Of a DNA stretch of 64,000 bases, positions 1 through 64,000 are shown piece after piece. This stretch comes from Acidobacteriota bacterium. Its GTDB lineage: Bacteria > Acidobacteriota > Terriglobia > Bryobacterales > Bryobacteraceae. The stretch is taken from the NCBI GenBank assembly GCA_025352795.1, contig JANXSF010000041.1, forward strand, positions 124,001-188,000, in the 5' to 3' direction. The notes below the pieces were generated by a model, which was not told where the DNA came from, did no database searches, and saw only the letters and a program-made list of their open reading frames with translations. How positions within the stretch are numbered: the first letter of the stretch is position 1; every line of letters begins with the position of its first letter. A program made the translations under genes and the position numbers.

Positions 1-840
1 ACCACGATATCCGCCATGGGCGGTATTTTTCCAGGCAAGCCGCTCCTCGCCAATGGCATTGCGGTGATAAACATCGCCTAGGGGATGAAGCCACAACATC
101 CCTTCATCTCCTTCGAAAAACGCATCGCCCAGCGGACCGCTGTTCACCGCCAAATCAAGAAAACGGTGACCGTCAATTATGCCGCGCAGTTCACTCTTGT
201 GTGTGGTCAACAGCAGAGCTTGATCTTCCCCTTGAATCAGTGGATTGTTGCGACGCACTTCTGCATAGACGCGTGTGATATCTCCAAACAGGAAGCGTGC
301 TGTATCAATGTGGTGAATCAGCGTTTCATAAAGCAGCAAGCGTTTATAGTTGCGGAAATATGGCTGCGCGGCGTAGGGTTCAGCACCTAAACCATCGCGC
401 CGACGAGTTCGGAAATGATAAGTAATGGGGTGCCCAATATCCCCCCGATGAATCATGGTGTGAATTTCACGAAACCATTGCTGCCAACGCCAATTTTCGT
501 GAATCATCAATCGGATTCCAGCGACCCTTGCTACCTCCACAATCTCCAGACATTCGGCAAACGTTGGGGCCATGGGCTTCTGACAAATCACCGGAATACC
601 CCGTTGTGCAGCGATTTTCAGCATTGGAAAATGCCATTCCGGACGAGTGGCGATGTCCAGGAAATCCAATTTTTCCTGATCCAGCATCTTTTCCAAATCG
701 GTGTACGCAGCAGGTGCGGCGGCCTGCGCACGGGACAAGTCCAGATCGCAAGCGGCTACCAGTTGAACTCCAGCAATGCGCTGCCAGGCTTCCGTGTGGA
801 ACTGCGCAAAAAATCCGCAGCCAACAATTCCACCTCTCAA
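1..840 (-). CDS. Gfo/Idh/MocA family oxidoreductase (partial, C-terminus outside window)
   Basis: The 280 N-terminal codons are visible and the gene runs off the left edge. Translation opens with a Rossmann nucleotide-binding signature (GIVGCGFFA) at once after the start. It is followed by DIATRPEWH and the family hallmark CQKPMA near residue 95, which carries the conserved EKP-like lysine. These features are typical of NAD(P)-dependent Gfo/Idh/MocA sugar or cyclitol dehydrogenases; the substrate cannot be read. The start is taken as TTG at 840, because no ATG precedes the glycine motif in frame. This TTG overlaps the stop of the upstream thioesterase gene by 3 bases, so the two are probably translationally coupled. 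The family call is firm and the start is moderately sure. Confidence 0.85.
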   Translation of the reverse strand, partial: MRGGIVGCGFFAQFHTEAWQRIAGVQLVAACDLDLSRAQAAAPAAYTDLEKMLDQEKLDFLDIATRPEWHFPMLKIAAQRGIPVICQKPMAPTFAECLEIVEVARVAGIRLMIHENWRWQQWFREIHTMIHRGDIGHPITYHFRTRRRDGLGAEPYAAQPYFRNYKRLLLYETLIHHIDTARFLFGDITRVYAEVRRNNPLIQGEDQALLLTTHKSELRGIIDGHRFLDLAVNSGPLGDAFFEGDEGMLWLHPLGDVYHRNAIGEERLAWKNTAHGGYRG

Positions 841-1262
841 TGGGGCACCTTGTTGACAACGTTGATTCCGAATTTGTCGAAATAGACAGCAGGCAGTTTG
901 GCCAGCTTCATGTTCGTATCCAGAAAAATATGCTTGGTGAAGCCTTCGGCCAACTTTACGTTATCAGCCAGTCGGCGAATGTCGTAGGTGAAACGCAGAA
1001 TACGAGGATTGGCTTCAGCAATGGTGGTGTGGACTTCAATCTCATCATCGTAACGGGCAGGTGCGATGAAGCGGCAATTTGCTTCAATCACGGCCAACCG
1101 TAGATTTTCTTTATCTTCCAGTTCGCGATACACCACGCCTACTTGCCGACAGAATTCGGTACGCCCCACTTCCATCCAAACAATATAATTGGCGTGATAA
1201 ACAACGCCCATCTGGTCGGTTTCGGCATAGCGCACGCGCAGGCGAGTAGTATTCGTTAGCAT
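837..1262 (-). CDS. YbgC/4-hydroxybenzoyl-CoA thioesterase-like hotdog protein
   Basis: A 141-residue single-domain hotdog thioesterase. The N-terminus carries the family motif YAETDQMGVVYHANYIVWME, with the catalytic Asp and the HANY segment of the 4HBT/YbgC group, which hydrolyses short or medium acyl-CoA. The ATG at 1262 is preferred over an in-frame start at 1298, because the longer form would overlap the upstream gene by 35 bases and adds no conserved sequence. It sits 1 base after the TPR gene and overlaps the oxidoreductase by 3 bases, so the three genes form a compact operon. In many Gram-negatives ybgC heads the tol-pal operon; here the tol genes lie about 42 kb away in this window. 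Confidence 0.88.
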   Translation of the reverse strand: MLTNTTRLRVRYAETDQMGVVYHANYIVWMEVGRTEFCRQVGVVYRELEDKENLRLAVIEANCRFIAPARYDDEIEVHTTIAEANPRILRFTYDIRRLADNVKLAEGFTKHIFLDTNMKLAKLPAVYFDKFGINVVNKVPH

Positions 1263-1263
1263 T

Positions 1264-1863
1264 CTATTTCCGACGCAACTTGTAATGAAGCTTGGCAACC
1301 ATTCCCATATAATGATTCACAAAATATTTATTGGCCGCCAAATCCATATACTTCAAAGATTTTTTGGCATCCCCCTGCGCTTCGTAATAGAGCCCGGCGT
1401 AGAGATTTGCATAGAACATGGAATCAGGACTTTTGGCAGCTTTGAACATGTCTTCCACCGTGCCTGTGCCACGAAACATGGCATCTACCTGCATCATTGG
1501 GACCCGGTCGTCCTGCGGAATGGGGATCATAATGCGACGCGCCTCTGCTGGCGAAGATATTTTGGAAACGCATAAATAGTGCCACACGGCATTTTCCACA
1601 TCGCTGGGATTCATCGTCTGATGCAGCTCAAATTGCCGCTTGCACTCATCGAAACGATTGGCATAGTACAGTGCAATTCCACGACGCCAATGGTCAGGCT
1701 CCAGGCGAGGCTCCAGCATTATGGCCACGTCGAATTCTTTAATTGCCTCGGCGATCTTGTGATCTTTCAAAAGCAATTCATCGGCACGGCGGTCGTGAAT
1801 CTTCCAGTCATCTGCTGCAGAGCAGAGCAAAATGCAAAATAGGAAACCAGGGATCAGTTTCAT
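1264..1863 (-). CDS. exported TPR-containing protein of unknown function
   Basis: A 199-residue protein beginning with a Sec-type signal peptide (MKLIPGFLFCILLCSAA). It continues with TPR-like helices around residues 25-95 (AEAIKEFDVAIMLEP; RRGIALYYANRFDECKRQFE) and 145-190 (YANLYAGLYYEAQGDAKKSL). It resembles the small NlpI-like TPR proteins common in Acidobacteria and Planctomycetes, which act as protein-protein scaffolds; no enzymatic motif is visible. It is the first gene of the minus-strand operon with the thioesterase and the Gfo/Idh/MocA oxidoreductase. Periplasmic location is inferred from the signal peptide. Confidence 0.75.
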   Translation of the reverse strand: MKLIPGFLFCILLCSAADDWKIHDRRADELLLKDHKIAEAIKEFDVAIMLEPRLEPDHWRRGIALYYANRFDECKRQFELHQTMNPSDVENAVWHYLCVSKISSPAEARRIMIPIPQDDRVPMMQVDAMFRGTGTVEDMFKAAKSPDSMFYANLYAGLYYEAQGDAKKSLKYMDLAANKYFVNHYMGMVAKLHYKLRRK

Positions 1864-1958
1864 CGGTTTTATAAGTATCGCACTCCAACGCGTTTGGGAA
1901 CGGTTCCCGTAAATGATGAAACCGGGAAGCTGTGCAAGCAGTCTGTTACCATGAGCCT

Positions 1959-2681
1959 GTGAAAGTGAAAGTTCTTTTTTTTGGGATGGTCAAAGACATT
2001 GTTAGCGCTTCTGAAGCTACGTTAACTATGCCAGAAGGTACTGTTCTAAGCCAGGTATTCGATCATTACGAGACCCAATTCCCAGCGTTATCCAATCTGA
2101 AATCGAGCGTAGTTTTGGCTCGGAACCAGGAATTTGTCCCGTTATCAACGCATATTCAAGACCAGGATGAGATTGCATTTTTGCCCCCTGTGAGCGGAGG
2201 TACCGGCCAGTGGATCAAACAAATCACACTGGAACCGGCAGGACACTTCTTCGCCCTCACTCGGCAACCGATTCATGCCGATGAATTACGAAACCAGATT
2301 CTGCAGGATCAGGATGGGGCTATTTGCACCTTTGAAGGGGTCACCCGGAATAATTCCAAGGGCCGGACCACGCGCTTTTTAGAATATGAATGCTACGAAA
2401 GTATGGCCATAAAATTGATGGCCCAAATTGGCCAGGAAATCGCTACCGAACATGGCATTACCAGGATTGCAATCGTGCACCGCTTGGGTCATTTGGAAAT
2501 CGGCGAAGCAAGTGTGCTGGTAATGGCTGCGGCACCGCATCGGGGAGCTTCGTTTGATGCGACGCGTGCAGGAATTGACCGCTTGAAAAAAACAGTACCC
2601 ATTTGGAAGAAAGAATTTTTCGCCGATGGGGAAGTCTGGGTGGATGGGGAATGGGACAACAACGTATTAGCGCAACAATAG
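1959..2681 (+). CDS. fused molybdopterin synthase, MoaD-MoaE
   Basis: A 240-residue fusion of both molybdopterin synthase subunits, which insert the dithiolene sulfurs into precursor Z. Residues 1-81 are a MoaD ubiquitin-like domain (VKVKVLFFGMVKDIV) ending in the conserved di-glycine PPVSGG at 80-81. Residues 95-240 are MoaE, with CTFEGVTRNNSKGR, LEYECYESMA, VHRLGHLEIGE and the active-site lysine region RLKKTVPIWKKE. The GTG at 1959 is chosen because MoaD proteins begin right at the first beta strand; a GTG at 1932 would add nine residues. In free MoaD the terminal glycine is thiocarboxylated, so the fusion presumably needs cleavage after GG, as reported for mycobacterial MoaX. Confidence 0.9.
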   Translation: MKVKVLFFGMVKDIVSASEATLTMPEGTVLSQVFDHYETQFPALSNLKSSVVLARNQEFVPLSTHIQDQDEIAFLPPVSGGTGQWIKQITLEPAGHFFALTRQPIHADELRNQILQDQDGAICTFEGVTRNNSKGRTTRFLEYECYESMAIKLMAQIGQEIATEHGITRIAIVHRLGHLEIGEASVLVMAAAPHRGASFDATRAGIDRLKKTVPIWKKEFFADGEVWVDGEWDNNVLAQQ

Positions 2682-3583
2682 TATTCACGCTACTAGCCGG
2701 AGCGGCCCTGGTCCTTGCCCAGCAGGATACAATCTTTCGCGCCGATGTCCGATTGGTGCGTGTTCTGACCAACGTACGTGATGAAAGCGGCACTTTAGTC
2801 AACGACGCTGCGAAAGAAGATTTTGAGGTTTTCGACAACGGGGTAAAGCAGCAGATCGCCGTGTTTGAACGCCAGACGGCGCAACCTCTTTCGGTAACCA
2901 TTCTGATGGATATCAGCGCATCCACTGCAAAAGACTTAGGAATAGAGGTCCAAAGTCTGCAACGTTTCATTGATGAATTTTTCAAGGAAGGCACCGGGGA
3001 AGATTTCGCATCACTCTATTCGTTCAACGATGAAGTAACTCTACTTTCAGGCTTCACTCGAAATGCACGGCAGTTGAAGTCATCGCTCAACAGAATGAAA
3101 TCTGAGGCAGGCACATCATTCTATGACGCACTGGTGCTCTCTACTCCGCGATTGCGGGATCGTGAAGGAAGAAAGGCTATTTTGGTGGTCACCGATGGTG
3201 GTGACACCACAAGTAAATACACCTATCATGAGGCGTTGAAAAAAGTTCACGAAGCGGAAGCCTCGCTATTTTCTGTCTTAATCCAACCCATCACAAATGA
3301 ATCTGGTCGCAACCTTGGTGGAGAAAATGCACTTTACACCATGGCCGCTTCCACTGGGGGCAGAGTGTTTCACACAAGCGTAGGCCCACGCATGAATGCA
3401 GCGTTTGCCGACGTTTTGAAGGCGTTACGAACGCAATATTACGTGGGTTTTTATCCGAAAGATGTCCCGCTTACCAAGAACTCGTTTCACACTTTGGAAG
3501 TAAAGTTGAAACGTAAGGGTTTGCACGCCGAAGCGCGCACTGGATATTATGGGGATAGCTTGAATTCGAAGCGCAATCCGTAA
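2651..3583 (+). CDS. VWFA-related Acidobacterial domain protein
   Basis: A 310-residue exported protein of the VWFA-related family expanded in Acidobacteria. A signal peptide (residues 1-23) precedes a beta-rich segment (RADVRLVRVLTNVRDESG, then FEVFDNGVKQQI). The von Willebrand A domain follows from about residue 80, with an intact MIDAS start DISAST, the conserved Thr in AGTSFYDAL and the Asp in VVTDGGD. The role is probably adhesion or complex assembly outside the inner membrane; the partner is unknown. ATG 2651 is preferred because it starts at the signal peptide and has GGGGA just upstream. It lies inside the last 31 bases of the moaDE gene, suggesting coupling. Confidence 0.85.
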   Translation: MGQQRISATIVFTLLAGAALVLAQQDTIFRADVRLVRVLTNVRDESGTLVNDAAKEDFEVFDNGVKQQIAVFERQTAQPLSVTILMDISASTAKDLGIEVQSLQRFIDEFFKEGTGEDFASLYSFNDEVTLLSGFTRNARQLKSSLNRMKSEAGTSFYDALVLSTPRLRDREGRKAILVVTDGGDTTSKYTYHEALKKVHEAEASLFSVLIQPITNESGRNLGGENALYTMAASTGGRVFHTSVGPRMNAAFADVLKALRTQYYVGFYPKDVPLTKNSFHTLEVKLKRKGLHAEARTGYYGDSLNSKRNP

Positions 3584-3603
3584 AAGAGCTTCCCTAAAAA
3601 CAC

Positions 3604-3834
3604 ATGGCAAAGTCCAAGACCCGCGCACCGGAGTCCACCCTTGAAGAAATCAAGTTTCTCCGCAGTTTGGCTGACAGCAAGAAAAAGGTCAGGGTAAAGA
3701 TGGAAAACAATGAAGAGGTGACCGGCATGGTTGAGTTTTTCGACGCCACCTTCATCCGCCTCACCCGGCCAGGGGAACCCAACTTATTTATCTACAAGCA
3801 CGATATCAAATACATTTCGGAGGAGTCTGAATAG
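3604..3834 (+). CDS. Hfq-like Sm-fold RNA-binding protein (divergent)
   Basis: A 76-residue protein that looks like a divergent Hfq. The Sm1-like part spans residues 27-53 (KKVRVKMENNEEVTGMVEFF), matching the position of the Hfq Gly and FD residues. The Sm2-like part is IYKHDIKYI (63-71), which keeps the Tyr-Lys-His of the Hfq YKHAIST motif used for uridine binding. The N-terminal helix (EIKFLRSLADSKKK) fits the Hfq alpha-1. By family knowledge such proteins form hexameric rings and pair small RNAs with mRNAs; activity here is inferred. It lies 20 bases after the VWFA gene, and its TAG stop directly abuts the GTG of the next gene, so it is cotranscribed with the phosphatase. Confidence 0.7.
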   Translation: MAKSKTRAPESTLEEIKFLRSLADSKKKVRVKMENNEEVTGMVEFFDATFIRLTRPGEPNLFIYKHDIKYISEESE

Positions 3835-4659
3835 GTGGCCTCCTATCTTGAAACGGCTATAGAAATTGCTCGCGAATCCGGGGCGTTGATCAACAATTTT
3901 GCCGAACGTAAAATCCCTTTTGAATTGAAAGGTGACTTTGACTTGGTCACCGAAGCAGACCGGGCTTGTGAGGAACTGATCGTCAGCCGTCTGCTATCCC
4001 ACTTCCCTTCGCATTCGATTGTAGGCGAAGAAGGGGGGGAGCGCCGCAACTCGTCAGAATATTGCTGGTACGTGGATCCGGTAGATGGCACCACCAATTT
4101 CGCTCATGGCTTTCCTGTTTATAACACCACCTTGGGGCTGGCCAAGAACGGTGAAATGATCGCCGGTGTGATTTTTGATCCCACTCGCAATGAAATGTTT
4201 GCTGCCGAAAAAGGCGGGGGTGCTTATTTGAATGGCCACCGCATCCATGTTTCAAAAGCGAAGCGGGTGGAAGATAGTCTGGTGGCAACCGGCTTTCCCA
4301 GCCGTAGACGACGGGAAAATATAAATATCCATTTTTACTACCAGTTAGCCTTGGAAAGTCATGGGGTTCGACGCGCCGGAGCGGCTGCCATTGATTTAGC
4401 CAATGTTGCTTGCGGTAGGCTAGATGCTTTTTGGGAATTCGGCCTCAATCCCTGGGATATGGCGGCTGGAATCCTGCTGATTGCCGAAGCGGGCGGCAAA
4501 TGCACCAGTATGAAAGGCGGCCCGGCCGGTTTGGACGGAAGGCACCTGCTGACCACCAACGGGCTGATCCACGACCAGATGTTGTGCTTGTTTGCTGACA
4601 TTTTCAACGGCAAAGCAAAATACCCCATGATCGAAATGAGCGATCCCGACAAACAATAG
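3835..4659 (+). CDS. inositol monophosphatase family protein
   Basis: A 274-residue Mg2+-dependent phosphatase of the IMPase/SuhB/CysQ superfamily. The metal-binding motifs are all present: the Glu pair in IVGEEGG (near residue 65), YVDPVDGTTNF (about 82-92) and the C-terminal LNPWDMAAG (about 202-210). It probably dephosphorylates inositol-1-phosphate or a related sugar phosphate, or 3'-phosphoadenosine phosphate; residue reading alone does not separate these. The start is GTG at 3835, immediately after the stop of the Hfq-like gene, with GGAGGAG about 10 bases upstream. A basic stretch (PSRRRRENI) sits in the middle. No signal peptide, so cytoplasmic. Confidence 0.9.
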   Translation: MASYLETAIEIARESGALINNFAERKIPFELKGDFDLVTEADRACEELIVSRLLSHFPSHSIVGEEGGERRNSSEYCWYVDPVDGTTNFAHGFPVYNTTLGLAKNGEMIAGVIFDPTRNEMFAAEKGGGAYLNGHRIHVSKAKRVEDSLVATGFPSRRRRENINIHFYYQLALESHGVRRAGAAAIDLANVACGRLDAFWEFGLNPWDMAAGILLIAEAGGKCTSMKGGPAGLDGRHLLTTNGLIHDQMLCLFADIFNGKAKYPMIEMSDPDKQ

Positions 4660-4754
4660 TGTTTACAAGTAATGGTAAGTCTGGTAAGAAGCAGGATATT
4701 TGGGCAATCCAGCTTTACTTTCAATGGGATAACCTGCTAAGCTGACAGATCATA

Positions 4755-6059
4755 ATGCGTACCGTCGATCTAATCCACCGTAAGCGCGACGGCGAGGAGT
4801 TATCCGCCGAAGAATTGTCGTTCCTGGTGAAAGCCTACACAACCGGAGAAATTCCCGACTATCAAATGTCGGCTTTTCTCATGGCTACGTTCTTTTCCGG
4901 AATGACTGATCGCGAAGTCAGTTCGCTTACCGACTGCATCATTGCCAGCGGAGAAAAGGTCGATCTTTCCGGTATTCCCGGCGTAAAGGTTGACAAGCAT
5001 TCCACAGGCGGCGTCGGCGATAAAACCAGCTTAATCAGTGCCCCCATTGCTGCCGCAGCGGGTGTGATTGTGCCCATGATTTCCGGTCGTGCCTTAGGTC
5101 ATACCGGTGGAACTCTGGACAAGCTCGAATCCATTCCCGGTTTCCGAACCAACCTGACCATTGACGAATTCAAGGCCCAGTTAGCAAAAACTGGTCTGGC
5201 TTTCATTGGTCAAACACAACAGATTGCCCCTGCTGACGGGAAGTTATACTCTTTGCGTGATGCAACGGCAACGGTGGAAAGTATTCCACTGATCGCTTCT
5301 TCCATCATGTCGAAGAAAATGTCCGTGGACCTGGACGCTGTTGTGCTGGACGTTAAAGTGGGCAGCGGCGCGTTCATGAAAAAGCAGGTGGACGCTCGAC
5401 GCCTGGCGCAGATGATGGTTGGAATTGGACGGCGCATGAACAAGCGCGTACAGGCTCTGATCACCGATATGAACCAGCCTTTGGGCTATGCTATCGGCAA
5501 TGCGTTGGAAGTGATGGAAGTATCGCAGACACTGCAAAATGCTGGCCCAGTGGATTTAACCCGGCTTTCGTTGGAACTGGCAGCGCGCATGATTTTCCTT
5601 GGCAAAAAGACAGCAACCATTGAAGAAGCTCGGGAACTGGCGCAAGCCAAGCTGGTTGACGGTTCGGGCTATCGGAAGTTGAAAGAAGTGATTGCAGCGC
5701 AAGGCGGCAACCCCCAAGTGCTGGACCGGTTCGATCTGCTTCCCAACGCCACCGGCGCTCGGGAAATCAGTTCCCCGCGTGGCGGTTATGTTGCGGCGAT
5801 TGACGCCGAACTAATTGGCCAGGCATCGTCCATCATCGGCGCAGGTCGAGATAAGAAGGAAGATGGAATTGACCCTGCAGTGGGCGTGATTTTAGAAGTG
5901 AAGGTCGGCCAGAAAGTGGAACCGGGCAGCGTACTTTGCCGCTTGTATTACACCAATGAGGCTCGTCTGGACGACGCTGGGGAATTGATTGAAGATGCCT
6001 TCCGCATTTCTGCCAATCCACCAGACGAACGGAATCTGATTCTGGAAGTAGTCGGCTAA
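4755..6059 (+). CDS. pyrimidine-nucleoside (thymidine) phosphorylase
   Basis: A 434-residue enzyme of the thymidine/pyrimidine phosphorylase family. It cleaves pyrimidine nucleosides with phosphate to give base and (deoxy)ribose-1-phosphate. Diagnostic stretches are KVDKHSTGGVGDKTS near residue 80 and the family signature SGRALGHTGGTLDKLESIPG near 110-130; the length is normal for the bacterial Pdp/DeoA group. An all-alpha N-terminal part precedes the glycosyltransferase-3 domain and the C-terminal PYNP domain. It follows the phosphatase gene after 95 bases and is closed by a strong intrinsic terminator. Choosing between DeoA (thymidine only) and Pdp (uridine and thymidine) would need an alignment. 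Confidence 0.93.
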   Translation: MRTVDLIHRKRDGEELSAEELSFLVKAYTTGEIPDYQMSAFLMATFFSGMTDREVSSLTDCIIASGEKVDLSGIPGVKVDKHSTGGVGDKTSLISAPIAAAAGVIVPMISGRALGHTGGTLDKLESIPGFRTNLTIDEFKAQLAKTGLAFIGQTQQIAPADGKLYSLRDATATVESIPLIASSIMSKKMSVDLDAVVLDVKVGSGAFMKKQVDARRLAQMMVGIGRRMNKRVQALITDMNQPLGYAIGNALEVMEVSQTLQNAGPVDLTRLSLELAARMIFLGKKTATIEEARELAQAKLVDGSGYRKLKEVIAAQGGNPQVLDRFDLLPNATGAREISSPRGGYVAAIDAELIGQASSIIGAGRDKKEDGIDPAVGVILEVKVGQKVEPGSVLCRLYYTNEARLDDAGELIEDAFRISANPPDERNLILEVVG

Positions 6060-6083
6060 CAGTTTTCTTCAAAAGTGAACCAA

Positions 6084-6114
6084 GGGCACCGGACATCCGG
6101 TGCCCTTTTCTTTT
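6084..6114 (+). terminator. intrinsic terminator after the nucleoside phosphorylase
   Basis: A perfect 10-bp inverted repeat (GGGCACCGGA / TCCGGTGCCC) with a very tight turn, followed by TTTTCTTTT. It lies 25 bases after the phosphorylase stop and before the next plus-strand start, so it ends the 2-6 kb transcription unit. It also argues against any translation start upstream of 6133. Confidence 0.9.
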
Positions 6115-6132
6115 ATTCGATACAATCGACTG

Positions 6133-7059
6133 ATGCCCGTTTCTATATCCCGCCGTGCGCTCCTCTTAGCCGCCCCCGCAGTTCTGGCCGCAGCATCACG
6201 GAAACCACTGAAGATTTCCGTCTTCTCCAAACACCTGCAATTTGTGAAAGACGCTGAACTAGCCGAAGCAGCGCGGGACATTGGTTGTGCTGGGATTGAT
6301 TTGACGGTGCGCAAGGGTGGTCATGTAGACCCCAAAGACGTGACGATACAGCTGCCCCGTCTGGTAGAGCTGATCCGAGCCAAGGGGATGGAAGTTCCCA
6401 TGGTGACAACGGAGATTTCCCAGGTGAATCCTGAGGCAGAAGCGGTGTTGAACGCTTGTTCGAAACTTGGCATTCGCCATTATCGTTGGGGCGGACTGAA
6501 GTACACCGACGCATCCGCACCACAAGAACAACTGGCCGCATGGAAACCAAAGATCAGGGCATTGGCCGACCTGAATCAGAAGCTGGGGATGTGTGGCATT
6601 TACCATACCCATTCTGGTGCAGGGCAATTGGGCGCGTCCATTTGGGATTTGCATATCCTGTTTGAAGGGATGTCGAACGAAGCGATTGGAGTGAATTACG
6701 ATATTGCCCATGCCACCATTGAAGGCGGACTGGGAGGCTGGATCGCCACGACAAAACTGACCGGCGCTGGCAGCATGAAGGGGCTGGCAATCAAGGACTT
6801 CGTTTGGATGAAGAGCCCCAAAGGTTGGGAAGCCAAATGGGTTCCACTAGGCGAAGGCATGGTCAAGTTCCCTCAATTTTTTGCATTGCTAGCGAAGACC
6901 AATTTCAATGGTCCGGTGCAGATCCACTACGAATACCCGTTAGGTGGTGCCGATAAAGGGAACACTACGCTGACCATGGATCGCAGCAAGGTTTTGGACG
7001 CTATGAAGAAGGATGTGGTGTTGCTAAAGCGCTGGCTGACGGAAGCCGGCTTGGCCTAA
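6133..7059 (+). CDS. exported sugar phosphate isomerase/epimerase-like TIM barrel
   Basis: A 308-residue member of the xylose-isomerase-like TIM-barrel (AP endonuclease 2) family. The N-terminus (SISRRALLLAAPAVLAAA) is a twin-arginine-like signal, a pattern common for these proteins in Acidobacteria. The barrel contains the metal-site elements typical of the family: MEVPMVTTEI, YHTHSGAG with its histidines, VNYDIAHA and QIHYEYPLGGADKG. The reaction is probably isomerisation or epimerisation of a sugar derivative; the substrate cannot be told. ATG 6133 is chosen because an upstream ATG at 6100 lies inside the terminator hairpin. The gene converges on the propeller gene with a 4-base overlap. 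Confidence 0.85.
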   Translation: MPVSISRRALLLAAPAVLAAASRKPLKISVFSKHLQFVKDAELAEAARDIGCAGIDLTVRKGGHVDPKDVTIQLPRLVELIRAKGMEVPMVTTEISQVNPEAEAVLNACSKLGIRHYRWGGLKYTDASAPQEQLAAWKPKIRALADLNQKLGMCGIYHTHSGAGQLGASIWDLHILFEGMSNEAIGVNYDIAHATIEGGLGGWIATTKLTGAGSMKGLAIKDFVWMKSPKGWEAKWVPLGEGMVKFPQFFALLAKTNFNGPVQIHYEYPLGGADKGNTTLTMDRSKVLDAMKKDVVLLKRWLTEAGLA

Positions 7060-8147
7060 CTCTCTTCCGTCAGCTCAACTAATTTCTTCACATCCATATA
7101 ATAAATCGCCGACTTTCCGTGCATGTCCGATTGGAACAGAATACGCTGGCTGGACGGTGTGAATCTCACCCGCACCTGGCTCGCATCAGACGCTTTGTGT
7201 TCGCACAAAGTGAGTTCCCGCTTCGAATAGCGAATCAGCAATAAAACCACTGGAGACGCCTTGCTCCGGCTGGCACCCAGAAATACAGTGGCGTCGGAGT
7301 TTGGTGTAAATGTCACAAATTGACTGGTAGACCCGATCAACACATCGGCACCTGAATCCGGGGTGTGTTCGCACAGCGAATTCAGCTTATTCGATTCCTC
7401 TGGAATCAGCAAATACTCCACCGCTTCCCCTTCTGGCGACCAGTAGGCGGAGGCGACTTTTCCTGCGGCAGTCTTCAATCGGCGATTCTGTTTGCCGTCA
7501 TGGTGCACTAACCATATGGCATTGTCAGCCCGATAGAGAAAGCTGGCCCGCTTTGGACGGGAACCGATCAGCTCAATGGGAAACGGTTGTTCCGCCAACG
7601 TAATTGCCGACCCCTTGCCCAATGAGATCATCCGCAGTCGATATTGGCCATCTTTCACTTCAACCGCGAAAGCATTCATACCATCGTCAGCTACATGCAA
7701 ACCGGGATGATGCCGCCATTCACTGCTGGATTCGTAAACTACCCGTTCCTTGCCCACGGACATGGGTCCCACACACAACCGTTCCTGGTCGAAATAGGCG
7801 ATGGACCGATCTTGTGGCAACAGAACCAGTGAATCAGGATCGAGCGATTCGCACTGTGTAAGCTGCCGCCAATTGCCGTTTTTGATATCCATGCGGAAAC
7901 CTTCCAAGGTCCCCGTGCGATTGGATGCGAACAGGTAGAAATCAGAATGTCGGGAAACAATGCGGGCCGCAGGAGCAGGTAAAAAACTGGAATATCCGGC
8001 GCTGGTCAGGCGGACAACTTCAAACTCGGTGGCCGGGTCTGGATACTTGCCTCTATCGGAGGGCAATTCCTGACCTTTCCCAATTGAAGCGGCTCGGCTG
8101 AGGGCAGGAAGAAGGCCTAGAACCGACCTTCTTGTCCAAGTGTCCAT
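7056..8147 (-). CDS. oligogalacturonate-lyase-like beta-propeller protein
   Basis: A 363-residue protein with a short twin-arginine-like N-terminus (MDTWTRRSVLGLLPALSRA). It is then built of repeated WD40/PD40-like blades, for example SDFYLFASNRTGTLEGF, YWSPEGEAVEYLLI and RFTPSSQRILFQSDMHGKS. The arrangement resembles the oligogalacturonate lyase (pectate lyase 22) family, which cleaves unsaturated digalacturonate in a seven-bladed propeller. I did not verify the family's metal histidines one by one, so lyase activity is unproven; a TolB-like propeller without enzymatic activity is the alternative. A role in pectin or uronate use would suit the sugar-related genes around it. Confidence 0.65.
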   Translation of the reverse strand: MDTWTRRSVLGLLPALSRAASIGKGQELPSDRGKYPDPATEFEVVRLTSAGYSSFLPAPAARIVSRHSDFYLFASNRTGTLEGFRMDIKNGNWRQLTQCESLDPDSLVLLPQDRSIAYFDQERLCVGPMSVGKERVVYESSSEWRHHPGLHVADDGMNAFAVEVKDGQYRLRMISLGKGSAITLAEQPFPIELIGSRPKRASFLYRADNAIWLVHHDGKQNRRLKTAAGKVASAYWSPEGEAVEYLLIPEESNKLNSLCEHTPDSGADVLIGSTSQFVTFTPNSDATVFLGASRSKASPVVLLLIRYSKRELTLCEHKASDASQVRVRFTPSSQRILFQSDMHGKSAIYYMDVKKLVELTEES

Positions 8148-8167
8148 ACCATCAGTATACAGCTTGG

Positions 8168-9202
8168 TTATTTGGCAGCGGAGTGATCGGACTTCATGTG
8201 ATCACCCAACAAGTCCAACCCAAAGTCGCCTTCGTAATCGCGCCAAACCGAATGGACGTGATTGTTATTGTTCTGGGTGTTGTCGTATTCCACCAGGAAC
8301 GTTGGACCCTGCACACGATAGTAATGCGGTCCACCGCGTTCAGCTACGCCAGCCCAGGCAAAGTTGATTTGTGACCCAGCTTTCTTGATCTGTTCCAGAC
8401 GAACTTGGGCAATCTGGTCGGGCATGTTGTAGGCGTACTCTTCCAACAGATTCTGCAGCAGCTTCTTTTGTGCGGAGTTCAATTTCGAGGCTGATAGCCC
8501 ATTTGGCTGACCCTTCAGAGCTGCTTTACGATCAGCCATAGTGAAAATGTCTTTGTAAGCGGTTTCGCTAACCACAGCGTCTTTCCTCTGAGCCGGAGTC
8601 AGAGCCACAAACAGTTCCCTGCCCTTGTCTTCCTCGGCACCAAGAACTCGTAAACCCTTGCGTGGTCCTTTCATGATTTCTGCCGGATTCGTGCCGTAAA
8701 AACTGGGGCTACCAGCCACTTTTCCATTCACAATGGTCCAATTCTGGGCCAAATGATGCCCTTCAACACGGAATCCCCAGGTGCCTGTCTCTGTTGGCTG
8801 ACCAAAGATAGAGAAGAAATATTGTTCAGGATCACGAACATTGGTGCCCACGCCCAGTTCCAGAATGCGCAGCACTTCTTCCAGACTCATGATGCTGGTG
8901 GCCTTAATATAACCCTGCTGGCTTAAACCGGAGTTCAACAATGCCTGGGCCAACAGCCGCTGTTCCTGCGTCATCTGCTTCAGCGGAAGACCTTTGCGTA
9001 CCCGTGGAATGAAGTGCCAATTCATGCGTTCATCGCTGGCAAAATCAAACGATATGATGGCTTTCTGTTCGGCGGAAAGCGTCGCCAAAAGCGCGCTGGC
9101 GGCGTGCGACATTACACTGGGAGAATTTAACCGGCTGTACGCCGAGGTCAACAAGATTACGGCTGTCAATCCGAGTAGAGACCGGATGAGTAGGGGGCGC
9201 AT
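8168..9202 (-). CDS. DUF3500 domain exported protein
   Basis: A 344-residue protein with an N-terminal signal peptide or anchor (LIRSLLGLTAVILLTSAYS) followed by a full-length DUF3500 domain. Recognisable family elements are NWHFIPRVRKGLPLKQMT, LRILELGVGTNVRDPEQYF, WGFRVEGHHLAQNWTI and the C-terminal HYYRVQGPTFLVEYDN, ending in HVHSVWRDYEGDFG. The domain is widespread in Acidobacteria, Planctomycetes and some Proteobacteria and has no established reaction; conserved His and Asp residues hint at a metal site. It lies 20 bases upstream of the propeller gene and may share its transcript. Confidence 0.85.
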   Translation of the reverse strand: MRPLLIRSLLGLTAVILLTSAYSRLNSPSVMSHAASALLATLSAEQKAIISFDFASDERMNWHFIPRVRKGLPLKQMTQEQRLLAQALLNSGLSQQGYIKATSIMSLEEVLRILELGVGTNVRDPEQYFFSIFGQPTETGTWGFRVEGHHLAQNWTIVNGKVAGSPSFYGTNPAEIMKGPRKGLRVLGAEEDKGRELFVALTPAQRKDAVVSETAYKDIFTMADRKAALKGQPNGLSASKLNSAQKKLLQNLLEEYAYNMPDQIAQVRLEQIKKAGSQINFAWAGVAERGGPHYYRVQGPTFLVEYDNTQNNNNHVHSVWRDYEGDFGLDLLGDHMKSDHSAAK

Positions 9203-9224
9203 AGGCGAAGTCCTTATCGAAACA

Positions 9225-10109
9225 TTAAAACGGCAGATCTTTCTTGACCACCGCTACGACCAAAGTTTTTACAAGATATTTGTAGGGGTTTACTGGGGCC
9301 CCGCCTTGATGCACTTCATAGTGTACATGGTTGCCCTGAGTGCGACCTGAATTCCCTGCACGGCCGATGACTTGACCTCTGCGGACTTCCTGGCCTTGTA
9401 CCACGTCGAAGTTGGAAAGATGGGCGTAGTAGGTTTTTAAGCCATTGCCGTGATCCACAATAACCAGTTTTCCGAAAGTGCTCATCCAATCAGCTTGTTC
9501 CACCACCCCATCAGCGGCGGTCTTGATTGGAGTTCCGTAGGCAGCCTCAAGATCGACGCCAGCATGGAAGGAGTCACCACCGTTGAAAGGATCGGAACGA
9601 AATCCGAAGCTGGAAACCAGGCGGCCTTCCACGGGCCAAATGGATGGCTGGATGTTTACCTGCCAGGTGTGGGCTACTTTTCTGAAACTGTTTGTGAGAT
9701 TGGCGGTGCGGAGCGAATTGTACGTTTCAAGGGTTTGTCCGTAGGTGGGAATCAACCGGCCTTCTTTGGCGATACTGCTTGGACCTTCCAGTTTCGCTTT
9801 GATCCCATAAGCCTGCGTTACTTCATTGGCGAGTATCTGCAAGCTGGCCATCTGTTCCCGCTGCGTTTCTGTAGATTTCTGTAAATCCTGATAACGCTTG
9901 CGCAAACTGTCAGCTTCTTGACGAAGGGTATTATAGTTGCCAACTTTCCAGGCCATCCGGACATAGCTGGTAACAATTCCTGCCACCGAAAAAAGTCCGA
10001 TCAGGGCCAAGGCCAAAGTTACGTACAGAACTTTGTAAGGAACGTGCACCCGACGAAGACGACCGTGTAACGAATGCGCTAGAACGAGTATAAAATATGG
10101 CTGTTTCAT
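9225..10109 (-). CDS. M23 family (LytM-type) metallopeptidase, membrane-anchored
   Basis: A 294-residue peptidoglycan endopeptidase-like protein. A basic N-terminus is followed by one transmembrane helix (about residues 28-48), a coiled coil (about 55-90, LRQEADSLRKRYQDLQKS) and a C-terminal M23 domain. The zinc ligands are present: HAGVD near residue 192 and HVHYEV near 272. The architecture matches the envelope LytM/EnvC-like proteins that hydrolyse peptide cross-links or activate amidases during growth and division. A TATAAT promoter element lies about 115 bases upstream. It lies 22 bases before the DUF3500 gene on the same strand. Confidence 0.9.
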   Translation of the reverse strand: MKQPYFILVLAHSLHGRLRRVHVPYKVLYVTLALALIGLFSVAGIVTSYVRMAWKVGNYNTLRQEADSLRKRYQDLQKSTETQREQMASLQILANEVTQAYGIKAKLEGPSSIAKEGRLIPTYGQTLETYNSLRTANLTNSFRKVAHTWQVNIQPSIWPVEGRLVSSFGFRSDPFNGGDSFHAGVDLEAAYGTPIKTAADGVVEQADWMSTFGKLVIVDHGNGLKTYYAHLSNFDVVQGQEVRRGQVIGRAGNSGRTQGNHVHYEVHQGGAPVNPYKYLVKTLVVAVVKKDLPF

Positions 10110-10225
10110 GCAATCACACTTAATCCTGCAACGTCCTGAACCTTGGGGGATTCAGGAAACTCTATCAGCCAGTGGGGGGCATGTCAAGCCGATGCAAACG
10201 AGTACCGGAATATTTAACTTGTTTC

Positions 10226-10253
10226 ATTATACACCCGATTGTAACCCCGCCAA
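10226..10253 (-). promoter_or_regulatory. probable sigma-70-type promoter for the M23 gene
   Basis: On the minus strand TTGGCG (10253-10248) and a perfect TATAAT (10231-10226) are separated by 16 bases. The predicted start of transcription is about 110 bases before the peptidase ATG. The rest of the 302-base gap between the peptidase and ubiD holds tRNA-His and a short CCTGAA/TTCAGG hairpin near 10136; I see no gene in it. Confidence 0.5.
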
Positions 10254-10297
10254 TGGTACGGGCTGCTTAATTGAGAGTCAATTGTATATAAGAAAAT

Positions 10298-10374
10298 TGG
10301 GGTGCCCAATGGGATTTGAACCCATGACTTCTTGAATCACAATCAAGCGCTCTACCAACTGAGCTATGGGCACC
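10298..10374 (-). tRNA. tRNA-His (GTG)
   Basis: The reverse complement folds into a full cloverleaf. The acceptor stem GTGCCCA pairs with TGGGCAC, the D arm is GCTC...GAGC, the anticodon loop TTGTGAT gives anticodon GTG, and the T arm is ATGGG-TTCAAAT-CCCAT. An encoded CCA lies at 10300-10298. The extra G at 10374 opposite C73 is the -1 guanosine that marks histidine tRNAs, so the identity is firm. Confidence 0.97.
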
Positions 10375-10411
10375 GTGAGGAAGACGTACTCTCCAATTTA
10401 ACACGTTGGCC

Positions 10412-11863
10412 TTACTTCAATCCAGCTCGATGCCACATTTCATCCACCCGCTTAGTCACTTCGGGCGACATTTTGATGACATCGGGCCATGGTCGGGTGA
10501 ATCCTTCGGCAGGCCATTTGCGAGTTGCGTCAATGCCCATCTTCGACCCAAAGTTGGGCAGACGGCTGGAATGATCCAGAGAATCAATGGGACCCAGTAC
10601 AAATTCCGTGTCCCGTTGTGGATCAATGTTGTTCAGCGCTTTCCAAGCTACTTCGCTTAAATCCTGGACGTTCACATCTTCATCCACCACGACAATACAT
10701 TTAGAGAACATGGCTTGGCCCGTACCCCAAATTCCGTGCATCACTTTGCGAGCTTGGCCAGGGTAGGACTTGCGAATAGAAACAATGATCAGATTGTGAA
10801 AAATGCCTTCAGCGGGCATGCAAATGTCGCGAACTTCAGGCAGGTTGAGGCGCATCAATGGAAGAAAAATTCGTTCAATGGATTTCCCCATGTAGAAGTC
10901 TTCCATGGGCGGCGGCCCAACAACGGTGGTGACGTATATTGGATTTTTGCGACGGGTAACGCACGTTACATGAAACACAGGGTACTCATCGGCCAAGGAA
11001 TAGAAGCCCGTGTGGTCGCCAAATGGTCCTTCTGTGCGCATTTCGCCCAGTTCCACATAGCCTTCCAGGACGATTTCGGCATTGGATGGCACTTCAATAT
11101 CCACCGTTTCACACTTGACCATTTCTACCGGTTTGCCGCGCAGAAAACCGGCGATCATCATTTCGTCCAGTTCCGGAGGTAAGGGAAGAATCGCCGAATA
11201 CATCACTGCCGGATCAGCGCCAATGGCCACCGCGATATCCATGCGCTTGCGTTTGCCTTCCTGCAGTAATCGACGATAGTGATCGGCACCTTGTTTATGG
11301 GTCTGCCAATGCATGCCAGTAGTTCGTTCATCGTAAACCTGCATGCGATACATACCGCAATTTCGCTTGCCCGTTTCGGGATTCTTTGAAAACACTAACG
11401 GCAGAGTAATGAAGGGGCCGCCATCTTCAGGCCAACAGTGAAGCACGGGAATATCTTTCAACGAAAAATTATCTCGCTCAACAACTTCCTTGCACGGACC
11501 GCCAGAAACAATCTTCGGAAAAAAGTTGCCCATCTCCGCCAACATTGGAAGCATTTTCAGCTTGCCCATAATCCCTTCGGGCATCTTCATTTGCAGGTAT
11601 TCGGTGATGCGGGCAGCAATCTGATCGACATTTTCCACCTGCAAAGCCAATTGCATGCGTTTGATACTGGCCATGGAGTTCACCAAGACCGGCATTTTGT
11701 AACCTTTCGGTTTTTCAAACAGCAACGCGGGACCGTTGGTTTTGACGCTTCTATCGGCAAAGGCCGTCATCTCCAAATAAGGGTCCACCTCAAAAGGGAT
11801 GCGCTGCAATTCCCCATTTTTTTCAAGTGCTGCAATGAATTCGCGTAAATCGTTATATGCCAT
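10412..11863 (-). CDS. ubiD: UbiD family decarboxylase
   Basis: A 483-residue full-length member of the UbiD family, prenylated-FMN-dependent decarboxylases of 3-polyprenyl-4-hydroxybenzoate and other aromatic or unsaturated acids. Recognisable blocks are the N-terminal DLREFIAALEKNGEL, the central CGMYRMQVYDERTTGMHWQTHKQG (residues 168 onward) and TVVGPPPMEDFYMGKSIERIFLP near 300-325. I read several of the conserved Arg/Glu/His positions but did not check the whole catalytic triad. No ubiX (flavin prenyltransferase) is visible in this window, and the substrate (quinone precursor or another acid) is unresolved. It diverges from fabG with only 14 bases between the two start codons. Confidence 0.9.
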   Translation of the reverse strand: MAYNDLREFIAALEKNGELQRIPFEVDPYLEMTAFADRSVKTNGPALLFEKPKGYKMPVLVNSMASIKRMQLALQVENVDQIAARITEYLQMKMPEGIMGKLKMLPMLAEMGNFFPKIVSGGPCKEVVERDNFSLKDIPVLHCWPEDGGPFITLPLVFSKNPETGKRNCGMYRMQVYDERTTGMHWQTHKQGADHYRRLLQEGKRKRMDIAVAIGADPAVMYSAILPLPPELDEMMIAGFLRGKPVEMVKCETVDIEVPSNAEIVLEGYVELGEMRTEGPFGDHTGFYSLADEYPVFHVTCVTRRKNPIYVTTVVGPPPMEDFYMGKSIERIFLPLMRLNLPEVRDICMPAEGIFHNLIIVSIRKSYPGQARKVMHGIWGTGQAMFSKCIVVVDEDVNVQDLSEVAWKALNNIDPQRDTEFVLGPIDSLDHSSRLPNFGSKMGIDATRKWPAEGFTRPWPDVIKMSPEVTKRVDEMWHRAGLK

Positions 11864-11877
11864 ATGATGGAACTAAT

Positions 11878-12612
11878 ATGATAAACCGTACCGCAATGAT
11901 TACCGGAGCCAGCCGCGGCATTGGCCGTGTTTGTGCACTGGAGTTAGCCCGCACCGGCATTCGTGTTGTCTTGGCCGCACGTTCCCTGGACAAACTGGAA
12001 GAGGTGGCTGCTGAGATCAAGGTTGCCGGAGGCGAAGCGAAAGCGGTTTTGATTGATATGTCCTCACCAGATTCGATTCGGGGAGCCGTGGCCGAGGCGC
12101 AAAAAGAGTGGGGGCCTATCCATATTCTTGTGAACAACGCAGCGATTACCAAAGACGGACTGGCTCTAAGAATGAAAGCTGCGGATTGGAATTCCGTACT
12201 GCAAACCAACCTCACTGGGGCGTTTGTGGCGATACAAGCAGTGATGCAGGGAATGATGAAGGAACGCTGGGGCCGCATCATCAATATGGCCTCGGTTGTT
12301 GGCGAAATGGGTAACGCTGGGCAATCGAACTATGTGGCGTCGAAAGCGGGATTAATCGGGTTGACGAAATCCATTGCCCGGGAAATCGCCAGCAGGAACA
12401 TCACGGTAAATGCGATAGCGCCTGGTTTTATCGAAACGGATATGACTGCAGGGTTGAGTGAGGAACTGAAGGCGAAAATGCTGGAGCAGATCCCATTGAA
12501 GCGTCTGGGCAAAGCGGAGGACATTGCGGCGGCGGTGAAGTTCCTGGCCAGTGAAGAGGCGGGCTACATCACGGGACATGTTTTAGATGTCAATGGCGGC
12601 ATGTATATGTGA
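11878..12612 (+). CDS. fabG: 3-oxoacyl-ACP reductase FabG-type short-chain dehydrogenase
   Basis: A 244-residue SDR enzyme that reduces 3-ketoacyl-ACP with NADPH in fatty-acid elongation. The cofactor motif TGASRGIG is at 9-16, LVNNAAI at 84-90 and the catalytic Ser139, Tyr152 and Lys156 lie in NMASVVGEMGNAGQSNYVASK. The C-terminus (GYITGHVLDVNGGMYM) is the usual FabG ending. ATG 11878 is chosen because it begins directly at the first beta strand; an in-frame ATG at 11857 would overlap ubiD. As no acyl carrier protein or other fab gene is adjacent, a different ketoacyl substrate is possible. The amidase gene begins 19 bases downstream. Confidence 0.88.
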   Translation: MINRTAMITGASRGIGRVCALELARTGIRVVLAARSLDKLEEVAAEIKVAGGEAKAVLIDMSSPDSIRGAVAEAQKEWGPIHILVNNAAITKDGLALRMKAADWNSVLQTNLTGAFVAIQAVMQGMMKERWGRIINMASVVGEMGNAGQSNYVASKAGLIGLTKSIAREIASRNITVNAIAPGFIETDMTAGLSEELKAKMLEQIPLKRLGKAEDIAAAVKFLASEEAGYITGHVLDVNGGMYM

Positions 12613-12631
12613 CAGGTTGCTACAATTTTGT

Positions 12632-14323
12632 ATGCGATCAAAGTGTTTATTCCTTGCGTTACTATGCGCCTCAAGTGCATTCTCTCAAGCCCGCAAGAAG
12701 GCATCTACCTTTACTGTTTACGAAGCCAGCATTCCGCAATTGCAGGAGGCTTTGAAGCTAAAGCGCGTGACTTCCCGCCAGCTTGTAGAGCAGTATCTGA
12801 TCCGTATTGCCACCTATGAAGACAAGCTAAACGCTACGCTGCACGTTAATCCGAAGGCGCTTGAAGAAGCGGATCAGTTAGATCGGGAACGGGCGCAAGG
12901 AAAGATGAGAGGCCCGCTGCATGGCATTCCTATCGCGCTGAAAGACAACATTCATACCACCAATATGCCAACCACCGGCGGAGCACTGGCCTTTGCCGGA
13001 TACACTCCGCCTTATGAAGCCACCATCACAAAGAATTTGCGAGATGCCGGTGCCATTATCATTGCTAAAACCGGCATGACAGAGCTGGCCAATTGGGTGG
13101 CTGGCGCGCCCACACCAATGCCCACTAACTATAACGGTCTGGGTGGATTTGGCTTCAATCCTTATGATCCACGGCGTGACCCGCGCGAATCTTCCGATGG
13201 ACGTCCTGTACTGGCAACAGGTGGATCCAGTTCTGGCATTGGCACTGCGGCAAGTTTCTGGGCTGCCAATGTGGGGACAGAAACTTCCGGCTCTATTCTT
13301 AGTCCTGCGAATCAAAATATGCTGGCGGCAATTAAACCGACGGTGGGCCGAATCAGCCGCTACGGTGTGATCCCCATTACTGCCGATCAGGATACGCCTG
13401 GACCAATGGCGACCTCTGTTGCAGGTGCTGCTATTTTATTCGGCGCCCTTGAAAGTCCGCAGCCCGACCCGAACGATGCGGCTACGAATCGTTGCAAGCC
13501 ACCGCCGAACCGCGACTATACTAAGTTCCTCATCAAGACCGGATTGAAAGGAGCCAGAATCGGGATTCCTCGCGCATCCTTCTACGACAAAGTTCCACAA
13601 CCCGACGGTAAGGAGCCACGTGGAGACTTGGATGAAGCCAGTGCACAAGTCATGGCTGAGGCCATTGAGATATTGAAGCAGCAAGGGGCGGTAATTGTTG
13701 ACCCGGCCAATATTCCCAGTATTCTGGATCCCAATCCGGCAGACAACTTTTCATCCTGGAGCACCTGCATCGCAGCGAAAGGCAAAGATGAGGATTGCTC
13801 AGTGGTTTTCAAGTACGGTATGAAGCGGGACTTTAATTTATGGTTGCAGTCGCTGGGAACCACCGCTCCGGTAAAGTCATTGACCGCGCTGCGCGAATGG
13901 AACACTGCCCATGCCAAGGCGGGTTCCATCAAGTATGGACAATCACTGCTGGATGTTTCGGATGAAATGGATTTGGTGGCGGATAAGGCGCGATATGAAG
14001 CAGATCGGGCAAAGGATATCCGTCTGAGTGCCACCCACGGCATTGACGAGTTGATGAAGGCGAACAACTTGGACGCGATCCTGTTCCCTGGCGGTAACGG
14101 TGCTTCCATTGCTGCCAAGCCTGGCTATCCCACGGTGATGGTGCCTTTCGGAACAGTTCCTAATGTTGGGCGCACCCCATATCCAGAAGGGTTTGAGGCG
14201 AAACCGGCACCGCTGGGTGTCAGTTTTACTGGAATGGCATGCAGTGAACCGACGTTGATCCGGATTGGTTATGCCTTTGAGCAGGCGACCAAACGTCGGG
14301 TAGCACCTCCCGGGTTGAAGTAG
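12632..14323 (+). CDS. exported amidase-signature family enzyme
   Basis: A 563-residue amidase-signature enzyme preceded by a Sec signal peptide (residues 1-19, MRSKCLFLALLCASSAFSQ). The Ser-cisSer-Lys triad is readable: Lys104 in IALKDNI, cis-Ser199 in GGSSSG (197-202) and nucleophile Ser221 in GTETSGSI. It hydrolyses a C-N amide bond outside the cytoplasm; an exported amidase could act on amides or peptides, and a GatA role is unlikely because of the signal peptide and the absence of gatBC. ATG 12632 is used because the longer frame from 12587 overlaps fabG and only adds residues before the signal peptide. Confidence 0.88.
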   Translation: MRSKCLFLALLCASSAFSQARKKASTFTVYEASIPQLQEALKLKRVTSRQLVEQYLIRIATYEDKLNATLHVNPKALEEADQLDRERAQGKMRGPLHGIPIALKDNIHTTNMPTTGGALAFAGYTPPYEATITKNLRDAGAIIIAKTGMTELANWVAGAPTPMPTNYNGLGGFGFNPYDPRRDPRESSDGRPVLATGGSSSGIGTAASFWAANVGTETSGSILSPANQNMLAAIKPTVGRISRYGVIPITADQDTPGPMATSVAGAAILFGALESPQPDPNDAATNRCKPPPNRDYTKFLIKTGLKGARIGIPRASFYDKVPQPDGKEPRGDLDEASAQVMAEAIEILKQQGAVIVDPANIPSILDPNPADNFSSWSTCIAAKGKDEDCSVVFKYGMKRDFNLWLQSLGTTAPVKSLTALREWNTAHAKAGSIKYGQSLLDVSDEMDLVADKARYEADRAKDIRLSATHGIDELMKANNLDAILFPGGNGASIAAKPGYPTVMVPFGTVPNVGRTPYPEGFEAKPAPLGVSFTGMACSEPTLIRIGYAFEQATKRRVAPPGLK

Positions 14324-14427
14324 AACTTACTGAGGTTGTAACTACAACTAAGTTCAAAGTAATGAAAGTCAAGATTTGGTAAAGAGAGTAAAATGCAGTT
14401 ACAGTGGCGCAACGTGCGACTCACTCG

Positions 14428-14450
14428 GAGCGTCACTGGCTATGACGCTC
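14428..14450 (+). other. hairpin in the leader of the small exported protein
   Basis: An 8-bp perfect inverted repeat (GAGCGTCA / TGACGCTC) with a 7-base loop, extended outward by CTCA...TGAG with mismatches. It ends 38 bases before the ATG at 14489. There is no T-tract, so it is more likely an RNA leader structure or protein site than a terminator. A second imperfect palindrome (AACTTA...TAAGTT around GTTGTA/TACAAC) lies at 14324-14353, directly after the amidase stop. Confidence 0.4.
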
Positions 14451-14488
14451 AATGAGCCGTCAAAGTAACATAACTCACAAGGCTAAAT

Positions 14489-14983
14489 ATGAAACATTCA
14501 CAATCTTTGGTGTTAATTGCTATCGCCACTTTTTCTGCTCTGTCCGCAGTAGGACAGTCCACCGCCACAACTCGAGTAACATCTCTGCCGCCACTTGGCT
14601 TGGGAACTACCGAAACAGCTAGGGTCTACCTAACCAATATCGCCACCGCATCCACTGCAGGAACAGTGGCATCCTGTGATGGAAGTGTATCGTTTCTGAA
14701 CGCTGCTGGAGCCACAATCGGCGTAGCCACGACGTTTAAGATCGCCACGCAACAAACAACAGCGGTCAGTCTGCCTTTTTCAGGTGCAGGTCTAACCGGA
14801 CCACACGGAGTAATTCGGACGGTAATCTCAGTAACTAGACCGGCATCGACTACAACCACTCCGGCCCCGCCCTGTTCATTACTAGTAGCTGAAGAAACTT
14901 TTGAAATCGTAAGTGGAGCAACTCACTTGTATTTTACGGATCAAATTGCAGTAAGTGGATTCGGTGGTGGTAACGGACATTAA
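14489..14983 (+). CDS. small exported protein of unknown function
   Basis: A 164-residue protein I do not recognise. It has a clear Sec signal peptide (residues 1-22, ending SAVGQ) and a Thr/Ala/Ser-rich beta-type mature part (TTETARVYLTNIATAS; GPHGVIRTVISVTRP). Two cysteines (in VASCDGS and APPCSLL) could form a disulfide. Small secreted proteins of this composition are common in Bryobacterales; no domain name is assigned. The start has AAGG 7 bases upstream. It converges with the methyltransferase-like gene, leaving 7 bases between the stops. Confidence 0.65.
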   Translation: MKHSQSLVLIAIATFSALSAVGQSTATTRVTSLPPLGLGTTETARVYLTNIATASTAGTVASCDGSVSFLNAAGATIGVATTFKIATQQTTAVSLPFSGAGLTGPHGVIRTVISVTRPASTTTTPAPPCSLLVAEETFEIVSGATHLYFTDQIAVSGFGGGNGH

Positions 14984-14990
14984 AGTTCAG

Positions 14991-15554
14991 TTACAAACCT
15001 TGCCTGGTGGCTGCCCGCCAGGCAAGAAATCCCATTGCAATTAAGAACGCACCCAACGCATTGTATTCCTCATTGCGCAGATACAAGGACCATTGAAATA
15101 CACCGGGCGAAGTAAGGCCTGGCCAACGAGGCCATAATAAAGGGACTTGCTGCGCGTAAGCAGGATAGTCGACGAAAAGATTGCGCAAATGCTGATCTTC
15201 CAGTTCCATACGCGGCCAATAGACGCCCAGAAATACTGCCCCAAACAATACCGCCAAGGACCATTGGCAAGAGGCCAAGGTTAGCCCTGAAGCAACCAAC
15301 AACGTGCCGGCATAGAGCGGATTTCTGAGGTACTTGTAGGGTCCACTGGAAACCACCTTTTCGTTTTTTTCCAAATGGCCGGCAGCCCAGCCTCTGAGCC
15401 ACAGACCAACCAAAGCAAGCGGAGTTCCGAGGGCGATAGATTCCCAGGTTGGACTGGCAAACCATAGAAATGCTGCCAGTAACAAAAAGCCACTGGGTAC
15501 GCGCCAGCGTGCTACTGCGTCGGCGTAGAATTTTGGGAATAGGTTGCTAGGCAT
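14991..15554 (-). CDS. isoprenylcysteine carboxyl methyltransferase-like membrane protein
   Basis: A 187-residue integral membrane protein of the ICMT/PEMT-like methyltransferase family. About five hydrophobic segments are visible. The C-terminal half carries the family's SAM-binding signature VVSSGPYKYLRNPLYAG (about residues 67-83), followed by RMELEDQHL. Family members methylate lipids or isoprenoid-linked thiols or carboxylates in the membrane. The ATG overlaps the end of the upstream GT9 gene by 43 bases, with no clear ribosome site, suggesting coupling. In a heptosyltransferase operon it may modify a lipid of the envelope; this is inference. Confidence 0.8.
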   Translation of the reverse strand: MPSNLFPKFYADAVARWRVPSGFLLLAAFLWFASPTWESIALGTPLALVGLWLRGWAAGHLEKNEKVVSSGPYKYLRNPLYAGTLLVASGLTLASCQWSLAVLFGAVFLGVYWPRMELEDQHLRNLFVDYPAYAQQVPLLWPRWPGLTSPGVFQWSLYLRNEEYNALGAFLIAMGFLAWRAATRQGL

Positions 15555-16459
15555 CGTTTCAATTCGTCAATCACCATGCGCGGATCAATGGCTTTCATTG
15601 CATTATCTTCCGATTGGCGGCGCTGGTAGGTGGTGTGCGCATCCGATGTACGGAGCACGGAAATGCTTCCTCCATATGGTCCATTGCGAGCGGGGTCGGT
15701 GGGTCCGAAAATAGCCACTCCCGGTTTCCCAATAGCAGCGGCCATGTGCATTGGTCCACTATCCAATCCAATCACCGCATAGGCGCGTCGCGTGGCCCAA
15801 ATCAAACCTGCCAAACCAGAATGATGGGTTGCGTCCGACCCTGGCGGTCCATTCAACACCAGTTTCAACCCCAGCTCCTTTTGCATCAGTATGGAAAGCT
15901 CATTATAGTAACTGGCTGGCCACTGCTTGGCACCCCAACCAGCTTGAGGGCAACTTAATACAAACGGCTCATCGGGTAATTCACCTTCCTGATGACCCTG
16001 CGGCAGATAGAACTGGGCAGGCGAATCGGCACCACCAACTGCCTTTGCCAGATCGCGATGTTTGTCCACCATGTGAATGGAATTCGTTGGGTGGCATTCT
16101 GTGTAGAACAGCCCAGCATAGCTTTCGCGCAACTGGTTTTGCTGGTATCCAACTACTTTAGGAGCCCCAGAACCAAGGGCGATAGCACCAGACTTTATCA
16201 GCCCTTGGAGATCTACTGCCATATCGAACGGCTGATCGCTAAGCTTTATCCATGACTGAACCAAATGGGATCTATCGAAAGTGATCACATCATTTATGAA
16301 GGGACATCCTTCCAGCAAGGGCTTCCATTTCGATTCCACGATCCAGGATATGTGGGCATCGGGCAACCCTCGTCGCAGGCTGGCTACGGCGGGCATGGCA
16401 TGAAAGATATCACCCATGGCTCCTAATCGAATGACAAGAACGCGTTGGCCCTTAGACAT
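15512..16459 (-). CDS. glycosyltransferase family 9 (heptosyltransferase-like)
   Basis: A 315-residue GT-B fold glycosyltransferase related to LPS heptosyltransferase I/II. It has the N-terminal RLGAMGDIFHAMPAVASLR, the central LSCPQAGWGAKQWPASYYNEL and the nucleotide-sugar site VIGLDSGPMHMAAAIGKPGVAIFGPTDP (cited in parts). Family members move ADP-heptose or similar sugars onto lipid A-core at the inner-membrane face. ATG 16459 is chosen since it begins the Rossmann fold; it overlaps the nucleotidyltransferase-like gene by 8 bases. It is the third gene of a waaF operon. Whether it is WaaC-like or acts on another glycan is open. Confidence 0.88.
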   Translation of the reverse strand: MSKGQRVLVIRLGAMGDIFHAMPAVASLRRGLPDAHISWIVESKWKPLLEGCPFINDVITFDRSHLVQSWIKLSDQPFDMAVDLQGLIKSGAIALGSGAPKVVGYQQNQLRESYAGLFYTECHPTNSIHMVDKHRDLAKAVGGADSPAQFYLPQGHQEGELPDEPFVLSCPQAGWGAKQWPASYYNELSILMQKELGLKLVLNGPPGSDATHHSGLAGLIWATRRAYAVIGLDSGPMHMAAAIGKPGVAIFGPTDPARNGPYGGSISVLRTSDAHTTYQRRQSEDNAMKAIDPRMVIDELKRCLATYSQNSTPTQ

Positions 16460-16817
16460 TATTCCGTTTGCGAACGTGGGCAGCCAGGTCTTGATAGCGT
16501 TGCTGATCTCCCAATCTTTCATCGTTGCATCGAAAGCCAAGCGACTGTCTTAGGGAAGCATCCTGGGCAATGGTTACCCGCTCAGTTACTCCAAACGAAG
16601 CGACTAATTCCGCCCTGGCTTGACTGGTGAGCAGCGGTGAATCCATTGGCTCTACTATCACCAATAGCTTTCCATTGGGGGCAAGCGCCGCCAACCGTTG
16701 CGCATGAGGAGCCCACATGGGATCAAAATATCCGCAGACGATTATATGATCTGGGTGAGCTTCGGCATAAGACAAAAAGTCCGCAGGAGAAATAATTTTG
16801 GAGCGCGTATCGAACAT
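16452..16817 (-). CDS. small nucleotidyltransferase-fold protein with degenerate HxGH motif
   Basis: A 121-residue protein resembling the cytidylyltransferase-like domain of HldE/RfaE (ADP-heptose synthase). The fold markers are the strand IIVCGYFDP (25-33), a following helix HAQRLAAL, a strand KLLVIVEPMDSP and the substrate-side helix SQARAELVASFGVTERVTIA (65-84, close to the RAEVLAAL...VD..V pattern). The catalytic HxGH is replaced by WAPH (35-38), so adenylyl transfer is doubtful. ATG 16817 is chosen because AAGGAG lies 6 bases upstream; an earlier ATG at 16838 overlaps waaF. The position between two heptosyltransferase-type genes supports a link with nucleotide-sugar metabolism, perhaps regulatory. 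Confidence 0.6.
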   Translation of the reverse strand: MFDTRSKIISPADFLSYAEAHPDHIIVCGYFDPMWAPHAQRLAALAPNGKLLVIVEPMDSPLLTSQARAELVASFGVTERVTIAQDASLRQSLGFRCNDERLGDQQRYQDLAAHVRKRNNV

Positions 16818-16827
16818 GGAGCTCCTT

Positions 16828-17874
16828 CTATTGTCCACGCAATTGCACTAAATCCCAAGCTTCTTCAGCCACGCGCCGGGCACTAACCGCAGTCATGCAG
16901 CGATGATCAATAGGGCATTCTCGCAACAGGCAAGGCGCGCATTCAACCGGTTCGCGAACAACTCGCGCCAGTTCACCGGTTGGACCTGTTGCCACATGAT
17001 CGGTTGCGCCAAACACTGCGATTACAGGCACTCCAAGCGCTGAGGCGATGTGCATTGCACCTGAATCATTGGTCAAAAATACCTTAGCTGCAGCGGCTAA
17101 TTGAACAAATTCCGCCAGTGATGTGGCACCGGCAAAATTGGTGGCTGGAAATCCGGCAGCTTCGATTTGCAGGGCGATTCCCTGGCAAAGGTCTCGTTCA
17201 TCATCAGAGCCGAAAACGCCCACCCCAGCATTCAGTTTGCCAGCCAATTCCACTGCAGCTTGGACAAAGCGTTCTGGCAACCATCGTTTGGCAGTCCCGT
17301 AAGCTGCACCTGGAGAAACGCCAATTAACGGTCTGGTCCAGCCTTGTGCTTTCAACTTGGCCAACCCTTCTGCACGAAGCCTTTCCATTCCAGGAAGCCT
17401 GATTTCATTCACTTCAGGGAGCTCTTGCAGAATGCCCGCGCGTCGCAACAGCTCCAAATAGTAATAGCGCTGATGATTGGGAATTTCACCAGTTTTGGGA
17501 ACCGCCACCGCGTGAGTCAACAAGAGACTGCGGCCATCACGGGCGTATCCAATGCGCACTGGAATTCGGGCCATGCGCACCAGTGCGGCGGCTTCAAAGG
17601 CGTTTTGAAAAAGAATGGCGGCGTCGAACTTTTGCTGACGAAGTTGGTACGCCAGACTGCGCTTAGCATCCAGTTCTTTCCAACCCTTGGCTGCGGTGTA
17701 AGGGATCAATTCGTCAATCAGTTCCTTACCGTACAGGCCCGCAACCCACGGGCGAGCCAGCACAGCAATGTGAGACTTGGGGTAGCGCGTGCGCAATGCA
17801 GCAAGGGCCGGGACGCACATTACGGCATCGCCCACCCAGTTGGTGGCACGCACCAGGATGCGGGAAAACTCCAT
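16828..17874 (-). CDS. waaF: lipopolysaccharide heptosyltransferase II-like (GT9)
   Basis: A 348-residue GT9 enzyme close to WaaF, which adds the second heptose to the LPS inner core. Typical stretches are RATNWVGDAVMCVPALAALR (7-26), GVSPGAAYGTAKRWLPERF (about 193-211), FLTNDSGAMHIASALGVPV (about 265-283) and the Cys-rich tail ECAPCLLRECPIDHRCM. That tail is characteristic of heptosyltransferase II annotations. It is first in the operon with the nucleotidyltransferase-like, GT9 and ICMT-like genes. Its ATG shares CATG at 17872-17875 with the oppositely directed dioxygenase start. Confidence 0.9.
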   Translation of the reverse strand: MEFSRILVRATNWVGDAVMCVPALAALRTRYPKSHIAVLARPWVAGLYGKELIDELIPYTAAKGWKELDAKRSLAYQLRQQKFDAAILFQNAFEAAALVRMARIPVRIGYARDGRSLLLTHAVAVPKTGEIPNHQRYYYLELLRRAGILQELPEVNEIRLPGMERLRAEGLAKLKAQGWTRPLIGVSPGAAYGTAKRWLPERFVQAAVELAGKLNAGVGVFGSDDERDLCQGIALQIEAAGFPATNFAGATSLAEFVQLAAAAKVFLTNDSGAMHIASALGVPVIAVFGATDHVATGPTGELARVVREPVECAPCLLRECPIDHRCMTAVSARRVAEEAWDLVQLRGQ

Positions 17875-18652
17875 GCTGTATACTTTTAACGTGACGGAAA
17901 CGGACCGCCAATTACTCCAAGATCAAGGGTACCTTATCTTGCGCGGATTGATTCAGCCCGCATTCCTTGCTGAGCTAAGGGAACGAACGGAAGAACTGCT
18001 CGCAATAGAAGGTTCCAACGCTGGATCTGAATTCAAAAAAGAACCGGGCGCCATTCGGCTGGCAAATCTGGTGGACAAGGGCGAAGTATTTGAACGAGTG
18101 GTCTCTCATCCCGTTGTACTGGATGCCATGGCTGCCTTGCTGGGTCAGAACTTTAAGCTGAGTAGCTTAAATTACCGCTCTACGAATCCGCACTCTACAG
18201 AAGCCCAACCGCTGCATTCCGATACTGGTGCGATTGCCGACGAACATGGTTACTGGGTGGCAAATTCTGTTTGGTTGCTGGATGATTTTACGGCGGACAA
18301 CGGGGCCACACGGTTTGTTGCCGGTACGCACAAGTTGGCTCAATTGCCTGAAAATCCGCAAAAACCGCATGTTGATGAACAACTATTGATCGGTAAGGCG
18401 GGGGATGTAGCCATTATGAATGCCCACATGTGGCATGGAGGAACGGCCAACCGCACAGCCTTTCCTCGTAGAGCATTGCACGGCTTTTACACGCGCTTCG
18501 ATAAGCCGCAGCAGCAGTATCAAAAACAACTTTTACGAGCGGAAACTATCGTCAGACTTTCCCCTGAGTTGCGCAAGATTTTAGCGCTGGATGACCCTTT
18601 GAACGACACTCTGAGTTCCGCACAAACCGGCATGAGTGGCTTTCTTAAGTAG
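17873..18652 (+). CDS. phytanoyl-CoA dioxygenase (PhyH) family protein
   Basis: A 259-residue Fe(II)/2-oxoglutarate-dependent dioxygenase-like protein. The metal-binding histidine and acid are readable in LHSDTGAI (HxD) and the distal histidine in NAHMWHGGTAN, followed by the 2-oxoglutarate arginine region (PRRALHGFYTRF). The substrate is unknown; family members hydroxylate acyl-CoAs and small metabolites. The ATG at 17873 has a weak GGGA 8 bases upstream. A GTG at 17891, six codons in, is a strong alternative because a TATACT element sits just before it. The gene ends 8 bases inside the convergent hydroxyacyl-CoA dehydrogenase gene. Confidence 0.83.
   Translation: MLYTFNVTETDRQLLQDQGYLILRGLIQPAFLAELRERTEELLAIEGSNAGSEFKKEPGAIRLANLVDKGEVFERVVSHPVVLDAMAALLGQNFKLSSLNYRSTNPHSTEAQPLHSDTGAIADEHGYWVANSVWLLDDFTADNGATRFVAGTHKLAQLPENPQKPHVDEQLLIGKAGDVAIMNAHMWHGGTANRTAFPRRALHGFYTRFDKPQQQYQKQLLRAETIVRLSPELRKILALDDPLNDTLSSAQTGMSGFLK
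17879..17884 (+). promoter_or_regulatory. -10-like TATACT ahead of the alternative dioxygenase start
   Basis: TATACT lies 6 bases before the GTG at 17891. A transcript from it would start at or next to that GTG and be leaderless. No convincing -35 hexamer is seen 16-18 bases upstream, so the site is tentative. Confidence 0.25.
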
Positions 18653-19586
18653 CCTTGCCCCACTGCAGTACTTGCAAAATAAATTGATCACGACGGGCTT
18701 TCACTGCGTCGGCACTTTTCACGGACCAATCGTAAAATCCCTTGCCAGTTTTCACGCCTAAGTTTCCTTGGGCAACCAAATCGTGCAGCATTTGTGGTGC
18801 GCGCTTTTCACTATTCAGGTCAGTGGCTACGTAATCTACAATGCTCTTGGACATGTCTAAGCCCACCATATCCTGATGCTCAAAAATCCCGTACATGGGG
18901 AGGCGCAGGCCAAAGCCGGTACGGGCCGCCAAATCGACATCCTCCACACTGGCAATGCCTTCCTGAACAATGTGGATGGCCTCGCGGACAAGGGCCATTT
19001 GCAGGCGGTTGCCCAGTTGCCCTGGCGTATCGCGTTTGACGATCACAGGAACTTTACCGCAAAGAATGAGTAGCTGTCGCACCTCTTCGGCAATGGCTGG
19101 ATCTGTGTTTGCACCACGGACAATTTCCACCAGCGGCATGAGATGTGGTGGATTCCAGAAGTGCGTGGTCATGGCGCGTTCCTGATGTTGGCATTTTGAG
19201 GCGATGGCCGTAATGCTGAGCCCTGAAGTGTTTGTAGCTAGAACAGTTGTGGGCTTTGAAATCGTATCTAAGCGGGCGAACAAGTCTTGTTTGAACGCCA
19301 TATTTTCCGGAGCCGATTCAACTACCAGATCGACGTTGGGAATCAGAGAATCGAAATCATCGGAAATGGCCAGCAGGTTTTTCGCCTTCTGGGCTCGGAC
19401 GGGATCAAGAAGGCCGTGGGATTCCAGAAGTTCCAGTTGGGCAATAGCTTTTTTAAGTCCTTCGGCTGCGCTTTTAGCAGTGCGGCTCAGGATGGTGGTT
19501 TGCACTCCACCGTAAGCCAAAGTTCCGGCGATTCCTGGGCCCATCATGCCAGTGCCAATGACTGCTGCGGATTGGAATCGGCTCAT
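18645..19586 (-). CDS. 3-hydroxyacyl-CoA dehydrogenase
   Basis: A 313-residue NAD-dependent dehydrogenase of the HAD family, oxidising 3-hydroxyacyl-CoA to 3-ketoacyl-CoA. The Rossmann motif VIGTGMMGPGIA lies at residues 9-20, the LVVESAPENMAFKQ strand near 88, the catalytic histidine in THFWNPPHLMPLVE and the C-terminal domain in KTGKGFYDW. At 313 residues it is a stand-alone enzyme without the hydratase part of FadB-type fusions. Its start overlaps the stop of the cupin gene by one base, so it is the third gene of the MFS-cupin-dehydrogenase operon. It may act on a sugar-acid or hydroxy acid rather than in beta-oxidation. Confidence 0.88.
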   Translation of the reverse strand: MSRFQSAAVIGTGMMGPGIAGTLAYGGVQTTILSRTAKSAAEGLKKAIAQLELLESHGLLDPVRAQKAKNLLAISDDFDSLIPNVDLVVESAPENMAFKQDLFARLDTISKPTTVLATNTSGLSITAIASKCQHQERAMTTHFWNPPHLMPLVEIVRGANTDPAIAEEVRQLLILCGKVPVIVKRDTPGQLGNRLQMALVREAIHIVQEGIASVEDVDLAARTGFGLRLPMYGIFEHQDMVGLDMSKSIVDYVATDLNSEKRAPQMLHDLVAQGNLGVKTGKGFYDWSVKSADAVKARRDQFILQVLQWGKAT

Positions 19587-19945
19587 TATTTCAGCTCAAT
19601 GGTCAGCGTGCGATAAGGCTTTGTGCCAAGGTTGGTCAACACTGGAGCGTCCTCACCTTTGTCGTGCCAGATCACCTCACCGGGCTTTCGAGTGCGAACC
19701 GTTTTTTCGCCCGTGGCGGAATCCTTACGCTCATATTTGCAATCGTCGAGGAACACAATTACCTGATCGGTAGGGCGGATATACCGTTCCCGAGGTGCTC
19801 CGGGGTTGTAGGTAACTTCAGAGATTTTCACCTTTGTATTTTCCAGCTTGAGGGATGTGGGCGGTGGCGCCCAGCCCATCATGCGCATGGAAAGAATGGT
19901 GCCGATGCAACTGGCGAATGCTGTGAGTAGAATCAGTTTATTCAT
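19586..19945 (-). CDS. small exported cupin-like protein
   Basis: A 119-residue protein with an N-terminal signal or anchor (MNKLILLTAFASCIGTILS) and a short beta-barrel resembling cupin domains: FLDDCKYERKDSATGEKTV, RKPGEVIWHDKGEDAPVLTN, then KPYRTLTIELK. A typical metal set of three histidines is not complete here (one His in WHDKGE), so enzymatic activity is uncertain. ATG 19945 overlaps the stop of the MFS gene in an ATGA, which settles the start and shows cotranscription. Function is unknown; a ligand-binding companion of the transporter is one possibility. Confidence 0.7.
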   Translation of the reverse strand: MNKLILLTAFASCIGTILSMRMMGWAPPPTSLKLENTKVKISEVTYNPGAPRERYIRPTDQVIVFLDDCKYERKDSATGEKTVRTRKPGEVIWHDKGEDAPVLTNLGTKPYRTLTIELK

Positions 19946-21210
19946 GCGTCTTGTACCTTGGGTGCGTATTTTCGTTGAACCATAAAAATGTAGGCGGTGA
20001 TGCCAGCCACCAGGAAAAGCCAGATGGCTATCATGGGTGCGTTGTAGTTGCCGCTGACTTTGATCAAATATCCGGTGAAGGCTGAAGCGATGGCACCGGC
20101 TATGTTTGAAGCAAAGTTTTGAACGCCGGCAATACGTCCAGCGGCCGCTCCAGGAATCAGCAATTGGGTCAATGCCCAGTAATTTGCAGTGGCCAGGCCC
20201 AACCCCGATAACGAGAAGATAAAAATGTAGGCCGACATTTCTGGCGAGGTAGCTACAATGCCGAATATTTCTGTGGACGCTATGATCAAACCAGCCAGGG
20301 TGAAGCCCTTGCGGACTCGGAGTGGATCCCATCCCTGATCGATCAATTTGTCAGCAGCGAATCCCGCCAAAATCGCCACCGTAGCCATGCCAGAAAAACT
20401 GAAGAACGTATAGCTACCCATTTTTTCCAAGGAAAAATTGCGATATTCCCTGAAGTAGGAAGGCAGCCAGGTCATGCAGAAGAAGACGAAATAATTATAT
20501 GCGAAGGTACCGATGATGACTCCATAAATAAGCGGCGTCTTCCATACCTGACGAAAGGCCATGGCGGGCTTACCGCTACGCACCAGCGCGGCGGATTCCA
20601 ATTGTTTGTCGTCATTCTTGACCATGAACATCCAGGGGATCAGCCAAAGCAAGCTGCCAAAACCGAGGATCAGAAACATTTGTTGCCAGCCAAAATCCTT
20701 TGCCAGATAAGCAGCCAGGGGCACCCCGATGGCAGGGCCGTATTTGGTTCCAGCCATGTAGATGCCAACCGCCAAGCCCCGTTGTCGCTCGGCGACATTG
20801 AAGCGAATCCAACGCATGCTGGCGGGCGTTACCAGCGATTCTCCAACGCCAAGCATCATGCGCAATCCGATGATTTGCCATGCGGTGGAAACGAAACTTG
20901 TAGCGGCGGACATCAAGCTCCAAAAGAAGAATGCAATGGCGTAAGGATACTTCACACCATAGCGGTCTACCAAAAAACCTGCTGGGATTTGAAGCAATGC
21001 ATAGGACCAGAAAAAGGAGGAGGTGAGCAACCCTTTTTGGAAATCGTCCAGGTTGAATTGCTTTTTGAAATCGGGAAGGGCAACCGCTACGGAAAGATTG
21101 GCACGGTCAATATAGGCGATGATCATACCCAAACTCAACAGACAAACAACGCTCCAGCGACGTGCCGGCGTGATGTGATCATAGGCAGTTGTAGTGTCTT
21201 TTGTGGACAA
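19942..21210 (-). CDS. MFS transporter, anion:cation symporter (ACS)-like
   Basis: A 422-residue major facilitator with twelve predicted membrane segments. The signature after TM2, GFLVDRYGVKYP, and the motif RMMLGVGESLVTPASMRW in the TM4-5 region are typical of the ACS family (hexuronate, glucarate and phthalate transporters). The loop DRANLSVAVALPDFKKQF at the TM1 exit fits the same group. A sugar-acid or organic anion substrate is likely. It is first in a minus-strand operon with the cupin and hydroxyacyl-CoA dehydrogenase genes and diverges from the GMC dehydrogenase operon across 93 bases, so both units could be controlled from that gap. Confidence 0.88.
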   Translation of the reverse strand: MSTKDTTTAYDHITPARRWSVVCLLSLGMIIAYIDRANLSVAVALPDFKKQFNLDDFQKGLLTSSFFWSYALLQIPAGFLVDRYGVKYPYAIAFFFWSLMSAATSFVSTAWQIIGLRMMLGVGESLVTPASMRWIRFNVAERQRGLAVGIYMAGTKYGPAIGVPLAAYLAKDFGWQQMFLILGFGSLLWLIPWMFMVKNDDKQLESAALVRSGKPAMAFRQVWKTPLIYGVIIGTFAYNYFVFFCMTWLPSYFREYRNFSLEKMGSYTFFSFSGMATVAILAGFAADKLIDQGWDPLRVRKGFTLAGLIIASTEIFGIVATSPEMSAYIFIFSLSGLGLATANYWALTQLLIPGAAAGRIAGVQNFASNIAGAIASAFTGYLIKVSGNYNAPMIAIWLFLVAGITAYIFMVQRKYAPKVQDA

Positions 21211-21303
21211 GTAGACAAGGTATCACACTCATGCGGATACCTTTGCGGTTGTAAGTGGAACGGTGAACGACAATGGTTCAATAAATTGCTAAACTCTACG
21301 AAT

Positions 21304-21840
21304 ATGCCCCCGCAAACATCCTCAAGGCGCCAGCACCTTGTGCAAATCGGTATGGCAATTCCTTTCAGTCTTCTGCCGATCACCGGTCAAACAAAGTTCG
21401 CATTATTGGACCCTGCTACCGCTGCTGAAATTGAGGCGCTAGCGGCGCAAATCATTCCCTCCGATGATTCCCCTGGTGCCAAAGAAGCAGGAGTGATTTT
21501 TTTCATCGACGCTGCTTTATTCGGTTTTGACAAAGAAAAGCAGGCCATCTATAAAACTGGCATGGCCGATACGCAGCAGAGGCGCAAGCAGCTTTTTCCG
21601 ACCTCGCAATCCATTGCCAGCCTGAGTAATGTGCATTGCCAAAAATTAGTGGCCAGCATTGAATCAACTGATTTTTTTAACACATTGCGCGAACACACCG
21701 TGATGGGATTTCTGGGAGATCCATCGTACGGTGGTAACAAAGGCAAGGTCGGTTGGAAGTTGATTGGGCTGGAAGACGCGCATCACTTTTCGCCACCCTT
21801 CGGATTCTACGATTCCCCAGAAGGCAGCGGCAATGCCTAG
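21304..21840 (+). CDS. gluconate 2-dehydrogenase subunit 3 family protein
   Basis: A 178-residue protein of the small subunit family of membrane sugar dehydrogenases. The N-terminus (SSRRQHLVQIGMAIPFSLLP) has a twin-arginine-like signal, which would carry the folded large subunit along. The body contains AAEIEALAAQIIPSDDSPGAKEAG (cited in part) and the tail GDPSYGGNKGKVGWKLIG, both typical of the family. Its stop lies 8 bases inside the following GMC oxidoreductase gene. The ATG at 21304 is used because the longer open frame runs antisense through the transporter gene. No cytochrome c subunit is adjacent, so the electron acceptor is unknown. Confidence 0.85.
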   Translation: MPPQTSSRRQHLVQIGMAIPFSLLPITGQTKFALLDPATAAEIEALAAQIIPSDDSPGAKEAGVIFFIDAALFGFDKEKQAIYKTGMADTQQRRKQLFPTSQSIASLSNVHCQKLVASIESTDFFNTLREHTVMGFLGDPSYGGNKGKVGWKLIGLEDAHHFSPPFGFYDSPEGSGNA

Positions 21841-23485
21841 CGTCCAATTTCGTTCGTCCGACGAAGTGGACTTTGTAGTGATCGGTTCCGGTGCGGCAGG
21901 TGGAGTGATGGCCAAGGAATTATCCACTGCCGGATTCCGCGTGGTGGTTTTAGAACAGGGTCCATACCTTAAGGAAAAGGATTTCACTCACGACGAGATC
22001 AAGTTTATGCGTCAGGGATACCTGACCAACAATCATAAAAAGCAGCCAAATACGTTTCGCAAATTGGCGAACGAGCCCGCTGTTCTGCAGCCTGCCGTTG
22101 GTTATGGCAGACAGGTGGGCGGTGGTACAGTCCACTTCACTGCGAACTATTGGCGATTTCATGAAGTGGATTTCGAAGAGCGAACTCGCTGGGGTGGAAT
22201 TGAGGGAACGTCCATCGCGGACTGGCCGCTGAAGTATACAGAACTGGAGCCTTACTACACAAAGGCTGAACAGGAGATTGGCATTTCAGGACTGGCAGGT
22301 GCCAACCCATTTGACCCGTGGAGGTCCAAACCCTATCCGTTGCCGCCGATGCCGGTTAAATCTTCCGGTGTACTTTTTGATCGAGGGGCCAAGAAATTAG
22401 GATTGCATCCGGCGCCAGCACCTGTGGCAATTCTGTCTCAGCCATATAAGGGTCGTGGAGCTTGTATGCACTGCGGATTCTGCGAGCACTTTGGTTGTGA
22501 AGTGCGGGCAAAATCAAGCACCCTTGCATCTGTGATTCCGGTTGCGGAAAGAACGGGACGTTGTGAAATTCGCGCCAATTCCTATGTGCGGAGTATTGAA
22601 GTAAACAACAGCGGTCGCGTTAATAGCGTGATTTATTTCGACGGCACTGGCAAGGAAATTCGTCAGAAGGCCAAGGCGGTTGTGCTCTGCGCAAATGGTG
22701 CGGAGACACCGCGCTTATTGCTGCTATCGAAATCGAAACGGTTCCCTAATGGCCTGGCCAACAACAATGGAATGGTGGGTAGAAATTTGATGGTGGATAC
22801 CGGCCTGCTGGCCATGGGTCTATTCGACAAACAATTGAACGATTACAAAAGCATTCAGGTGACTCGCCTTTTGCACGATTTCTACCACTCCGATTCGAAG
22901 CGCGGCTTTTTTGGTGGCGGTGGAATTGACGCTCGCTTTGATTGGTACCCGATCAGCTTTCCACTGGAAGGCATGCCCAAAGATGTACCGCGTTGGGGCA
23001 GCGATTTTAAGAAGCAGCTAGCCGAGTACTTCACGCGCACCATGTCGTTGTGCAGTCATACAACCTGCCTGCCTGTTGCGTCTAACACGATTGACCTTGA
23101 TGACGTGGTGAAAGATGCCTGGGGTCTGCCGGCAACGCGTATGACCTTCCGCAACCATCCCGACGATTTAAAGACTTTGAAATTTTTATTGGATCGTCAA
23201 GTAGAGATTTTGGAAGCGGCTGGGGCAAAGAAAACCTGGACAGACACTGTTGAAGAAGTGGCCTTTTCAGTTCATCTGATGGGCACTTGCCGGATGGGTA
23301 CGGACTCAAAAACGTCAGTGGTGAATGCTGATAATCGGGCGCACGAAGTACCGAACTTGTTCGTTGTGGATGGAAGCAGTCTGGTGACATCCGGGCGTCA
23401 GCAACCAACGGCGACTATTCAGGCGTTAGCCTACCGTGCCGGGGAACGCATCGCAATGATGGCGAAACGTGGCGAGTTGCGCTGA
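21833..23485 (+). CDS. GMC family FAD-dependent oxidoreductase (sugar/alcohol dehydrogenase large subunit)
   Basis: A 550-residue flavoprotein. The FAD motif FVVIGSGAAGGVMAKEL is at about residues 14-30, and the GMC segment AVGYGRQVGGGTVHFTANYW follows. A Cys-rich patch, CMHCGFCEHFGCEVRAKSS, lies in the middle, and the C-terminal substrate domain has HLMGTCRMG with its histidine and VVDGSSLVTSGRQQPTAT. Together with the upstream subunit 3 it forms a gluconate/glucoside-3-dehydrogenase type pair, probably periplasmic via the Tat route of the small subunit. ATG 21833 overlaps the previous stop. Substrate unknown; sugar or sugar-acid oxidation is the best guess. Confidence 0.88.
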   Translation: MPSVQFRSSDEVDFVVIGSGAAGGVMAKELSTAGFRVVVLEQGPYLKEKDFTHDEIKFMRQGYLTNNHKKQPNTFRKLANEPAVLQPAVGYGRQVGGGTVHFTANYWRFHEVDFEERTRWGGIEGTSIADWPLKYTELEPYYTKAEQEIGISGLAGANPFDPWRSKPYPLPPMPVKSSGVLFDRGAKKLGLHPAPAPVAILSQPYKGRGACMHCGFCEHFGCEVRAKSSTLASVIPVAERTGRCEIRANSYVRSIEVNNSGRVNSVIYFDGTGKEIRQKAKAVVLCANGAETPRLLLLSKSKRFPNGLANNNGMVGRNLMVDTGLLAMGLFDKQLNDYKSIQVTRLLHDFYHSDSKRGFFGGGGIDARFDWYPISFPLEGMPKDVPRWGSDFKKQLAEYFTRTMSLCSHTTCLPVASNTIDLDDVVKDAWGLPATRMTFRNHPDDLKTLKFLLDRQVEILEAAGAKKTWTDTVEEVAFSVHLMGTCRMGTDSKTSVVNADNRAHEVPNLFVVDGSSLVTSGRQQPTATIQALAYRAGERIAMMAKRGELR

Positions 23486-24787
23486 CTACTTCGCCTTCAC
23501 CTTGGCCGCAGCTTCAGCCGTTAATCGCTTCATCAATTCAATGGTGGCAGGTGGTGCTTCAAATTCGGCTTCTTCCAATGGGTTGCGCCCAAAGCGATCC
23601 TTCACCGTAAAATCGGCACCCTTATCCGCCAGGTAAGTAATGATGTCAGCGGCACCAGATCGCGTGGCGTTGTGCAGCGGGCTGCCACCGCCTTTGCGTT
23701 CCTCATTCACATTGCCACCATATTCTTCCACCATCATTTTCACGGCATCCAGTTTGCGGCTACCCACAGTGAGCATCACTGGCCCCACACCTTCCGGGTT
23801 CAAAGCTTTCGGGTCTGCGCCCAGCGTGATCAGAGCACGCATCATTTCCATGTTACCGGTTTCACAGGCCGTCAAAAACGGAGTCAAGCCGGAGTTGCGA
23901 AAGGCACCTTGAGGTCCGGTAAGTTTTTCGGTGCGCGCGTTAAGATCGGCACCATGAGCAATCAGATCCTTCACTAATGCGAGCTTGCCTTGGCGGACAG
24001 CTTCATGCAGAGGACTGCCTCCATTCTTATCCCGGGAATTAGCGTCGGCACCTTTGTTCAACATCAGGCTGGCAACTTCCTCTTTACCTCCGTTCAGTGC
24101 AATTAGAAACGCTGAACTACCGTCGGGCGCCTTATACTTGGGGTCCGCATCGCGATCCAGTAACATTTTCACCATCTTGATGTCACCTTTCTGCGCGGCC
24201 ATCAGCAATGCGTTATAACCGCTCTTGGACTTTGCATTCACCGGAGCACCAAGACTGATCAACAGGCTGGCAATGTCATTCTTGCCATCGGCGATGGCCC
24301 ACATTAACGCCGATTGTCCCATGCGAGTTTCGGCAACGTCCGCTTTGGCACCGCGGTCCAGCAACATTTTAACCAGTTCAAGATTCCCGGAATTTACGGC
24401 ACCCATTAATGGTGTATCGCCACTCCAACGGGGGCGATTCGGATCGGCGTTGGCGTCCAGCAGTGCTTTGGAAATGGGAAGATTGCCCAACGAAGCGGAC
24501 AGGGAAAGCGGCGTTTCTCCATTTTCATCGGCAGCGTTCACATTGGCACCGGCGCGAATCAGAGAAGCGACAATTTCACTATCTTCGCGATTCACGGCCC
24601 AAGCTAATGGCGTCGAACCATCGGGCCGGGCGGTGTTGACGTTTTCACCTTTTTTGAGCAACGCCAACACTGCTTTCTGATCGCGACCTTGCACGGCCTC
24701 AATCAGTCGGGATTCCGCCCCTTGCGCACTGCGAATTATCACTAATATCGTTAGTACTAACGTAGTGTAGAACTTCATACTCATCAT
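23486..24787 (-). CDS. exported ankyrin-repeat protein
   Basis: A 433-residue protein with a signal peptide (cleavage near SAQGAE) and about eleven consecutive ankyrin repeats filling the rest, recognisable as GSTPLAWAVNREDSEIVASL, GETPLSLSASLGNLPISKAL and so on. Ankyrin arrays bind proteins and the export signal suggests a periplasmic scaffold. Three ATG codons lie close together (24787, 24784, 24778); I give the longest. Its stop directly follows that of the convergent GMC gene. It diverges from the cytochrome/DUF1592 gene with 42 bases between the start codons, a neighbour arrangement that suggests common control. Confidence 0.85.
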   Translation of the reverse strand: MMSMKFYTTLVLTILVIIRSAQGAESRLIEAVQGRDQKAVLALLKKGENVNTARPDGSTPLAWAVNREDSEIVASLIRAGANVNAADENGETPLSLSASLGNLPISKALLDANADPNRPRWSGDTPLMGAVNSGNLELVKMLLDRGAKADVAETRMGQSALMWAIADGKNDIASLLISLGAPVNAKSKSGYNALLMAAQKGDIKMVKMLLDRDADPKYKAPDGSSAFLIALNGGKEEVASLMLNKGADANSRDKNGGSPLHEAVRQGKLALVKDLIAHGADLNARTEKLTGPQGAFRNSGLTPFLTACETGNMEMMRALITLGADPKALNPEGVGPVMLTVGSRKLDAVKMMVEEYGGNVNEERKGGGSPLHNATRSGAADIITYLADKGADFTVKDRFGRNPLEEAEFEAPPATIELMKRLTAEAAAKVKAK

Positions 24788-24829
24788 GATATGCTAGCTT
24801 CAGTGCACCTGAATAGTTGGTCAGTATTA

Positions 24830-27121
24830 ATGCGTTTTTTCTTGTCAACACTTTTTCCGATTCTACTCCTTGCGCAGTTCGCGCTGGCTGACTCTTCGCA
24901 GACCGATGCTACTGTGAAACGCTACTGCATCGGTTGCCACAACGATAAAAACAAGACGGCAAATTTGTCGCTTTCCGGCATGGAATCGGCTACCGTTGGC
25001 GAAACGGCAGGCACCTGGGAAAAAGTCTTGCGTAAGATGCGCACCGGCGAAATGCCTCCGTTGGGAATGCCCCACCCGGAAGCCACGCAACAGAAGGCGG
25101 TGGTCAGTTGGTTGGAATCGGAACTGGATCGCAATGCTTTGGCCAAGCCGAATCCCGGAACACCTTCCATTCATCGCTTAAATCGTGCCGAATACGCAAA
25201 CTCAATTCGTGACCTGCTGGCAATTGATTTGGATAACGCCGCCAGCTTGCCCACTGACGATTCCGGTTATGGATTCGACAACATTGGTGAGGTGTTAACC
25301 TTCTCACCCCTGTTAATGGAAAAGTACATGGCCACTGGTCGAAGGTTGAGCCGCAATGCCCTGGGTACTTTAAAACTTTCCGCAGCCATTGATAAAATCA
25401 AGCCGTCCCGAGGTGCCTCCGCAGATGCGGCCGATGAATTGCCCTTGAGCGTGCGCGATGGAGCGCTGGTGCGTCGTTACTTTCCTGCCGATGCCGAATA
25501 TGTGATTCTAGTTCGCGTCACTGGAAACCCCTCCGCCGCCGCGCCACCAACCCAGCTTGATTTGCGATTGGATGGCAAGCGGGTGAAGCTATTCGATGTG
25601 AAAATTGACCAAGCCGAAGAAGCCCAGGGTACGCGGAACTACGAAGTTAAAATGGCCGTAAAAGCAGGACCGCATGTGATTGGTGCAGGTTTCTTGCGGG
25701 AAACTCCAAAGACTGAGGGCGTGGCTGCTGCCGGACGTCGCGGCCAGGGCGCACCGCAAATTTCGTCCACTTTTATTGACTACGTACAGATTGCCGGTCC
25801 GATGAACGCCACCGGTCCTGGCGATACGGAAAGTCGGCGACTTGTGTTTGTTTGTCGCCCAGCGGCTGGACAACCAGAAGCGCCTTGTGCGAAGAAGATC
25901 ATCAGCACCCTGGCACGACGGGCGTATCGGCGTCCTGTAACGGTTGCTGATATTGATCCGCTGATGAAGTTGATGGCCGTGGGCCGCAAAGATGGTGGTA
26001 GCTTCGACGCTGGAATTGAAACCGCACTGCGAGCCATTCTGGTTTCGCCAAGCTTTCTATTTCGTGTGGAATCAAACCCCGCAGGTGCGTTGCCTGGATC
26101 GATCAACAAGGTAACGGATTTAGAACTCGCGTCGCGACTTTCCTTCTTCTTGTGGAGCAGTATTCCCGACGAAGAACTGTTGCATTTAGCCGAACAAAAG
26201 AAATTGCGTCTCGTTTTGGCAGCTCAGGTACAACGCATGTTGGCCGATCCAAAATCGAAAGCGCTGGTCGAAAATTTCGCCGGCCAGTGGTTGCGCTTGC
26301 GGAATATCGCTGATTGGAAACCCGATCCTGACAAGTTTCCGCAGTTTGATGAGCCGCTGAAAAAGGCCTTGCAAAAAGAGACCGAACTATTCTTTAGTTA
26401 CATTGTTCGTGAAGACCGCAGCGTGCTGGAATTGCTGAATGCCGATTATACTTTTCTGAACGAACGTCTGGCAAAGCATTACGGAATTCCCAATGTGAAG
26501 GGCAGCTACTTCCGTCGTGTAGGATTACAAGGCGACGAGCGTGGCGGTATTCTGACGCAAGGCAGCGTGCTTACTGTGACGTCTTATCCGACGCGTACTT
26601 CCCCGGTGCTGCGCGGCAAGTGGATCCTGGAAAGTGTTCTGGGCGCACCGCCACCCCCACCGCCACCGGATGTCCCAACCTTGAAGGAAACATCAGCCAA
26701 ATCGGCAAAAGATTTGCGTGCGGCACTGGAAGCTCACCGCGCCAATGCCGCTTGCGCATCGTGCCATTCGCGGCTTGATCCGTTAGGTTTCGCTTTAGAA
26801 AATTACGATGCCATCGGTAAGTTTCGCGCAAGTGAAGACGGGGCAGAAGTGGATGCTTCCGGCCAAATGCCCGGCGGCGCGACTTTCAAAGGCTCCCCTG
26901 GATTGAAGAGAATCTTGTTGGAACGGCAAGATGAATTTGTGGATTGCCTGACTGAAAAACTTTTGACCTATGCCTTGGGAAGAGGCTTGGAACATTTTGA
27001 TTTGCCGACGGTGCGCGATATTCGCCGACAAACCGCACGCGCTGATTACCGTTTTGCAGCCTTGGCGCAGGCCATCGCGAATAGCGTACCATTCGAACAG
27101 AGGAGAACCCCAGCCCGATGA
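24830..27121 (+). CDS. cytochrome c / DUF1587-DUF1595-DUF1592-DUF1588-DUF1585 protein
   Basis: A 763-residue exported protein of the planctomycete-type cytochrome family. After the signal peptide comes a cytochrome c segment (VKRYCIGCHNDKNKTANLSL, CxxCH). Then come DUF1587 (about 110-175, SIHRLNRAEYANSIRDLL), DUF1595 (about 350-410, RRAYRRPV), DUF1592 (about 415-545, ELASRLSFFLWSSIPDEEL), DUF1588 with a second heme motif CASCH (about 645) and DUF1585 at the end. A Pro run (APPPPPPPD) precedes the DUF1588 part. Such proteins are thought to take part in electron transfer with their DUF1552 partners; the reaction is not established. It overlaps the next gene by an ATGA. Confidence 0.88.
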   Translation: MRFFLSTLFPILLLAQFALADSSQTDATVKRYCIGCHNDKNKTANLSLSGMESATVGETAGTWEKVLRKMRTGEMPPLGMPHPEATQQKAVVSWLESELDRNALAKPNPGTPSIHRLNRAEYANSIRDLLAIDLDNAASLPTDDSGYGFDNIGEVLTFSPLLMEKYMATGRRLSRNALGTLKLSAAIDKIKPSRGASADAADELPLSVRDGALVRRYFPADAEYVILVRVTGNPSAAAPPTQLDLRLDGKRVKLFDVKIDQAEEAQGTRNYEVKMAVKAGPHVIGAGFLRETPKTEGVAAAGRRGQGAPQISSTFIDYVQIAGPMNATGPGDTESRRLVFVCRPAAGQPEAPCAKKIISTLARRAYRRPVTVADIDPLMKLMAVGRKDGGSFDAGIETALRAILVSPSFLFRVESNPAGALPGSINKVTDLELASRLSFFLWSSIPDEELLHLAEQKKLRLVLAAQVQRMLADPKSKALVENFAGQWLRLRNIADWKPDPDKFPQFDEPLKKALQKETELFFSYIVREDRSVLELLNADYTFLNERLAKHYGIPNVKGSYFRRVGLQGDERGGILTQGSVLTVTSYPTRTSPVLRGKWILESVLGAPPPPPPPDVPTLKETSAKSAKDLRAALEAHRANAACASCHSRLDPLGFALENYDAIGKFRASEDGAEVDASGQMPGGATFKGSPGLKRILLERQDEFVDCLTEKLLTYALGRGLEHFDLPTVRDIRRQTARADYRFAALAQAIANSVPFEQRRTPAR

Positions 27122-28476
27122 TCATCACCAGGAAATCTTTAGATCGACGCCTGTTTTTACGAGGTGTTGGCACGGCGCTGGCTCTACCCTTTTTAGATGC
27201 CATGACTCCGGCCTTCGCTGCTGCTAGTAAGTCTGGGTTGACCCCTCCCATGCGCATGGCTTTCCTCTATGTGCCCAACGGGATCATCATGAAGGATTGG
27301 ACTCCCAAAGCTGTAGGTCGTGACTTTGAGTTTTCAAAGACGCTGAAGCCGTTGGAACAGTTTCGCGAAAAAATGTTGGTGCTGAGTGGGCTGGATCATT
27401 ACACTGGCAATTCGCTTGGCGATGGCGCTGGTGACCATGCTCGTGCCGGTTCCACATGGTTGACTGGCGTGCATCCGAAGAAAACCGAAGGTGCTGATAT
27501 CCGCGTTGGTATCTCTGTGGATCAAATTGCCGCCAAAGAATTCGGGAAGCAGACGGTGTTGCCATCCCTTGAACTTGGACTTGACGATAACCGCATGGTT
27601 GGCGGCTGTGATTCCGGTTACAGTTGCGCCTACAGTAACACAATTTCATGGAGTTCGCCCACCACTCCCCTACCCTTGGAAAGCAATCCCCGGGCGGTCT
27701 TTGAACGACTTTTCGGCGATGGCGAAACCACCGATCCCGCAGTGCGCGCCATGCAGTCACGTCAGGATCGCAGTATTTTGGATTTTGTGCGGGCTGACGC
27801 GGCACGGCTTTCCAGCAGTTTAGGCACTGGAGATCGCCGCAAGTTGTCGGAGTACATGGATTCCATCCGCGAGATTGAGTTGCGCATTGAGAAGGTGGAA
27901 AAGCACGAACAAAACGCTGTGACCTTGCCGACTCTTGATCGTCCTGCAGGCATTCCGCCGACCTTTGAAGAACATGCCGACATCATGTTTGACTTAATGA
28001 CCATCGCGTTCCGTGCAGACTTGACGCGCGTCATCAGTATGATGATTGGTCGTGAAGGTGGCAACCGCACGTACCGTTCTATTGGGGTTCCTGATGCGCA
28101 CCATGGCCTGTCACACCATTTCAATGATGATGCCAAGATTGCACGCTTGCAGAAAATTGATCAGCATCACGTGGAAGTAGTGGCCCGTTTACTGGCCAAG
28201 CTGGAAGCGGCTAAAGATGGCAATGGTACGCTATTAGACAATTCCTTTGTGGTGTACGGAAGCAGCCTGAGCGATGGAAATCGTCATGAACATTTGAATC
28301 TGCCAGCATTCGTTGCGGGCGGTGCTGCAGGCAAGGTGAAGGGTGGTCGTCACGTTCAGTATAAAAAGGGCACCCCGATGACCAACCTGTTCTTGTCTAT
28401 GCTCGATATGGCTGGCGTGAACCCAGAGAAAATCGGCGACAGCACCGGGAAGATCGAACATCTTTCCGACCTGTAG
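27118..28476 (+). CDS. DUF1552 domain exported protein
   Basis: A 452-residue protein with a twin-arginine signal (SLDRRLFLRGVGTALALPFLD) and a DUF1552 domain filling the rest. Recognisable elements include MAFLYVPNGIIMKDWTP, HARAGSTWLTGVHPKKTEGA, GYSCAYSNTISWSSPTTPLP, ISMMIGREGGNRTYRSIGVP, the histidine-rich DAHHGLSHHFND and the ending NLFLSMLDMAGVNPEKIGDS. The fold resembles DUF1501/sulfatase-like proteins. It is always found beside DUF1592 cytochromes in Acidobacteria and Planctomycetes, which is exactly the arrangement here (4-base overlap). It is exported folded, so a cofactor is likely, but none is identified. Confidence 0.87.
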   Translation: MIITRKSLDRRLFLRGVGTALALPFLDAMTPAFAAASKSGLTPPMRMAFLYVPNGIIMKDWTPKAVGRDFEFSKTLKPLEQFREKMLVLSGLDHYTGNSLGDGAGDHARAGSTWLTGVHPKKTEGADIRVGISVDQIAAKEFGKQTVLPSLELGLDDNRMVGGCDSGYSCAYSNTISWSSPTTPLPLESNPRAVFERLFGDGETTDPAVRAMQSRQDRSILDFVRADAARLSSSLGTGDRRKLSEYMDSIREIELRIEKVEKHEQNAVTLPTLDRPAGIPPTFEEHADIMFDLMTIAFRADLTRVISMMIGREGGNRTYRSIGVPDAHHGLSHHFNDDAKIARLQKIDQHHVEVVARLLAKLEAAKDGNGTLLDNSFVVYGSSLSDGNRHEHLNLPAFVAGGAAGKVKGGRHVQYKKGTPMTNLFLSMLDMAGVNPEKIGDSTGKIEHLSDL

Positions 28477-28491
28477 CATAGGTGGGACAAG

Positions 28492-28908
28492 TTACCGGTA
28501 CATGCCGCCGCGCGAACGGAATTCCCTAAGCTGGGCAATATCGTTCATCAGCATATTGCGATCCCGAGGATCCAGCCGGTTCCGGTTTACCACTTTCTGA
28601 AGCCTATTAATTACGTCGCCCAATTCGCGACGATCAAATTTACCGCGTTCCCATTTTTGTTGGAAATCGCTGATCTCTCGACGCACTTTGTCTATGCGTT
28701 TCCCATCGTCTCGCGAAAGATACCAGGTATCGCGGATGGCCCGGTCCACATCGGCACGCACGCGATCCAGAGGCTCACGTCCCGCACGGGACCGGTCATC
28801 ACGGTATCCATCGTAGCGCCGGTCCTCTCCCCGATATTGTGCCTGGGCGCTGGTTGCCAGCAAGCAGAGTAACGCTGCTATTGTGGGCTTCATCCAAAGG
28901 GTTCGCAT
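28492..28908 (-). CDS. small exported Arg/Asp-rich protein
   Basis: A 138-residue protein with a signal peptide (residues 1-23, ending SAQAQ) followed by a highly charged helical sequence rich in Arg and Asp (RGEDRRYDGYRDDRSRAGRE, DVINRLQKVVNRNRLDPRD). I do not recognise a named family; short helical secreted proteins of this type occur widely in Acidobacteria. ATG 28908 is chosen because GAGAGG lies 6 bases upstream; an ATG at 28941 would add 11 residues and a start at 28893 is also possible. It lies between the convergent DUF1552 gene and the TonB receptor and is the second gene of the receptor's strand. Confidence 0.6.
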   Translation of the reverse strand: MRTLWMKPTIAALLCLLATSAQAQYRGEDRRYDGYRDDRSRAGREPLDRVRADVDRAIRDTWYLSRDDGKRIDKVRREISDFQQKWERGKFDRRELGDVINRLQKVVNRNRLDPRDRNMLMNDIAQLREFRSRGGMYR

Positions 28909-28959
28909 AATTGCCTCTCGCCCGTTAAGACGCGGCTGCAAGAATTGGGTTCCAAGATT

Positions 28960-31683
28960 TCAAAATTTGAATCGCATTCCAATCCAAAACAATCTAGGGG
29001 CTCCCGGTGCGTAGAACGTCGCTTGCTGCACGGGAAACTCACCACCAACGGCAGCGAAAGGCCTGGCCACAAAACTGCCGTTGCTGCCAAACCCGGTTGG
29101 TCCCAGTTGAGCTGCCGTGTTGTAGCGCTGATCAAACAAGTTGTTCACCTGGGCCAGCAGAATCAATCGCCGGTTGATTTGATATCGCCCACCAAGACTT
29201 GCCACCGCGTAAGCGGACGTGCTGCCAGTTCCCAAGTAGTAAGTTCCATCGGCTACGTGCTGGTTGTTTTCATTGCCGCGGGCGTATACCCCTGACGTGG
29301 CGATCATACCGAAATCTGCTGTGAATTTCGAGGTGACTTCAAAATCGGCAAAGGCCTTCACAATGTGTTTCGGAATCAAAGGAATGGTGTCTCCAGGGTG
29401 GATTTGAATACGGCCATTCAGACCCTTGGCAGAAGCATCACTGGAGCTATTGCCGGAACCATTCACAACTTCCGCTGTTCGATAAGTGGCATCAAGCAGC
29501 GTGTAGCCTCCCCCAACCGTAGTCCGCAGGATTCGTTGATGCGCCGCAAGCTCAACCCCTTGCCTGCGGGTCTTCCCGAAGTTTTTGAAGTAACCGAATC
29601 CAGTCCGACTCGATGTAACAAATAGAATGTCGTTGGTATTTTCGGCTCGAAATAAATTGGCGTTCCATTGAAAGCCACCACTCTGCTTTCCGCGGACACC
29701 TGCCTCAAAAGTGCGGGCCACCACTTGATCCAACGGCGGATCTCCTGCTACGGAATTTGGCAATTTACAAGGCTGTTCCGGGTCAGCACAACCCAACTCA
29801 ATGGAGGTGGGGCCTCGGCTGCCTTCGCTGTATCCAAAATACAAGTTGACTGTTTCTGAGGCAGCATAGGTAACTCCGGCAGCCGGATTGAACCGACCAA
29901 ATACTTCATGACCATCCAGCGATCCTCTGCCGCCACCGGGTCGGATACCGTCTGTGTTGTTGAGGCTGGTGCGATTGTATCTGCCAGAGAGCGTGACGTT
30001 CCAGGCCTTTCCAAGAGAAAGGGTATCGGTTGCGAATAGACTCCAAGTGTGAGTTCGCCCTTCCAGGTTCACTCTGGCGTCGTAAGGAACTCCGTCCACG
30101 TTGCCCCCAGTGATGCCATCGGCAAATGCGTTAATACCAGTAATGCTGCGGTCTGGATTCAAGTAGCCCAGTTGCGTGGTCTGCTTGAACTCTACGCCGC
30201 TGCGATCCACAGCCGCGCCACCAGTAAACTGGTTGTGATTTCCGCCAGGAGACGAGTAAAAAGTGAACTGTCCAGATCCTCCATAGTTGCGCTGGTCAAT
30301 GTAGGTGCGGTTCAAAAGCCCATTGCATTTTTCGCCTGGTTCGTCGCGCTGCAATGCTTGTGCGATGCAACGCCAAAAGGGAAACGGTGTATTTGTAGCG
30401 GTGGCACCGCTTGCAGGAAACCCCGAATAGCCGGCAGCGGTGAGTGCCGTGCGATCCGCAGCGCTGGGTTGATAAACGGCTTGGTCTAGCGACATTTCAT
30501 TGATATCGCCATTGAAGGTGCTGGAAGTGATGTTGCGATAATATGCGTTGCCGGCAATCGTCATCCTGGCAGATGGAGTGTGACGGGCGCTGAAGTTTAG
30601 AAACGGAGAACGATTGTTGGTGATGTCGGGCTTGGTATAAACGCTGGCATAATCTCGCGCCAAAAAACGCTGTTCCTGAAGTGCATTACCGGTGAGCGAA
30701 TTGTTAGCGTAAGTAACACTTAACCCAAGAAATGTTTTACCGTGCTGCCAGCCAAGTCTACTGAACGATTGGCGAACATTGGAACCAGACGCATCGCGCC
30801 AACCTTTTTCGAAGAAGAGGTTAGCAGCAAGAAACCAGTTCAGTTCCTTGAACGCACTTCCATGTTCTAATTCAACGGATCGTCGCCGGTTACTGCCATA
30901 CACTGCTTGCGCCGAGGTTACAGGATTGCTGTGTCCATCCTTCGTTTGAACCGACACAGCCCCACCCAATGTATTCAACCCAAACAACGGGTTCGACCCC
31001 GGCATTAGAGTGGTCTCTGAAATTGCGATGCGCGGAATCAGATCCCAACTGACGGTATCGCCAAAGGGTTGATTCAAGCGCACGCCATCCATATAAACTG
31101 AGACACCTTGCGGCGTGCCCAATAAGGGTGAAGCAGTGTAGCCGCGATAATTCAAATTGCTTTGATATGCGTTCCCCTGCACTTCATTCATGTGAACCCC
31201 ATTCAAACGACGGTTGAGTAAATCGGAAAGATCGATTGATCCACTATTCGCCATATCCAGTTGTGTCAGCGTCTGAACGGAGGCAGGAATCTGATTAATA
31301 TTCAGATCGACACCGGAAAGCGGCGTCGATCCCACAACGTCAATCGTATTGCGAGTTCGAGCCAAGGTCAGAGTGATGCTGCGTGAAATCGGCTCTTCCG
31401 ATGTAACTTCAATCTCAAGAATTTGTGGTGCAAAACCAGATTTGGAGATTGTGATACGGTAACGTCCGTTGGACAAAGCGGAAGCAGTGTAAGCACCCCG
31501 AACGTCGGTATGGAAAAGGCTGTCCACTTTGAAACCTCGCAGATGACCAGATGCTTCCATCGGCATACCAGAAGGGTCTTTCACGTTGAAGCGAATTTCT
31601 CCGGCTTGAATGACGAATGGACAATGGAACAGTACCAGGGCCAAGGCCAAGCGAACAAAAAGCATATTCCTATATTTTCGCAT
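28960..31683 (-). CDS. TonB-dependent outer-membrane receptor with N-terminal regulatory-like domain
   Basis: A 907-residue outer-membrane receptor. A signal peptide (to about residue 27) is followed by a carboxypeptidase-regulatory-like beta sandwich (about 28-108). Next is a TonB plug domain, with DLSDLLNRRLNGVHMNEVQG, GVSVYMDGVRLNQPFGDT and LFGLNTLGGAVSVQTKDG, and a 22-strand barrel ending in the aromatic FWIGMRFKF. It takes up an unknown ligand such as a siderophore or oligosaccharide. It is transcribed away from the Oar-like receptor, with about 90 bases between the two starts holding an ATTTCGT/ACGAAAT inverted repeat. Confidence 0.9.
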   Translation of the reverse strand: MRKYRNMLFVRLALALVLFHCPFVIQAGEIRFNVKDPSGMPMEASGHLRGFKVDSLFHTDVRGAYTASALSNGRYRITISKSGFAPQILEIEVTSEEPISRSITLTLARTRNTIDVVGSTPLSGVDLNINQIPASVQTLTQLDMANSGSIDLSDLLNRRLNGVHMNEVQGNAYQSNLNYRGYTASPLLGTPQGVSVYMDGVRLNQPFGDTVSWDLIPRIAISETTLMPGSNPLFGLNTLGGAVSVQTKDGHSNPVTSAQAVYGSNRRRSVELEHGSAFKELNWFLAANLFFEKGWRDASGSNVRQSFSRLGWQHGKTFLGLSVTYANNSLTGNALQEQRFLARDYASVYTKPDITNNRSPFLNFSARHTPSARMTIAGNAYYRNITSSTFNGDINEMSLDQAVYQPSAADRTALTAAGYSGFPASGATATNTPFPFWRCIAQALQRDEPGEKCNGLLNRTYIDQRNYGGSGQFTFYSSPGGNHNQFTGGAAVDRSGVEFKQTTQLGYLNPDRSITGINAFADGITGGNVDGVPYDARVNLEGRTHTWSLFATDTLSLGKAWNVTLSGRYNRTSLNNTDGIRPGGGRGSLDGHEVFGRFNPAAGVTYAASETVNLYFGYSEGSRGPTSIELGCADPEQPCKLPNSVAGDPPLDQVVARTFEAGVRGKQSGGFQWNANLFRAENTNDILFVTSSRTGFGYFKNFGKTRRQGVELAAHQRILRTTVGGGYTLLDATYRTAEVVNGSGNSSSDASAKGLNGRIQIHPGDTIPLIPKHIVKAFADFEVTSKFTADFGMIATSGVYARGNENNQHVADGTYYLGTGSTSAYAVASLGGRYQINRRLILLAQVNNLFDQRYNTAAQLGPTGFGSNGSFVARPFAAVGGEFPVQQATFYAPGAPRLFWIGMRFKF

Positions 31684-31772
31684 GCACTATTTCGTCATGC
31701 TATTTTTCCTGTGTTACGAAATACATGAAATTGTAATCCATTGTTGATACAAGGTGGCTATTCTGTTAAGCA

Positions 31773-34763
31773 ATGCCAACCATGCTACCCCTCTTAAAGA
31801 AAATTGCACTGTTCGTCACCGCTATTGCCGCCATCTGTGCGCAATCAGAAACTGGCAAAGCCGCACTTGAAGGTAGGATTCTGGATGCGTCCGGCCAAAG
31901 TCTGGATGCAGCAGAAGTCTCCGTAACCGAAACGCAAACCGGCCTTACCCGAAAGAACAAAACCTCTGCTGATGGAAAGTTCCGCTTCACTTCCCTGCCC
32001 GTCGGAGTGTACAACCTGGAGGCTTCGGCCGCAGGGTTCGCACCCGCCCGAGCCTCCAATATTGAAGCGCTTGTCGGAGAAACAAAGTCGGTTACACTTT
32101 CCCTTTCAGTTGCCTCCATCAACACGCAAGTCACAGTTGAAGCAAATGCCGAAATCGTCAATCAGGCAGATACCAGCAACAGCACGTCAGTCAATGAGCG
32201 GGCTATTGAAACGCTGCCCATTCGCGGACGCAACTTTACAGAATTTATTCAACTCACTCCCAACGTAATGCAAGAGGGCAATCGCTACGGCATCGTGGTT
32301 AACGGCCAACGCTCAATTAACTCCAACATCTCGGTGGACGGCGTGGATTTCAACGATTCTTTGCAGGGCGGCCAGCGTGGTGGTGGTCCCAATGAATCTG
32401 CGTACTTTTTTCCGCAATTGGCAGTTCGAGAATTTCAGGTTGTGCGCGATGGAGTGTCTGCCGAAGTAGGTCGTACCAATGCTGGCTATGTGAATGTGGT
32501 CACCAAATCGGGAACAAATACGACACACGGCGCAGCATTTTATGCAAACCGTAACGGCAAAATGACGTCGCCAGACGCCTTTGGAAACGATAGCAGCAGC
32601 AATTCGCAAAATCAATTTGGCGGTTCCGTGGGTGGCCCAATTCGTAAAGATAAATTCTTTTTCTTTGCCGCCGTGGAAAAGAATCTTGTCACCATTCCTT
32701 ACACGGTTCGGTTCAACACTCCGGCTATCGCGGTTCCGCAAGGGATCTTAAGCCAACAGGGATCGTTTGACCAGAAGAACAACCCATTAGTTGCTTTTGG
32801 TCGGATTGACTATCAGGTAAGCGCCGCCAGCACTTTGAATGTGCAATACACTTATGCAGCGCAGTATGGTTTGAACTTTGGCGGTGCCAGCGGGCAGACA
32901 AATAATGCGTCTACGAACAACACTATTCTTGACCGAGCCAGTCAGGCGATGAAGGGTGCACTTACAACTGTGGTTTCCCCCTCAATGATCAACGAAGTTC
33001 GCGGGCAATATGCTTATGACAATCGAACACAGCAGCCCAATAGTCGACTCGCGGAAATCAGCATCGGCGACCTGGGCACGTTGGGTGGTTCAAAGAACGG
33101 CACCTATATTTACAACGCCACCCGCTTCGAGGTGCTGGATAACCTGACCTGGACGCATGGTCGTCACACCGTGAAATTTGGCGTGGATATTAATGTCAGC
33201 CCGCAAAAGCAGCAGCGCGAAACGAACTACGGCGGAGTTTACACGTTCGCAACTTTGGCCGATTATCTGGCGGCGTTGGGAGGAAACAACGCCAAGATCC
33301 AGCAGTACCAGCAATCGGTTGCAGCCAATGCTACACAGGGCCAATATGAAGGGAAACAGCAAGACCACAGCGTTTTTATAACCGATTCTATTCGCCTTCG
33401 ACCAGACTTAACCATCACCGCAGGCCTTCGTTGGGAAGGACAGATTAACCCCCAGCCGCCCAACCCAAATCCTAAATATCCAGTGCTTACCGGATCCATT
33501 CCCAACGATCTGAAGATGTGGCAACCGCGCCTTGGTTTCGCTTGGAACATTGGCGGCAAGGGTAGTTCCGTCATCCGCGTTTCCAGCGGCATATTTGATT
33601 CCCGCACACCAGGATACTTGTTGCAACGCGTGTTCACTGACAACGGTTTGAACACCTTGATTTTGGATACTGCTACTGATGCCAGCCTGCTGACTTTTCT
33701 GAAAGTTCCCAATTCGTTCGTCAGTGTCCCGGTAGGCATCAAGACTCCTGCCAATAGTATTTACGGCTTTGATCCTTCATTCCGAAATCCGCGTTCAGGA
33801 CAAGTGGCAATTTCACTGGAACAGAAGATTGATCGCAATACAAAAATCACTATCGGCTTCACACGCAACTCTACTTGGAGCTTGCAACGGCGCATCGATA
33901 CAAATTTATTCGCACCCACGGTTCTTCCCAACGGACAGGCTGTTTATCCAACCTTCGATGCCGCTGGAAACTTGGTACAAGCATCAGGATACAACGCAGC
34001 AACGGGCCTCCCGATTTTTGTCGATGCCTCTGGAAAAACTCTCGCCGCGAAAATCGCCAGACCTGACCCGACCCTTGGGCAAATCAACTTGAACAAATCC
34101 GTGGCGCATTCCAGCTACAACGGCTTCTCCGCCAGTTTGCAGCGTCGTATGAGCCGCCGTCTGCAATTCGGCCTGAACTTTACGCACGCCTATAACCATG
34201 ACGACGATTCCAACGAGCGCGACTTTAACCGTCAAACGACCAACAACACCTTCAACATGAAATCCGATGCTTCTTTTGCGAAGAACGATATCCGCAACAG
34301 TGGCAACATCAATGCACTTTATGTGCTGCCCAAAGGATTCACAATCAGTACGTTGTTGTTTGCCCGCACTGGAATCCCAGTGAAGCCAGTATCTGGAACA
34401 GACTTCCAAAATGATTCCAACTCAGTGAATGATAGACCAGTGATCAACGGGCAAGTGGCCGCCCGTGATGCGTTTCGGCAGCCAGGTATGTTTGATTGGG
34501 ACATGCGATTACTGAAGGAGTTTAAGTTTGGTGAGCGAGTTCGGCTAGATCTATCCATTGAAGGATTCAACCTCACCAGGTCCAGCAACAAGACCTTCAA
34601 CGGTGATGGCGAGACTACTTTCGGAAAACCGCAAGCGGCAATTAACCCCAGAACGGGTTTACCCTTTGCCAACAACAATGCCGTGATTCCGACCTTTGCA
34701 CCAGGGACAGATCGTTTCGGCGGACCTCGCCAAGGGCAGATGGGACTGCGGTTAGTGTTCTAG
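31773..34763 (+). CDS. Oar-like TonB-dependent receptor
   Basis: A 996-residue protein of the Oar-like/TonB receptor group greatly expanded in Acidobacteria. A signal peptide (1-23) precedes a carboxypeptidase-regulatory domain (ALEGRILDASGQSLDAAEVS, about 28-110). The plug region follows (ERAIETLPIRGRNFTEFIQL; VDGVDFNDSLQGG) and then the barrel, finishing GPRQGQMGLRLVF with the terminal aromatic. Asn/Gly-rich loops abound. The substrate is unknown. It converges with the PIN-domain toxin gene by a 4-base overlap. Confidence 0.9.
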   Translation: MPTMLPLLKKIALFVTAIAAICAQSETGKAALEGRILDASGQSLDAAEVSVTETQTGLTRKNKTSADGKFRFTSLPVGVYNLEASAAGFAPARASNIEALVGETKSVTLSLSVASINTQVTVEANAEIVNQADTSNSTSVNERAIETLPIRGRNFTEFIQLTPNVMQEGNRYGIVVNGQRSINSNISVDGVDFNDSLQGGQRGGGPNESAYFFPQLAVREFQVVRDGVSAEVGRTNAGYVNVVTKSGTNTTHGAAFYANRNGKMTSPDAFGNDSSSNSQNQFGGSVGGPIRKDKFFFFAAVEKNLVTIPYTVRFNTPAIAVPQGILSQQGSFDQKNNPLVAFGRIDYQVSAASTLNVQYTYAAQYGLNFGGASGQTNNASTNNTILDRASQAMKGALTTVVSPSMINEVRGQYAYDNRTQQPNSRLAEISIGDLGTLGGSKNGTYIYNATRFEVLDNLTWTHGRHTVKFGVDINVSPQKQQRETNYGGVYTFATLADYLAALGGNNAKIQQYQQSVAANATQGQYEGKQQDHSVFITDSIRLRPDLTITAGLRWEGQINPQPPNPNPKYPVLTGSIPNDLKMWQPRLGFAWNIGGKGSSVIRVSSGIFDSRTPGYLLQRVFTDNGLNTLILDTATDASLLTFLKVPNSFVSVPVGIKTPANSIYGFDPSFRNPRSGQVAISLEQKIDRNTKITIGFTRNSTWSLQRRIDTNLFAPTVLPNGQAVYPTFDAAGNLVQASGYNAATGLPIFVDASGKTLAAKIARPDPTLGQINLNKSVAHSSYNGFSASLQRRMSRRLQFGLNFTHAYNHDDDSNERDFNRQTTNNTFNMKSDASFAKNDIRNSGNINALYVLPKGFTISTLLFARTGIPVKPVSGTDFQNDSNSVNDRPVINGQVAARDAFRQPGMFDWDMRLLKEFKFGERVRLDLSIEGFNLTRSSNKTFNGDGETTFGKPQAAINPRTGLPFANNNAVIPTFAPGTDRFGGPRQGQMGLRLVF

Positions 34764-35218
34764 CGTTCGCTTGGTTCAACGATCCGTAGCTTCTTAAATC
34801 TGTCCGGCGGAAAATGGCGAGCGTTCCAGGTAACGAATTCCTGAATGCCAGCGTTGTCGGCGGTAAGGGCAATCCAGGAATCGTAAGTCCTTCCGCCACC
34901 AATTTCAGATGCAGCCAATTGCGCCAGCAGATTCCAGACTTCTTGTGATCCTGGTGGTTCAATCATTTGGAATTCACCGAAGTTTTTCCTGAGTAGCGAG
35001 TGCACCTCGCTTGCCTCTCTCCGAAAGGGAACAGGAATCCGTGTAAGAACTGAAAATGCTTCCAGAAGAGTGTGGGGGATTAAGTGCAGCGTATCCCCTC
35101 GATTCAATCTTCTTTCAAGGTCAAGCTTAGTTGTTTGATGGTGGGCATGATTTAAGTGAAGAAGAGCAATCAAGCAATTGGAATCTAACGTAAATTTCAA
35201 TCGGCTAGCCCGATTCAC
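34760..35218 (-). CDS. PIN domain ribonuclease, VapC-like toxin
   Basis: A 152-residue PIN-domain protein. Its acidic active site is readable: Asp in KFTLDSNCLIAL (near residue 12), Glu in HTLLEAFSVLTR (near 54) and Asp in RTYDSWIALTADN (near 112), with a further Asn/Arg pair in VTWNARHF. VapC-type toxins cleave tRNA or rRNA. The start is fixed by the ATGA overlap with the AbrB-type antitoxin gene upstream, so the two are translated from one message. It is longer than many VapC proteins (about 130). It lies between the Oar-like receptor and the dehydratase gene, probably as a small accessory insertion. Confidence 0.85.
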   Translation of the reverse strand: MNRASRLKFTLDSNCLIALLHLNHAHHQTTKLDLERRLNRGDTLHLIPHTLLEAFSVLTRIPVPFRREASEVHSLLRKNFGEFQMIEPPGSQEVWNLLAQLAASEIGGGRTYDSWIALTADNAGIQEFVTWNARHFPPDRFKKLRIVEPSER

Positions 35219-35469
35219 CTGAGTCTACCTTCACGAAGATCATTCAGCACTTGATCCACAACATCATGTTGAAGCATCGGCGTTCCAGGAGGCATAACGA
35301 TGACCGTAAACCTTCCCCGCTGCTCGAGAGTACCAATACTCTTTGGTATGATTCTCAAATTTCCGTCAATCATTTCAACTTCAATCTTCGTTCCTGCGGA
35401 CAGTCCCATTTCATCCCGAAAATTCTTCGGAATGACAATTCTTCCGGCAGCATCAATGGTAGTAGTCAT
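35215..35469 (-). CDS. AbrB/MazE-type antitoxin
   Basis: An 84-residue protein: residues 1-45 are a SpoVT-AbrB swapped-hairpin DNA-binding domain (TIDAAGRIVIPKNFRDEMGL, then GTKIEVEMIDGNLRIIP). Residues 50-84 are a tail (VDQVLNDLREGRLR) that would mask the PIN toxin. Type II antitoxins of this class repress their own operon. Three tandem copies of a 9-base word lie on and just upstream of the start codon, as expected for operator sites. It starts 29 bases after the stop of the upstream dehydratase gene. Confidence 0.85.
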   Translation of the reverse strand: MTTTIDAAGRIVIPKNFRDEMGLSAGTKIEVEMIDGNLRIIPKSIGTLEQRGRFTVIVMPPGTPMLQHDVVDQVLNDLREGRLR

Positions 35470-35500
35470 ACCATTTACAATACCATCTCAAATACCATTT
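35468..35500 (-). promoter_or_regulatory. three tandem operator-like repeats at the toxin-antitoxin start
   Basis: On the plus strand ATACCATTT (35468), ATACCATCT (35480) and ATACCATTT (35492) recur with an exact 12-base period. The first touches the antitoxin start codon and the last reaches the dehydratase stop at 35499-35501. The spacing, near one helical turn, suits cooperative binding of AbrB-type dimers. Autoregulation by the antitoxin is inferred from family knowledge. Confidence 0.6.
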
Positions 35501-37280
35501 AGTGCGAATGCCGCGGGACAACCTTCCCCAAATCGCGATACTTCACGGCGAAATCCAGACAGGCACCAGTTTCTAATTGCCCCACATTTAAGCGATACAG
35601 TTCCTGCCAAGGAGAATCGTTCTTCAGTTCCGGAGCCACATACTTCGCCCGACGCGCTACCAGTTCCTCATCACTAATTAGCAAATCCACCCGCCGATTC
35701 TTTAGATCCACCTTCACCCTATCCCCCGTCTCAATCAACGCCAAGTTCCCACCGGCAGCGGATTCCGGCGATGCGTTCAAAATAGAAGGGCTATCGGAAG
35801 TGCCGCTCTGCCTGCCATCCCCCATGCATGGCAGCATCCTGATGCCACGCTTCAACAAGTAGTCGGGCGGTGTCATGTTCACCACTTCCGCCGCACCGGG
35901 ATAAGCGATTGGGCCCACACCACGCACCACCAACAGGCAGGTCTCATCAATCTCCAGCGATGGATCATTAATGCGTTGGTGATAGTCTTCCGGTCCTTCA
36001 AACACAATCACCCGAGCTGTGAAACATTCCTCGGAACCGGGTGTGGAAAGGAACCGCTTCCGGAAATCGTCACTGATCACTGAGCTCTTCACCAGTGCCG
36101 AATCAAACAAGTTTCCACTAACCACCAGGAACCCGGCATTGGGACGAACCGGATTCGTATAAGGACGGATCACATCCAGATTTGAACTTACTGTAGTGGC
36201 ATGATTTTCACCCATCGTCTTGCCGTTGATGGTCATAACCCCAGCGTTAAACTTTCCAGCACGGATCAGTTCGCCAATCACTGCAGGAATGCCACCAGCA
36301 CGATGGTAGGCCTCGCCCAAAAATTCACCAGCCGGCTGAATATTTGCCAGCAGCGGAACTTCGTGACCAATGGTTTCCCACTCTTTCACCGTCAACTCAA
36401 CTCCAATATGCCGCGCAATTGCGTTGATGTGTGGAGGACAATTAGTTGACCCGCCAATGGCCGAACAGGCATAAATAGAGTTCTCAAAGGCTTCCCTGGT
36501 GAGGATCTTCGATGGGGTCAAATCTTCATTGACAATCTCAACCGCTCGCAATCCTGTGGCATAAGCCATCGCCCCGCGTTCACCATAAGGGGCTGGAATC
36601 GCCGCGCATCCGGGCAGTGACATACCCAGTGATTCGGCCAACGAGTTCATCGATAGTGCTGTCCCCATAGTGTTGCAGTGCCCGGCGCTGGGTGCGGATG
36701 CGAATACAATTTCCATCAGTTCCGGCATGTCAATTTCACCAGCCTGAAACATGCGCCTGGCTTCCCACAACGCCATCCCTGATCCAGCCAGCTTGCCCTT
36801 AAAATAGCCGTCGATCATTGGGCCACCCGATAGTACGATTGCTGGGATATTCACCGTTGCCGCTGCCATCAATAGCGCTGGCGTGGTCTTATCACATGCT
36901 GTCATCAGCACCACGCCATCTAGCGGATAGCCGCAAAGTATCTCAACCAGTCCCAAGTACGCCAAGTTGCGATCTAGCGCAGCAGTAGGACGTCGGCAAC
37001 TTTCTTGCAACGGATGCACGGGAAATTCAAAGCAGATGCCCCCCGCATCACGAATTCCATCGTGCACACGTTTGGCTAGCTCCACATGGATTCGATTGCA
37101 AGGGGTGAGGTCGCTGCCAGTTTGAGCAATGCCAATCACCGGACGACCTGCCTGCAGTTCTTTGCGCGTCAGGCCAAAGTTGCCATAACGCTCCAAATAA
37201 ATTGCGGTTTCGTCTAACCGGGATAGGTCATTGAACCAGATTTCACTGCGTCGTCTGTGTGGGGTTTGTGGATCACTCAT
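35499..37280 (-). CDS. IlvD/Edd family sugar-acid dehydratase
   Basis: A 593-residue dehydratase with the three cysteines expected for the family's iron-sulfur cluster: SDLTPCNRIH, LMTACDKTTP and APSAGHCNTMGTA. The opening (RRRSEIWFNDLSRLDETAIY) and the length match the arabonate/xylonate-type branch rather than the 560-residue valine pathway enzyme. It probably dehydrates an aldonic acid to a 2-keto-3-deoxy acid. It sits downstream of the nucleotidase at the end of a long minus-strand run of carbohydrate genes. IlvD itself remains possible but no other ilv gene is near. Confidence 0.85.
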   Translation of the reverse strand: MSDPQTPHRRRSEIWFNDLSRLDETAIYLERYGNFGLTRKELQAGRPVIGIAQTGSDLTPCNRIHVELAKRVHDGIRDAGGICFEFPVHPLQESCRRPTAALDRNLAYLGLVEILCGYPLDGVVLMTACDKTTPALLMAAATVNIPAIVLSGGPMIDGYFKGKLAGSGMALWEARRMFQAGEIDMPELMEIVFASAPSAGHCNTMGTALSMNSLAESLGMSLPGCAAIPAPYGERGAMAYATGLRAVEIVNEDLTPSKILTREAFENSIYACSAIGGSTNCPPHINAIARHIGVELTVKEWETIGHEVPLLANIQPAGEFLGEAYHRAGGIPAVIGELIRAGKFNAGVMTINGKTMGENHATTVSSNLDVIRPYTNPVRPNAGFLVVSGNLFDSALVKSSVISDDFRKRFLSTPGSEECFTARVIVFEGPEDYHQRINDPSLEIDETCLLVVRGVGPIAYPGAAEVVNMTPPDYLLKRGIRMLPCMGDGRQSGTSDSPSILNASPESAAGGNLALIETGDRVKVDLKNRRVDLLISDEELVARRAKYVAPELKNDSPWQELYRLNVGQLETGACLDFAVKYRDLGKVVPRHSH

Positions 37281-37305
37281 GAACCTCCGATGGTACCAAA
37301 ATAAG

Positions 37306-38613
37306 CTATTCCAGCACTTTTTTGTTCTTCACCCATTGAATGAACATGTCCCGAAACAACACATCTGTTTCGCGAAATTTGACGGCCTTCAGTCCCAGTT
37401 GTTCCAGCGAAACTGGGTTCGTCGCCAGAAAGTCACTCAATGCAAGCAAGTACTCTTTGTTCAGCTCAATCGTCTTTCCTTTGCGAATCGAGTCGGGAAT
37501 TTCAAAACCTTTCAAGGTTGCCGTCATCATGACGTTGTCAAAAGGGATGATATTCCAAATGGCACGTTCCAAAATTTGACCCTTCACCAGGCGATCTCTA
37601 ACACCGCCAGCATTCATTAAAGTGAAGTCGGCATGCATTTCGTCCAAAGTTGCTTTTTCAATCATCGGCACCAAATCTCTTTTTTCGAAGTCGCGTTTCG
37701 CTTCGCCAATCACCCGATCCACTTTGACGCTAACCCGCTTCTCCCATTTAGAGACAAGTTTTTCCACGTCCGGTGCGGCAGCTATTGTGTTGGCATCCAC
37801 GGCAAGCTTGATCCATTTCCAGGACACTAACTTTTTCGTACTCTTATCCACTTCCAAATCCAATCGACATAGATCCACACCATAGCCCGCGCATCCCACC
37901 GCCACTCGGCCATCCACAACTTCCAACTCTTTACGACCAGTATGTACGTGGCCCTCCACCACCACATTCACCTGCGGAACTTGTCGGATAATCGCGCTGC
38001 CTTCATTTTGTTTTATATGCCCCAGGATGATCACTACATCTACTTTGTCCCGCAACTCCTGCGCGTACTTCGCAGCCATGTCCAGCGACGACGTAGAGTG
38101 CCAAGGCCCCAGATCCTTGGGCTTGAGAAATGCTTCCAGATCAGACATTACGCTGCCGATTATAGCCACCCGCAGCCCATTCACTTTTTTAATTACGTAT
38201 GGCTTCTTTGCTAACAACTTGCCGTTCTGATCTACAATGTTCCCAGACACTACAGGATACTTCGCCATTCGTAAAAACTTTTGCGTCTGCCGCCAGCCGT
38301 AATCGAATTCATGATTGCCGATGGTGGAGGCATCAAACTTCAAAAGGTTGCCGATCTTGTAAACCGGCTCACCACGGAAGATGGTTGAAACAGGAGTGCC
38401 CTGCACCAAATCCCCTGCGTTGAGGTATAAACAATGGTTGCAACTAGCACGTTCTTTGCGCACCAGCGTGGCCAAATACGCGAACCCACCGCGATGATTT
38501 GTATCGGGGGTGATCCGCGCATGCAGATCGTTAGAATGCAGAATAGTTAACTTGCGGATGTCTTCCGCCAGTGCCGAAGACATCCCTATCAGGCAAATAA
38601 ATAAAAGGCGCAT
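37306..38613 (-). CDS. UshA/5'-nucleotidase-like metallophosphatase
   Basis: A 435-residue exported enzyme with a signal peptide (to SALAE). The calcineurin-type metal motifs are ILHSNDLHAR, LNAGDLVQG, TIGNHEFDYG, IILGHIKQNEG and VVEGHVHTG, and the C-terminal 5'-nucleotidase domain contains LMNAGGVRDRL and IPFDNVMMTATLKG. Such enzymes hydrolyse nucleotides or UDP-sugars in the periplasm. At 435 residues it is shorter than UshA (about 550) and the C-terminal domain is trimmed. A nucleoside released here could feed the phosphorylase of the 4.8 kb region. Confidence 0.88.
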   Translation of the reverse strand: MRLLFICLIGMSSALAEDIRKLTILHSNDLHARITPDTNHRGGFAYLATLVRKERASCNHCLYLNAGDLVQGTPVSTIFRGEPVYKIGNLLKFDASTIGNHEFDYGWRQTQKFLRMAKYPVVSGNIVDQNGKLLAKKPYVIKKVNGLRVAIIGSVMSDLEAFLKPKDLGPWHSTSSLDMAAKYAQELRDKVDVVIILGHIKQNEGSAIIRQVPQVNVVVEGHVHTGRKELEVVDGRVAVGCAGYGVDLCRLDLEVDKSTKKLVSWKWIKLAVDANTIAAAPDVEKLVSKWEKRVSVKVDRVIGEAKRDFEKRDLVPMIEKATLDEMHADFTLMNAGGVRDRLVKGQILERAIWNIIPFDNVMMTATLKGFEIPDSIRKGKTIELNKEYLLALSDFLATNPVSLEQLGLKAVKFRETDVLFRDMFIQWVKNKKVLE

Positions 38614-38627
38614 TCCCTTTAGAATAG

Positions 38628-39521
38628 CTACTTGCGCAGATTGGCGTTAAAGAACTCCAACGTGCGTTGCCAAGCTAAATCAGCCGCAGCTTTATCATAA
38701 CGAGGCGTTGTATCGTTATGGAATCCGTGATTCGCACCATCGTACATGTGCATTTTATAGCTCACGTTGTTGGCCTTCAAAGCCTCTTCGTAGGCGGGCC
38801 AATTGCCGTTGATGCGTGTATCCAATCCGGCATAGTGGATCAACAACGGTGCTTTGATTTTAGCCACCTCAGCGGCTGGTGGCTGACCACCATAAAACGG
38901 CACCGCCGCTCCTAAATCAGCACCCATCGTTACCGCTAAACTGTTGGCCACACCACCGCCAAAGCAGAATCCCACCACGCCAATTTTACCGGAACAATCG
39001 GGATGCTTCCTCAAAAACTGCGCCGCGGCCACAAAGTCTTGCTGCATCTTGGGGCGATCCACTTTCGCAAATAATTTTCCGCCCTCTTCATCTGTTCCCG
39101 GAAAGCCACCCACACTCGTTAAAGCGTCTGGGGCCAAAGCCAGAAAATTAGACGTTCCTAACCGACGCGCCACGTCTTCAATGTATGGATTCAACCCGCG
39201 ATTTTCATGCACCACCAGGATGCCCGGAAGTTTACCCTTGGCATCTGCAGGCTTTGCCAAATAGCATTTGATCGTCTCATTACCTTGCGGCGATGGCACA
39301 TTCACACGATCCGTTTTCAGACGCTTATCGTCTTTAGGAATTTGTTGCGCCCAGGCATAATTGGGGCGCAGACTCTCAAAAATCATTGCCACCGTCATGC
39401 TGGCAGTTGCGAATTTCTTCGCACCCTCCAGAAAATCGCGACGTTCAATATCGCCGTGAACATATAGATCAAAGAGATTCAAAAGTTCTTGAGGGTATTC
39501 GCTTGCTGATTTGCGTTCCAT
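38628..39521 (-). CDS. dienelactone hydrolase family protein
   Basis: A 297-residue alpha/beta hydrolase. The first 60 residues look like a twin-arginine-less or atypical export region (ERRDFLEGAKKFATASMTVA). The catalytic Cys lies in VVGFCFGGGVAN, with Asp in HYAGLDTRING and His in GANHGFHND, the DLH triad. Family members hydrolyse dienelactones or carboxylic esters. It begins 92 bases downstream of the VOC gene stop and lies in the carbohydrate run after the tol-pal genes. Substrate unknown. Confidence 0.87.
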   Translation of the reverse strand: MERKSASEYPQELLNLFDLYVHGDIERRDFLEGAKKFATASMTVAMIFESLRPNYAWAQQIPKDDKRLKTDRVNVPSPQGNETIKCYLAKPADAKGKLPGILVVHENRGLNPYIEDVARRLGTSNFLALAPDALTSVGGFPGTDEEGGKLFAKVDRPKMQQDFVAAAQFLRKHPDCSGKIGVVGFCFGGGVANSLAVTMGADLGAAVPFYGGQPPAAEVAKIKAPLLIHYAGLDTRINGNWPAYEEALKANNVSYKMHMYDGANHGFHNDTTPRYDKAAADLAWQRTLEFFNANLRK

Positions 39522-39613
39522 GTTTGCTCCTGTTGCATTCTAGTATCTCCGTTTGATCTACGGCTGACAACTCTTGGTTGTAAACTCAGGGCTGTAAATT
39601 ATGTTTCGTAAAC

Positions 39614-40465
39614 TCACTGCCCAGCCCGATGTTCAACCAACTGAATGGCTAATTTATCAGGACCCTCAATCATGGCCACCTTTACGCTTGTCCCTTTCAT
39701 TTTCTTAACGCCCGCTATCACGCGCACCCCGTCTTGCCGCAGCCTGGCTAACGTCGCTGACAAATCGGGAACCGCCAATCCCACATGATCCACGACCCGT
39801 CTTTGTGTGGAAACCAATTCCGTCCTGCCTTTCAAATATCCCAGCGGATAGATAATTACATTCACATCGCCAACCATGAAGCTCGCCGAAGGCCCAACTT
39901 GAAATTCGCGATACATGCGCTTCTCTCGTATCGGCGTACGGCCCGCAGAAGGCCACTTCACACCAAAGTGCTTCGCCCACCATTCTGCTGCTGCTAAAGG
40001 GTCAGCGCTGAATAAATGAAGATGTCCGAAGCGATGATGCGCCGCTGTATTCAATTCAATCAGCGCACCATCGGGTCCGCTGACGTAGGCGTAGTAAAAG
40101 CCCGGCACACGCGCCAAGTCGCTGATATCGGTCAATGGGGTATCGAATGGAGTGCCTTTTTCCAACTGCGCCGCATAGGTCTTTTTCATATCCTCTGCAC
40201 CCCAGCCAAAATGCCAGATTGCAGATTCAATGCTTGCCGCTGGAGCCTGCTTCACCTTGTTGAAGAGTAACCAGGATTTCTGAACCTTCACCGCATCCAC
40301 TTTGCCATCGAACTTGCCCCGCTCACAATCGAAGTGGGATGTATAAAAGCGCATGGCCGATTCAGGGTCGGTAGTGTTCAGTGCTAAATGGTGAAATTGC
40401 ACTTGGGCGTGCAGCGCGACGTTCAGAGTAGCGTGCAGGATAACAAGAGCCACCAGAGGGCGCAT
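39614..40465 (-). CDS. exported VOC/glyoxalase-fold protein
   Basis: A 283-residue protein with a signal peptide (residues 1-20) and two VOC beta-alpha-beta-beta-beta modules. The first starts FHHLALNTTDPESAMRFYTS and the second around DHVGLAVPDLSATLARLRQD. Metal-ligand-like histidines and a Glu (ALIELNT) are present in the first module, so a metal-dependent isomerase or dioxygenase is possible. The export signal is unusual for glyoxalase I. The start lies 3 bases after the DeoC-like gene stop, so they are cotranscribed. Confidence 0.82.
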   Translation of the reverse strand: MRPLVALVILHATLNVALHAQVQFHHLALNTTDPESAMRFYTSHFDCERGKFDGKVDAVKVQKSWLLFNKVKQAPAASIESAIWHFGWGAEDMKKTYAAQLEKGTPFDTPLTDISDLARVPGFYYAYVSGPDGALIELNTAAHHRFGHLHLFSADPLAAAEWWAKHFGVKWPSAGRTPIREKRMYREFQVGPSASFMVGDVNVIIYPLGYLKGRTELVSTQRRVVDHVGLAVPDLSATLARLRQDGVRVIAGVKKMKGTSVKVAMIEGPDKLAIQLVEHRAGQ

Positions 40466-40468
40466 GCG

Positions 40469-41239
40469 CTAAACCTCCGATGTTTTTAGTTGGGCTTCGG
40501 CTGCCTTAGCCTGCTCTGTCAGCCTCTTCTTCCACTCCCCAAGAATTGTTTCCGCAACGGTTGTGCCGATTCTGTCGCATCCCGCATCATACAACCGCAG
40601 AGCCTCATCCAGCGTGTTCGCTCCACTCGCTTGCAACTCTGCACGATCCCGCAGAATCTGGCGCAGCAGAATCAAGTCTTCCGTAGAGTATGGCGCGCCA
40701 GGACCAAATCCGGTGGAAGTCACCGCCACTGGCGTTTCTGTGCGCTTCAGAATTTTCGATAAGATGATTTTCCATTCATCCGTCAAAATTGCGCATTCAT
40801 AGATGATTTTTAGCGTGGCGCTATTCTGTCGACAAGAATCGGCCATCTGTAGAATTTCGGTCTCTATATGCTGGAACTGTCGCGATGCCAGCTTTCCCAC
40901 GTTCACCACCATACTCAGCTCGCCAGCCCCGCGACGCAACAGATCGCGACCCTCGTAAAGCTTCGTCGCTGTATTGGCCGATCCATGCGGAAAGCCCACC
41001 ACCGATCCAATCTTAACGGGAGAATTTCCCAAAATCCGTACCGCCGTATCCACATCCACCGGACGCACGCAGCAAGCGGCAACGCCCATTTCCCAGGCCA
41101 TGCGACACCCATCAATCACCTGATCTTCATTCAGAGTTGGAGCCAGTAATTGATGCTCCAACCTGTTTGCCAAATCAGCATAGGTGACCAGCGCTGGCCG
41201 TTCCGCAACCTGTATCACGGTTTCTTCGAGATGATCCAT
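40469..41239 (-). CDS. DeoC-fold protein lacking the aldolase catalytic residues
   Basis: A 256-residue TIM-barrel homologue of deoxyribose-phosphate aldolase. Family landmarks are aligned: LLAPTLNEDQVIDGC, VVGFPHGSANTATKL, YECAILTDE, VTSTGFGPGAPYSTED and ALRLYDAGCDRIGTT. But the three catalytic residues of E. coli DeoC are gone. The Schiff-base Lys167 (VKTSTGF) reads Val173, Lys201 (VKASGG) reads Gln203 and Asp102 reads Ser109. An ordinary aldolase mechanism is therefore improbable. ATG 41239 is chosen for GGGGA 5 bases upstream; it overlaps the CBM9-like gene by 25 bases. Function is unknown; a ligand-binding role is possible. A sequencing error cannot explain three separate changes. Confidence 0.75.
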   Translation of the reverse strand: MDHLEETVIQVAERPALVTYADLANRLEHQLLAPTLNEDQVIDGCRMAWEMGVAACCVRPVDVDTAVRILGNSPVKIGSVVGFPHGSANTATKLYEGRDLLRRGAGELSMVVNVGKLASRQFQHIETEILQMADSCRQNSATLKIIYECAILTDEWKIILSKILKRTETPVAVTSTGFGPGAPYSTEDLILLRQILRDRAELQASGANTLDEALRLYDAGCDRIGTTVAETILGEWKKRLTEQAKAAEAQLKTSEV

Positions 41240-42063
41240 AGCGTTCCCCATTGATTCATATTCGTACGCAGCTTCGGCGTGCCGGCGAACCAATCTTCAT
41301 GGTGCAAATTGCCGAAATTGCCCTTGCCCCGTTCCTTTTCATCTAAGTCACCCAGGGCAATGTTCAAACCCATTTTCCGATCACCCATGGCCGTAGAATA
41401 AAACTTTCCAGGTGAAACTTCCAGGCAGGGATCAAAATTAATAGCCCATTCAATAATGTAACCCTTGCCGCCCGGTTTTACCTTGGCCGCTGCTTCCATG
41501 GCCCCCGTTTCAATCCATTTGCGATAAGTGTTCCAAGCTGAATCGCTCTTGCGAGGTTCACCTTCCAGCAGTCCACCCTTGCCCACTCCGCCCAATCGTG
41601 ACTTAGTAAGGTTCACCACCATCTGCCAACTGGAGCCATCCCCACGGGCGCCTTCATCGCCCTTCCATTCATTGGACGCGTTGATCAGCAGTTCCATCTC
41701 ATCGCCGAACCAGGGGAAACCGTCTTGTGTCAGTTCATGCGCCTTGGGATTTTCGTCGGGTAACCAGCGCGGAGTATCAATCCCATAAAGCACGTCATCC
41801 GTCACATCGAATGCAAAATACAGGCGCTTGCCGTCATGTTTCACCCACCCTTTCACTGACAGATCTTTAGGACTTGTCGTTCGCGTGAACGTGGGGATCC
41901 ACTTACGATCACTGTGGAACTGAACCGCATCGGCCCATTCACCTGGGTCAAGCACGGCATCAATCTTAGGCTTCTTACCGGGGAATGCTTTTATTGTTCG
42001 GGGGAAATCACCAGCGAATGCTGGCTGTAGGAAAAACAGGATCACCAGGCAAATTCGCTTCAT
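41215..42063 (-). CDS. carbohydrate-binding family 9-like exported protein
   Basis: A 282-residue protein with a signal peptide (ending AFAGD) and a CBM9-like beta sandwich: KIDAVLDPGEWADAVQFH at the N-terminus, VKHDGKRLYFAFDVTDD in the middle and IEWAINFDP towards the C-terminus. CBM9 modules bind glycan ends; free-standing CBM9-like proteins are common in Planctomycetes and Acidobacteria. ATG 42063 lies in a TGATG overlap with the upstream cpoB-like stop; a GTG at 42066 is the alternative. It lies between the Tol-Pal block and the DeoC-like gene. Confidence 0.85.
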   Translation of the reverse strand: MKRICLVILFFLQPAFAGDFPRTIKAFPGKKPKIDAVLDPGEWADAVQFHSDRKWIPTFTRTTSPKDLSVKGWVKHDGKRLYFAFDVTDDVLYGIDTPRWLPDENPKAHELTQDGFPWFGDEMELLINASNEWKGDEGARGDGSSWQMVVNLTKSRLGGVGKGGLLEGEPRKSDSAWNTYRKWIETGAMEAAAKVKPGGKGYIIEWAINFDPCLEVSPGKFYSTAMGDRKMGLNIALGDLDEKERGKGNFGNLHHEDWFAGTPKLRTNMNQWGTLWIISKKP

Positions 42064-43007
42064 CACTTCCGTTTCTTTTTCGCCGCAGTGGGGGCCTGCC
42101 GCACGGGAGCCATTGCTATCAAGTCCACTCTGGCTTTAGCCGCACTGTCGCTATCTGCATATTTTGCAATCAATATTTTGAACTCGTTCCGCGCTTCTTC
42201 CTTCTGCCCAACTTTAGCTAACGCCCTGCCTTTTAACAGCATGGCATCGGGAATTTTCGTGTTCAAAGGGTAATCGTTGACGACTTTATCGAAGGTGGAA
42301 ATAGCGTTTTCATGATCACCACGCAAATAATAAATGGCTCCAATGTTATACAGCGCTGTTGGCGCTCTATCGGTTGTTCCATAGCATTTTACGTAGTCCT
42401 GAAATTCCTGAACGGCCAAGTCAGAATTTCCACTGGAACGGTCTCGCATGGCATTGTTGAACAACTGTTCTGCCGATGTTCCAGCGCACTCAGCGGGAGC
42501 ATTGGCCGATGCAGTAGGCTTTGATCCTGCTGCAACAGGCTGTTCCCCAACCGGAGCTACTGGAGGCGGAGGTGGTGCCAATTGCTTTTCGTTCATCACC
42601 TTTACCAGCCCCGTCAGATCCACCAACTGCCCCTGCATTTTGGCGATTTTCGATTCCAAGTCACGAACTGCTTCCCGCACTCCGCCAAAGTCACTGCCCA
42701 TGGCGTTTACTTTTTCACCCATCGACGCAATAGGCAAAGCCAATTGTTTATCTTGCAAGGCAAGCTTATCGGTCATTTTCGCTTCCAGCAGCGCCACCGC
42801 AGTGTTCGCTTTGTTGGTGGTCTCCAGAGTCTGCTTTAGCAGCACTTCCAGAGCAGCGAATTTTTCATCCTGACCGCGCTGCATAGATCGCATCTGATCT
42901 TGCAATAAGGCCACATCGCGCTGCAATTCGACATATTCTTTCTTCTGGCCATACCCGGCCTGAGGCAGAACAATCAGAGTAAGAAGGGCAAGGATTTTTA
43001 GATTCAT
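42063..43007 (-). CDS. cpoB: CpoB/YbgF-like Tol-Pal coordinator
   Basis: A 314-residue periplasmic protein. A signal peptide (residues 1-20) is followed by a coiled coil (about 25-140, LQRDVALLQDQMRSMQRGQ) and a proline-rich linker (APPPPPVAPVGE). The C-terminal TPR domain (AEQLFNNAMRDRSSGNSDLA, TALYNIGAIYYLRGDHENA) continues to the end and finishes in a basic tail (KKKRK). CpoB links Tol with cell-wall synthesis in division in E. coli, where it is the last gene of tol-pal, as here. It follows pal after 57 bases. Confidence 0.86.
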   Translation of the reverse strand: MNLKILALLTLIVLPQAGYGQKKEYVELQRDVALLQDQMRSMQRGQDEKFAALEVLLKQTLETTNKANTAVALLEAKMTDKLALQDKQLALPIASMGEKVNAMGSDFGGVREAVRDLESKIAKMQGQLVDLTGLVKVMNEKQLAPPPPPVAPVGEQPVAAGSKPTASANAPAECAGTSAEQLFNNAMRDRSSGNSDLAVQEFQDYVKCYGTTDRAPTALYNIGAIYYLRGDHENAISTFDKVVNDYPLNTKIPDAMLLKGRALAKVGQKEEARNEFKILIAKYADSDSAAKARVDLIAMAPVRQAPTAAKKKRK

Positions 43008-43064
43008 GGGAAGGTTTTTTAAGACGAAGGGCAGGCTTTATGGGCCTGCCCCAACTACATTGTT

Positions 43065-43856
43065 TTAATTGCCGCTAAAGTGCGCGCGGCGGTTTTTTTG
43101 ATAGCAATCTTCGGTCGCATCAGTGCATTGCGGCCTCTCTTTGCCATAGCTAACAGTGCGAAGCCGGTCAGCCCCCAAGCCCAATTGCTGCAGAAAATCT
43201 TTCGCAGCCAAAGCGCGGCGGTCACCCAACCCCAAATTATATTCAGCCGAACCGCGTTCGTCGCAATGCCCTTCAATCGTCAGCATGTTCGACGGGTAGT
43301 CCGCCAAAATCGCTTTCAACTTATCAGAATTGCGCGTCAATACGCTTCGACCATTTTCGTTGATATCACTCTTATCGTAATCAAACGTGACGTCAGCCAG
43401 TTCACGGGAAACCAAGGTTGTGAAATCTTCCTTTACTTTGGCTGGCGCAACCACTGGCGGCGGTGGCGGATCACTTACCGTTACCGTCGCACTGGATTCC
43501 GCTGTTCCCCCCGCACCTTCAGCAACCAACCGGTAGGTGGTTGTGGAACCCGGGAAAACGGCTCGGCTGCCATCCATTGCTGTTACTTCCCCCACACCTG
43601 GCGTGATAGTCACTTTAGTTGCGTCCTTCACGGACCACTTCAGTGTGGAAGAATTTCCCTTCTCAATGGCCGATGGTTCAGCGGTGAAACTGCTGATGGT
43701 CGGCCTAGAGAGCTTGGGAGCCTCTACCTTAGGAGCTATTTCTACTTTGTGGGGTGGGGCTGGAGGAGCTACTGCTCCAATCTTTTTCTTGCATCCAGCG
43801 CCCGTCAATACTAATGAGAGTGTTAGGGCAATCAATCCCAAACTTTTTCTATTCAA
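43065..43856 (-). CDS. pal: Pal-like peptidoglycan-associated lipoprotein (OmpA domain)
   Basis: A 263-residue lipoprotein. The lipobox LTGAGC puts the lipidated Cys at about residue 22. An Ig-like domain (about 50-130, SFTAEPSAIEKGNSSTLKWS) is inserted before the C-terminal OmpA domain (about 145-262), whose diaminopimelate-binding site TIEGHCDERGSAEYNLGLG is intact. Pal tethers the outer membrane to peptidoglycan and contacts TolB. Normal Pal is about 170 residues; the extra domain here explains the length. It lies 33 bases after tolB. Confidence 0.88.
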   Translation of the reverse strand: MNRKSLGLIALTLSLVLTGAGCKKKIGAVAPPAPPHKVEIAPKVEAPKLSRPTISSFTAEPSAIEKGNSSTLKWSVKDATKVTITPGVGEVTAMDGSRAVFPGSTTTYRLVAEGAGGTAESSATVTVSDPPPPPVVAPAKVKEDFTTLVSRELADVTFDYDKSDINENGRSVLTRNSDKLKAILADYPSNMLTIEGHCDERGSAEYNLGLGDRRALAAKDFLQQLGLGADRLRTVSYGKERPQCTDATEDCYQKNRRAHFSGN

Positions 43857-43889
43857 AGGTGTGCCTCCTCAATTTCGCAAAACCTAAAA

Positions 43890-45230
43890 CTATTTACTCC
43901 ACACCGGCATTTCATTTCTGCCGGCACTGGTTAACTGCCGCACTTGCGTCCCATCGGCCAGCATGGAATAAATCTGCATGCGACCCGACCGATTAGAAGC
44001 AAACGCGATATGCCGTCCGTCTGGTGCCCATGATGGGTTCTCGTTCCGTCCGGCTCCGTGCGTGAGCTGCACAAATTTTCTATCTGCTACGTCCATTATA
44101 AAGACATTGAAGTTACCGGGTTGAAATCCCATTGTCCAGGAAAATGCAACGTACGCCCCATTGGGATGCCAACTGGGATTAGAAACTTGTCCTTCCCCAG
44201 TGCTCATTCTTTCTACATCCGTTCCTTCAATACTCATACGATAAAGTTGTTGTGGCCCGCCGCGGCCTGAAATAAACATTACATCCGATCCAGTTTTAGG
44301 ATTGATCTTCGCCTCAACATCAATGAAGCGCCCCGAGGTCAACCGTTTAATGTTTCCTCCGTTCAAATCCGCACCGTATAAATTCGGGTATCCACCCACG
44401 CTCGATGAGTAAATAACCCGCTTGCCGTCGGGCGCAAAGGATAGATTGGAGTTCATGGATGCCTGCTGATTGAAGAACGGCAATATTCGATTCGTCTCAG
44501 CCGAATGCACAATAATCTGCGGCAATCCACTCAAGTAACTAGTGAAGGCCAAGCGCGAACCGTCCGGTGCGACGGACGGCATAGTGGTGATGGTCTTATA
44601 AACGGTCACCTGCTTTTCATTCTGCCCATCATAATCCATGGACCAGATTTCCTTGGTGCCAGAGCGCGTCGAGACAAAGAATATCTTCGATCCATAGAGT
44701 CCCTCTACACCAAATAGTTTCAGAATATCAGCAGCGAATTCATGGGCTACTTTGCGAGCCCCAACATCGTTCAAAGAGCCCAGGTACGTTTTCCCAATCA
44801 TCTGGGCATTGGTCAAATCTGGCTGCTTCACGTTATACAACCAGCCGTACAAAACGAACTGTCCGTTCGATTCCGCAGCATAACCAAACGTCAAATAATT
44901 CGCACTCACCGGTGGATTGGCCCAGCCCGTCAGCCACAACCCCGTTGGTTGGGCATTTTCAGCAGGCTTCTGGAAATCCTGCGGACGCTGCGGAACTTGA
45001 ATTGGATAGTTGCTCTTCGGTGCCATCTTGAACGAACCCGAAGTTTCAAGGTCAGCATACAGCGTGCTGTTGAAGACACTCATCAACGCCTGCGCCCCGC
45101 CGGAACCGCGCAGGTCGGGCACAGCGATCACTGGTCGAACTCCGCCAGTTAGTTTTCCAACGAAATCACTTTCTTGCGCCCATCCGACAAGTGCGCAAAC
45201 TCCAAGTGTGATCAGTAATTTTTTCTTCAT
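43890..45230 (-). CDS. tolB: Tol-Pal system protein TolB
   Basis: A 446-residue periplasmic protein. After a signal peptide (to about residue 18) comes the TolB N-terminal domain (AVPDLRGSGGAQALMSVFNS, then VLYGWLYNVKQP). A six-bladed propeller follows, of PD40 repeats such as IWSMDYDGQNEKQVTV, MPSVAPDGSRLAFTSYLSG and NPSWAPDGRHIAFASNRSG. It shuttles between TolA and Pal. The start overlaps the tolA stop in an ATGA; order and length are normal. Confidence 0.92.
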   Translation of the reverse strand: MKKKLLITLGVCALVGWAQESDFVGKLTGGVRPVIAVPDLRGSGGAQALMSVFNSTLYADLETSGSFKMAPKSNYPIQVPQRPQDFQKPAENAQPTGLWLTGWANPPVSANYLTFGYAAESNGQFVLYGWLYNVKQPDLTNAQMIGKTYLGSLNDVGARKVAHEFAADILKLFGVEGLYGSKIFFVSTRSGTKEIWSMDYDGQNEKQVTVYKTITTMPSVAPDGSRLAFTSYLSGLPQIIVHSAETNRILPFFNQQASMNSNLSFAPDGKRVIYSSSVGGYPNLYGADLNGGNIKRLTSGRFIDVEAKINPKTGSDVMFISGRGGPQQLYRMSIEGTDVERMSTGEGQVSNPSWHPNGAYVAFSWTMGFQPGNFNVFIMDVADRKFVQLTHGAGRNENPSWAPDGRHIAFASNRSGRMQIYSMLADGTQVRQLTSAGRNEMPVWSK

Positions 45231-46000
45231 CGTTTTAATTCAAACCAAAACTCTATTGTGGCTGAATCCCTTTCAAATTGCCGAGGTAGTTCTGGAAACG
45301 GTGCGGCTTCCTGGATAGCTCTTAGCGCCGAATAATCCAGCGCGGGAATGCCGCTGGGCTGAACGATTCGCGCATTGCGTATGGAACCGTCCCGTAATAT
45401 CTCAAATTTCACAATCGCCGGGTTGCTGGTTTTCAGAGATGGACTGATTTCATCCTGCCGCCAATGTTCCGATATTCGTTGCCGCAACAGTTCCGCATAC
45501 CAGCCAAATCTTAAGCCCAGTGGTGCGTTCGGCCCAATGCCAATTCCGCCACCACCAATCTGTTTGAAAATCGGTGAAACAGTCGCCTGTCCCACTGACG
45601 AACTCACACGATTGGGATCAGGGTTAGCGTTGGCCATGGTGGCTGGGGTCCGCTCTTTGCGCTTGCTCGGCTTATCGTCAAGCACAATGCCATCATCGTC
45701 GAACAGCTTCTTCTCTATCGGCTTCTTCTTTTCTTTCTCTTCCGGGGCACGCTCAATTTCCGATTCCGTATCATCAGCTACCGGATTCACACGCCCCTGC
45801 CTTTGCGCAATGTTGATTGATTTCACAACTTGAACAGAATAGGCACCAGCACCGGGATTTTCCTCGCCAAACGTTTCCACGGATCGCACTCGCCACCATG
45901 CAAACCCTAATGCAAGTAAGGCCAAAGTGACATGCAGGGTTAACGAAACCGCCAACGGGTTTCGTAAATTTTCCTCGTAATTAGCGCTTCCGTGGGGCAT
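45227..46000 (-). CDS. tolA: TolA/TonB-like periplasmic bridge protein
   Basis: A 257-residue protein with one N-terminal transmembrane segment (residues about 15-36, LAVSLTLHVTLALLALGFAW) and a charged linker (ESEIERAPEEKEKKKPIEKK). A C-terminal TonB/TolA-type domain (ISEHWRQDEISPSLKTSNPA, then SIRNARIVQPSGIPALDYSA) ends in an aromatic strand. It should transmit energy from TolQR to the outer membrane. It has the compact TonB-like form rather than the 400-residue TolA of E. coli. It overlaps tolR by 20 bases and tolB by 4. Confidence 0.83.
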   Translation of the reverse strand: MPHGSANYEENLRNPLAVSLTLHVTLALLALGFAWWRVRSVETFGEENPGAGAYSVQVVKSINIAQRQGRVNPVADDTESEIERAPEEKEKKKPIEKKLFDDDGIVLDDKPSKRKERTPATMANANPDPNRVSSSVGQATVSPIFKQIGGGGIGIGPNAPLGLRFGWYAELLRQRISEHWRQDEISPSLKTSNPAIVKFEILRDGSIRNARIVQPSGIPALDYSALRAIQEAAPFPELPRQFERDSATIEFWFELKR

Positions 46001-46442
46001 CGTCAGCTGTTTGTGTCACCAGACGGACATCGTATTTTGCGTTGCCCAGCGCACTGACCACTTGCGCCAAACCATCCCAGGTAGTGGCTTTGTCTGCTCG
46101 CACAAAAACAGCCTTGTCTTTGGGAAAACGTTTCTTGATGGCAGCGCCCAGTTCATTAATGTTCACCGGTTTTTCATTCAATTGCAGGTTGCCCGTGCGA
46201 GCCACCGTAACCACTGGTAAATCCTGTGCCGATTTCGAACTTTGTTGGGCAACTTTGGGGACGTCCACTTCCAGTCCATATTCCACCACGTGCGCCGTCA
46301 ACATAAAAATGATCAGCAACACCAGCACCACGTCTACCAATGGGATGATGTTGATCTCACTCATCTCACCCATAGAACTACGGCTGCCTCGCCTTCTGCC
46401 TGTCATGTTGCCGCCGCTTGAACCGCCATTGGAGAATGCCAT
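45981..46442 (-). CDS. tolR: ExbD/TolR family protein
   Basis: A 153-residue inner-membrane protein. A Gly/Ser/Arg-rich cytoplasmic tail (to about residue 26) precedes the single transmembrane helix with the conserved proton-carrying Asp in INIIPLVDVVLVLLIIFML. The periplasmic domain follows (VEYGLEVDVPKVAQQSSKS; RFPKDKAVFVRADK). With TolQ it forms the proton-driven motor. The gene begins 1 base after tolQ stop, so translation is coupled. Confidence 0.9.
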   Translation of the reverse strand: MAFSNGGSSGGNMTGRRRGSRSSMGEMSEINIIPLVDVVLVLLIIFMLTAHVVEYGLEVDVPKVAQQSSKSAQDLPVVTVARTGNLQLNEKPVNINELGAAIKKRFPKDKAVFVRADKATTWDGLAQVVSALGNAKYDVRLVTQTADDAPRKR

Positions 46443-46443
46443 T

Positions 46444-47127
46444 TTATTCCTCGTACTGACGTTCTGCCAGATTTAGAAACTCCAACGCAAAGTCTTCCAT
46501 GCGACCGCCTACGTCGCGGATCTGCTTGCCGTAGTAGTTGTAGCAAATGGCCGCCGGGATGGCTGCAAAAAGTCCCATGGCCGTAGCCACCAATGCTTCG
46601 GCAATTCCCGGACCCACTGCGCGCAAACTGGCCGATCCAGCAGCACTCAGTGCGTTAAATGCGTCAATAATGCCCCAAACGGTGCCAAAAAGACCGATAA
46701 ATGGCGTTACAGAGGCCACTGTAGCCAGCCAATTCATGTTTTTTTCCAGACGAGTAATCTCCTCGCTGATGCCCAATTGCAGCGTCCGTTCCACCGCAGG
46801 CTTATTGAAAAGCGTCCGACTCTTCTTCACTTGTCGGGACACTTCTTCAAAGCCGTATTCAAAAACGGTCACCAATGGTGATTCGCGAAACTGCTCCGTG
46901 GCCAGCGCCACAGATTCCATACTGGTGGCCTTGCGGCAGGCTCGCATGAACTTGTTGTTAGATTGGTCAATTTTCTTAAAAAGCTTCCATTTTGCAAAGA
47001 TCACTGTCCAGGAAAATATGGATGCAGCCAACAGCAACAGTAGCGTGGCAATATGTATAGGATTAGAGCTGACGAACAAATTCAACAAACTCGATCCTTC
47101 TAAAAGGAAGGCAACTGGTGCGATCAA
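46444..47127 (-). CDS. tolQ: MotA/TolQ/ExbB proton channel protein
   Basis: A 227-residue protein with three membrane segments: IHIATLLLLLAASIFSWTVI, WLATVASVTPFIGLFGTVWG and EALVATAMGLFAAIPAAI. The GLFGTVWGII and TAMGLFAAIP motifs are those of the TolQ/ExbB channel. The first codon is TTG at 47127, chosen because AGGGAG lies 7 bases upstream and no ATG is near. It starts the tol-pal operon, diverging from the serine hydrolase gene over 96 bases. Confidence 0.9.
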   Translation of the reverse strand: MIAPVAFLLEGSSLLNLFVSSNPIHIATLLLLLAASIFSWTVIFAKWKLFKKIDQSNNKFMRACRKATSMESVALATEQFRESPLVTVFEYGFEEVSRQVKKSRTLFNKPAVERTLQLGISEEITRLEKNMNWLATVASVTPFIGLFGTVWGIIDAFNALSAAGSASLRAVGPGIAEALVATAMGLFAAIPAAICYNYYGKQIRDVGGRMEDFALEFLNLAERQYEE

Positions 47128-47223
47128 ATAGGTCTCCCTCAGTTATCTTACTGGGTTGACGCTTCTGGTGAAAGAAAAGTCTGGAAAAAGTTACGACTAA
47201 CCACGATAGAATTGAAGTCCAAC

Positions 47224-48435
47224 ATGCGCTTCGCAATTTTCCTGCTCGCTACATTACCGCTAACAGCTGCTTCCATTCCACAGACAAAACCCGAAGAGGT
47301 CGGCCTTTCCAAAGATCGATTGCAACGCATTCACGAAACGGTGCAGCGTCATATTGACTCGAAGCAAATCTCCGGGGCCGTCACATTGGTGATCCGCAAA
47401 GGTCGAATCGCCCATCTGGAAGCCCATGGCTTGATGGATGTGGATATGAAGAAACCGATGACGAAAGATTCCATTTTTCGCATCTGGTCCATGTCCAAGC
47501 CCATTGCTGGAACAGCCATCCTGATGCTGATGGAAGAAGGCAAAGTGCGCCTCAATGATCCTGTTTCGAAATTCATACCGGAATTTAAGGGGATGAAAGT
47601 AGCCGTAACGCAAACCGCTCCTCTTCCTACTTATACTGTTCCAGCAACTCGTGAGATCACCATTCAAGATCTGCTCATCCACGTATCTGGCCTGGGCAGC
47701 GGTCCAGCCAGCACCGCCGAAATGCCTCGTATCGCGCGAAAGCCCGGCGATACACTGGCTGATTATATTCCCCGATTGGGAACAACGCCTCTTGATTTCC
47801 AACCTGGTTCAAGGTGGACCTACAGCCCTGCAGCAGCATTCGATACTCTGGGCCGAATCGTTGAAATTGCTTCTGGTCTGACGTTCGATCAATTTCTACG
47901 TCAACGTATTTTTGATCCTCTGGGAATGAAGAATACATTTTTCAGCCCAAGCGAAAATCACCTGTCGCAAATTCCATCTACCTATCATAGGGACGCCGCT
48001 GCATTGGTGAAGACGGAAGCAATGAATCGCATGTTCGGCCCAACCTATTTTTCCGGCGGCGGTGGCTTGTTCTCCAGAGCAGAAGATTACGCTCAGTTCG
48101 CTGAAATGTTACTGGAAGGAGGTCAGCTCAACGGCAAACGTTTCCTGAGTCCCAAGACGGTGGAACTGATGGCGTCGATCTTTGTTCCAGATACAATGTC
48201 CGGCAGATCCCCTGGACGCGGCTTCGGACTGAGCGTGCAGGTAATCAGCGACCCCATCGCCGCAGGTCAACGGGTGTCGCAAGGCAGTTTTGGGTGGGAT
48301 GGCGCGTACGGCACGCATTTCTGGATAGACCCAAAGGAGAAAATTGTGGGAATCCTAATGATTCAAACCGACAATCCCAATCGTCAGTTGGATCGTGATT
48401 TTGAAAATGCAGTGATGCAGTCGATTGTAGAGTAA
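47224..48435 (+). CDS. exported serine hydrolase (beta-lactamase/esterase family)
   Basis: A 403-residue exported enzyme (signal peptide to about residue 17) of the class C beta-lactamase/penicillin-binding-protein-like family. The SxxK nucleophile lies in RIWSMSKPIAG and the YxN-like element is YSPA. The DLLIHVSGLGSGPAST region and the ending VGILMIQTDNPN are family features. It could be an esterase, D-aminopeptidase or beta-lactamase-like protein; the substrate cannot be set. ATG 47224 is preferred over a TTG at 47212. It is followed by tRNA-Ile. Confidence 0.86.
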   Translation: MRFAIFLLATLPLTAASIPQTKPEEVGLSKDRLQRIHETVQRHIDSKQISGAVTLVIRKGRIAHLEAHGLMDVDMKKPMTKDSIFRIWSMSKPIAGTAILMLMEEGKVRLNDPVSKFIPEFKGMKVAVTQTAPLPTYTVPATREITIQDLLIHVSGLGSGPASTAEMPRIARKPGDTLADYIPRLGTTPLDFQPGSRWTYSPAAAFDTLGRIVEIASGLTFDQFLRQRIFDPLGMKNTFFSPSENHLSQIPSTYHRDAAALVKTEAMNRMFGPTYFSGGGGLFSRAEDYAQFAEMLLEGGQLNGKRFLSPKTVELMASIFVPDTMSGRSPGRGFGLSVQVISDPIAAGQRVSQGSFGWDGAYGTHFWIDPKEKIVGILMIQTDNPNRQLDRDFENAVMQSIVE

Positions 48436-48478
48436 TTATTGAGGCGGTACTTGCTAAACTAAGAAGAATAGATGTCGC

Positions 48479-48554
<76 letters not shown>

Positions 48555-48557
48555 AAA

Positions 48558-49061
48558 TTACTTGGTAACGTGAATTGTTGTCACCTTTCGGTCGGCGGCG
48601 CGGCCTATGAAATGGCCTCCTACTGTGGTTGCACCCACAACGGCTAGAAATGTCGCGATTACTGCTGGTGCGGAATCTCCGCCTGTTTGAAGTGCCGCGT
48701 ATCCTCCCAGCGTAAGTCCGGAAAGAACTCCTAGCGTGGTGGCGATTGCTCGACCCGCTTTACCTTTGATGCGGATTAGTCGAATGGTGTCGATTGACTC
48801 TTGAGAAATGGTGGCCCCACCTTTGGGGAAAAGCTTGGCATTGGAAGTTCTCTTCGCTTCAAGTACAAGCGAATCTGGGCGAACGGAAACAACATCGCCT
48901 GAAAGTTTGACACCTTCCTTGGTTGTGAATTCAACAGTGTGACCTGTGATAAGTGCACCCAGTTCGCTCCATTTGAGTTCGACGGGTTGGGATTCCGCCT
49001 GGACCGTTGTCGCGACAAGTGCAAGACTGAGCACGAGCGAAAAACAGGGCTTCATGGTCAT
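48558..49061 (-). CDS. small exported protein of unknown function
   Basis: A 167-residue protein with a signal peptide (to QAES). A small beta-rich segment follows (HTVEFTTKEGVKLSGDVVSVRPDSLVL, cited in part), resembling an SH3-like or YrhB-type beta roll. The C-terminal half is hydrophobic and Gly-rich (ATTLGVLSGLTLGGYAALQ; ATFLAVVGATTVGGHFIGRA) and probably membrane-associated. I do not recognise the family. The start is an ATG with GGG 6 bases upstream; another ATG at 49055 is possible. It converges with tRNA-Ile. Confidence 0.65.
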   Translation of the reverse strand: MTMKPCFSLVLSLALVATTVQAESQPVELKWSELGALITGHTVEFTTKEGVKLSGDVVSVRPDSLVLEAKRTSNAKLFPKGGATISQESIDTIRLIRIKGKAGRAIATTLGVLSGLTLGGYAALQTGGDSAPAVIATFLAVVGATTVGGHFIGRAADRKVTTIHVTK

Positions 49062-49111
49062 AGTTGCCCTTTAGCCTATCACTTTTACGAATCGAGGATG
49101 GCCAGGCAAAA

Positions 49112-49138
49112 GAAAAACCCCGCTGTTGAGGGCGGGGT
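49112..49138 (-). terminator. intrinsic terminator after the MazF-like gene
   Basis: Read on the minus strand, ACCCCGC and GCGGGGT pair across an 8-base loop and are followed by TTTTTCTTTT. It lies 105 bases downstream of the MazF-like stop and before the small exported gene. On the plus strand the tail is only TCTTT, so it works best for the minus strand. Confidence 0.8.
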
Positions 49139-49242
49139 CTTTCGCATTCCCGATTTACGGGTGAAAATCAATCCCGACTGGTTACGGGTTTTACTACATC
49201 TTTAGGGTACTGCAATGCGGTGGGGAATGTCAATGGGTTTTA

Positions 49243-49683
49243 CTAGGGGGCCATTCTGATCGCTGCTTCAATCTGTTCCCCGTCTGGTAGCTGTTGCCAG
49301 TTCTCCATTCCCATGGCGTGTAGGACAGCCCTTCTGACTGCTTGCAGATCCTCTTTGCGAATCTGCGCTCCACTGAATCGGTTGTTGATCTTCATCCGGT
49401 CCAAGCGGCCTTTCTTGACGCAGGTCAGCATGTTCGCCAGAGCCCAAACCGGTTCTATAGGATCAAAAAATGAATAGGCCCGAGGACGAAATTCGAAATG
49501 ATGATTCTCTTGCTTCGACGGGCGAGATTTCGAGACTGGAACTACCAGAAAAGTGTCGGGGAAGTGGGTCCGCGACCTTGGCGACAAGATAATCACTCGG
49601 CGCGTTTTGGTCATTTCTGGCGGTTGGAAACTGGTGAAATCACACATAAGAACATCACCCGCATCAGGAACGAATGTCAGCAT
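49243..49683 (-). CDS. PemK/MazF-like toxin without an adjacent antitoxin
   Basis: A 146-residue protein of the MazF/PemK endoribonuclease fold. The N-terminal strand GDVLMCDFTSFQPPEMTKTR and the TRRVIILSPRSR segment follow the family GDVxxxDF...PPEMxKxRPVVVLSP pattern. VVPVSKSRP and the catalytic-side loop in the second half are recognisable, and the C-terminal 40 residues (LQAVRRAVLHAMGMEN) are a helical extension. I see no antitoxin open reading frame in the 230 bases upstream or 180 bases downstream. It may be orphan or regulated elsewhere. Confidence 0.72.
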   Translation of the reverse strand: MLTFVPDAGDVLMCDFTSFQPPEMTKTRRVIILSPRSRTHFPDTFLVVPVSKSRPSKQENHHFEFRPRAYSFFDPIEPVWALANMLTCVKKGRLDRMKINNRFSGAQIRKEDLQAVRRAVLHAMGMENWQQLPDGEQIEAAIRMAP

Positions 49684-49771
49684 TCTTCAAATTTCTCCAT
49701 AAGAACCATCCACTTGTTAGTGTCTGCCCGTATGAAGAACTCTCAAATTACTTAAAAAATCGTGAATGTGT

Positions 49772-49812
49772 AAAAAAGCCCCACGGCGCTCTGGAGGGAA
49801 CCGCCGTGAGGC
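49772..49812 (-). terminator. intrinsic terminator after smc
   Basis: On the minus strand GCCTCACGGCG pairs with CGCCGTGGGGC with one mismatch and a 13-base loop, then TTTTTT. It is about 104 bases after the smc stop and ends the smc transcript before the MazF-like gene. Confidence 0.85.
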
Positions 49813-49915
49813 ATACCGCATTATGAGGGCTTGCGGAATATTAGAGTGCATGAATCCGTCTTGATCCATCCACCCCTATCCTCCCAATGGAGGAATCTCT
49901 ATTAACCCCTGACCA

Positions 49916-52900
49916 CTAATTGGCGTGTGCCGCCATGGCCTTGGGTTCGGACACCGGTATGGGTGCTGCATTGAACTTCACACTTACTAATTTCGACACG
50001 CCAGGCTCTTCCATGGTCACGCCATACATTGTCCCGGCTGCTTCCATAGTTCGCTTGGCATGCGTAATGACAATGAACTGCGTATCGCCAGCCATCTCTT
50101 TTAGCAGCTTGGCCAACCGCGCCGTATTTGCTTCGTCCAGCGGGGCATCCACTTCGTCCAAAATGCAGAACGGGCTGGGCTGATATTTGAAGATTGCCAT
50201 CAGCAACGCCATCGCTGTCAGTGACTTTTCTCCACCTGATAGCAGCAACACATTCTGCAACCGCTTGCCAGGGGGCGATGCCACCATTTCAATCCCACTT
50301 TCACCAACGTTCGATTCATCGGTCAGCCGCATTTCCCCAGTGCCGCCGCCGAATAACGTCTTGAACATTTCTCGGAAATTGATGTTGATATGTTCAAAAG
50401 CTTCCTGGAAGCGCTTCCGTGATTCCACGTCAATTTCCTGAATGGCCTTTTCTGTGTCACGAATGGAATCAAGCAAGTCCTGCCGTTGCGTGTTCAGGAA
50501 GTCGTAACGCTGCTGCGCTTCGTTGTACTCTTCCAGAGCCTGCGGATTCACTGCTCCCAACGCTTCAATACGACCCCGCACTTCCATATACTGCGTTTCC
50601 GCCGCAGTTAATGCGTCTTCATCCAACTCGTTCGGCTCCGCTTCCATCAACTCTTGCGGGGAACAGTTCAGTTCCTTGCGGCCAGTCTCTTCCAAATGCT
50701 TCAAGTCCGATTGCAATCGAACCAGTTCCAGTTCAATGCGCGATTTATTTTCATGCGCCGATTCCAAGCCAGACCGCCGCTGCTTCAACGCTTCATCCAG
50801 CGCCGATAATGCAGCCCGCATCTTTTCATCCTGACCAGCCAGGTTGCTCACTTCGCCCTGCGTCTGCGTAACTTGCTCGGCCAAGCGCTGCGCCAACGTA
50901 TCCATTTCAATGTTATCTGCCAGCAAGCGTGCGCGATTCACACCCAACCGTTCCATTTCCACACTCAACTCTTCTTTACGACGAGTGGCATCACGCCTTT
51001 GACCTTCCAACCGATCGCGAACCTGCGCCTCGGATCGACGCCGTTCATCGAGCGAAGCCATTTCCACTCGCAACACCGAATGATCTTCCACAACTCGTGA
51101 CACACCGCTTTGCAGTTCGGTCAAGAGAGCACGGGCCGCTTCCAAAGCCAGTTCCTGAGCTTGCCTGCCTTGCTCGCGCTGAGCAATGGCCGCATGATTT
51201 GTTTCGCGCTGTGCCAATGCCCGTTCCGATTCCCGAGCCAACCGTTCCAACTCCAGACGAGCCACTGAAAGCCGTTGATTTGTCCGTGCTAATTCTTCAT
51301 TCAACTTGCGCGTTTCATGATCCAGCGCCAGGGCCTCTTTCTCTTCTTTCTGCTGCGACTGACGCAACTGTTCCAGATCTTCACTCAACCGTTGAATCTC
51401 AAGTTCCAGCTCTTCTATTTGAACCGTTGTCCCTTCCATCTGACGATTGCGGGTTGCCCACAGTCCAGAAACTTCCCTCAGTTCCCGCTTCAAAGCCAGC
51501 GGACCACTGCCCGTTTTACGACCACCACTCACCGCATGGCCGTGGTAACAAACACCGTCGGCTAGCAGGAAGTATAAATCAGGATATTGCACGGCCAGCC
51601 GCTGCGCCGATGCCCGATCCGATGCCAAATAGCAACGGGCCAGACGCGGCAATAATTCTGCCGGAGCTTTGGTCAACCCGTTGGTCATCTTCAACACATC
51701 GCTCAGCCGACACTGCAATCCGGTCTCTGGACCAATGGCTGGTTCCTTCGTCGGAATGGACGCAAACTCGCTGCCTGGTTCAGGATGAACAAGAAATGTG
51801 GCACGGCCATCCAGGTCTCCGCGCATTAAATCAATACCCGATTCCGCCTGATGCCAATGGTGCACTACAACGTATTCCAGTTCGTCGTGCAGGAATTCTT
51901 CGGCAGCCTTTTCGTAGGTGGGATCCACTTCCACGAAATCGGCCAGCACGCCCGCTGGTTTCAAATCTTGGGCCTGACCACGTTCCACCGCTGTGAACAG
52001 ACGTTTCACAGATTCGGTGGTGTAGGCCCGATGCGAAAGAATCTCTGCAAGCGAATCCTTACGAGCCTTCAACCGTGATACTTCATTGCGGAATTGATCC
52101 AACTGACGTCGCGATTCCTGCATTAACTGCTTGCGCTCACCCAACGTCGATTCCACACCCTTGCGCCGATCCACCAAAGATTCCAGCTCCATTTGGCGGG
52201 AAGCAACGCGGTCTGTCATCTCCTTGCGCGAGCCTTCAATGCGAACTAGTTCCCCACAGGAAATTTCTTCTTCTTTCTGCGCACGGGCACGATCCCGATC
52301 CGTGGATGCCAGGTACTCATCCACTTGGGCCAGTTGATTGCGCAACGTGGAGGATTCCCCCAACAGCCGCAACACTTCCCGCCGAGCCTGTTCAATGGCC
52401 CCTTCCCTGCCCCTTAGATCCTGTTCCAACCGGGTGCGTTCTACGTTCTTCAAAGCCAAACGCTGGCGAGCCGATTCCGTTTCCGTTTCCAACTGCTTTA
52501 AGCTCTGTTCGTTTTGCAGACCCTCTTCCGCCAGGCGACCCAGACGCATTTCCACGTTCTGCGATTCCGCTTCGCCCTGACCCAAACGCTGTTCAATGGC
52601 GGCGATTTGTTGCGCCTGCGTTTGAATACGACCACTGGTGCGCTCCGCATCCACACGGTATTCGGAAAGCAGTTTGCGCTTTTCCGTCAGATCCTGTTCC
52701 AGCTTGTAGAACTCTTCCTGAAGTGAGCTTTGTTCCTTTTCCTTAAGCTGAACTTCAGTCACTAATTCTGTGAGCGCAGCCGACGCCATTTGCAGTTCCA
52801 GTGAGGCTTTGTTTGCGTCGCGATCCAAAGTTTTAAACTTGCCAGCCAGCAGGCGACGCAAGTGGGCCACCATTTCTGTCTTCAATTCTTCCCAACGTTT

Positions 52901-53629
52901 GGCCTTGGCCGCTTGCCGTTTTAGGGAATTCACCTGACGGCCAACTTCTTCCAAAATGTCGAACACGCGCGACAAATTAGCCTTGGCTCCTTCCAACTTC
53001 GCTTCGGCCAAACGACGCTTGGTCTTGAAGCGAGTAATGCCGGCGGCTTCTTCAATCACAGCCCGACGATCATGCGGACGGCTGCTTAAAATTTGCCCGA
53101 TTCTGCCCTGCTCAATAATGGCGTAGGATTCCGGTCCCAGGCCCGAGCCCATAAAGATGTCCTGAATATCGCGCAGGCGGGCGGCCTTGCCGTCAATTAG
53201 ATATTCACTCTCACCAGACCGGAACAAGCGACGGGTGATCACAATGTCACGCTTACGGTCTGGCTTATCAGAAGGAATATTGCCGGTGGGAGCAGCGGCG
53301 ATGATATCGGCCCCTGGTGGAAGTTCAATTACCTCCATACTGAGCGGTGAAGGCTCAATGCGAGGGTCGGTTAAGGTCATTGTTACCGACGCCATGCCCA
53401 ACGGCTTACGATCCCGTGTCCCCGCGAAGATCACATCTTCCATGCGAGCACCACGCAGACTCTTGGCCGATTGTTCGCCCAGCGCCCAACTAATGGCATC
53501 GCTTAAATTCGATTTTCCGCAACCGTTTGGGCCCACCACAGCGGCCACACCGCTGCCATGAAAACGCATTTCCGTGCGATCTGCGAACGATTTAAAACCT
53601 TGGATTTCGATCTTCTTCAGTTTGAGCAA
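49916..53629 (-). CDS. smc: chromosome segregation ATPase SMC
   Basis: A full-length 1237-residue SMC protein. The Walker A is GPNGCGKS (33-40) in the N-terminal head. Long coiled coils flank a hinge at about residues 510-680 (AGVLADFVEVDPTYEKAAEE; GRATFLVHPEPGSEF). The C-terminal head carries the signature LLSGGEKSLTAMALLMAI and Walker B FCILDEVDAPLDEANTA. SMC dimers with ScpAB compact and separate chromosomes; scpA and scpB are not in this window. The start is ATG 53629, with a TTGCTT-17-TACTAT promoter 90 bases upstream and a terminator at the end, so it is probably monocistronic. Confidence 0.96.
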   Translation of the reverse strand: MLKLKKIEIQGFKSFADRTEMRFHGSGVAAVVGPNGCGKSNLSDAISWALGEQSAKSLRGARMEDVIFAGTRDRKPLGMASVTMTLTDPRIEPSPLSMEVIELPPGADIIAAAPTGNIPSDKPDRKRDIVITRRLFRSGESEYLIDGKAARLRDIQDIFMGSGLGPESYAIIEQGRIGQILSSRPHDRRAVIEEAAGITRFKTKRRLAEAKLEGAKANLSRVFDILEEVGRQVNSLKRQAAKAKRWEELKTEMVAHLRRLLAGKFKTLDRDANKASLELQMASAALTELVTEVQLKEKEQSSLQEEFYKLEQDLTEKRKLLSEYRVDAERTSGRIQTQAQQIAAIEQRLGQGEAESQNVEMRLGRLAEEGLQNEQSLKQLETETESARQRLALKNVERTRLEQDLRGREGAIEQARREVLRLLGESSTLRNQLAQVDEYLASTDRDRARAQKEEEISCGELVRIEGSRKEMTDRVASRQMELESLVDRRKGVESTLGERKQLMQESRRQLDQFRNEVSRLKARKDSLAEILSHRAYTTESVKRLFTAVERGQAQDLKPAGVLADFVEVDPTYEKAAEEFLHDELEYVVVHHWHQAESGIDLMRGDLDGRATFLVHPEPGSEFASIPTKEPAIGPETGLQCRLSDVLKMTNGLTKAPAELLPRLARCYLASDRASAQRLAVQYPDLYFLLADGVCYHGHAVSGGRKTGSGPLALKRELREVSGLWATRNRQMEGTTVQIEELELEIQRLSEDLEQLRQSQQKEEKEALALDHETRKLNEELARTNQRLSVARLELERLARESERALAQRETNHAAIAQREQGRQAQELALEAARALLTELQSGVSRVVEDHSVLRVEMASLDERRRSEAQVRDRLEGQRRDATRRKEELSVEMERLGVNRARLLADNIEMDTLAQRLAEQVTQTQGEVSNLAGQDEKMRAALSALDEALKQRRSGLESAHENKSRIELELVRLQSDLKHLEETGRKELNCSPQELMEAEPNELDEDALTAAETQYMEVRGRIEALGAVNPQALEEYNEAQQRYDFLNTQRQDLLDSIRDTEKAIQEIDVESRKRFQEAFEHININFREMFKTLFGGGTGEMRLTDESNVGESGIEMVASPPGKRLQNVLLLSGGEKSLTAMALLMAIFKYQPSPFCILDEVDAPLDEANTARLAKLLKEMAGDTQFIVITHAKRTMEAAGTMYGVTMEEPGVSKLVSVKFNAAPIPVSEPKAMAAHAN

Positions 53630-53718
53630 GGCTTAAGCCCTCTTCTTCGTTGAAATTTTGACTTTCGCACTGTTGTCTCTTAAGACGAGAGAGTTTCAGT
53701 GGCTCAGGGGATGAGGTT

Positions 53719-53747
53719 ATAGTAAACCGCCCTAAGGTAAAAAGCAA
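53719..53747 (-). promoter_or_regulatory. probable promoter for smc
   Basis: On the minus strand TTGCTT (53747-53742) and TACTAT (53724-53719) are separated by exactly 17 bases. The start of transcription would fall about 80-85 bases before the smc ATG. Confidence 0.5.
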
Positions 53748-53754
53748 GGAAGAG

Positions 53755-53778
53755 GACCACATCTTCTAGTGGTCTTTT
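53755..53778 (+). terminator. weak intrinsic terminator-like hairpin
   Basis: A 6-bp stem GACCAC/GTGGTC with an 8-base loop followed by TTTT on the plus strand, in the gap between smc and the helix-hairpin-helix gene. No plus-strand gene lies upstream, so the assignment is weak. Confidence 0.35.
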
Positions 53779-53963
53779 GGAAAAAGATACTACATGTTGT
53801 GCAAACTATGCGAAATCCCTTTGTTTGGAATCAGTTAAGACTGCAGTAGAGAAGGGTTAGACGAAGGGTTTCCCTGCATGTTACAGGTTCTAGAAGGCTA
53901 CCGAATCAGAGATGGAACTGGAGGGAGTTTTTGCCGACGAAGACGGGCCTTCGTCGGCTTTTT
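53779..53963 (+). ncRNA. candidate non-coding RNA in the smc upstream gap
   Basis: The 347-base gap 53630-53976 holds no credible gene. It contains the smc promoter, and the plus strand ends in a strong intrinsic terminator (53933-53963), though no plus-strand coding gene precedes it. A small RNA of about 100-180 bases would account for this. Imperfect pairing such as GAAATCCCT with AGGGTTTCC is visible inside. The 5' end and family are unknown. Confidence 0.25.
53933..53963 (+). terminator. strong intrinsic terminator on the plus strand
   Basis: A perfect 10-bp stem GCCGACGAAG/CTTCGTCGGC with a 6-base loop is followed by TTTTT. On the minus strand the tail is A-rich, so it does not serve the helix-hairpin-helix gene ending at 53977. 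It needs a plus-strand transcript to act on. Confidence 0.75.
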
Positions 53964-53976
53964 CAGGTGAGGAAAA

Positions 53977-54582
53977 CTACTTTTTTTCGGTCATTTTTTC
54001 TTTCGATTCATGGGCACCCATTTTGACCGCATCGGCTTCGGTCATGTACTTGCCCTTTTTGGTGCGGCCATACCAACGATCGCCTTCCTTGTGGAATACT
54101 TTGCTTTCTTCGTTGACCCAAACCATTCCATTGCCACCGCCAGCGGCCATGGGCATTGTCGGAGCATTGGCCATACCCTTTGTCTTGGCGGTTTTGGCTG
54201 CTGCGGCAGGCGCGGCTGCGGCATCGGGCATTTTACCCATAGCAGGCTTTGCCATAGGAGCTGCAGCAGCAGCACCCACCTTCAACATGGGTGTGATCTC
54301 TTTCAATTGATTCGCGGAAATTCCAGCCTTAGCCAGATCAGCTACTGAGGTATACGGGCGACCTGCAATGATCTTCTTAGACGTTGCCGCGCCAATTCCT
54401 TTTACTGATTCCAATTCATCTGCTGAAGCACTGTTGATATCAACAGGTGCGGTGGCCACCATTTTGGCCTTTTTCTCAACTTTTGCTTTTTCTTTTTTAA
54501 CGGCCTGACCCTGCGCGCTGGGGGCGACGACGAGAAGACAGACTAACCCGAATCCGAGTAATGCTTGTTTCACAAATTTCAT
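53977..54582 (-). CDS. exported helix-hairpin-helix (ComEA-like) protein
   Basis: A 201-residue exported protein (signal peptide to about residue 26, ending SAQGQ). A Lys-rich linker leads to a ComEA-type helix-hairpin-helix domain at about residues 46-100 (VDINSASADELESVKGIGAA, then RPYTSVADLAKAGISANQL), which binds DNA backbones. An Ala/Pro/Lys/Met-rich low-complexity linker follows. A C-terminal module (VWVNEESKVFHKEGDRWYGR, KKGKYMTEADAVKMGAHES) is also seen in other Acidobacterial exported proteins. ATG 54582 is used because AAGGA lies 10 bases upstream. DNA uptake or periplasmic DNA binding is inferred. Confidence 0.8.
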   Translation of the reverse strand: MKFVKQALLGFGLVCLLVVAPSAQGQAVKKEKAKVEKKAKMVATAPVDINSASADELESVKGIGAATSKKIIAGRPYTSVADLAKAGISANQLKEITPMLKVGAAAAAPMAKPAMGKMPDAAAAPAAAAKTAKTKGMANAPTMPMAAGGGNGMVWVNEESKVFHKEGDRWYGRTKKGKYMTEADAVKMGAHESKEKMTEKK

Positions 54583-54795
54583 AATTACCACTTCCTTAAG
54601 TTCATTTGGCGGCAGTTTATAGTCCCTGCACGCACATGCTTTGTTTAGAGCACGTAAAACAAAAGTAGCACTTTATGTGTTATGGATTTATTATATTTTC
54701 GTAATCTTTCGTAGTAACGGTACTCTCAATATGCGCAACCCGATAGACATTGGTATGATCCATCCGAAGCAGTGTTATCCTGGTATGGAACCTTC

Positions 54796-55701
54796 ATGCA
54801 ACCACGAACTTTGAGCCACCTGCGGGCACTTGAAGCCGAAAGTATTCACATCATTCGCGAAGTGATGGCGGAATTTTCCAAGCCCGTAATGCTGTATTCC
54901 ATTGGGAAAGATAGCTCCGTAATGGTGCGCTTGGCGCAAAAAGCTTTTTACCCGGCACGCATTCCATTTCCATTACTGCACGTGGACACCACCTATAAAT
55001 TTCAGGAAATGATCAGCTTTCGTGACGATTTTGTTAAGTCCATTGGCGCCGATCTGATTGTCCGTACCAACACGGAAGCCATTGAAGCCGGGGCTAACCC
55101 GTTCGACCTGGGCACCCAGCGTTGTTGCGCCTTGCTCAAAACCAAAGCCTTGCTCGACGCATTGGCAGAAGGCGGTTATGATGCCGCATTTGGCGGAGCC
55201 CGTCGTGATGAAGAAAAAAGCCGGGCCAAAGAACGGATCTATTCTTTCCGCGACAAATTTGGGCAGTGGGATCCGAAAAATCAGCGCCCGGAACTTTGGA
55301 ATGTTTACAATTCGCGCGTGGAAAAGGGCGAGACCATCCGTGTGTTTCCGTTGTCCAACTGGACGGAAACTGATGTTTGGAACTACATTCAACTGGAAAA
55401 TATTCCCATTGTTCCTCTCTACTATGCCAAGGAAAGGCAGATGGTGTTACGCCACGGCCAATTGATTCCCCTGGAACACAATATGCGCCTGACCGATGGC
55501 GAACAGCCGCAAATGGTGATGAGCCGGATGCGCAGCCTGGGTTGCACTTACTGCACCGGCGCCATCAAATCCGAAGCCACGAACCTTACCCAAATCGTTA
55601 CTGAACTTACTGAATTCCGTCGATCGGAACGGGAAAACCGCATTATTGATCACGATACCGAAGGGTCAATGGAAATGAAAAAGCGTGAGGGGTACTTCTA
55701 A
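54796..55701 (+). CDS. cysD: sulfate adenylyltransferase subunit 2
   Basis: A 301-residue enzyme that with CysN makes adenylyl sulfate from ATP and sulfate in assimilation. The PP-loop motif is [20 protein letters not shown] near residue 33, and family blocks [37 protein letters not shown] and the C-terminal [12 protein letters not shown] are intact. ATG 54796 has GGA 7 bases upstream; a GTG at 54772 is an alternative. The CysN gene starts one base after its stop. No clear upstream promoter was found in the 213-base gap; the region is AT-rich (54665-54700). Confidence 0.93.
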
Positions 55702-55702
55702 C

Positions 55703-57394
55703 ATGATTGAAGAACCCAAGGAATTACTGCGATTTTCCACGGCGGGAAGTGTGGATGACGGCAAGTCCACTTTGATTGGTCGTCTGTTGCTGGAAACCGG
55801 CTCTGTGTATGAAGATCAACTGGCCGCCGTAGCCAAATCCGGCATTAACCGATCCACAGGTCCCATTGACCTTTCCTTGCTCACCGATGGCTTGCGTGCC
55901 GAACGCGAACAGGGCATTACGATTGATGTAGCCTATCGTTATTTTCAAACACCACGGCGCAAGTTCATCATCGCCGATACACCGGGTCATGAACAGTACA
56001 CCCGCAACATGGCTACCGGGGCTTCCACTGCCGACTTAGCCATTGTGCTGATTGATGCCCGCAAAGGTGTGCTGCCGCAATCGAAACGTCATGCGTTCAT
56101 CGCATCTCTGCTGGGAATTCCGCACGTCGCTGTGGCCATAAATAAGATGGATTTAGTAGATTTCAGTGAGACGGTTTTCCATAGCATTGAAGCAGATTTC
56201 CGAGCTTTCGCTGCCGATCTGCAAATTCCCTTACTCCAGTTTTTTCCGGTTAGTGCGCTCGATGGCGACAACATTGTTTCAAAGAGCGCTCGCACACCTT
56301 GGTACAAAGGTCCGGCGATGCTTGAATACTTGGAAACCGTGCCGCTGGATGCTGGCCGTAACTTCAAAGATTTGCGTTTTCCCGTGCAATATGTCGTACG
56401 CCCTAATTTGGATTTCCGAGGATTTGCTGGTCAGTTGGCTTCCGGTATTTTGCGGCCTGGCGATACGGTGATGGCCCTGCCCAGTGGTCGCACAACAAAA
56501 GTGAAGTCGCTTCCCAGCTTCGATGGTCCCTTAACCGAAGCCTTTCCGCCGATGGCTGTGACGGTGGAGTTGGAAGACGAAATCGACATTAGCCGGGGTG
56601 ACATGCTGGTGGACCCTCTTCGAATGCCGCATGTATCGCGTCGTCTTGAAGCCCACATTGTTTGGATGCAGGAAGCGCCACTCGAAGCAGGCAATGCTTA
56701 CTTACTGAAGCACACTACGCAAACTGTCACTGCGCATATCACTGAAATTCGCCATCGGATCGACATCAATACAATGGCCAAGCAGCCAGCTACAGGCTTG
56801 GGGCTTAACGAAATCGGACTGGTGCAGATCGAAGCCAAGCGGCCCTTGTTTTACGATATTTATCGGGAGAATCGGAACACTGGTTGCTTTATTCTGATCG
56901 ACCCTGAAACCAACGCTACCGCCGGGGCAGGCATGATTACGGAGGCTGCGTGGGCTGGTGGGGGTCGGCGCAAACAAACTTCTTTGCAATTGGAAGAAGG
57001 CGTGCTGACTCCGGCTGAACGGTATAAGCGCAACGGCCATTATCCAGTTACAATCTGGTTGACCGCCCGCAAAGAGCTTGCCTATCTATTGGAACGTCGC
57101 CTATTTGATCGCGGCTGCCAAGTGCATGTGCTAGCTGACGATCATGAAACCAACCTACTGCCGGAATTTGCTTCCGTTCTGAATCATGCAGGAGTGATGG
57201 CTATTTGCTCTATCGCATCCGACGATAATTCTGAGCGGGATCGGGCTGCTGCGGCCATCGACAGGTTTGTGGCAATTGACCCCGCTGAGCTTTCCACTAA
57301 CGATGATCATGCGGTGAATATGATTTTGTCACGATTGGAACAGACTGGATTTCTACCAAGTGAGATATCATTTGACTCCGGTGAAGGCATCTAA
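55703..57394 (+). CDS. cysN: sulfate adenylyltransferase subunit 1 fused to a P-loop-less APS-kinase-like tail
   Basis: A 563-residue protein. Residues 1-430 are CysN, the GTPase that drives ATP sulfurylase: G1 GSVDDGKST (15-23), DTPGHEQ (92-98), NKMD (147-150) and the two beta-barrel domains. Residues about 436-551 resemble APS kinase (RYKRNGHYPVTIWLT; YLLERRLFDRGCQVHVLADD). The Walker A GxSGSGKS expected after VTIWLT is absent: the sequence goes straight to ARKELAY, and the central substrate part is shortened. Ordinary CysN is about 475 and CysNC about 630 residues, so this is a CysNC with an eroded kinase half. ATG 55703 has AGGGG upstream. Confidence 0.86.
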   Translation: MIEEPKELLRFSTAGSVDDGKSTLIGRLLLETGSVYEDQLAAVAKSGINRSTGPIDLSLLTDGLRAEREQGITIDVAYRYFQTPRRKFIIADTPGHEQYTRNMATGASTADLAIVLIDARKGVLPQSKRHAFIASLLGIPHVAVAINKMDLVDFSETVFHSIEADFRAFAADLQIPLLQFFPVSALDGDNIVSKSARTPWYKGPAMLEYLETVPLDAGRNFKDLRFPVQYVVRPNLDFRGFAGQLASGILRPGDTVMALPSGRTTKVKSLPSFDGPLTEAFPPMAVTVELEDEIDISRGDMLVDPLRMPHVSRRLEAHIVWMQEAPLEAGNAYLLKHTTQTVTAHITEIRHRIDINTMAKQPATGLGLNEIGLVQIEAKRPLFYDIYRENRNTGCFILIDPETNATAGAGMITEAAWAGGGRRKQTSLQLEEGVLTPAERYKRNGHYPVTIWLTARKELAYLLERRLFDRGCQVHVLADDHETNLLPEFASVLNHAGVMAICSIASDDNSERDRAAAAIDRFVAIDPAELSTNDDHAVNMILSRLEQTGFLPSEISFDSGEGI

Positions 57395-57515
57395 ATAACT
57401 GCGCAAACGCTTTGTAACTGCAACGGAATGACATCATTTGTATCTGGTATGTATCTTACGCAGACACATACAAATCGTGGTTCCATAGTTACTAAGTCAA
57501 CTTCAGTTTTTATCA

Positions 57516-57544
57516 TTGACCTGTCTTAATAGTCATGGTACTAT
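57516..57544 (+). promoter_or_regulatory. promoter of the first tandem paralogue
   Basis: TTGACC (57516-57521), a 17-base spacer and TACTAT (57539-57544) form a strong sigma-70-type promoter, 38 bases before the ATG. The spacer end TAGTCATGG and the -10 are identical to those of the second paralogue. The 188-base gap before it after cysN shows nothing else I can name. Confidence 0.65.
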
Positions 57545-57582
57545 CCTAGAGATTTTCAACCTCTTTAGGAGATTTCATAACC

Positions 57583-58605
57583 ATGAAATTATTTACCCCC
57601 CGCATTGTTATTACTTGCGCGCTGTCTTTGTTCTGTGCGGCGCAGGCAAATGCGCAGTGCAACCCAAACCCCGTTAGCGATCCACTCAACAACACCACCT
57701 GGGCCTTCCACGCGGAAGCTACCGACTATCAACCACAAGGAAGCGCTTCTATTGGCACTTTTTCTGTAAACAGAATCGCTGACCCACGCAATGCCGGTCA
57801 ATTCGTACTGGCACTCACTGGAACCATGACGGTCAACGCTGGCGATAGAATCATCCGCTTGACTTCCACCACTGGCAAAGTTCAATATCAGTGCGATCCA
57901 CTTACCAACGCACTTCGCGGCGGAACTTTACAATTTTCTGATGGCTCACAAGCGATCCTTTGGCAGTTCGTTTTCCGCAACGGAAATTACAATACGCTGT
58001 TTATGGTGAATGAGGTTTACATCGACAACGCTTTCCTTGCGAAAGTTCTTCGCGGAACTGCTGTAAAAGTGGTGAACCAACAGCCCTGCCCAGCGAATCC
58101 ACTACTGGTGCTAGATAACACTAGCTCAGCTCCCAATGGTTGGTCGTTACAAACGGAATCCGCTGTCTACGGCAATGTCAATGGAACTTCTGCAATCGGG
58201 ATACTGAACGGTAGATTCACAAGCGATCGCACCGGACAAGGTTCTCTGTCTGGCACCATCACAACTAATATTGGTAGTGCATTCGGACTCACCGGGAATA
58301 GCGTGACTCGGCTGGCAGATACCAGTGGCCGTTATGAAGTTTATGCTGGTTGCACTGGCGGGGCAATGTCCTTTGTATTGGGCACTGCTGCTGCTCAGTA
58401 TGAATTTGTCTTTGCTTCAGGCGACTATTCGGAACTCTTCCTTCTGGGCACAACCAGTCGTCAGCAGAACATTACAATAATGTGGGACAGCTTCAAAACC
58501 CTTGGACCCAAGCCAGAGCTTGTTCTTTCAAGACCATCGGAAAATCTTCTTATATTTCCATCGGGAGCTGCTGATATCCTCAAAGGGACATTGAGTAAGT
58601 TCTAA
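57583..58605 (+). CDS. exported protein of unknown function, tandem paralogue 1
   Basis: A 340-residue protein with a signal peptide (residues 1-24, ending AQANAQ). The mature part is beta-rich and appears internally duplicated: SIGTFSVNRIAD and TSAIGILNGRFTSDR head two similar halves, joined near the QQPCPANPLLVLDN element. Paired cysteines suggest disulfides. I do not recognise a family. The neighbour at 58893 is a clear paralogue (shared GKVQYQCD, QQPCPANP and GNSV.RLAD). RBS TAGGAGA lies about 9 bases before the start. Confidence 0.7.
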   Translation: MKLFTPRIVITCALSLFCAAQANAQCNPNPVSDPLNNTTWAFHAEATDYQPQGSASIGTFSVNRIADPRNAGQFVLALTGTMTVNAGDRIIRLTSTTGKVQYQCDPLTNALRGGTLQFSDGSQAILWQFVFRNGNYNTLFMVNEVYIDNAFLAKVLRGTAVKVVNQQPCPANPLLVLDNTSSAPNGWSLQTESAVYGNVNGTSAIGILNGRFTSDRTGQGSLSGTITTNIGSAFGLTGNSVTRLADTSGRYEVYAGCTGGAMSFVLGTAAAQYEFVFASGDYSELFLLGTTSRQQNITIMWDSFKTLGPKPELVLSRPSENLLIFPSGAADILKGTLSKF

Positions 58606-58611
58606 CAGAGT

Positions 58612-58645
58612 AAGGGACAGGTCAGCTTGGCCTGTTCCTTCTTCT
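58612..58645 (+). terminator. terminator after the first tandem paralogue
   Basis: AAGGGACAGG and CCTGTTCCTT pair with one mismatch across a 9-base loop, followed by CTTCTTCT. It lies 7 bases after the stop and separates the two paralogue transcripts. Confidence 0.6.
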
Positions 58646-58805
58646 AGCTCCGCAGTAATCAAGCAGTAGCAATCCCGCTACTGAGCAACTTCAAAATGAA
58701 ATCTTTTGTATTCGACTTAGAACCTATCTTAGTAAGTGGAATGCTACTCCTGCGAACTTAGTCATTCGTAGTTCTATGAGTTATGGATCCACTTACACTT
58801 TTTTC

Positions 58806-58835
58806 TTGAACAAAGCTTCATAGTCATGGTACTAT
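58806..58835 (+). promoter_or_regulatory. promoter of the second tandem paralogue
   Basis: TTGAAC (58806-58811), an 18-base spacer and TACTAT (58830-58835). The stretch ATAGTCATGGTACTATC (58820-58836) is identical to 57529-57545 upstream of the first paralogue, so the promoter was duplicated with the gene. Confidence 0.65.
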
Positions 58836-58892
58836 CTAGCCGGTAGTTCCTCCTTGTCGCGATGCGAAAGGAGCCCCCTCAGGAGATACATC

Positions 58893-59882
58893 ATGAAATT
58901 GTATTCGAAAATAGCTTCTTATTTCGCGGCGTCAATGTTACTGACGTCGCTGGCAATGGCCGTCCCGCAGGTTGTCCCCTGCCCTGCTTCCGCAGGTAAC
59001 CCCCTCAACGGTACTAACTGGGCCTTCCATTGGGAATCGTCCGATTTTTTCCAATCGGACTCAGCAGCCATTGGAACCTTTTCTATTAATCAAGTGGCAG
59101 ACTCTCGCGGTGGCGGCACCACACTGGTATTGACGGGTAACATGACCGTTAATGCGCAAGACCAAGTGTCACGGTTGGCTTCCACCAACGGCAAGGTTCA
59201 GTATCAATGTGATGACACAGGCATCCGTGGCGGTAATTTGCAGTTCAACGACGGCCAAAATCCCACAGTCTGGGAATTTGTTTTCGCCAGTTCCGCCCAA
59301 AATGAAATGTATTTGGTGAATCAATACTATTACGGCGGAGCTGGCTTCTCAAAGGTGCTAAAAGGTTCAGCAGTTAGAATTGACGGCCAGCAGCCTTGCC
59401 CCGCCAATCCAATGACGGCACTGGACAATGCCCTGGCCCCAGCCACCCTGGGATGGTCTTTCCGAACTTCAACAGTTTTTAGCGGCACGGTGGGAACCTC
59501 GGCGATTGGAATCATCAATGGTCGCCTTGCTTCTGCAGCCGACCGTACGGGTCTGGGCGCTATCACTGGAACCATCACCACAAATACCAGCGCGGGGTTT
59601 ATAGGCAATTCTGTTAGCCGGTTGGCGGACATCTTTGGTAGGTACCAGGTTTACGGTCCTACAGCGGGTGGCGGCAGCGGAGCTGGCTGTGCAGGCGGCA
59701 CACTGTCCTTCCTGGTTGGTTCGTATGCTGCGCAGTATGAGTATGTCTTTGCCGATGGCGCACACTCGCAACTATTCCTGTTAAGCACCAACGCAACCTC
59801 AAACGCCGGGCCATTCACTTCACGCCCGACCAATGGACGCTACAGCAGCGATATGTTAATCGGTTTCATGCGGAAGTACTAG
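58893..59882 (+). CDS. exported protein of unknown function, tandem paralogue 2
   Basis: A 329-residue paralogue of the preceding gene with a signal peptide (to about residue 23). It shares NPLNGTNWAFHWESSDF, AAIGTFSINQVADS, GKVQYQCD, QQPCPANPMTALDN, TSAIGIINGRLAS and GNSVSRLADIFGRYQVY. The same two-fold repeat is visible. A Gly-rich loop (AGGGSGAGCAGG) is inserted near residue 270. The real start is ATG 58893, with AGGAGA 7 bases upstream, not the longer frame from 58854. Function unknown. Confidence 0.7.
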   Translation: MKLYSKIASYFAASMLLTSLAMAVPQVVPCPASAGNPLNGTNWAFHWESSDFFQSDSAAIGTFSINQVADSRGGGTTLVLTGNMTVNAQDQVSRLASTNGKVQYQCDDTGIRGGNLQFNDGQNPTVWEFVFASSAQNEMYLVNQYYYGGAGFSKVLKGSAVRIDGQQPCPANPMTALDNALAPATLGWSFRTSTVFSGTVGTSAIGIINGRLASAADRTGLGAITGTITTNTSAGFIGNSVSRLADIFGRYQVYGPTAGGGSGAGCAGGTLSFLVGSYAAQYEYVFADGAHSQLFLLSTNATSNAGPFTSRPTNGRYSSDMLIGFMRKY

Positions 59883-59907
59883 TTTCCTTTTTTGCTGCGC
59901 AACTTAC

Positions 59908-59956
59908 ACTCCTGAAGAGCCGATCCTCAAACAGGTTCGGCTCTCGGGAGTTTTTT
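59908..59956 (+). terminator. intrinsic terminator after the second tandem paralogue
   Basis: ACTCCTGAAGAGCCGA pairs with TCGGCTCTCGGGAGT with one small interruption and is followed by TTTTTT. It ends the paralogue's transcript 26 bases after its stop. Confidence 0.85.
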
Positions 59957-59958
59957 CT

Positions 59959-60074
59959 TTAAACCTGAATTCCAGGCATCCTTGCCTGTCCCTTTCAGGC
60001 TCTCGAAAAGCATTCCGATGTAGAATAGGACAGGCCGGGAGGCCTATCCCACTAACCACGGAATTCAGGTTTAA
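59959..60074. repeat. 116-bp nested palindromic element
   Basis: Perfect 15-base arms TTAAACCTGAATTCC (59959-59973) and GGAATTCAGGTTTAA (60060-60074) enclose a second pair GCCTGTCC (59984-59991) and GGACAGGC (60028-60035). Nothing coding is visible between. It could be a REP/MITE-like dispersed element or a large RNA hairpin; only comparison with the rest of the genome would tell. Confidence 0.6.
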
Positions 60075-60107
60075 GAAGATGTATGTTGTGCAATAGAGAA
60101 TGGCCAG

Positions 60108-61004
60108 TTACTTCCTGGGAAGAGCAACTGTGATGTTACGAAACTTCAAGCCACCTGTGTGGTCGCCTTGGATATAGAAAGGTCCTGGCTCAGCCTCATT
60201 GGCATCCAGGGCACCGCCAGTGATTCCTTCAATCTCCTGATGGTCAATCGTTGTTACTCCATTGCGCACCACAGTAAGTGTGCGACCGACCAGAGTAACA
60301 TCAAAAATATCCCACTCCCCTGGCTTACGGGGCAGGTCTACCTTAGGGGTGATGCGACCATAAACGGAACCAATGCGTCGCTCTGGAGGATTGCTGGAAA
60401 GTGGTTCATATTCTAGTTGGATTTCATAACGGCCACGCAGATAGAAGCCACTATTGGCGTGGTCTGGACAGTTGGCTTCAAAGTGCACTTTGAAGTCATC
60501 GAATTTACGAGTAGTCTTTAAGTTGGCACCGTGCTCCAGATTGGTGAGCAGTTTATCCTTCACTGTCCAGTGGCTATCGGCACCCATGGGTTCCCAACCG
60601 GTAAGATCCTTGCTGTTGAACAAAGCTTCGGGAGCAGACCAGGCCTTCGGTTCACTGCGTTTCAGTTCAGGAGCGCGAATACCAGCAAGCTTTGTCACTG
60701 CGGCGCCACGCTTTTGCACCACATTCATCGTATCGCCCGACGTTTCCAGTTCCCAGATCAGAGTTTTCGTCAGAGTCAAAATCAATTTTGATCCGTCAGT
60801 TCTGAATTCCTTAACCTGATAAACGTTGCCGCCCGTTGGCTGAAACCATACGTCCATGGTGCCATTCTTTTCCGTAATCCCCAGCCAATTGGCTCGGTTC
60901 CCGACGTTAAAATTCCAACGTCCCTCAAAGGGGCTCTTGGCACTAACAAACGCAGGAATCAGAAAAATTAGTGTTGCGAAAAAACTGCGAGATACAAGAT
61001 GCAT
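60108..61004 (-). CDS. exported DUF1080 (3-keto-disaccharide hydrolase-like) protein
   Basis: A 298-residue exported protein (signal peptide to about residue 22). The N-terminal part is a small beta domain (PFEGRWNFNVGNRANWLGIT). Residues about 125-296 form the DUF1080 jelly roll: ALFNSKDLTGWEPMGADS, HWTVKDKLLTN, CPDHANSGFYLRGRYEIQL and GEWDIFDVTLVGRTLTVVRNG (cited in parts). Family members bind or hydrolyse glycans such as 3-keto-glucosides. It lies 10 bases downstream of the 2-oxoglutarate dehydrogenase stop, probably on the same transcript. Confidence 0.86.
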   Translation of the reverse strand: MHLVSRSFFATLIFLIPAFVSAKSPFEGRWNFNVGNRANWLGITEKNGTMDVWFQPTGGNVYQVKEFRTDGSKLILTLTKTLIWELETSGDTMNVVQKRGAAVTKLAGIRAPELKRSEPKAWSAPEALFNSKDLTGWEPMGADSHWTVKDKLLTNLEHGANLKTTRKFDDFKVHFEANCPDHANSGFYLRGRYEIQLEYEPLSSNPPERRIGSVYGRITPKVDLPRKPGEWDIFDVTLVGRTLTVVRNGVTTIDHQEIEGITGGALDANEAEPGPFYIQGDHTGGLKFRNITVALPRK

Positions 61005-61013
61005 CCTTGCAGT

Positions 61014-64000
61014 TTATCCTTTCTTACGAGTAAGAATGCGGCGGCGCATAGGTTTCAGTTCTTCGGCAAATACCAGATTAATGATTTCTGCCTGCTGTTC
61101 CTGATGCAGTTTCATGGAACCTGGAGCAGGGCTGGCAGAATTCATGCGTCCAATGTAGCCCAACATGCGGCGACTCTCATCCAGCACAGAAGCCAGACGA
61201 TCCCGAACATGAGCCCAGGCCCCCATGTTGCGCGGCTCTTCCTGCACCCAACAAATGTCGGCGGTGACAGGATAGCGCATCAACACATCTTTCAATTCCG
61301 CCTTCGGGAACGGATAGTATTGTTCCAGTCGGACAATGGCCACGTTGTGGGCATTGCGTGCTTCGCGCGCGGCCAGGAGCTCATAGTAGATCTTCCCGCT
61401 AGTTAAAATGACCCGTGTGATGCGACCCGCATCGGTTAAACTTTGATCGCCAATCACTTCACGGAATCCGCCGCTGGTTAAATCTTCAATGGTGGAAACA
61501 GCTTTCGGATGTCGCAGCAGACTTTTGGGCGTGAACACAATCAGCGGTTTGCGTGTGCCCCTTCGATCTGCTCCACCATGCATCTGACGACGCAACAAAT
61601 GGAAGTACTGCGCCGGAGTAGTGGGGTTGCACACCTGCATATTATTTTCCGCACAAAGAGTTAGAAAGCGTTCAATGCGTCCACTGGAATGTTCTGGACC
61701 TTGGCCTTCCTGCCCGTGGGGCAGCAACATAACCAGGCCACTGGGCTGACCCCATTTCTGTTCGCAAGTGGCAATGAATTGGTCAATCATCACCTGCGCG
61801 CCGTTGGCAAAATCTCCGAACTGCGCTTCCCACATGGTGAGTGTTAAAGGGTCGGCCACACTGTAGCCAAATTCAAAACCCAGCACAGCAAATTCAGACA
61901 GCGAGGAATCCCAAACATTGAAATGAGCCTGGTTCGGTGTCAGGTGCTGCATGGGGATAAACTTTTCACCGGTCTGATGATCGAAGTAAGTAAGATGCCT
62001 TTGGCTGAAAGTGCCGCGACCGGAATCCTGTCCACTCAATCGAACTGGCGTGCCTTCCATTACCAACGTTCCAAAGGCCAGCGATTCTGCCATGGCCCAA
62101 TCCATGGGCGACCCTTCCAGCACTTGTTTGCGCTTATCTAAAAATCCTTGCAATTTAGGATGAACTGAGAAATCGTCAGGAAACGAGGTCATTCCATGGA
62201 CCACTTGTTCAATCATCGGTCGATCTGTCGCCGTGGGAATGGTCACTTTCTGAAACGGAAGATCCAGCGATAGTTCCTGGAACTCGTACTTGGAACCGTC
62301 TAGCTTATCGGAATCGAATGACTCTGAAAGTCGATGCAGGTAAGACTTCTTAATACGATCCACTTCATCCGCAGTCAGTGTCTTTTCACGCTGCAAACGG
62401 TCAGCATAAATGGTGCCGACGCTGGGATGAGTTTTGATCTTGCCATACAAAAGCGGTTGCGTGTAAGACGGATCATCACCTTCGTTGTGCCCATATTTGC
62501 GATAGCAGAACATATCGATGACGACGTCTTTCTTGAACTGCTGGCGGTAATCCAGCGCCAGTTGCGCTGCCCGGACACAAGCTTCCGGATCGTCTCCATT
62601 GACGTGAAATACGGGAGCCTGCACCATGCGGGCCATGTCTGTGCAATAGGTTCCGGAACGGCTGTCTGTGGGATTGGTAGTGAATCCGATTTGATTGTTA
62701 ATCACAACGTGCAGCGTTCCGCCGGTGGCGTAACCTTCCAATTGCGACAGGTTGAACGTTTCAGCAACCACACCCTGACCAATGAATGCCGCGTCGCCAT
62801 GCAACAGCAACGGGATGACGCGAATCCGTTCCGTATCCCCAAGCCGGTCTTGTTTAGGCCGGACAATCCCTTCCACAACCGGATCAGCAGCTTCCAGGTG
62901 ACTTGGGTTGGGAGCCACGGAAACCACCACTTCACGACCACCGGTAGACCGGCGAACGCCACTGGCCCCCAAGTGATATTTCACGTCACCGGAGCCCTGG
63001 GTGGAATCAGGATCCATGTTGCCTTCAAATTCACTAAACACTTGCGCGAACGATTTACCAATGGTGTTGCACAAAATATTTAAACGCCCACGATGAGCCA
63101 TCCCGATAACCACTTCGTGCGCTCCGCCATTGGCTGCGCGGTCAATTAGCTCATCCAGAATGGCCATCACCGCTTCACCGCCTTCCAGCGAAAAACGTTT
63201 GTGACCCATAAAGCGGGTATGCAGAAAATTTTCAAAAGCCTCGGCTTCAATCACCCGTTCCAGAATGCGGATCTTGGTTTCCTTGGCTAACTTCCAATTG
63301 TTCGATTCAACTTCCATGCGCTTCTGCAGCCAGGCTTTTTCCGCTGGATGCTGAATGTGCATGAACTCCACACCAAGCTTGGAACAATACGTTTGACGCA
63401 GCGTTTCCAAAATCTGACGCAGCGTGGCCACCATGTGGGCAGCCCCTTCGCCGATGTCTGAACCCAAACTGCCGGTGATGAACTCGCGGTCTAAATCCCA
63501 AATAGTTAAGCCATAACTTGCAGGGTCCAGTTCCGGATGGTAGCTAGGTTCAACGCCCAGTGGATTCAGGTCTGCAATCAGATGTCCGCGAACGCGGAAG
63601 GCGTTGATCAATTGCAGAATGGACGCTTCTTTAGGAACATCAATGCCACGCAAAGTCTGCTGGGTGGGTCTCGAAAGGCTACGATCTGCTTCCCACTTCA
63701 CGGGTTGATGAGGAAGTTTCAGGTCAATAAAAATATCGTCGTAAAAACGATTTTCACCTTGCAACAAAGCCTGCATACGGGCCAGGAACATGCCCGATTC
63801 CGCACCTTGAATAATGCGGTGATCGTAGGTGCAGCTCATCATCATGACCTTGCCCAGACCCATCATGGCGCGCAGTTCTTCAGTCATGCCCTGATATTCA
63901 GCAGGATAATCAATGGCGCCAGTGGCGATAATGCAGCCTTGGCCGGGCATCAATCGCGGGACGCTACCAAGCGTTCCCACGGTGCCAGGGTTGGTCAGCG
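61014..64000 (-). CDS. multifunctional 2-oxoglutarate dehydrogenase, E2-E1 fusion (partial, N-terminus outside window)
   Basis: The gene enters from the right edge in frame; 995 codons (994 residues and the stop) are visible. Its first part is the end of an E2 acyltransferase domain (LTNPGTVGTLGSVPRLMPGQ and YDHRIIQGAESG, with the DHR motif). The rest is the E1 decarboxylase: GHLIADLNPLG, GMAHRGRLNILCN, GDAAFIGQGVVAETFNLSQL and INNQIGFTT. It converts 2-oxoglutarate towards succinyl-CoA with a lipoyl partner. The visible order matches the actinobacterial Kgd type (E2 then E1), also found in Acidobacteria. The true start lies outside the window. Confidence 0.92.
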   Translation of the reverse strand, partial: LTNPGTVGTLGSVPRLMPGQGCIIATGAIDYPAEYQGMTEELRAMMGLGKVMMMSCTYDHRIIQGAESGMFLARMQALLQGENRFYDDIFIDLKLPHQPVKWEADRSLSRPTQQTLRGIDVPKEASILQLINAFRVRGHLIADLNPLGVEPSYHPELDPASYGLTIWDLDREFITGSLGSDIGEGAAHMVATLRQILETLRQTYCSKLGVEFMHIQHPAEKAWLQKRMEVESNNWKLAKETKIRILERVIEAEAFENFLHTRFMGHKRFSLEGGEAVMAILDELIDRAANGGAHEVVIGMAHRGRLNILCNTIGKSFAQVFSEFEGNMDPDSTQGSGDVKYHLGASGVRRSTGGREVVVSVAPNPSHLEAADPVVEGIVRPKQDRLGDTERIRVIPLLLHGDAAFIGQGVVAETFNLSQLEGYATGGTLHVVINNQIGFTTNPTDSRSGTYCTDMARMVQAPVFHVNGDDPEACVRAAQLALDYRQQFKKDVVIDMFCYRKYGHNEGDDPSYTQPLLYGKIKTHPSVGTIYADRLQREKTLTADEVDRIKKSYLHRLSESFDSDKLDGSKYEFQELSLDLPFQKVTIPTATDRPMIEQVVHGMTSFPDDFSVHPKLQGFLDKRKQVLEGSPMDWAMAESLAFGTLVMEGTPVRLSGQDSGRGTFSQRHLTYFDHQTGEKFIPMQHLTPNQAHFNVWDSSLSEFAVLGFEFGYSVADPLTLTMWEAQFGDFANGAQVMIDQFIATCEQKWGQPSGLVMLLPHGQEGQGPEHSSGRIERFLTLCAENNMQVCNPTTPAQYFHLLRRQMHGGADRRGTRKPLIVFTPKSLLRHPKAVSTIEDLTSGGFREVIGDQSLTDAGRITRVILTSGKIYYELLAAREARNAHNVAIVRLEQYYPFPKAELKDVLMRYPVTADICWVQEEPRNMGAWAHVRDRLASVLDESRRMLGYIGRMNSASPAPGSMKLHQEQQAEIINLVFAEELKPMRRRILTRKKG

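Follow-up and report, generated by a model that had tools for sequence, protein, structure and literature searches.

The deoC2 locus and its tol-pal context

The window analysed here, a 64,000-nucleotide stretch of a Bryobacteraceae contig, carries a gene for a DeoC-like protein, termed deoC2, at the downstream end of a tol-pal gene cluster (Table 1). The deoC2 frame is uninterrupted from its ATG start through 256 codons. The CBM9-like gene overlaps its start by 25 nt, and a gene for a VOC protein begins 3 bp past its stop. The initial annotation had identified the neighbourhood correctly; tolB, pal, cpoB/ybgF and the CBM9-like gene lie upstream and the VOC gene downstream. The VOC protein has a signal-peptide-like N terminus and is probably exported.

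Table 1. Features of the deoC2 locus in the window
Feature	Position	Strand	Details	Basis
VOC (glyoxalase-fold) protein	39614..40465	-		PF00903, 62.8 bits
deoC2, probable DeoC-fold pseudo-aldolase	40469..41239	-	256 aa	ORF, TIGR00126, AlphaFold2/Foldseek
Codon 203	40631..40633	-	CAA, Gln; replaces second Lys (E. coli K201)	Alignment and codon
Codon 173	40721..40723	-	GTG, Val; replaces Schiff-base Lys (E. coli K167)	Alignment and codon
DeoC2 signature region	40832..41065	-	R59 D62 D64 A66 R68 Y95 R98 D99 R102 R103 R120 F122 E128 Q131 C136
Codon 109	40913..40915	-	AGT, Ser; replaces catalytic Asp (E. coli D102)	Alignment and codon
CBM9-like exported protein	41215..42066	-		PF06452, 23.7 bits, just above cut-off 23.4; synteny
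cpoB/ybgF	42063..43007	-	TPR periplasmic tol-pal protein; follows pal	TIGR02795, 79 bits, below cut-off 90.1; synteny
pal, by sequence	43065..43856	-	OmpA-like C terminus	ORF and synteny
tolB	43890..45230	-	Strong match in 24/24 genomes searched	ORF
tolA-like	45227..46000	-		ORF and synteny
tolR/exbD-like	45981..46442	-		ORF and synteny

Of 80 deoC2 loci of up to 14 kb each, 69 resemble the window in having deoC2 on the strand of cpoB and downstream of it, often only a few tens of bases away; the other 11 loci have no cpoB match, some of them since the contig ends. The usual order is tolR-tolA-tolB-pal-cpoB-(CBM9-like)-deoC2. This position points to an overlooked tol-pal operon gene in one group of soil and freshwater bacteria. 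A fused gene for type I dehydroquinase and shikimate dehydrogenase (AroDE) is present in 47 of the 80 loci, typically directly after deoC2 (e.g., L173:5077-6639, minus strand). The window locus has the VOC gene in its place, and the window genome is the only one in the sample in which a VOC gene adjoins deoC2. No deoC2 remnant was found in 20 tol-pal loci from genomes without a DeoC2 hit, three of which are too short to judge, and in most of the 20 cpoB is present and deoC2 absent. Since the gene is cleanly absent from such loci, deoC2 is not essential to Tol-Pal.

The CBM9-like gene lies between cpoB and deoC2 in the window and in many relatives. It is also found after cpoB in L186 and L199, two genomes that lack deoC2, and may represent a second accessory gene for tol-pal.

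The window protein scores 132.4 bits against NCBIfam TIGR00126 (deoC), above the cut-off of 117.3, and a Pfam search returned no family. Its best solved relatives are all deoxyribose-phosphate aldolases (DERA, EC 4.1.2.4), matched down to 7.5e-35, and the closest of them are about 30–35% identical to it. An AlphaFold2 model built with 45 sequences (the window protein and relatives) has a mean pLDDT of 95.7. With Foldseek the model superposes on DERAs from Bacillus halodurans, Entamoeba, and Geobacillus with TM 0.92–0.94 (by target length) and rmsd 1.3–1.6 Å; the fold is common to it and DERA (6d33, 8qps, 3ngj, and 1jcl; TM 0.94, rmsd 1.3 Å). By both family-level score and structural comparison the protein is a DeoC-type TIM barrel, and it is a clear DeoC homologue.

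Catalytic residues and their repeated loss in the DeoC2 family

In E. coli DERA, the covalent adduct forms on Lys167, while Asp102 and Lys201 act in proton transfer (PMC8403123). Alignment of the window protein with E. coli DeoC and about 130 relatives, together with its codons, places Val173 at the Schiff-base position on strand 6 and Ser109 and Gln203 at the two proton-relay positions. The claim made at first reading, that all three catalytic residues are replaced, is borne out. The accompanying statement that the surrounding motifs are intact holds for the TSTGF stretch and fails elsewhere: the GG of the VKASGG phosphate motif has become GA (the second Gly is Ala207), the equivalent of E. 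coli R207 is N208, and the equivalents of Asp16 and Thr18 are E28 and Q30. Cys57 (C47 in E. coli) and Lys144 (K137) are retained. Orthologues with the same triple, which the initial annotation had proposed to look for, do occur. The protein of a sister species (G001, L106; also L015) is 67% identical and has the same Ser/Val/Gln combination, and the next-nearest relatives have Glu at the Schiff-base position, which together exclude a sequencing error.

The alignment columns were examined for another barrel lysine that could stand in for the lost one, and the idea was rejected, as none of the columns gains Lys in the DeoC2 members that lack the Schiff-base lysine. Lys144, the only other conserved barrel lysine, is itself gone in about 30% of these members. 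Besides deoC2, the genome (6.05 Mb) has a single TIGR00126 match (C134:38715-39347, 270 bits), whose triad is intact, so the cell appears, by sequence, to have an ordinary DeoC still.

The equivalog model TIGR00126 passes its cut-off on a protein that has none of the catalytic triad residues.

A collection drawn from the genome's family (237 genomes), relatives, and named genomes gave 101 distinct DeoC2 proteins. In a quick tree with SH-aLRT support they form one clade (97%), with canonical DeoC and a third paralogue next to it. DeoC2 is a Bryobacterales-specific DeoC paralogue, and its named matches are Acidobacteria MAGs, including Candidatus Sulfopaludibacter (Bryobacterales; Solibacteraceae in the NCBI taxonomy). 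A candidate from outside the order was rejected: the nearest match, L205, is 56% identical to a lysine-bearing member and has RPxD, but not the remaining DeoC2 signature described below. The third paralogue (L058, L062, L064, and other loci) has CIxPYY and ELDMVVNIS motifs and an intact catalytic triad, and is widespread in the same family.

The Schiff-base lysine is absent from 66 of the 101 DeoC2 proteins and kept in 35. The window protein and its sister belong to a clade of 20 rows (98%), none of which carries this lysine. Parsimony on the lysine state gives 10 changes, or 13 on the set without long branches, of which the starred branches force at least 4–6. Forcing all lysine-less members together made the tree 275 log units worse, and a single common loss was rejected by the AU test (p 6e-85). 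The residues found at the vacated site are V, E, Q, S, C, R, T, G, A, and L, and sister pairs with and without the lysine (L149/L126 and L153/L152) indicate recent losses. Inspected by eye, these loci, many of whose contigs end early, showed no clear pattern linking lysine loss to the CBM9-like gene or AroDE being present.

Some Bryobacterales DeoC2 proteins (L117, L116, and L120) share operon position and signature with the window protein at about 50% identity but, unlike it, retain Asp/Lys/Lys; no characterised member was found among the lysine-bearing paralogues. Such syntenic orthologues in other genera refine the original claim rather than refute it, because the tree has them retaining the ancestral state and the loss occurring repeatedly. 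The family offers many natural replicates of the conversion of an enzyme to a pseudoenzyme at a fixed chromosomal place, with orthologues on both sides of the change, and what selection keeps once catalysis is lost becomes directly testable with DeoC2.

Selection and the conserved helix 2-4 patch

Pairwise dN/dS values (NG86, stop-to-stop frames) within lysine-less clades, which are rough estimates, are mostly 0.03–0.16, similar to those that cpoB, tolB, and pal show in these genomes. The window protein and its sister give 0.12, a rough value as pS is 0.69 and near saturation. Some lysine-less pairs have 0.17–0.39, and those at 0.2–0.39 suggest relaxed constraint in a few lineages. The lysine-less clades are under purifying selection, far from neutrality; the intact frame and low dN/dS rule out a pseudogene. 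The catalytic residues have been lost while the predicted fold was kept and the gene retained under selection, as in a pseudoenzyme. The predicted fold and purifying selection give good support to the earlier view that the fold was kept and the chemistry given up.

A set of 18 residues characterises DeoC2. Fifteen of them lie in the region given in Table 1, mainly on helices 2–4, and L23, R166, and W236 lie outside it. The window protein has all 18. The 66 lysine-less members each keep 15–18 (mean 16.9) and the lysine-bearing members average 17.1, compared with 2.1 in canonical DeoC and 0.8 in the third paralogue. DERA is without the signature, and the window protein is without the Schiff-base lysine, the second lysine, and the catalytic aspartate. 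The signature was chosen partly for its conservation in the lysine-less members, so sites chosen on lysine-bearing members only provide a fairer test: in lysine-less members thinned to below 60% identity, 16 such sites are kept at 0.86, whereas the figure for 45 universal DeoC sites is 0.63 (Mann-Whitney p 0.0015).

The active site has fared differently from the signature. Eleven active-site residues are complete in canonical DeoC and average 5.4 in lysine-less members, reaching 0 of 11 in the extremes L144 and L161; the fold is predicted even for L144 (pLDDT 92.2). Around the former Schiff-base site (residues 169–200), 0.42 of universal residues are kept in lysine-less members, compared with 0.91–0.97 of the signature residues in the helix 2–4 regions.

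In the E. coli type of DERA dimer, K58 sits across from D82, and A95 and A95' come together close to the two-fold axis; helices 5–7, which flank the catalytic strands, are on the side opposite the dimer interface (PMC4725968). The window residues aligned with K58 and A95 are R68 and R102, respectively, and both belong to the signature. By this mapping the invariant face is the dimer-interface side and the eroded face is the catalytic side. Together with the secondary structure, the mapping suggests that the patch is exposed and serves as an interaction surface, for either an altered dimer or a contact with a partner. Residues R59, D62, D64, S119, R120, and F122 are in barrel-mouth loops and could line a pocket instead.

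Possible functions of DeoC2

We consider it reasonably probable that DeoC2 is a cytosolic pseudo-aldolase, selected for an assembly or binding surface on helices 2–4 and not for aldol chemistry, because the catalytic side has been lost repeatedly while the helix 2–4 surface was fixed. The DeoC2 ancestor would have been an ordinary Schiff-base aldolase, judging from sequence. Its catalytic side (strands beta6–beta8) probably became dispensable and was lost many times, while a new surface on helices 2–4, including positions of the E. coli DERA dimer interface, became fixed. This surface might serve to build a modified homodimer or to bind a partner protein, a function required together with the Tol-Pal envelope machinery. 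Against this reading stand the Tol-Pal loci without deoC2, the pairs with elevated dN/dS, the 35 members that keep the lysine, and the signature residues in the mouth loops.

A more specific version, in which DeoC2 is an accessory pseudoenzyme of Tol-Pal that docks on a cytosolic partner by its former dimer face, catalysis having been discarded about 10 times as irrelevant there, is put forward tentatively. Synteny, the one basis for a Tol-Pal role, is suggestive of it. The E. coli tol-pal operon includes YbgC, a thioesterase that, like DeoC2, is cytosolic and outside the tol-pal core (PMC7391070). YbgC, unlike the probable pseudo-aldolase of the window, is an active enzyme. Its fold is unrelated to that of DeoC2, and ybgC occupies the opposite end of the operon. 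DeoC2 also resembles the regulatory pseudoenzymes, which have lost catalytic residues, keep the fold, and act by scaffolding or allostery; the text of the review describing them leaves aldolases unmentioned, and no tie to Tol-Pal was seen in it (PMC10211241). Among the papers searched we found no earlier description of a DeoC2 pseudo-aldolase, no paper joining deoxyribose-phosphate aldolase, tol-pal, and Acidobacteria or Bryobacteraceae and Tol-Pal, and nothing combining pseudoenzyme, aldolase, and TIM barrel; pseudoenzyme and the aldolase occurred together in just one paper, on microcompartments.

The initial annotation had proposed a new enzyme or a ligand sensor, and both are weakened, as erosion across the family is greatest around the active site and the clade-specific helix 2–4 patch is almost invariant. 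Its observation is confirmed and its interpretation partly supported. A barrel running another reaction through other residues, such as Lys144 or a new mouth pocket of R59, D62, D64, and R120, is unlikely. The motifs R59-P60-x-D62-x-D64 and S119-R120-x-F122, which follow strands 2 and 4, are nearly invariant and adjoin an invariant P84-x-G86 after strand 3, so that half of the mouth is conserved, and Lys144 is present in the window protein. However, the residue at the lysine site varies freely, no new lysine is gained, Lys144 is often missing from lysine-less members, the residues of strands 6–8, including the phosphate-binding loops, erode fully in some members, and much of the signature is on helices far from the mouth.

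Slightly less credible is a sensor whose pocket would still hold a sugar phosphate or an aldehyde, leave it unconverted, and signal to the envelope system. The predicted fold is intact, and the window clade and several others keep the TST loop and some of the K203/GG region, but shared sensing should keep the pocket conserved and it is the Schiff-base region that is least conserved in lysine-less members.

Slow decay of a redundant paralogue, without a function of its own and held only by its place in the operon (e.g., by translational coupling), appears improbable. In its favor, an intact DeoC exists elsewhere in the genome, other genomes of the family cleanly lack the gene downstream of cpoB, and some pairs have higher dN/dS. 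On the other hand, dN/dS is low in most pairs of the large lysine-less clades, frames are intact in nearly all copies, and the persistence of the 18-residue signature through at least 10 changes of catalytic state is unexpected under drift.

An ordinary deoxyribose-phosphate aldolase, as the NCBI model name would have it on an above-cut-off TIGR00126 score, is highly improbable, as all three catalytic residues are gone and one of them corresponds to the Schiff-base Lys167 of E. coli DERA (PMC8403123). The aldolase label that TIGR00126 would give the window protein is almost surely wrong, and the model is a likely source of misannotation.
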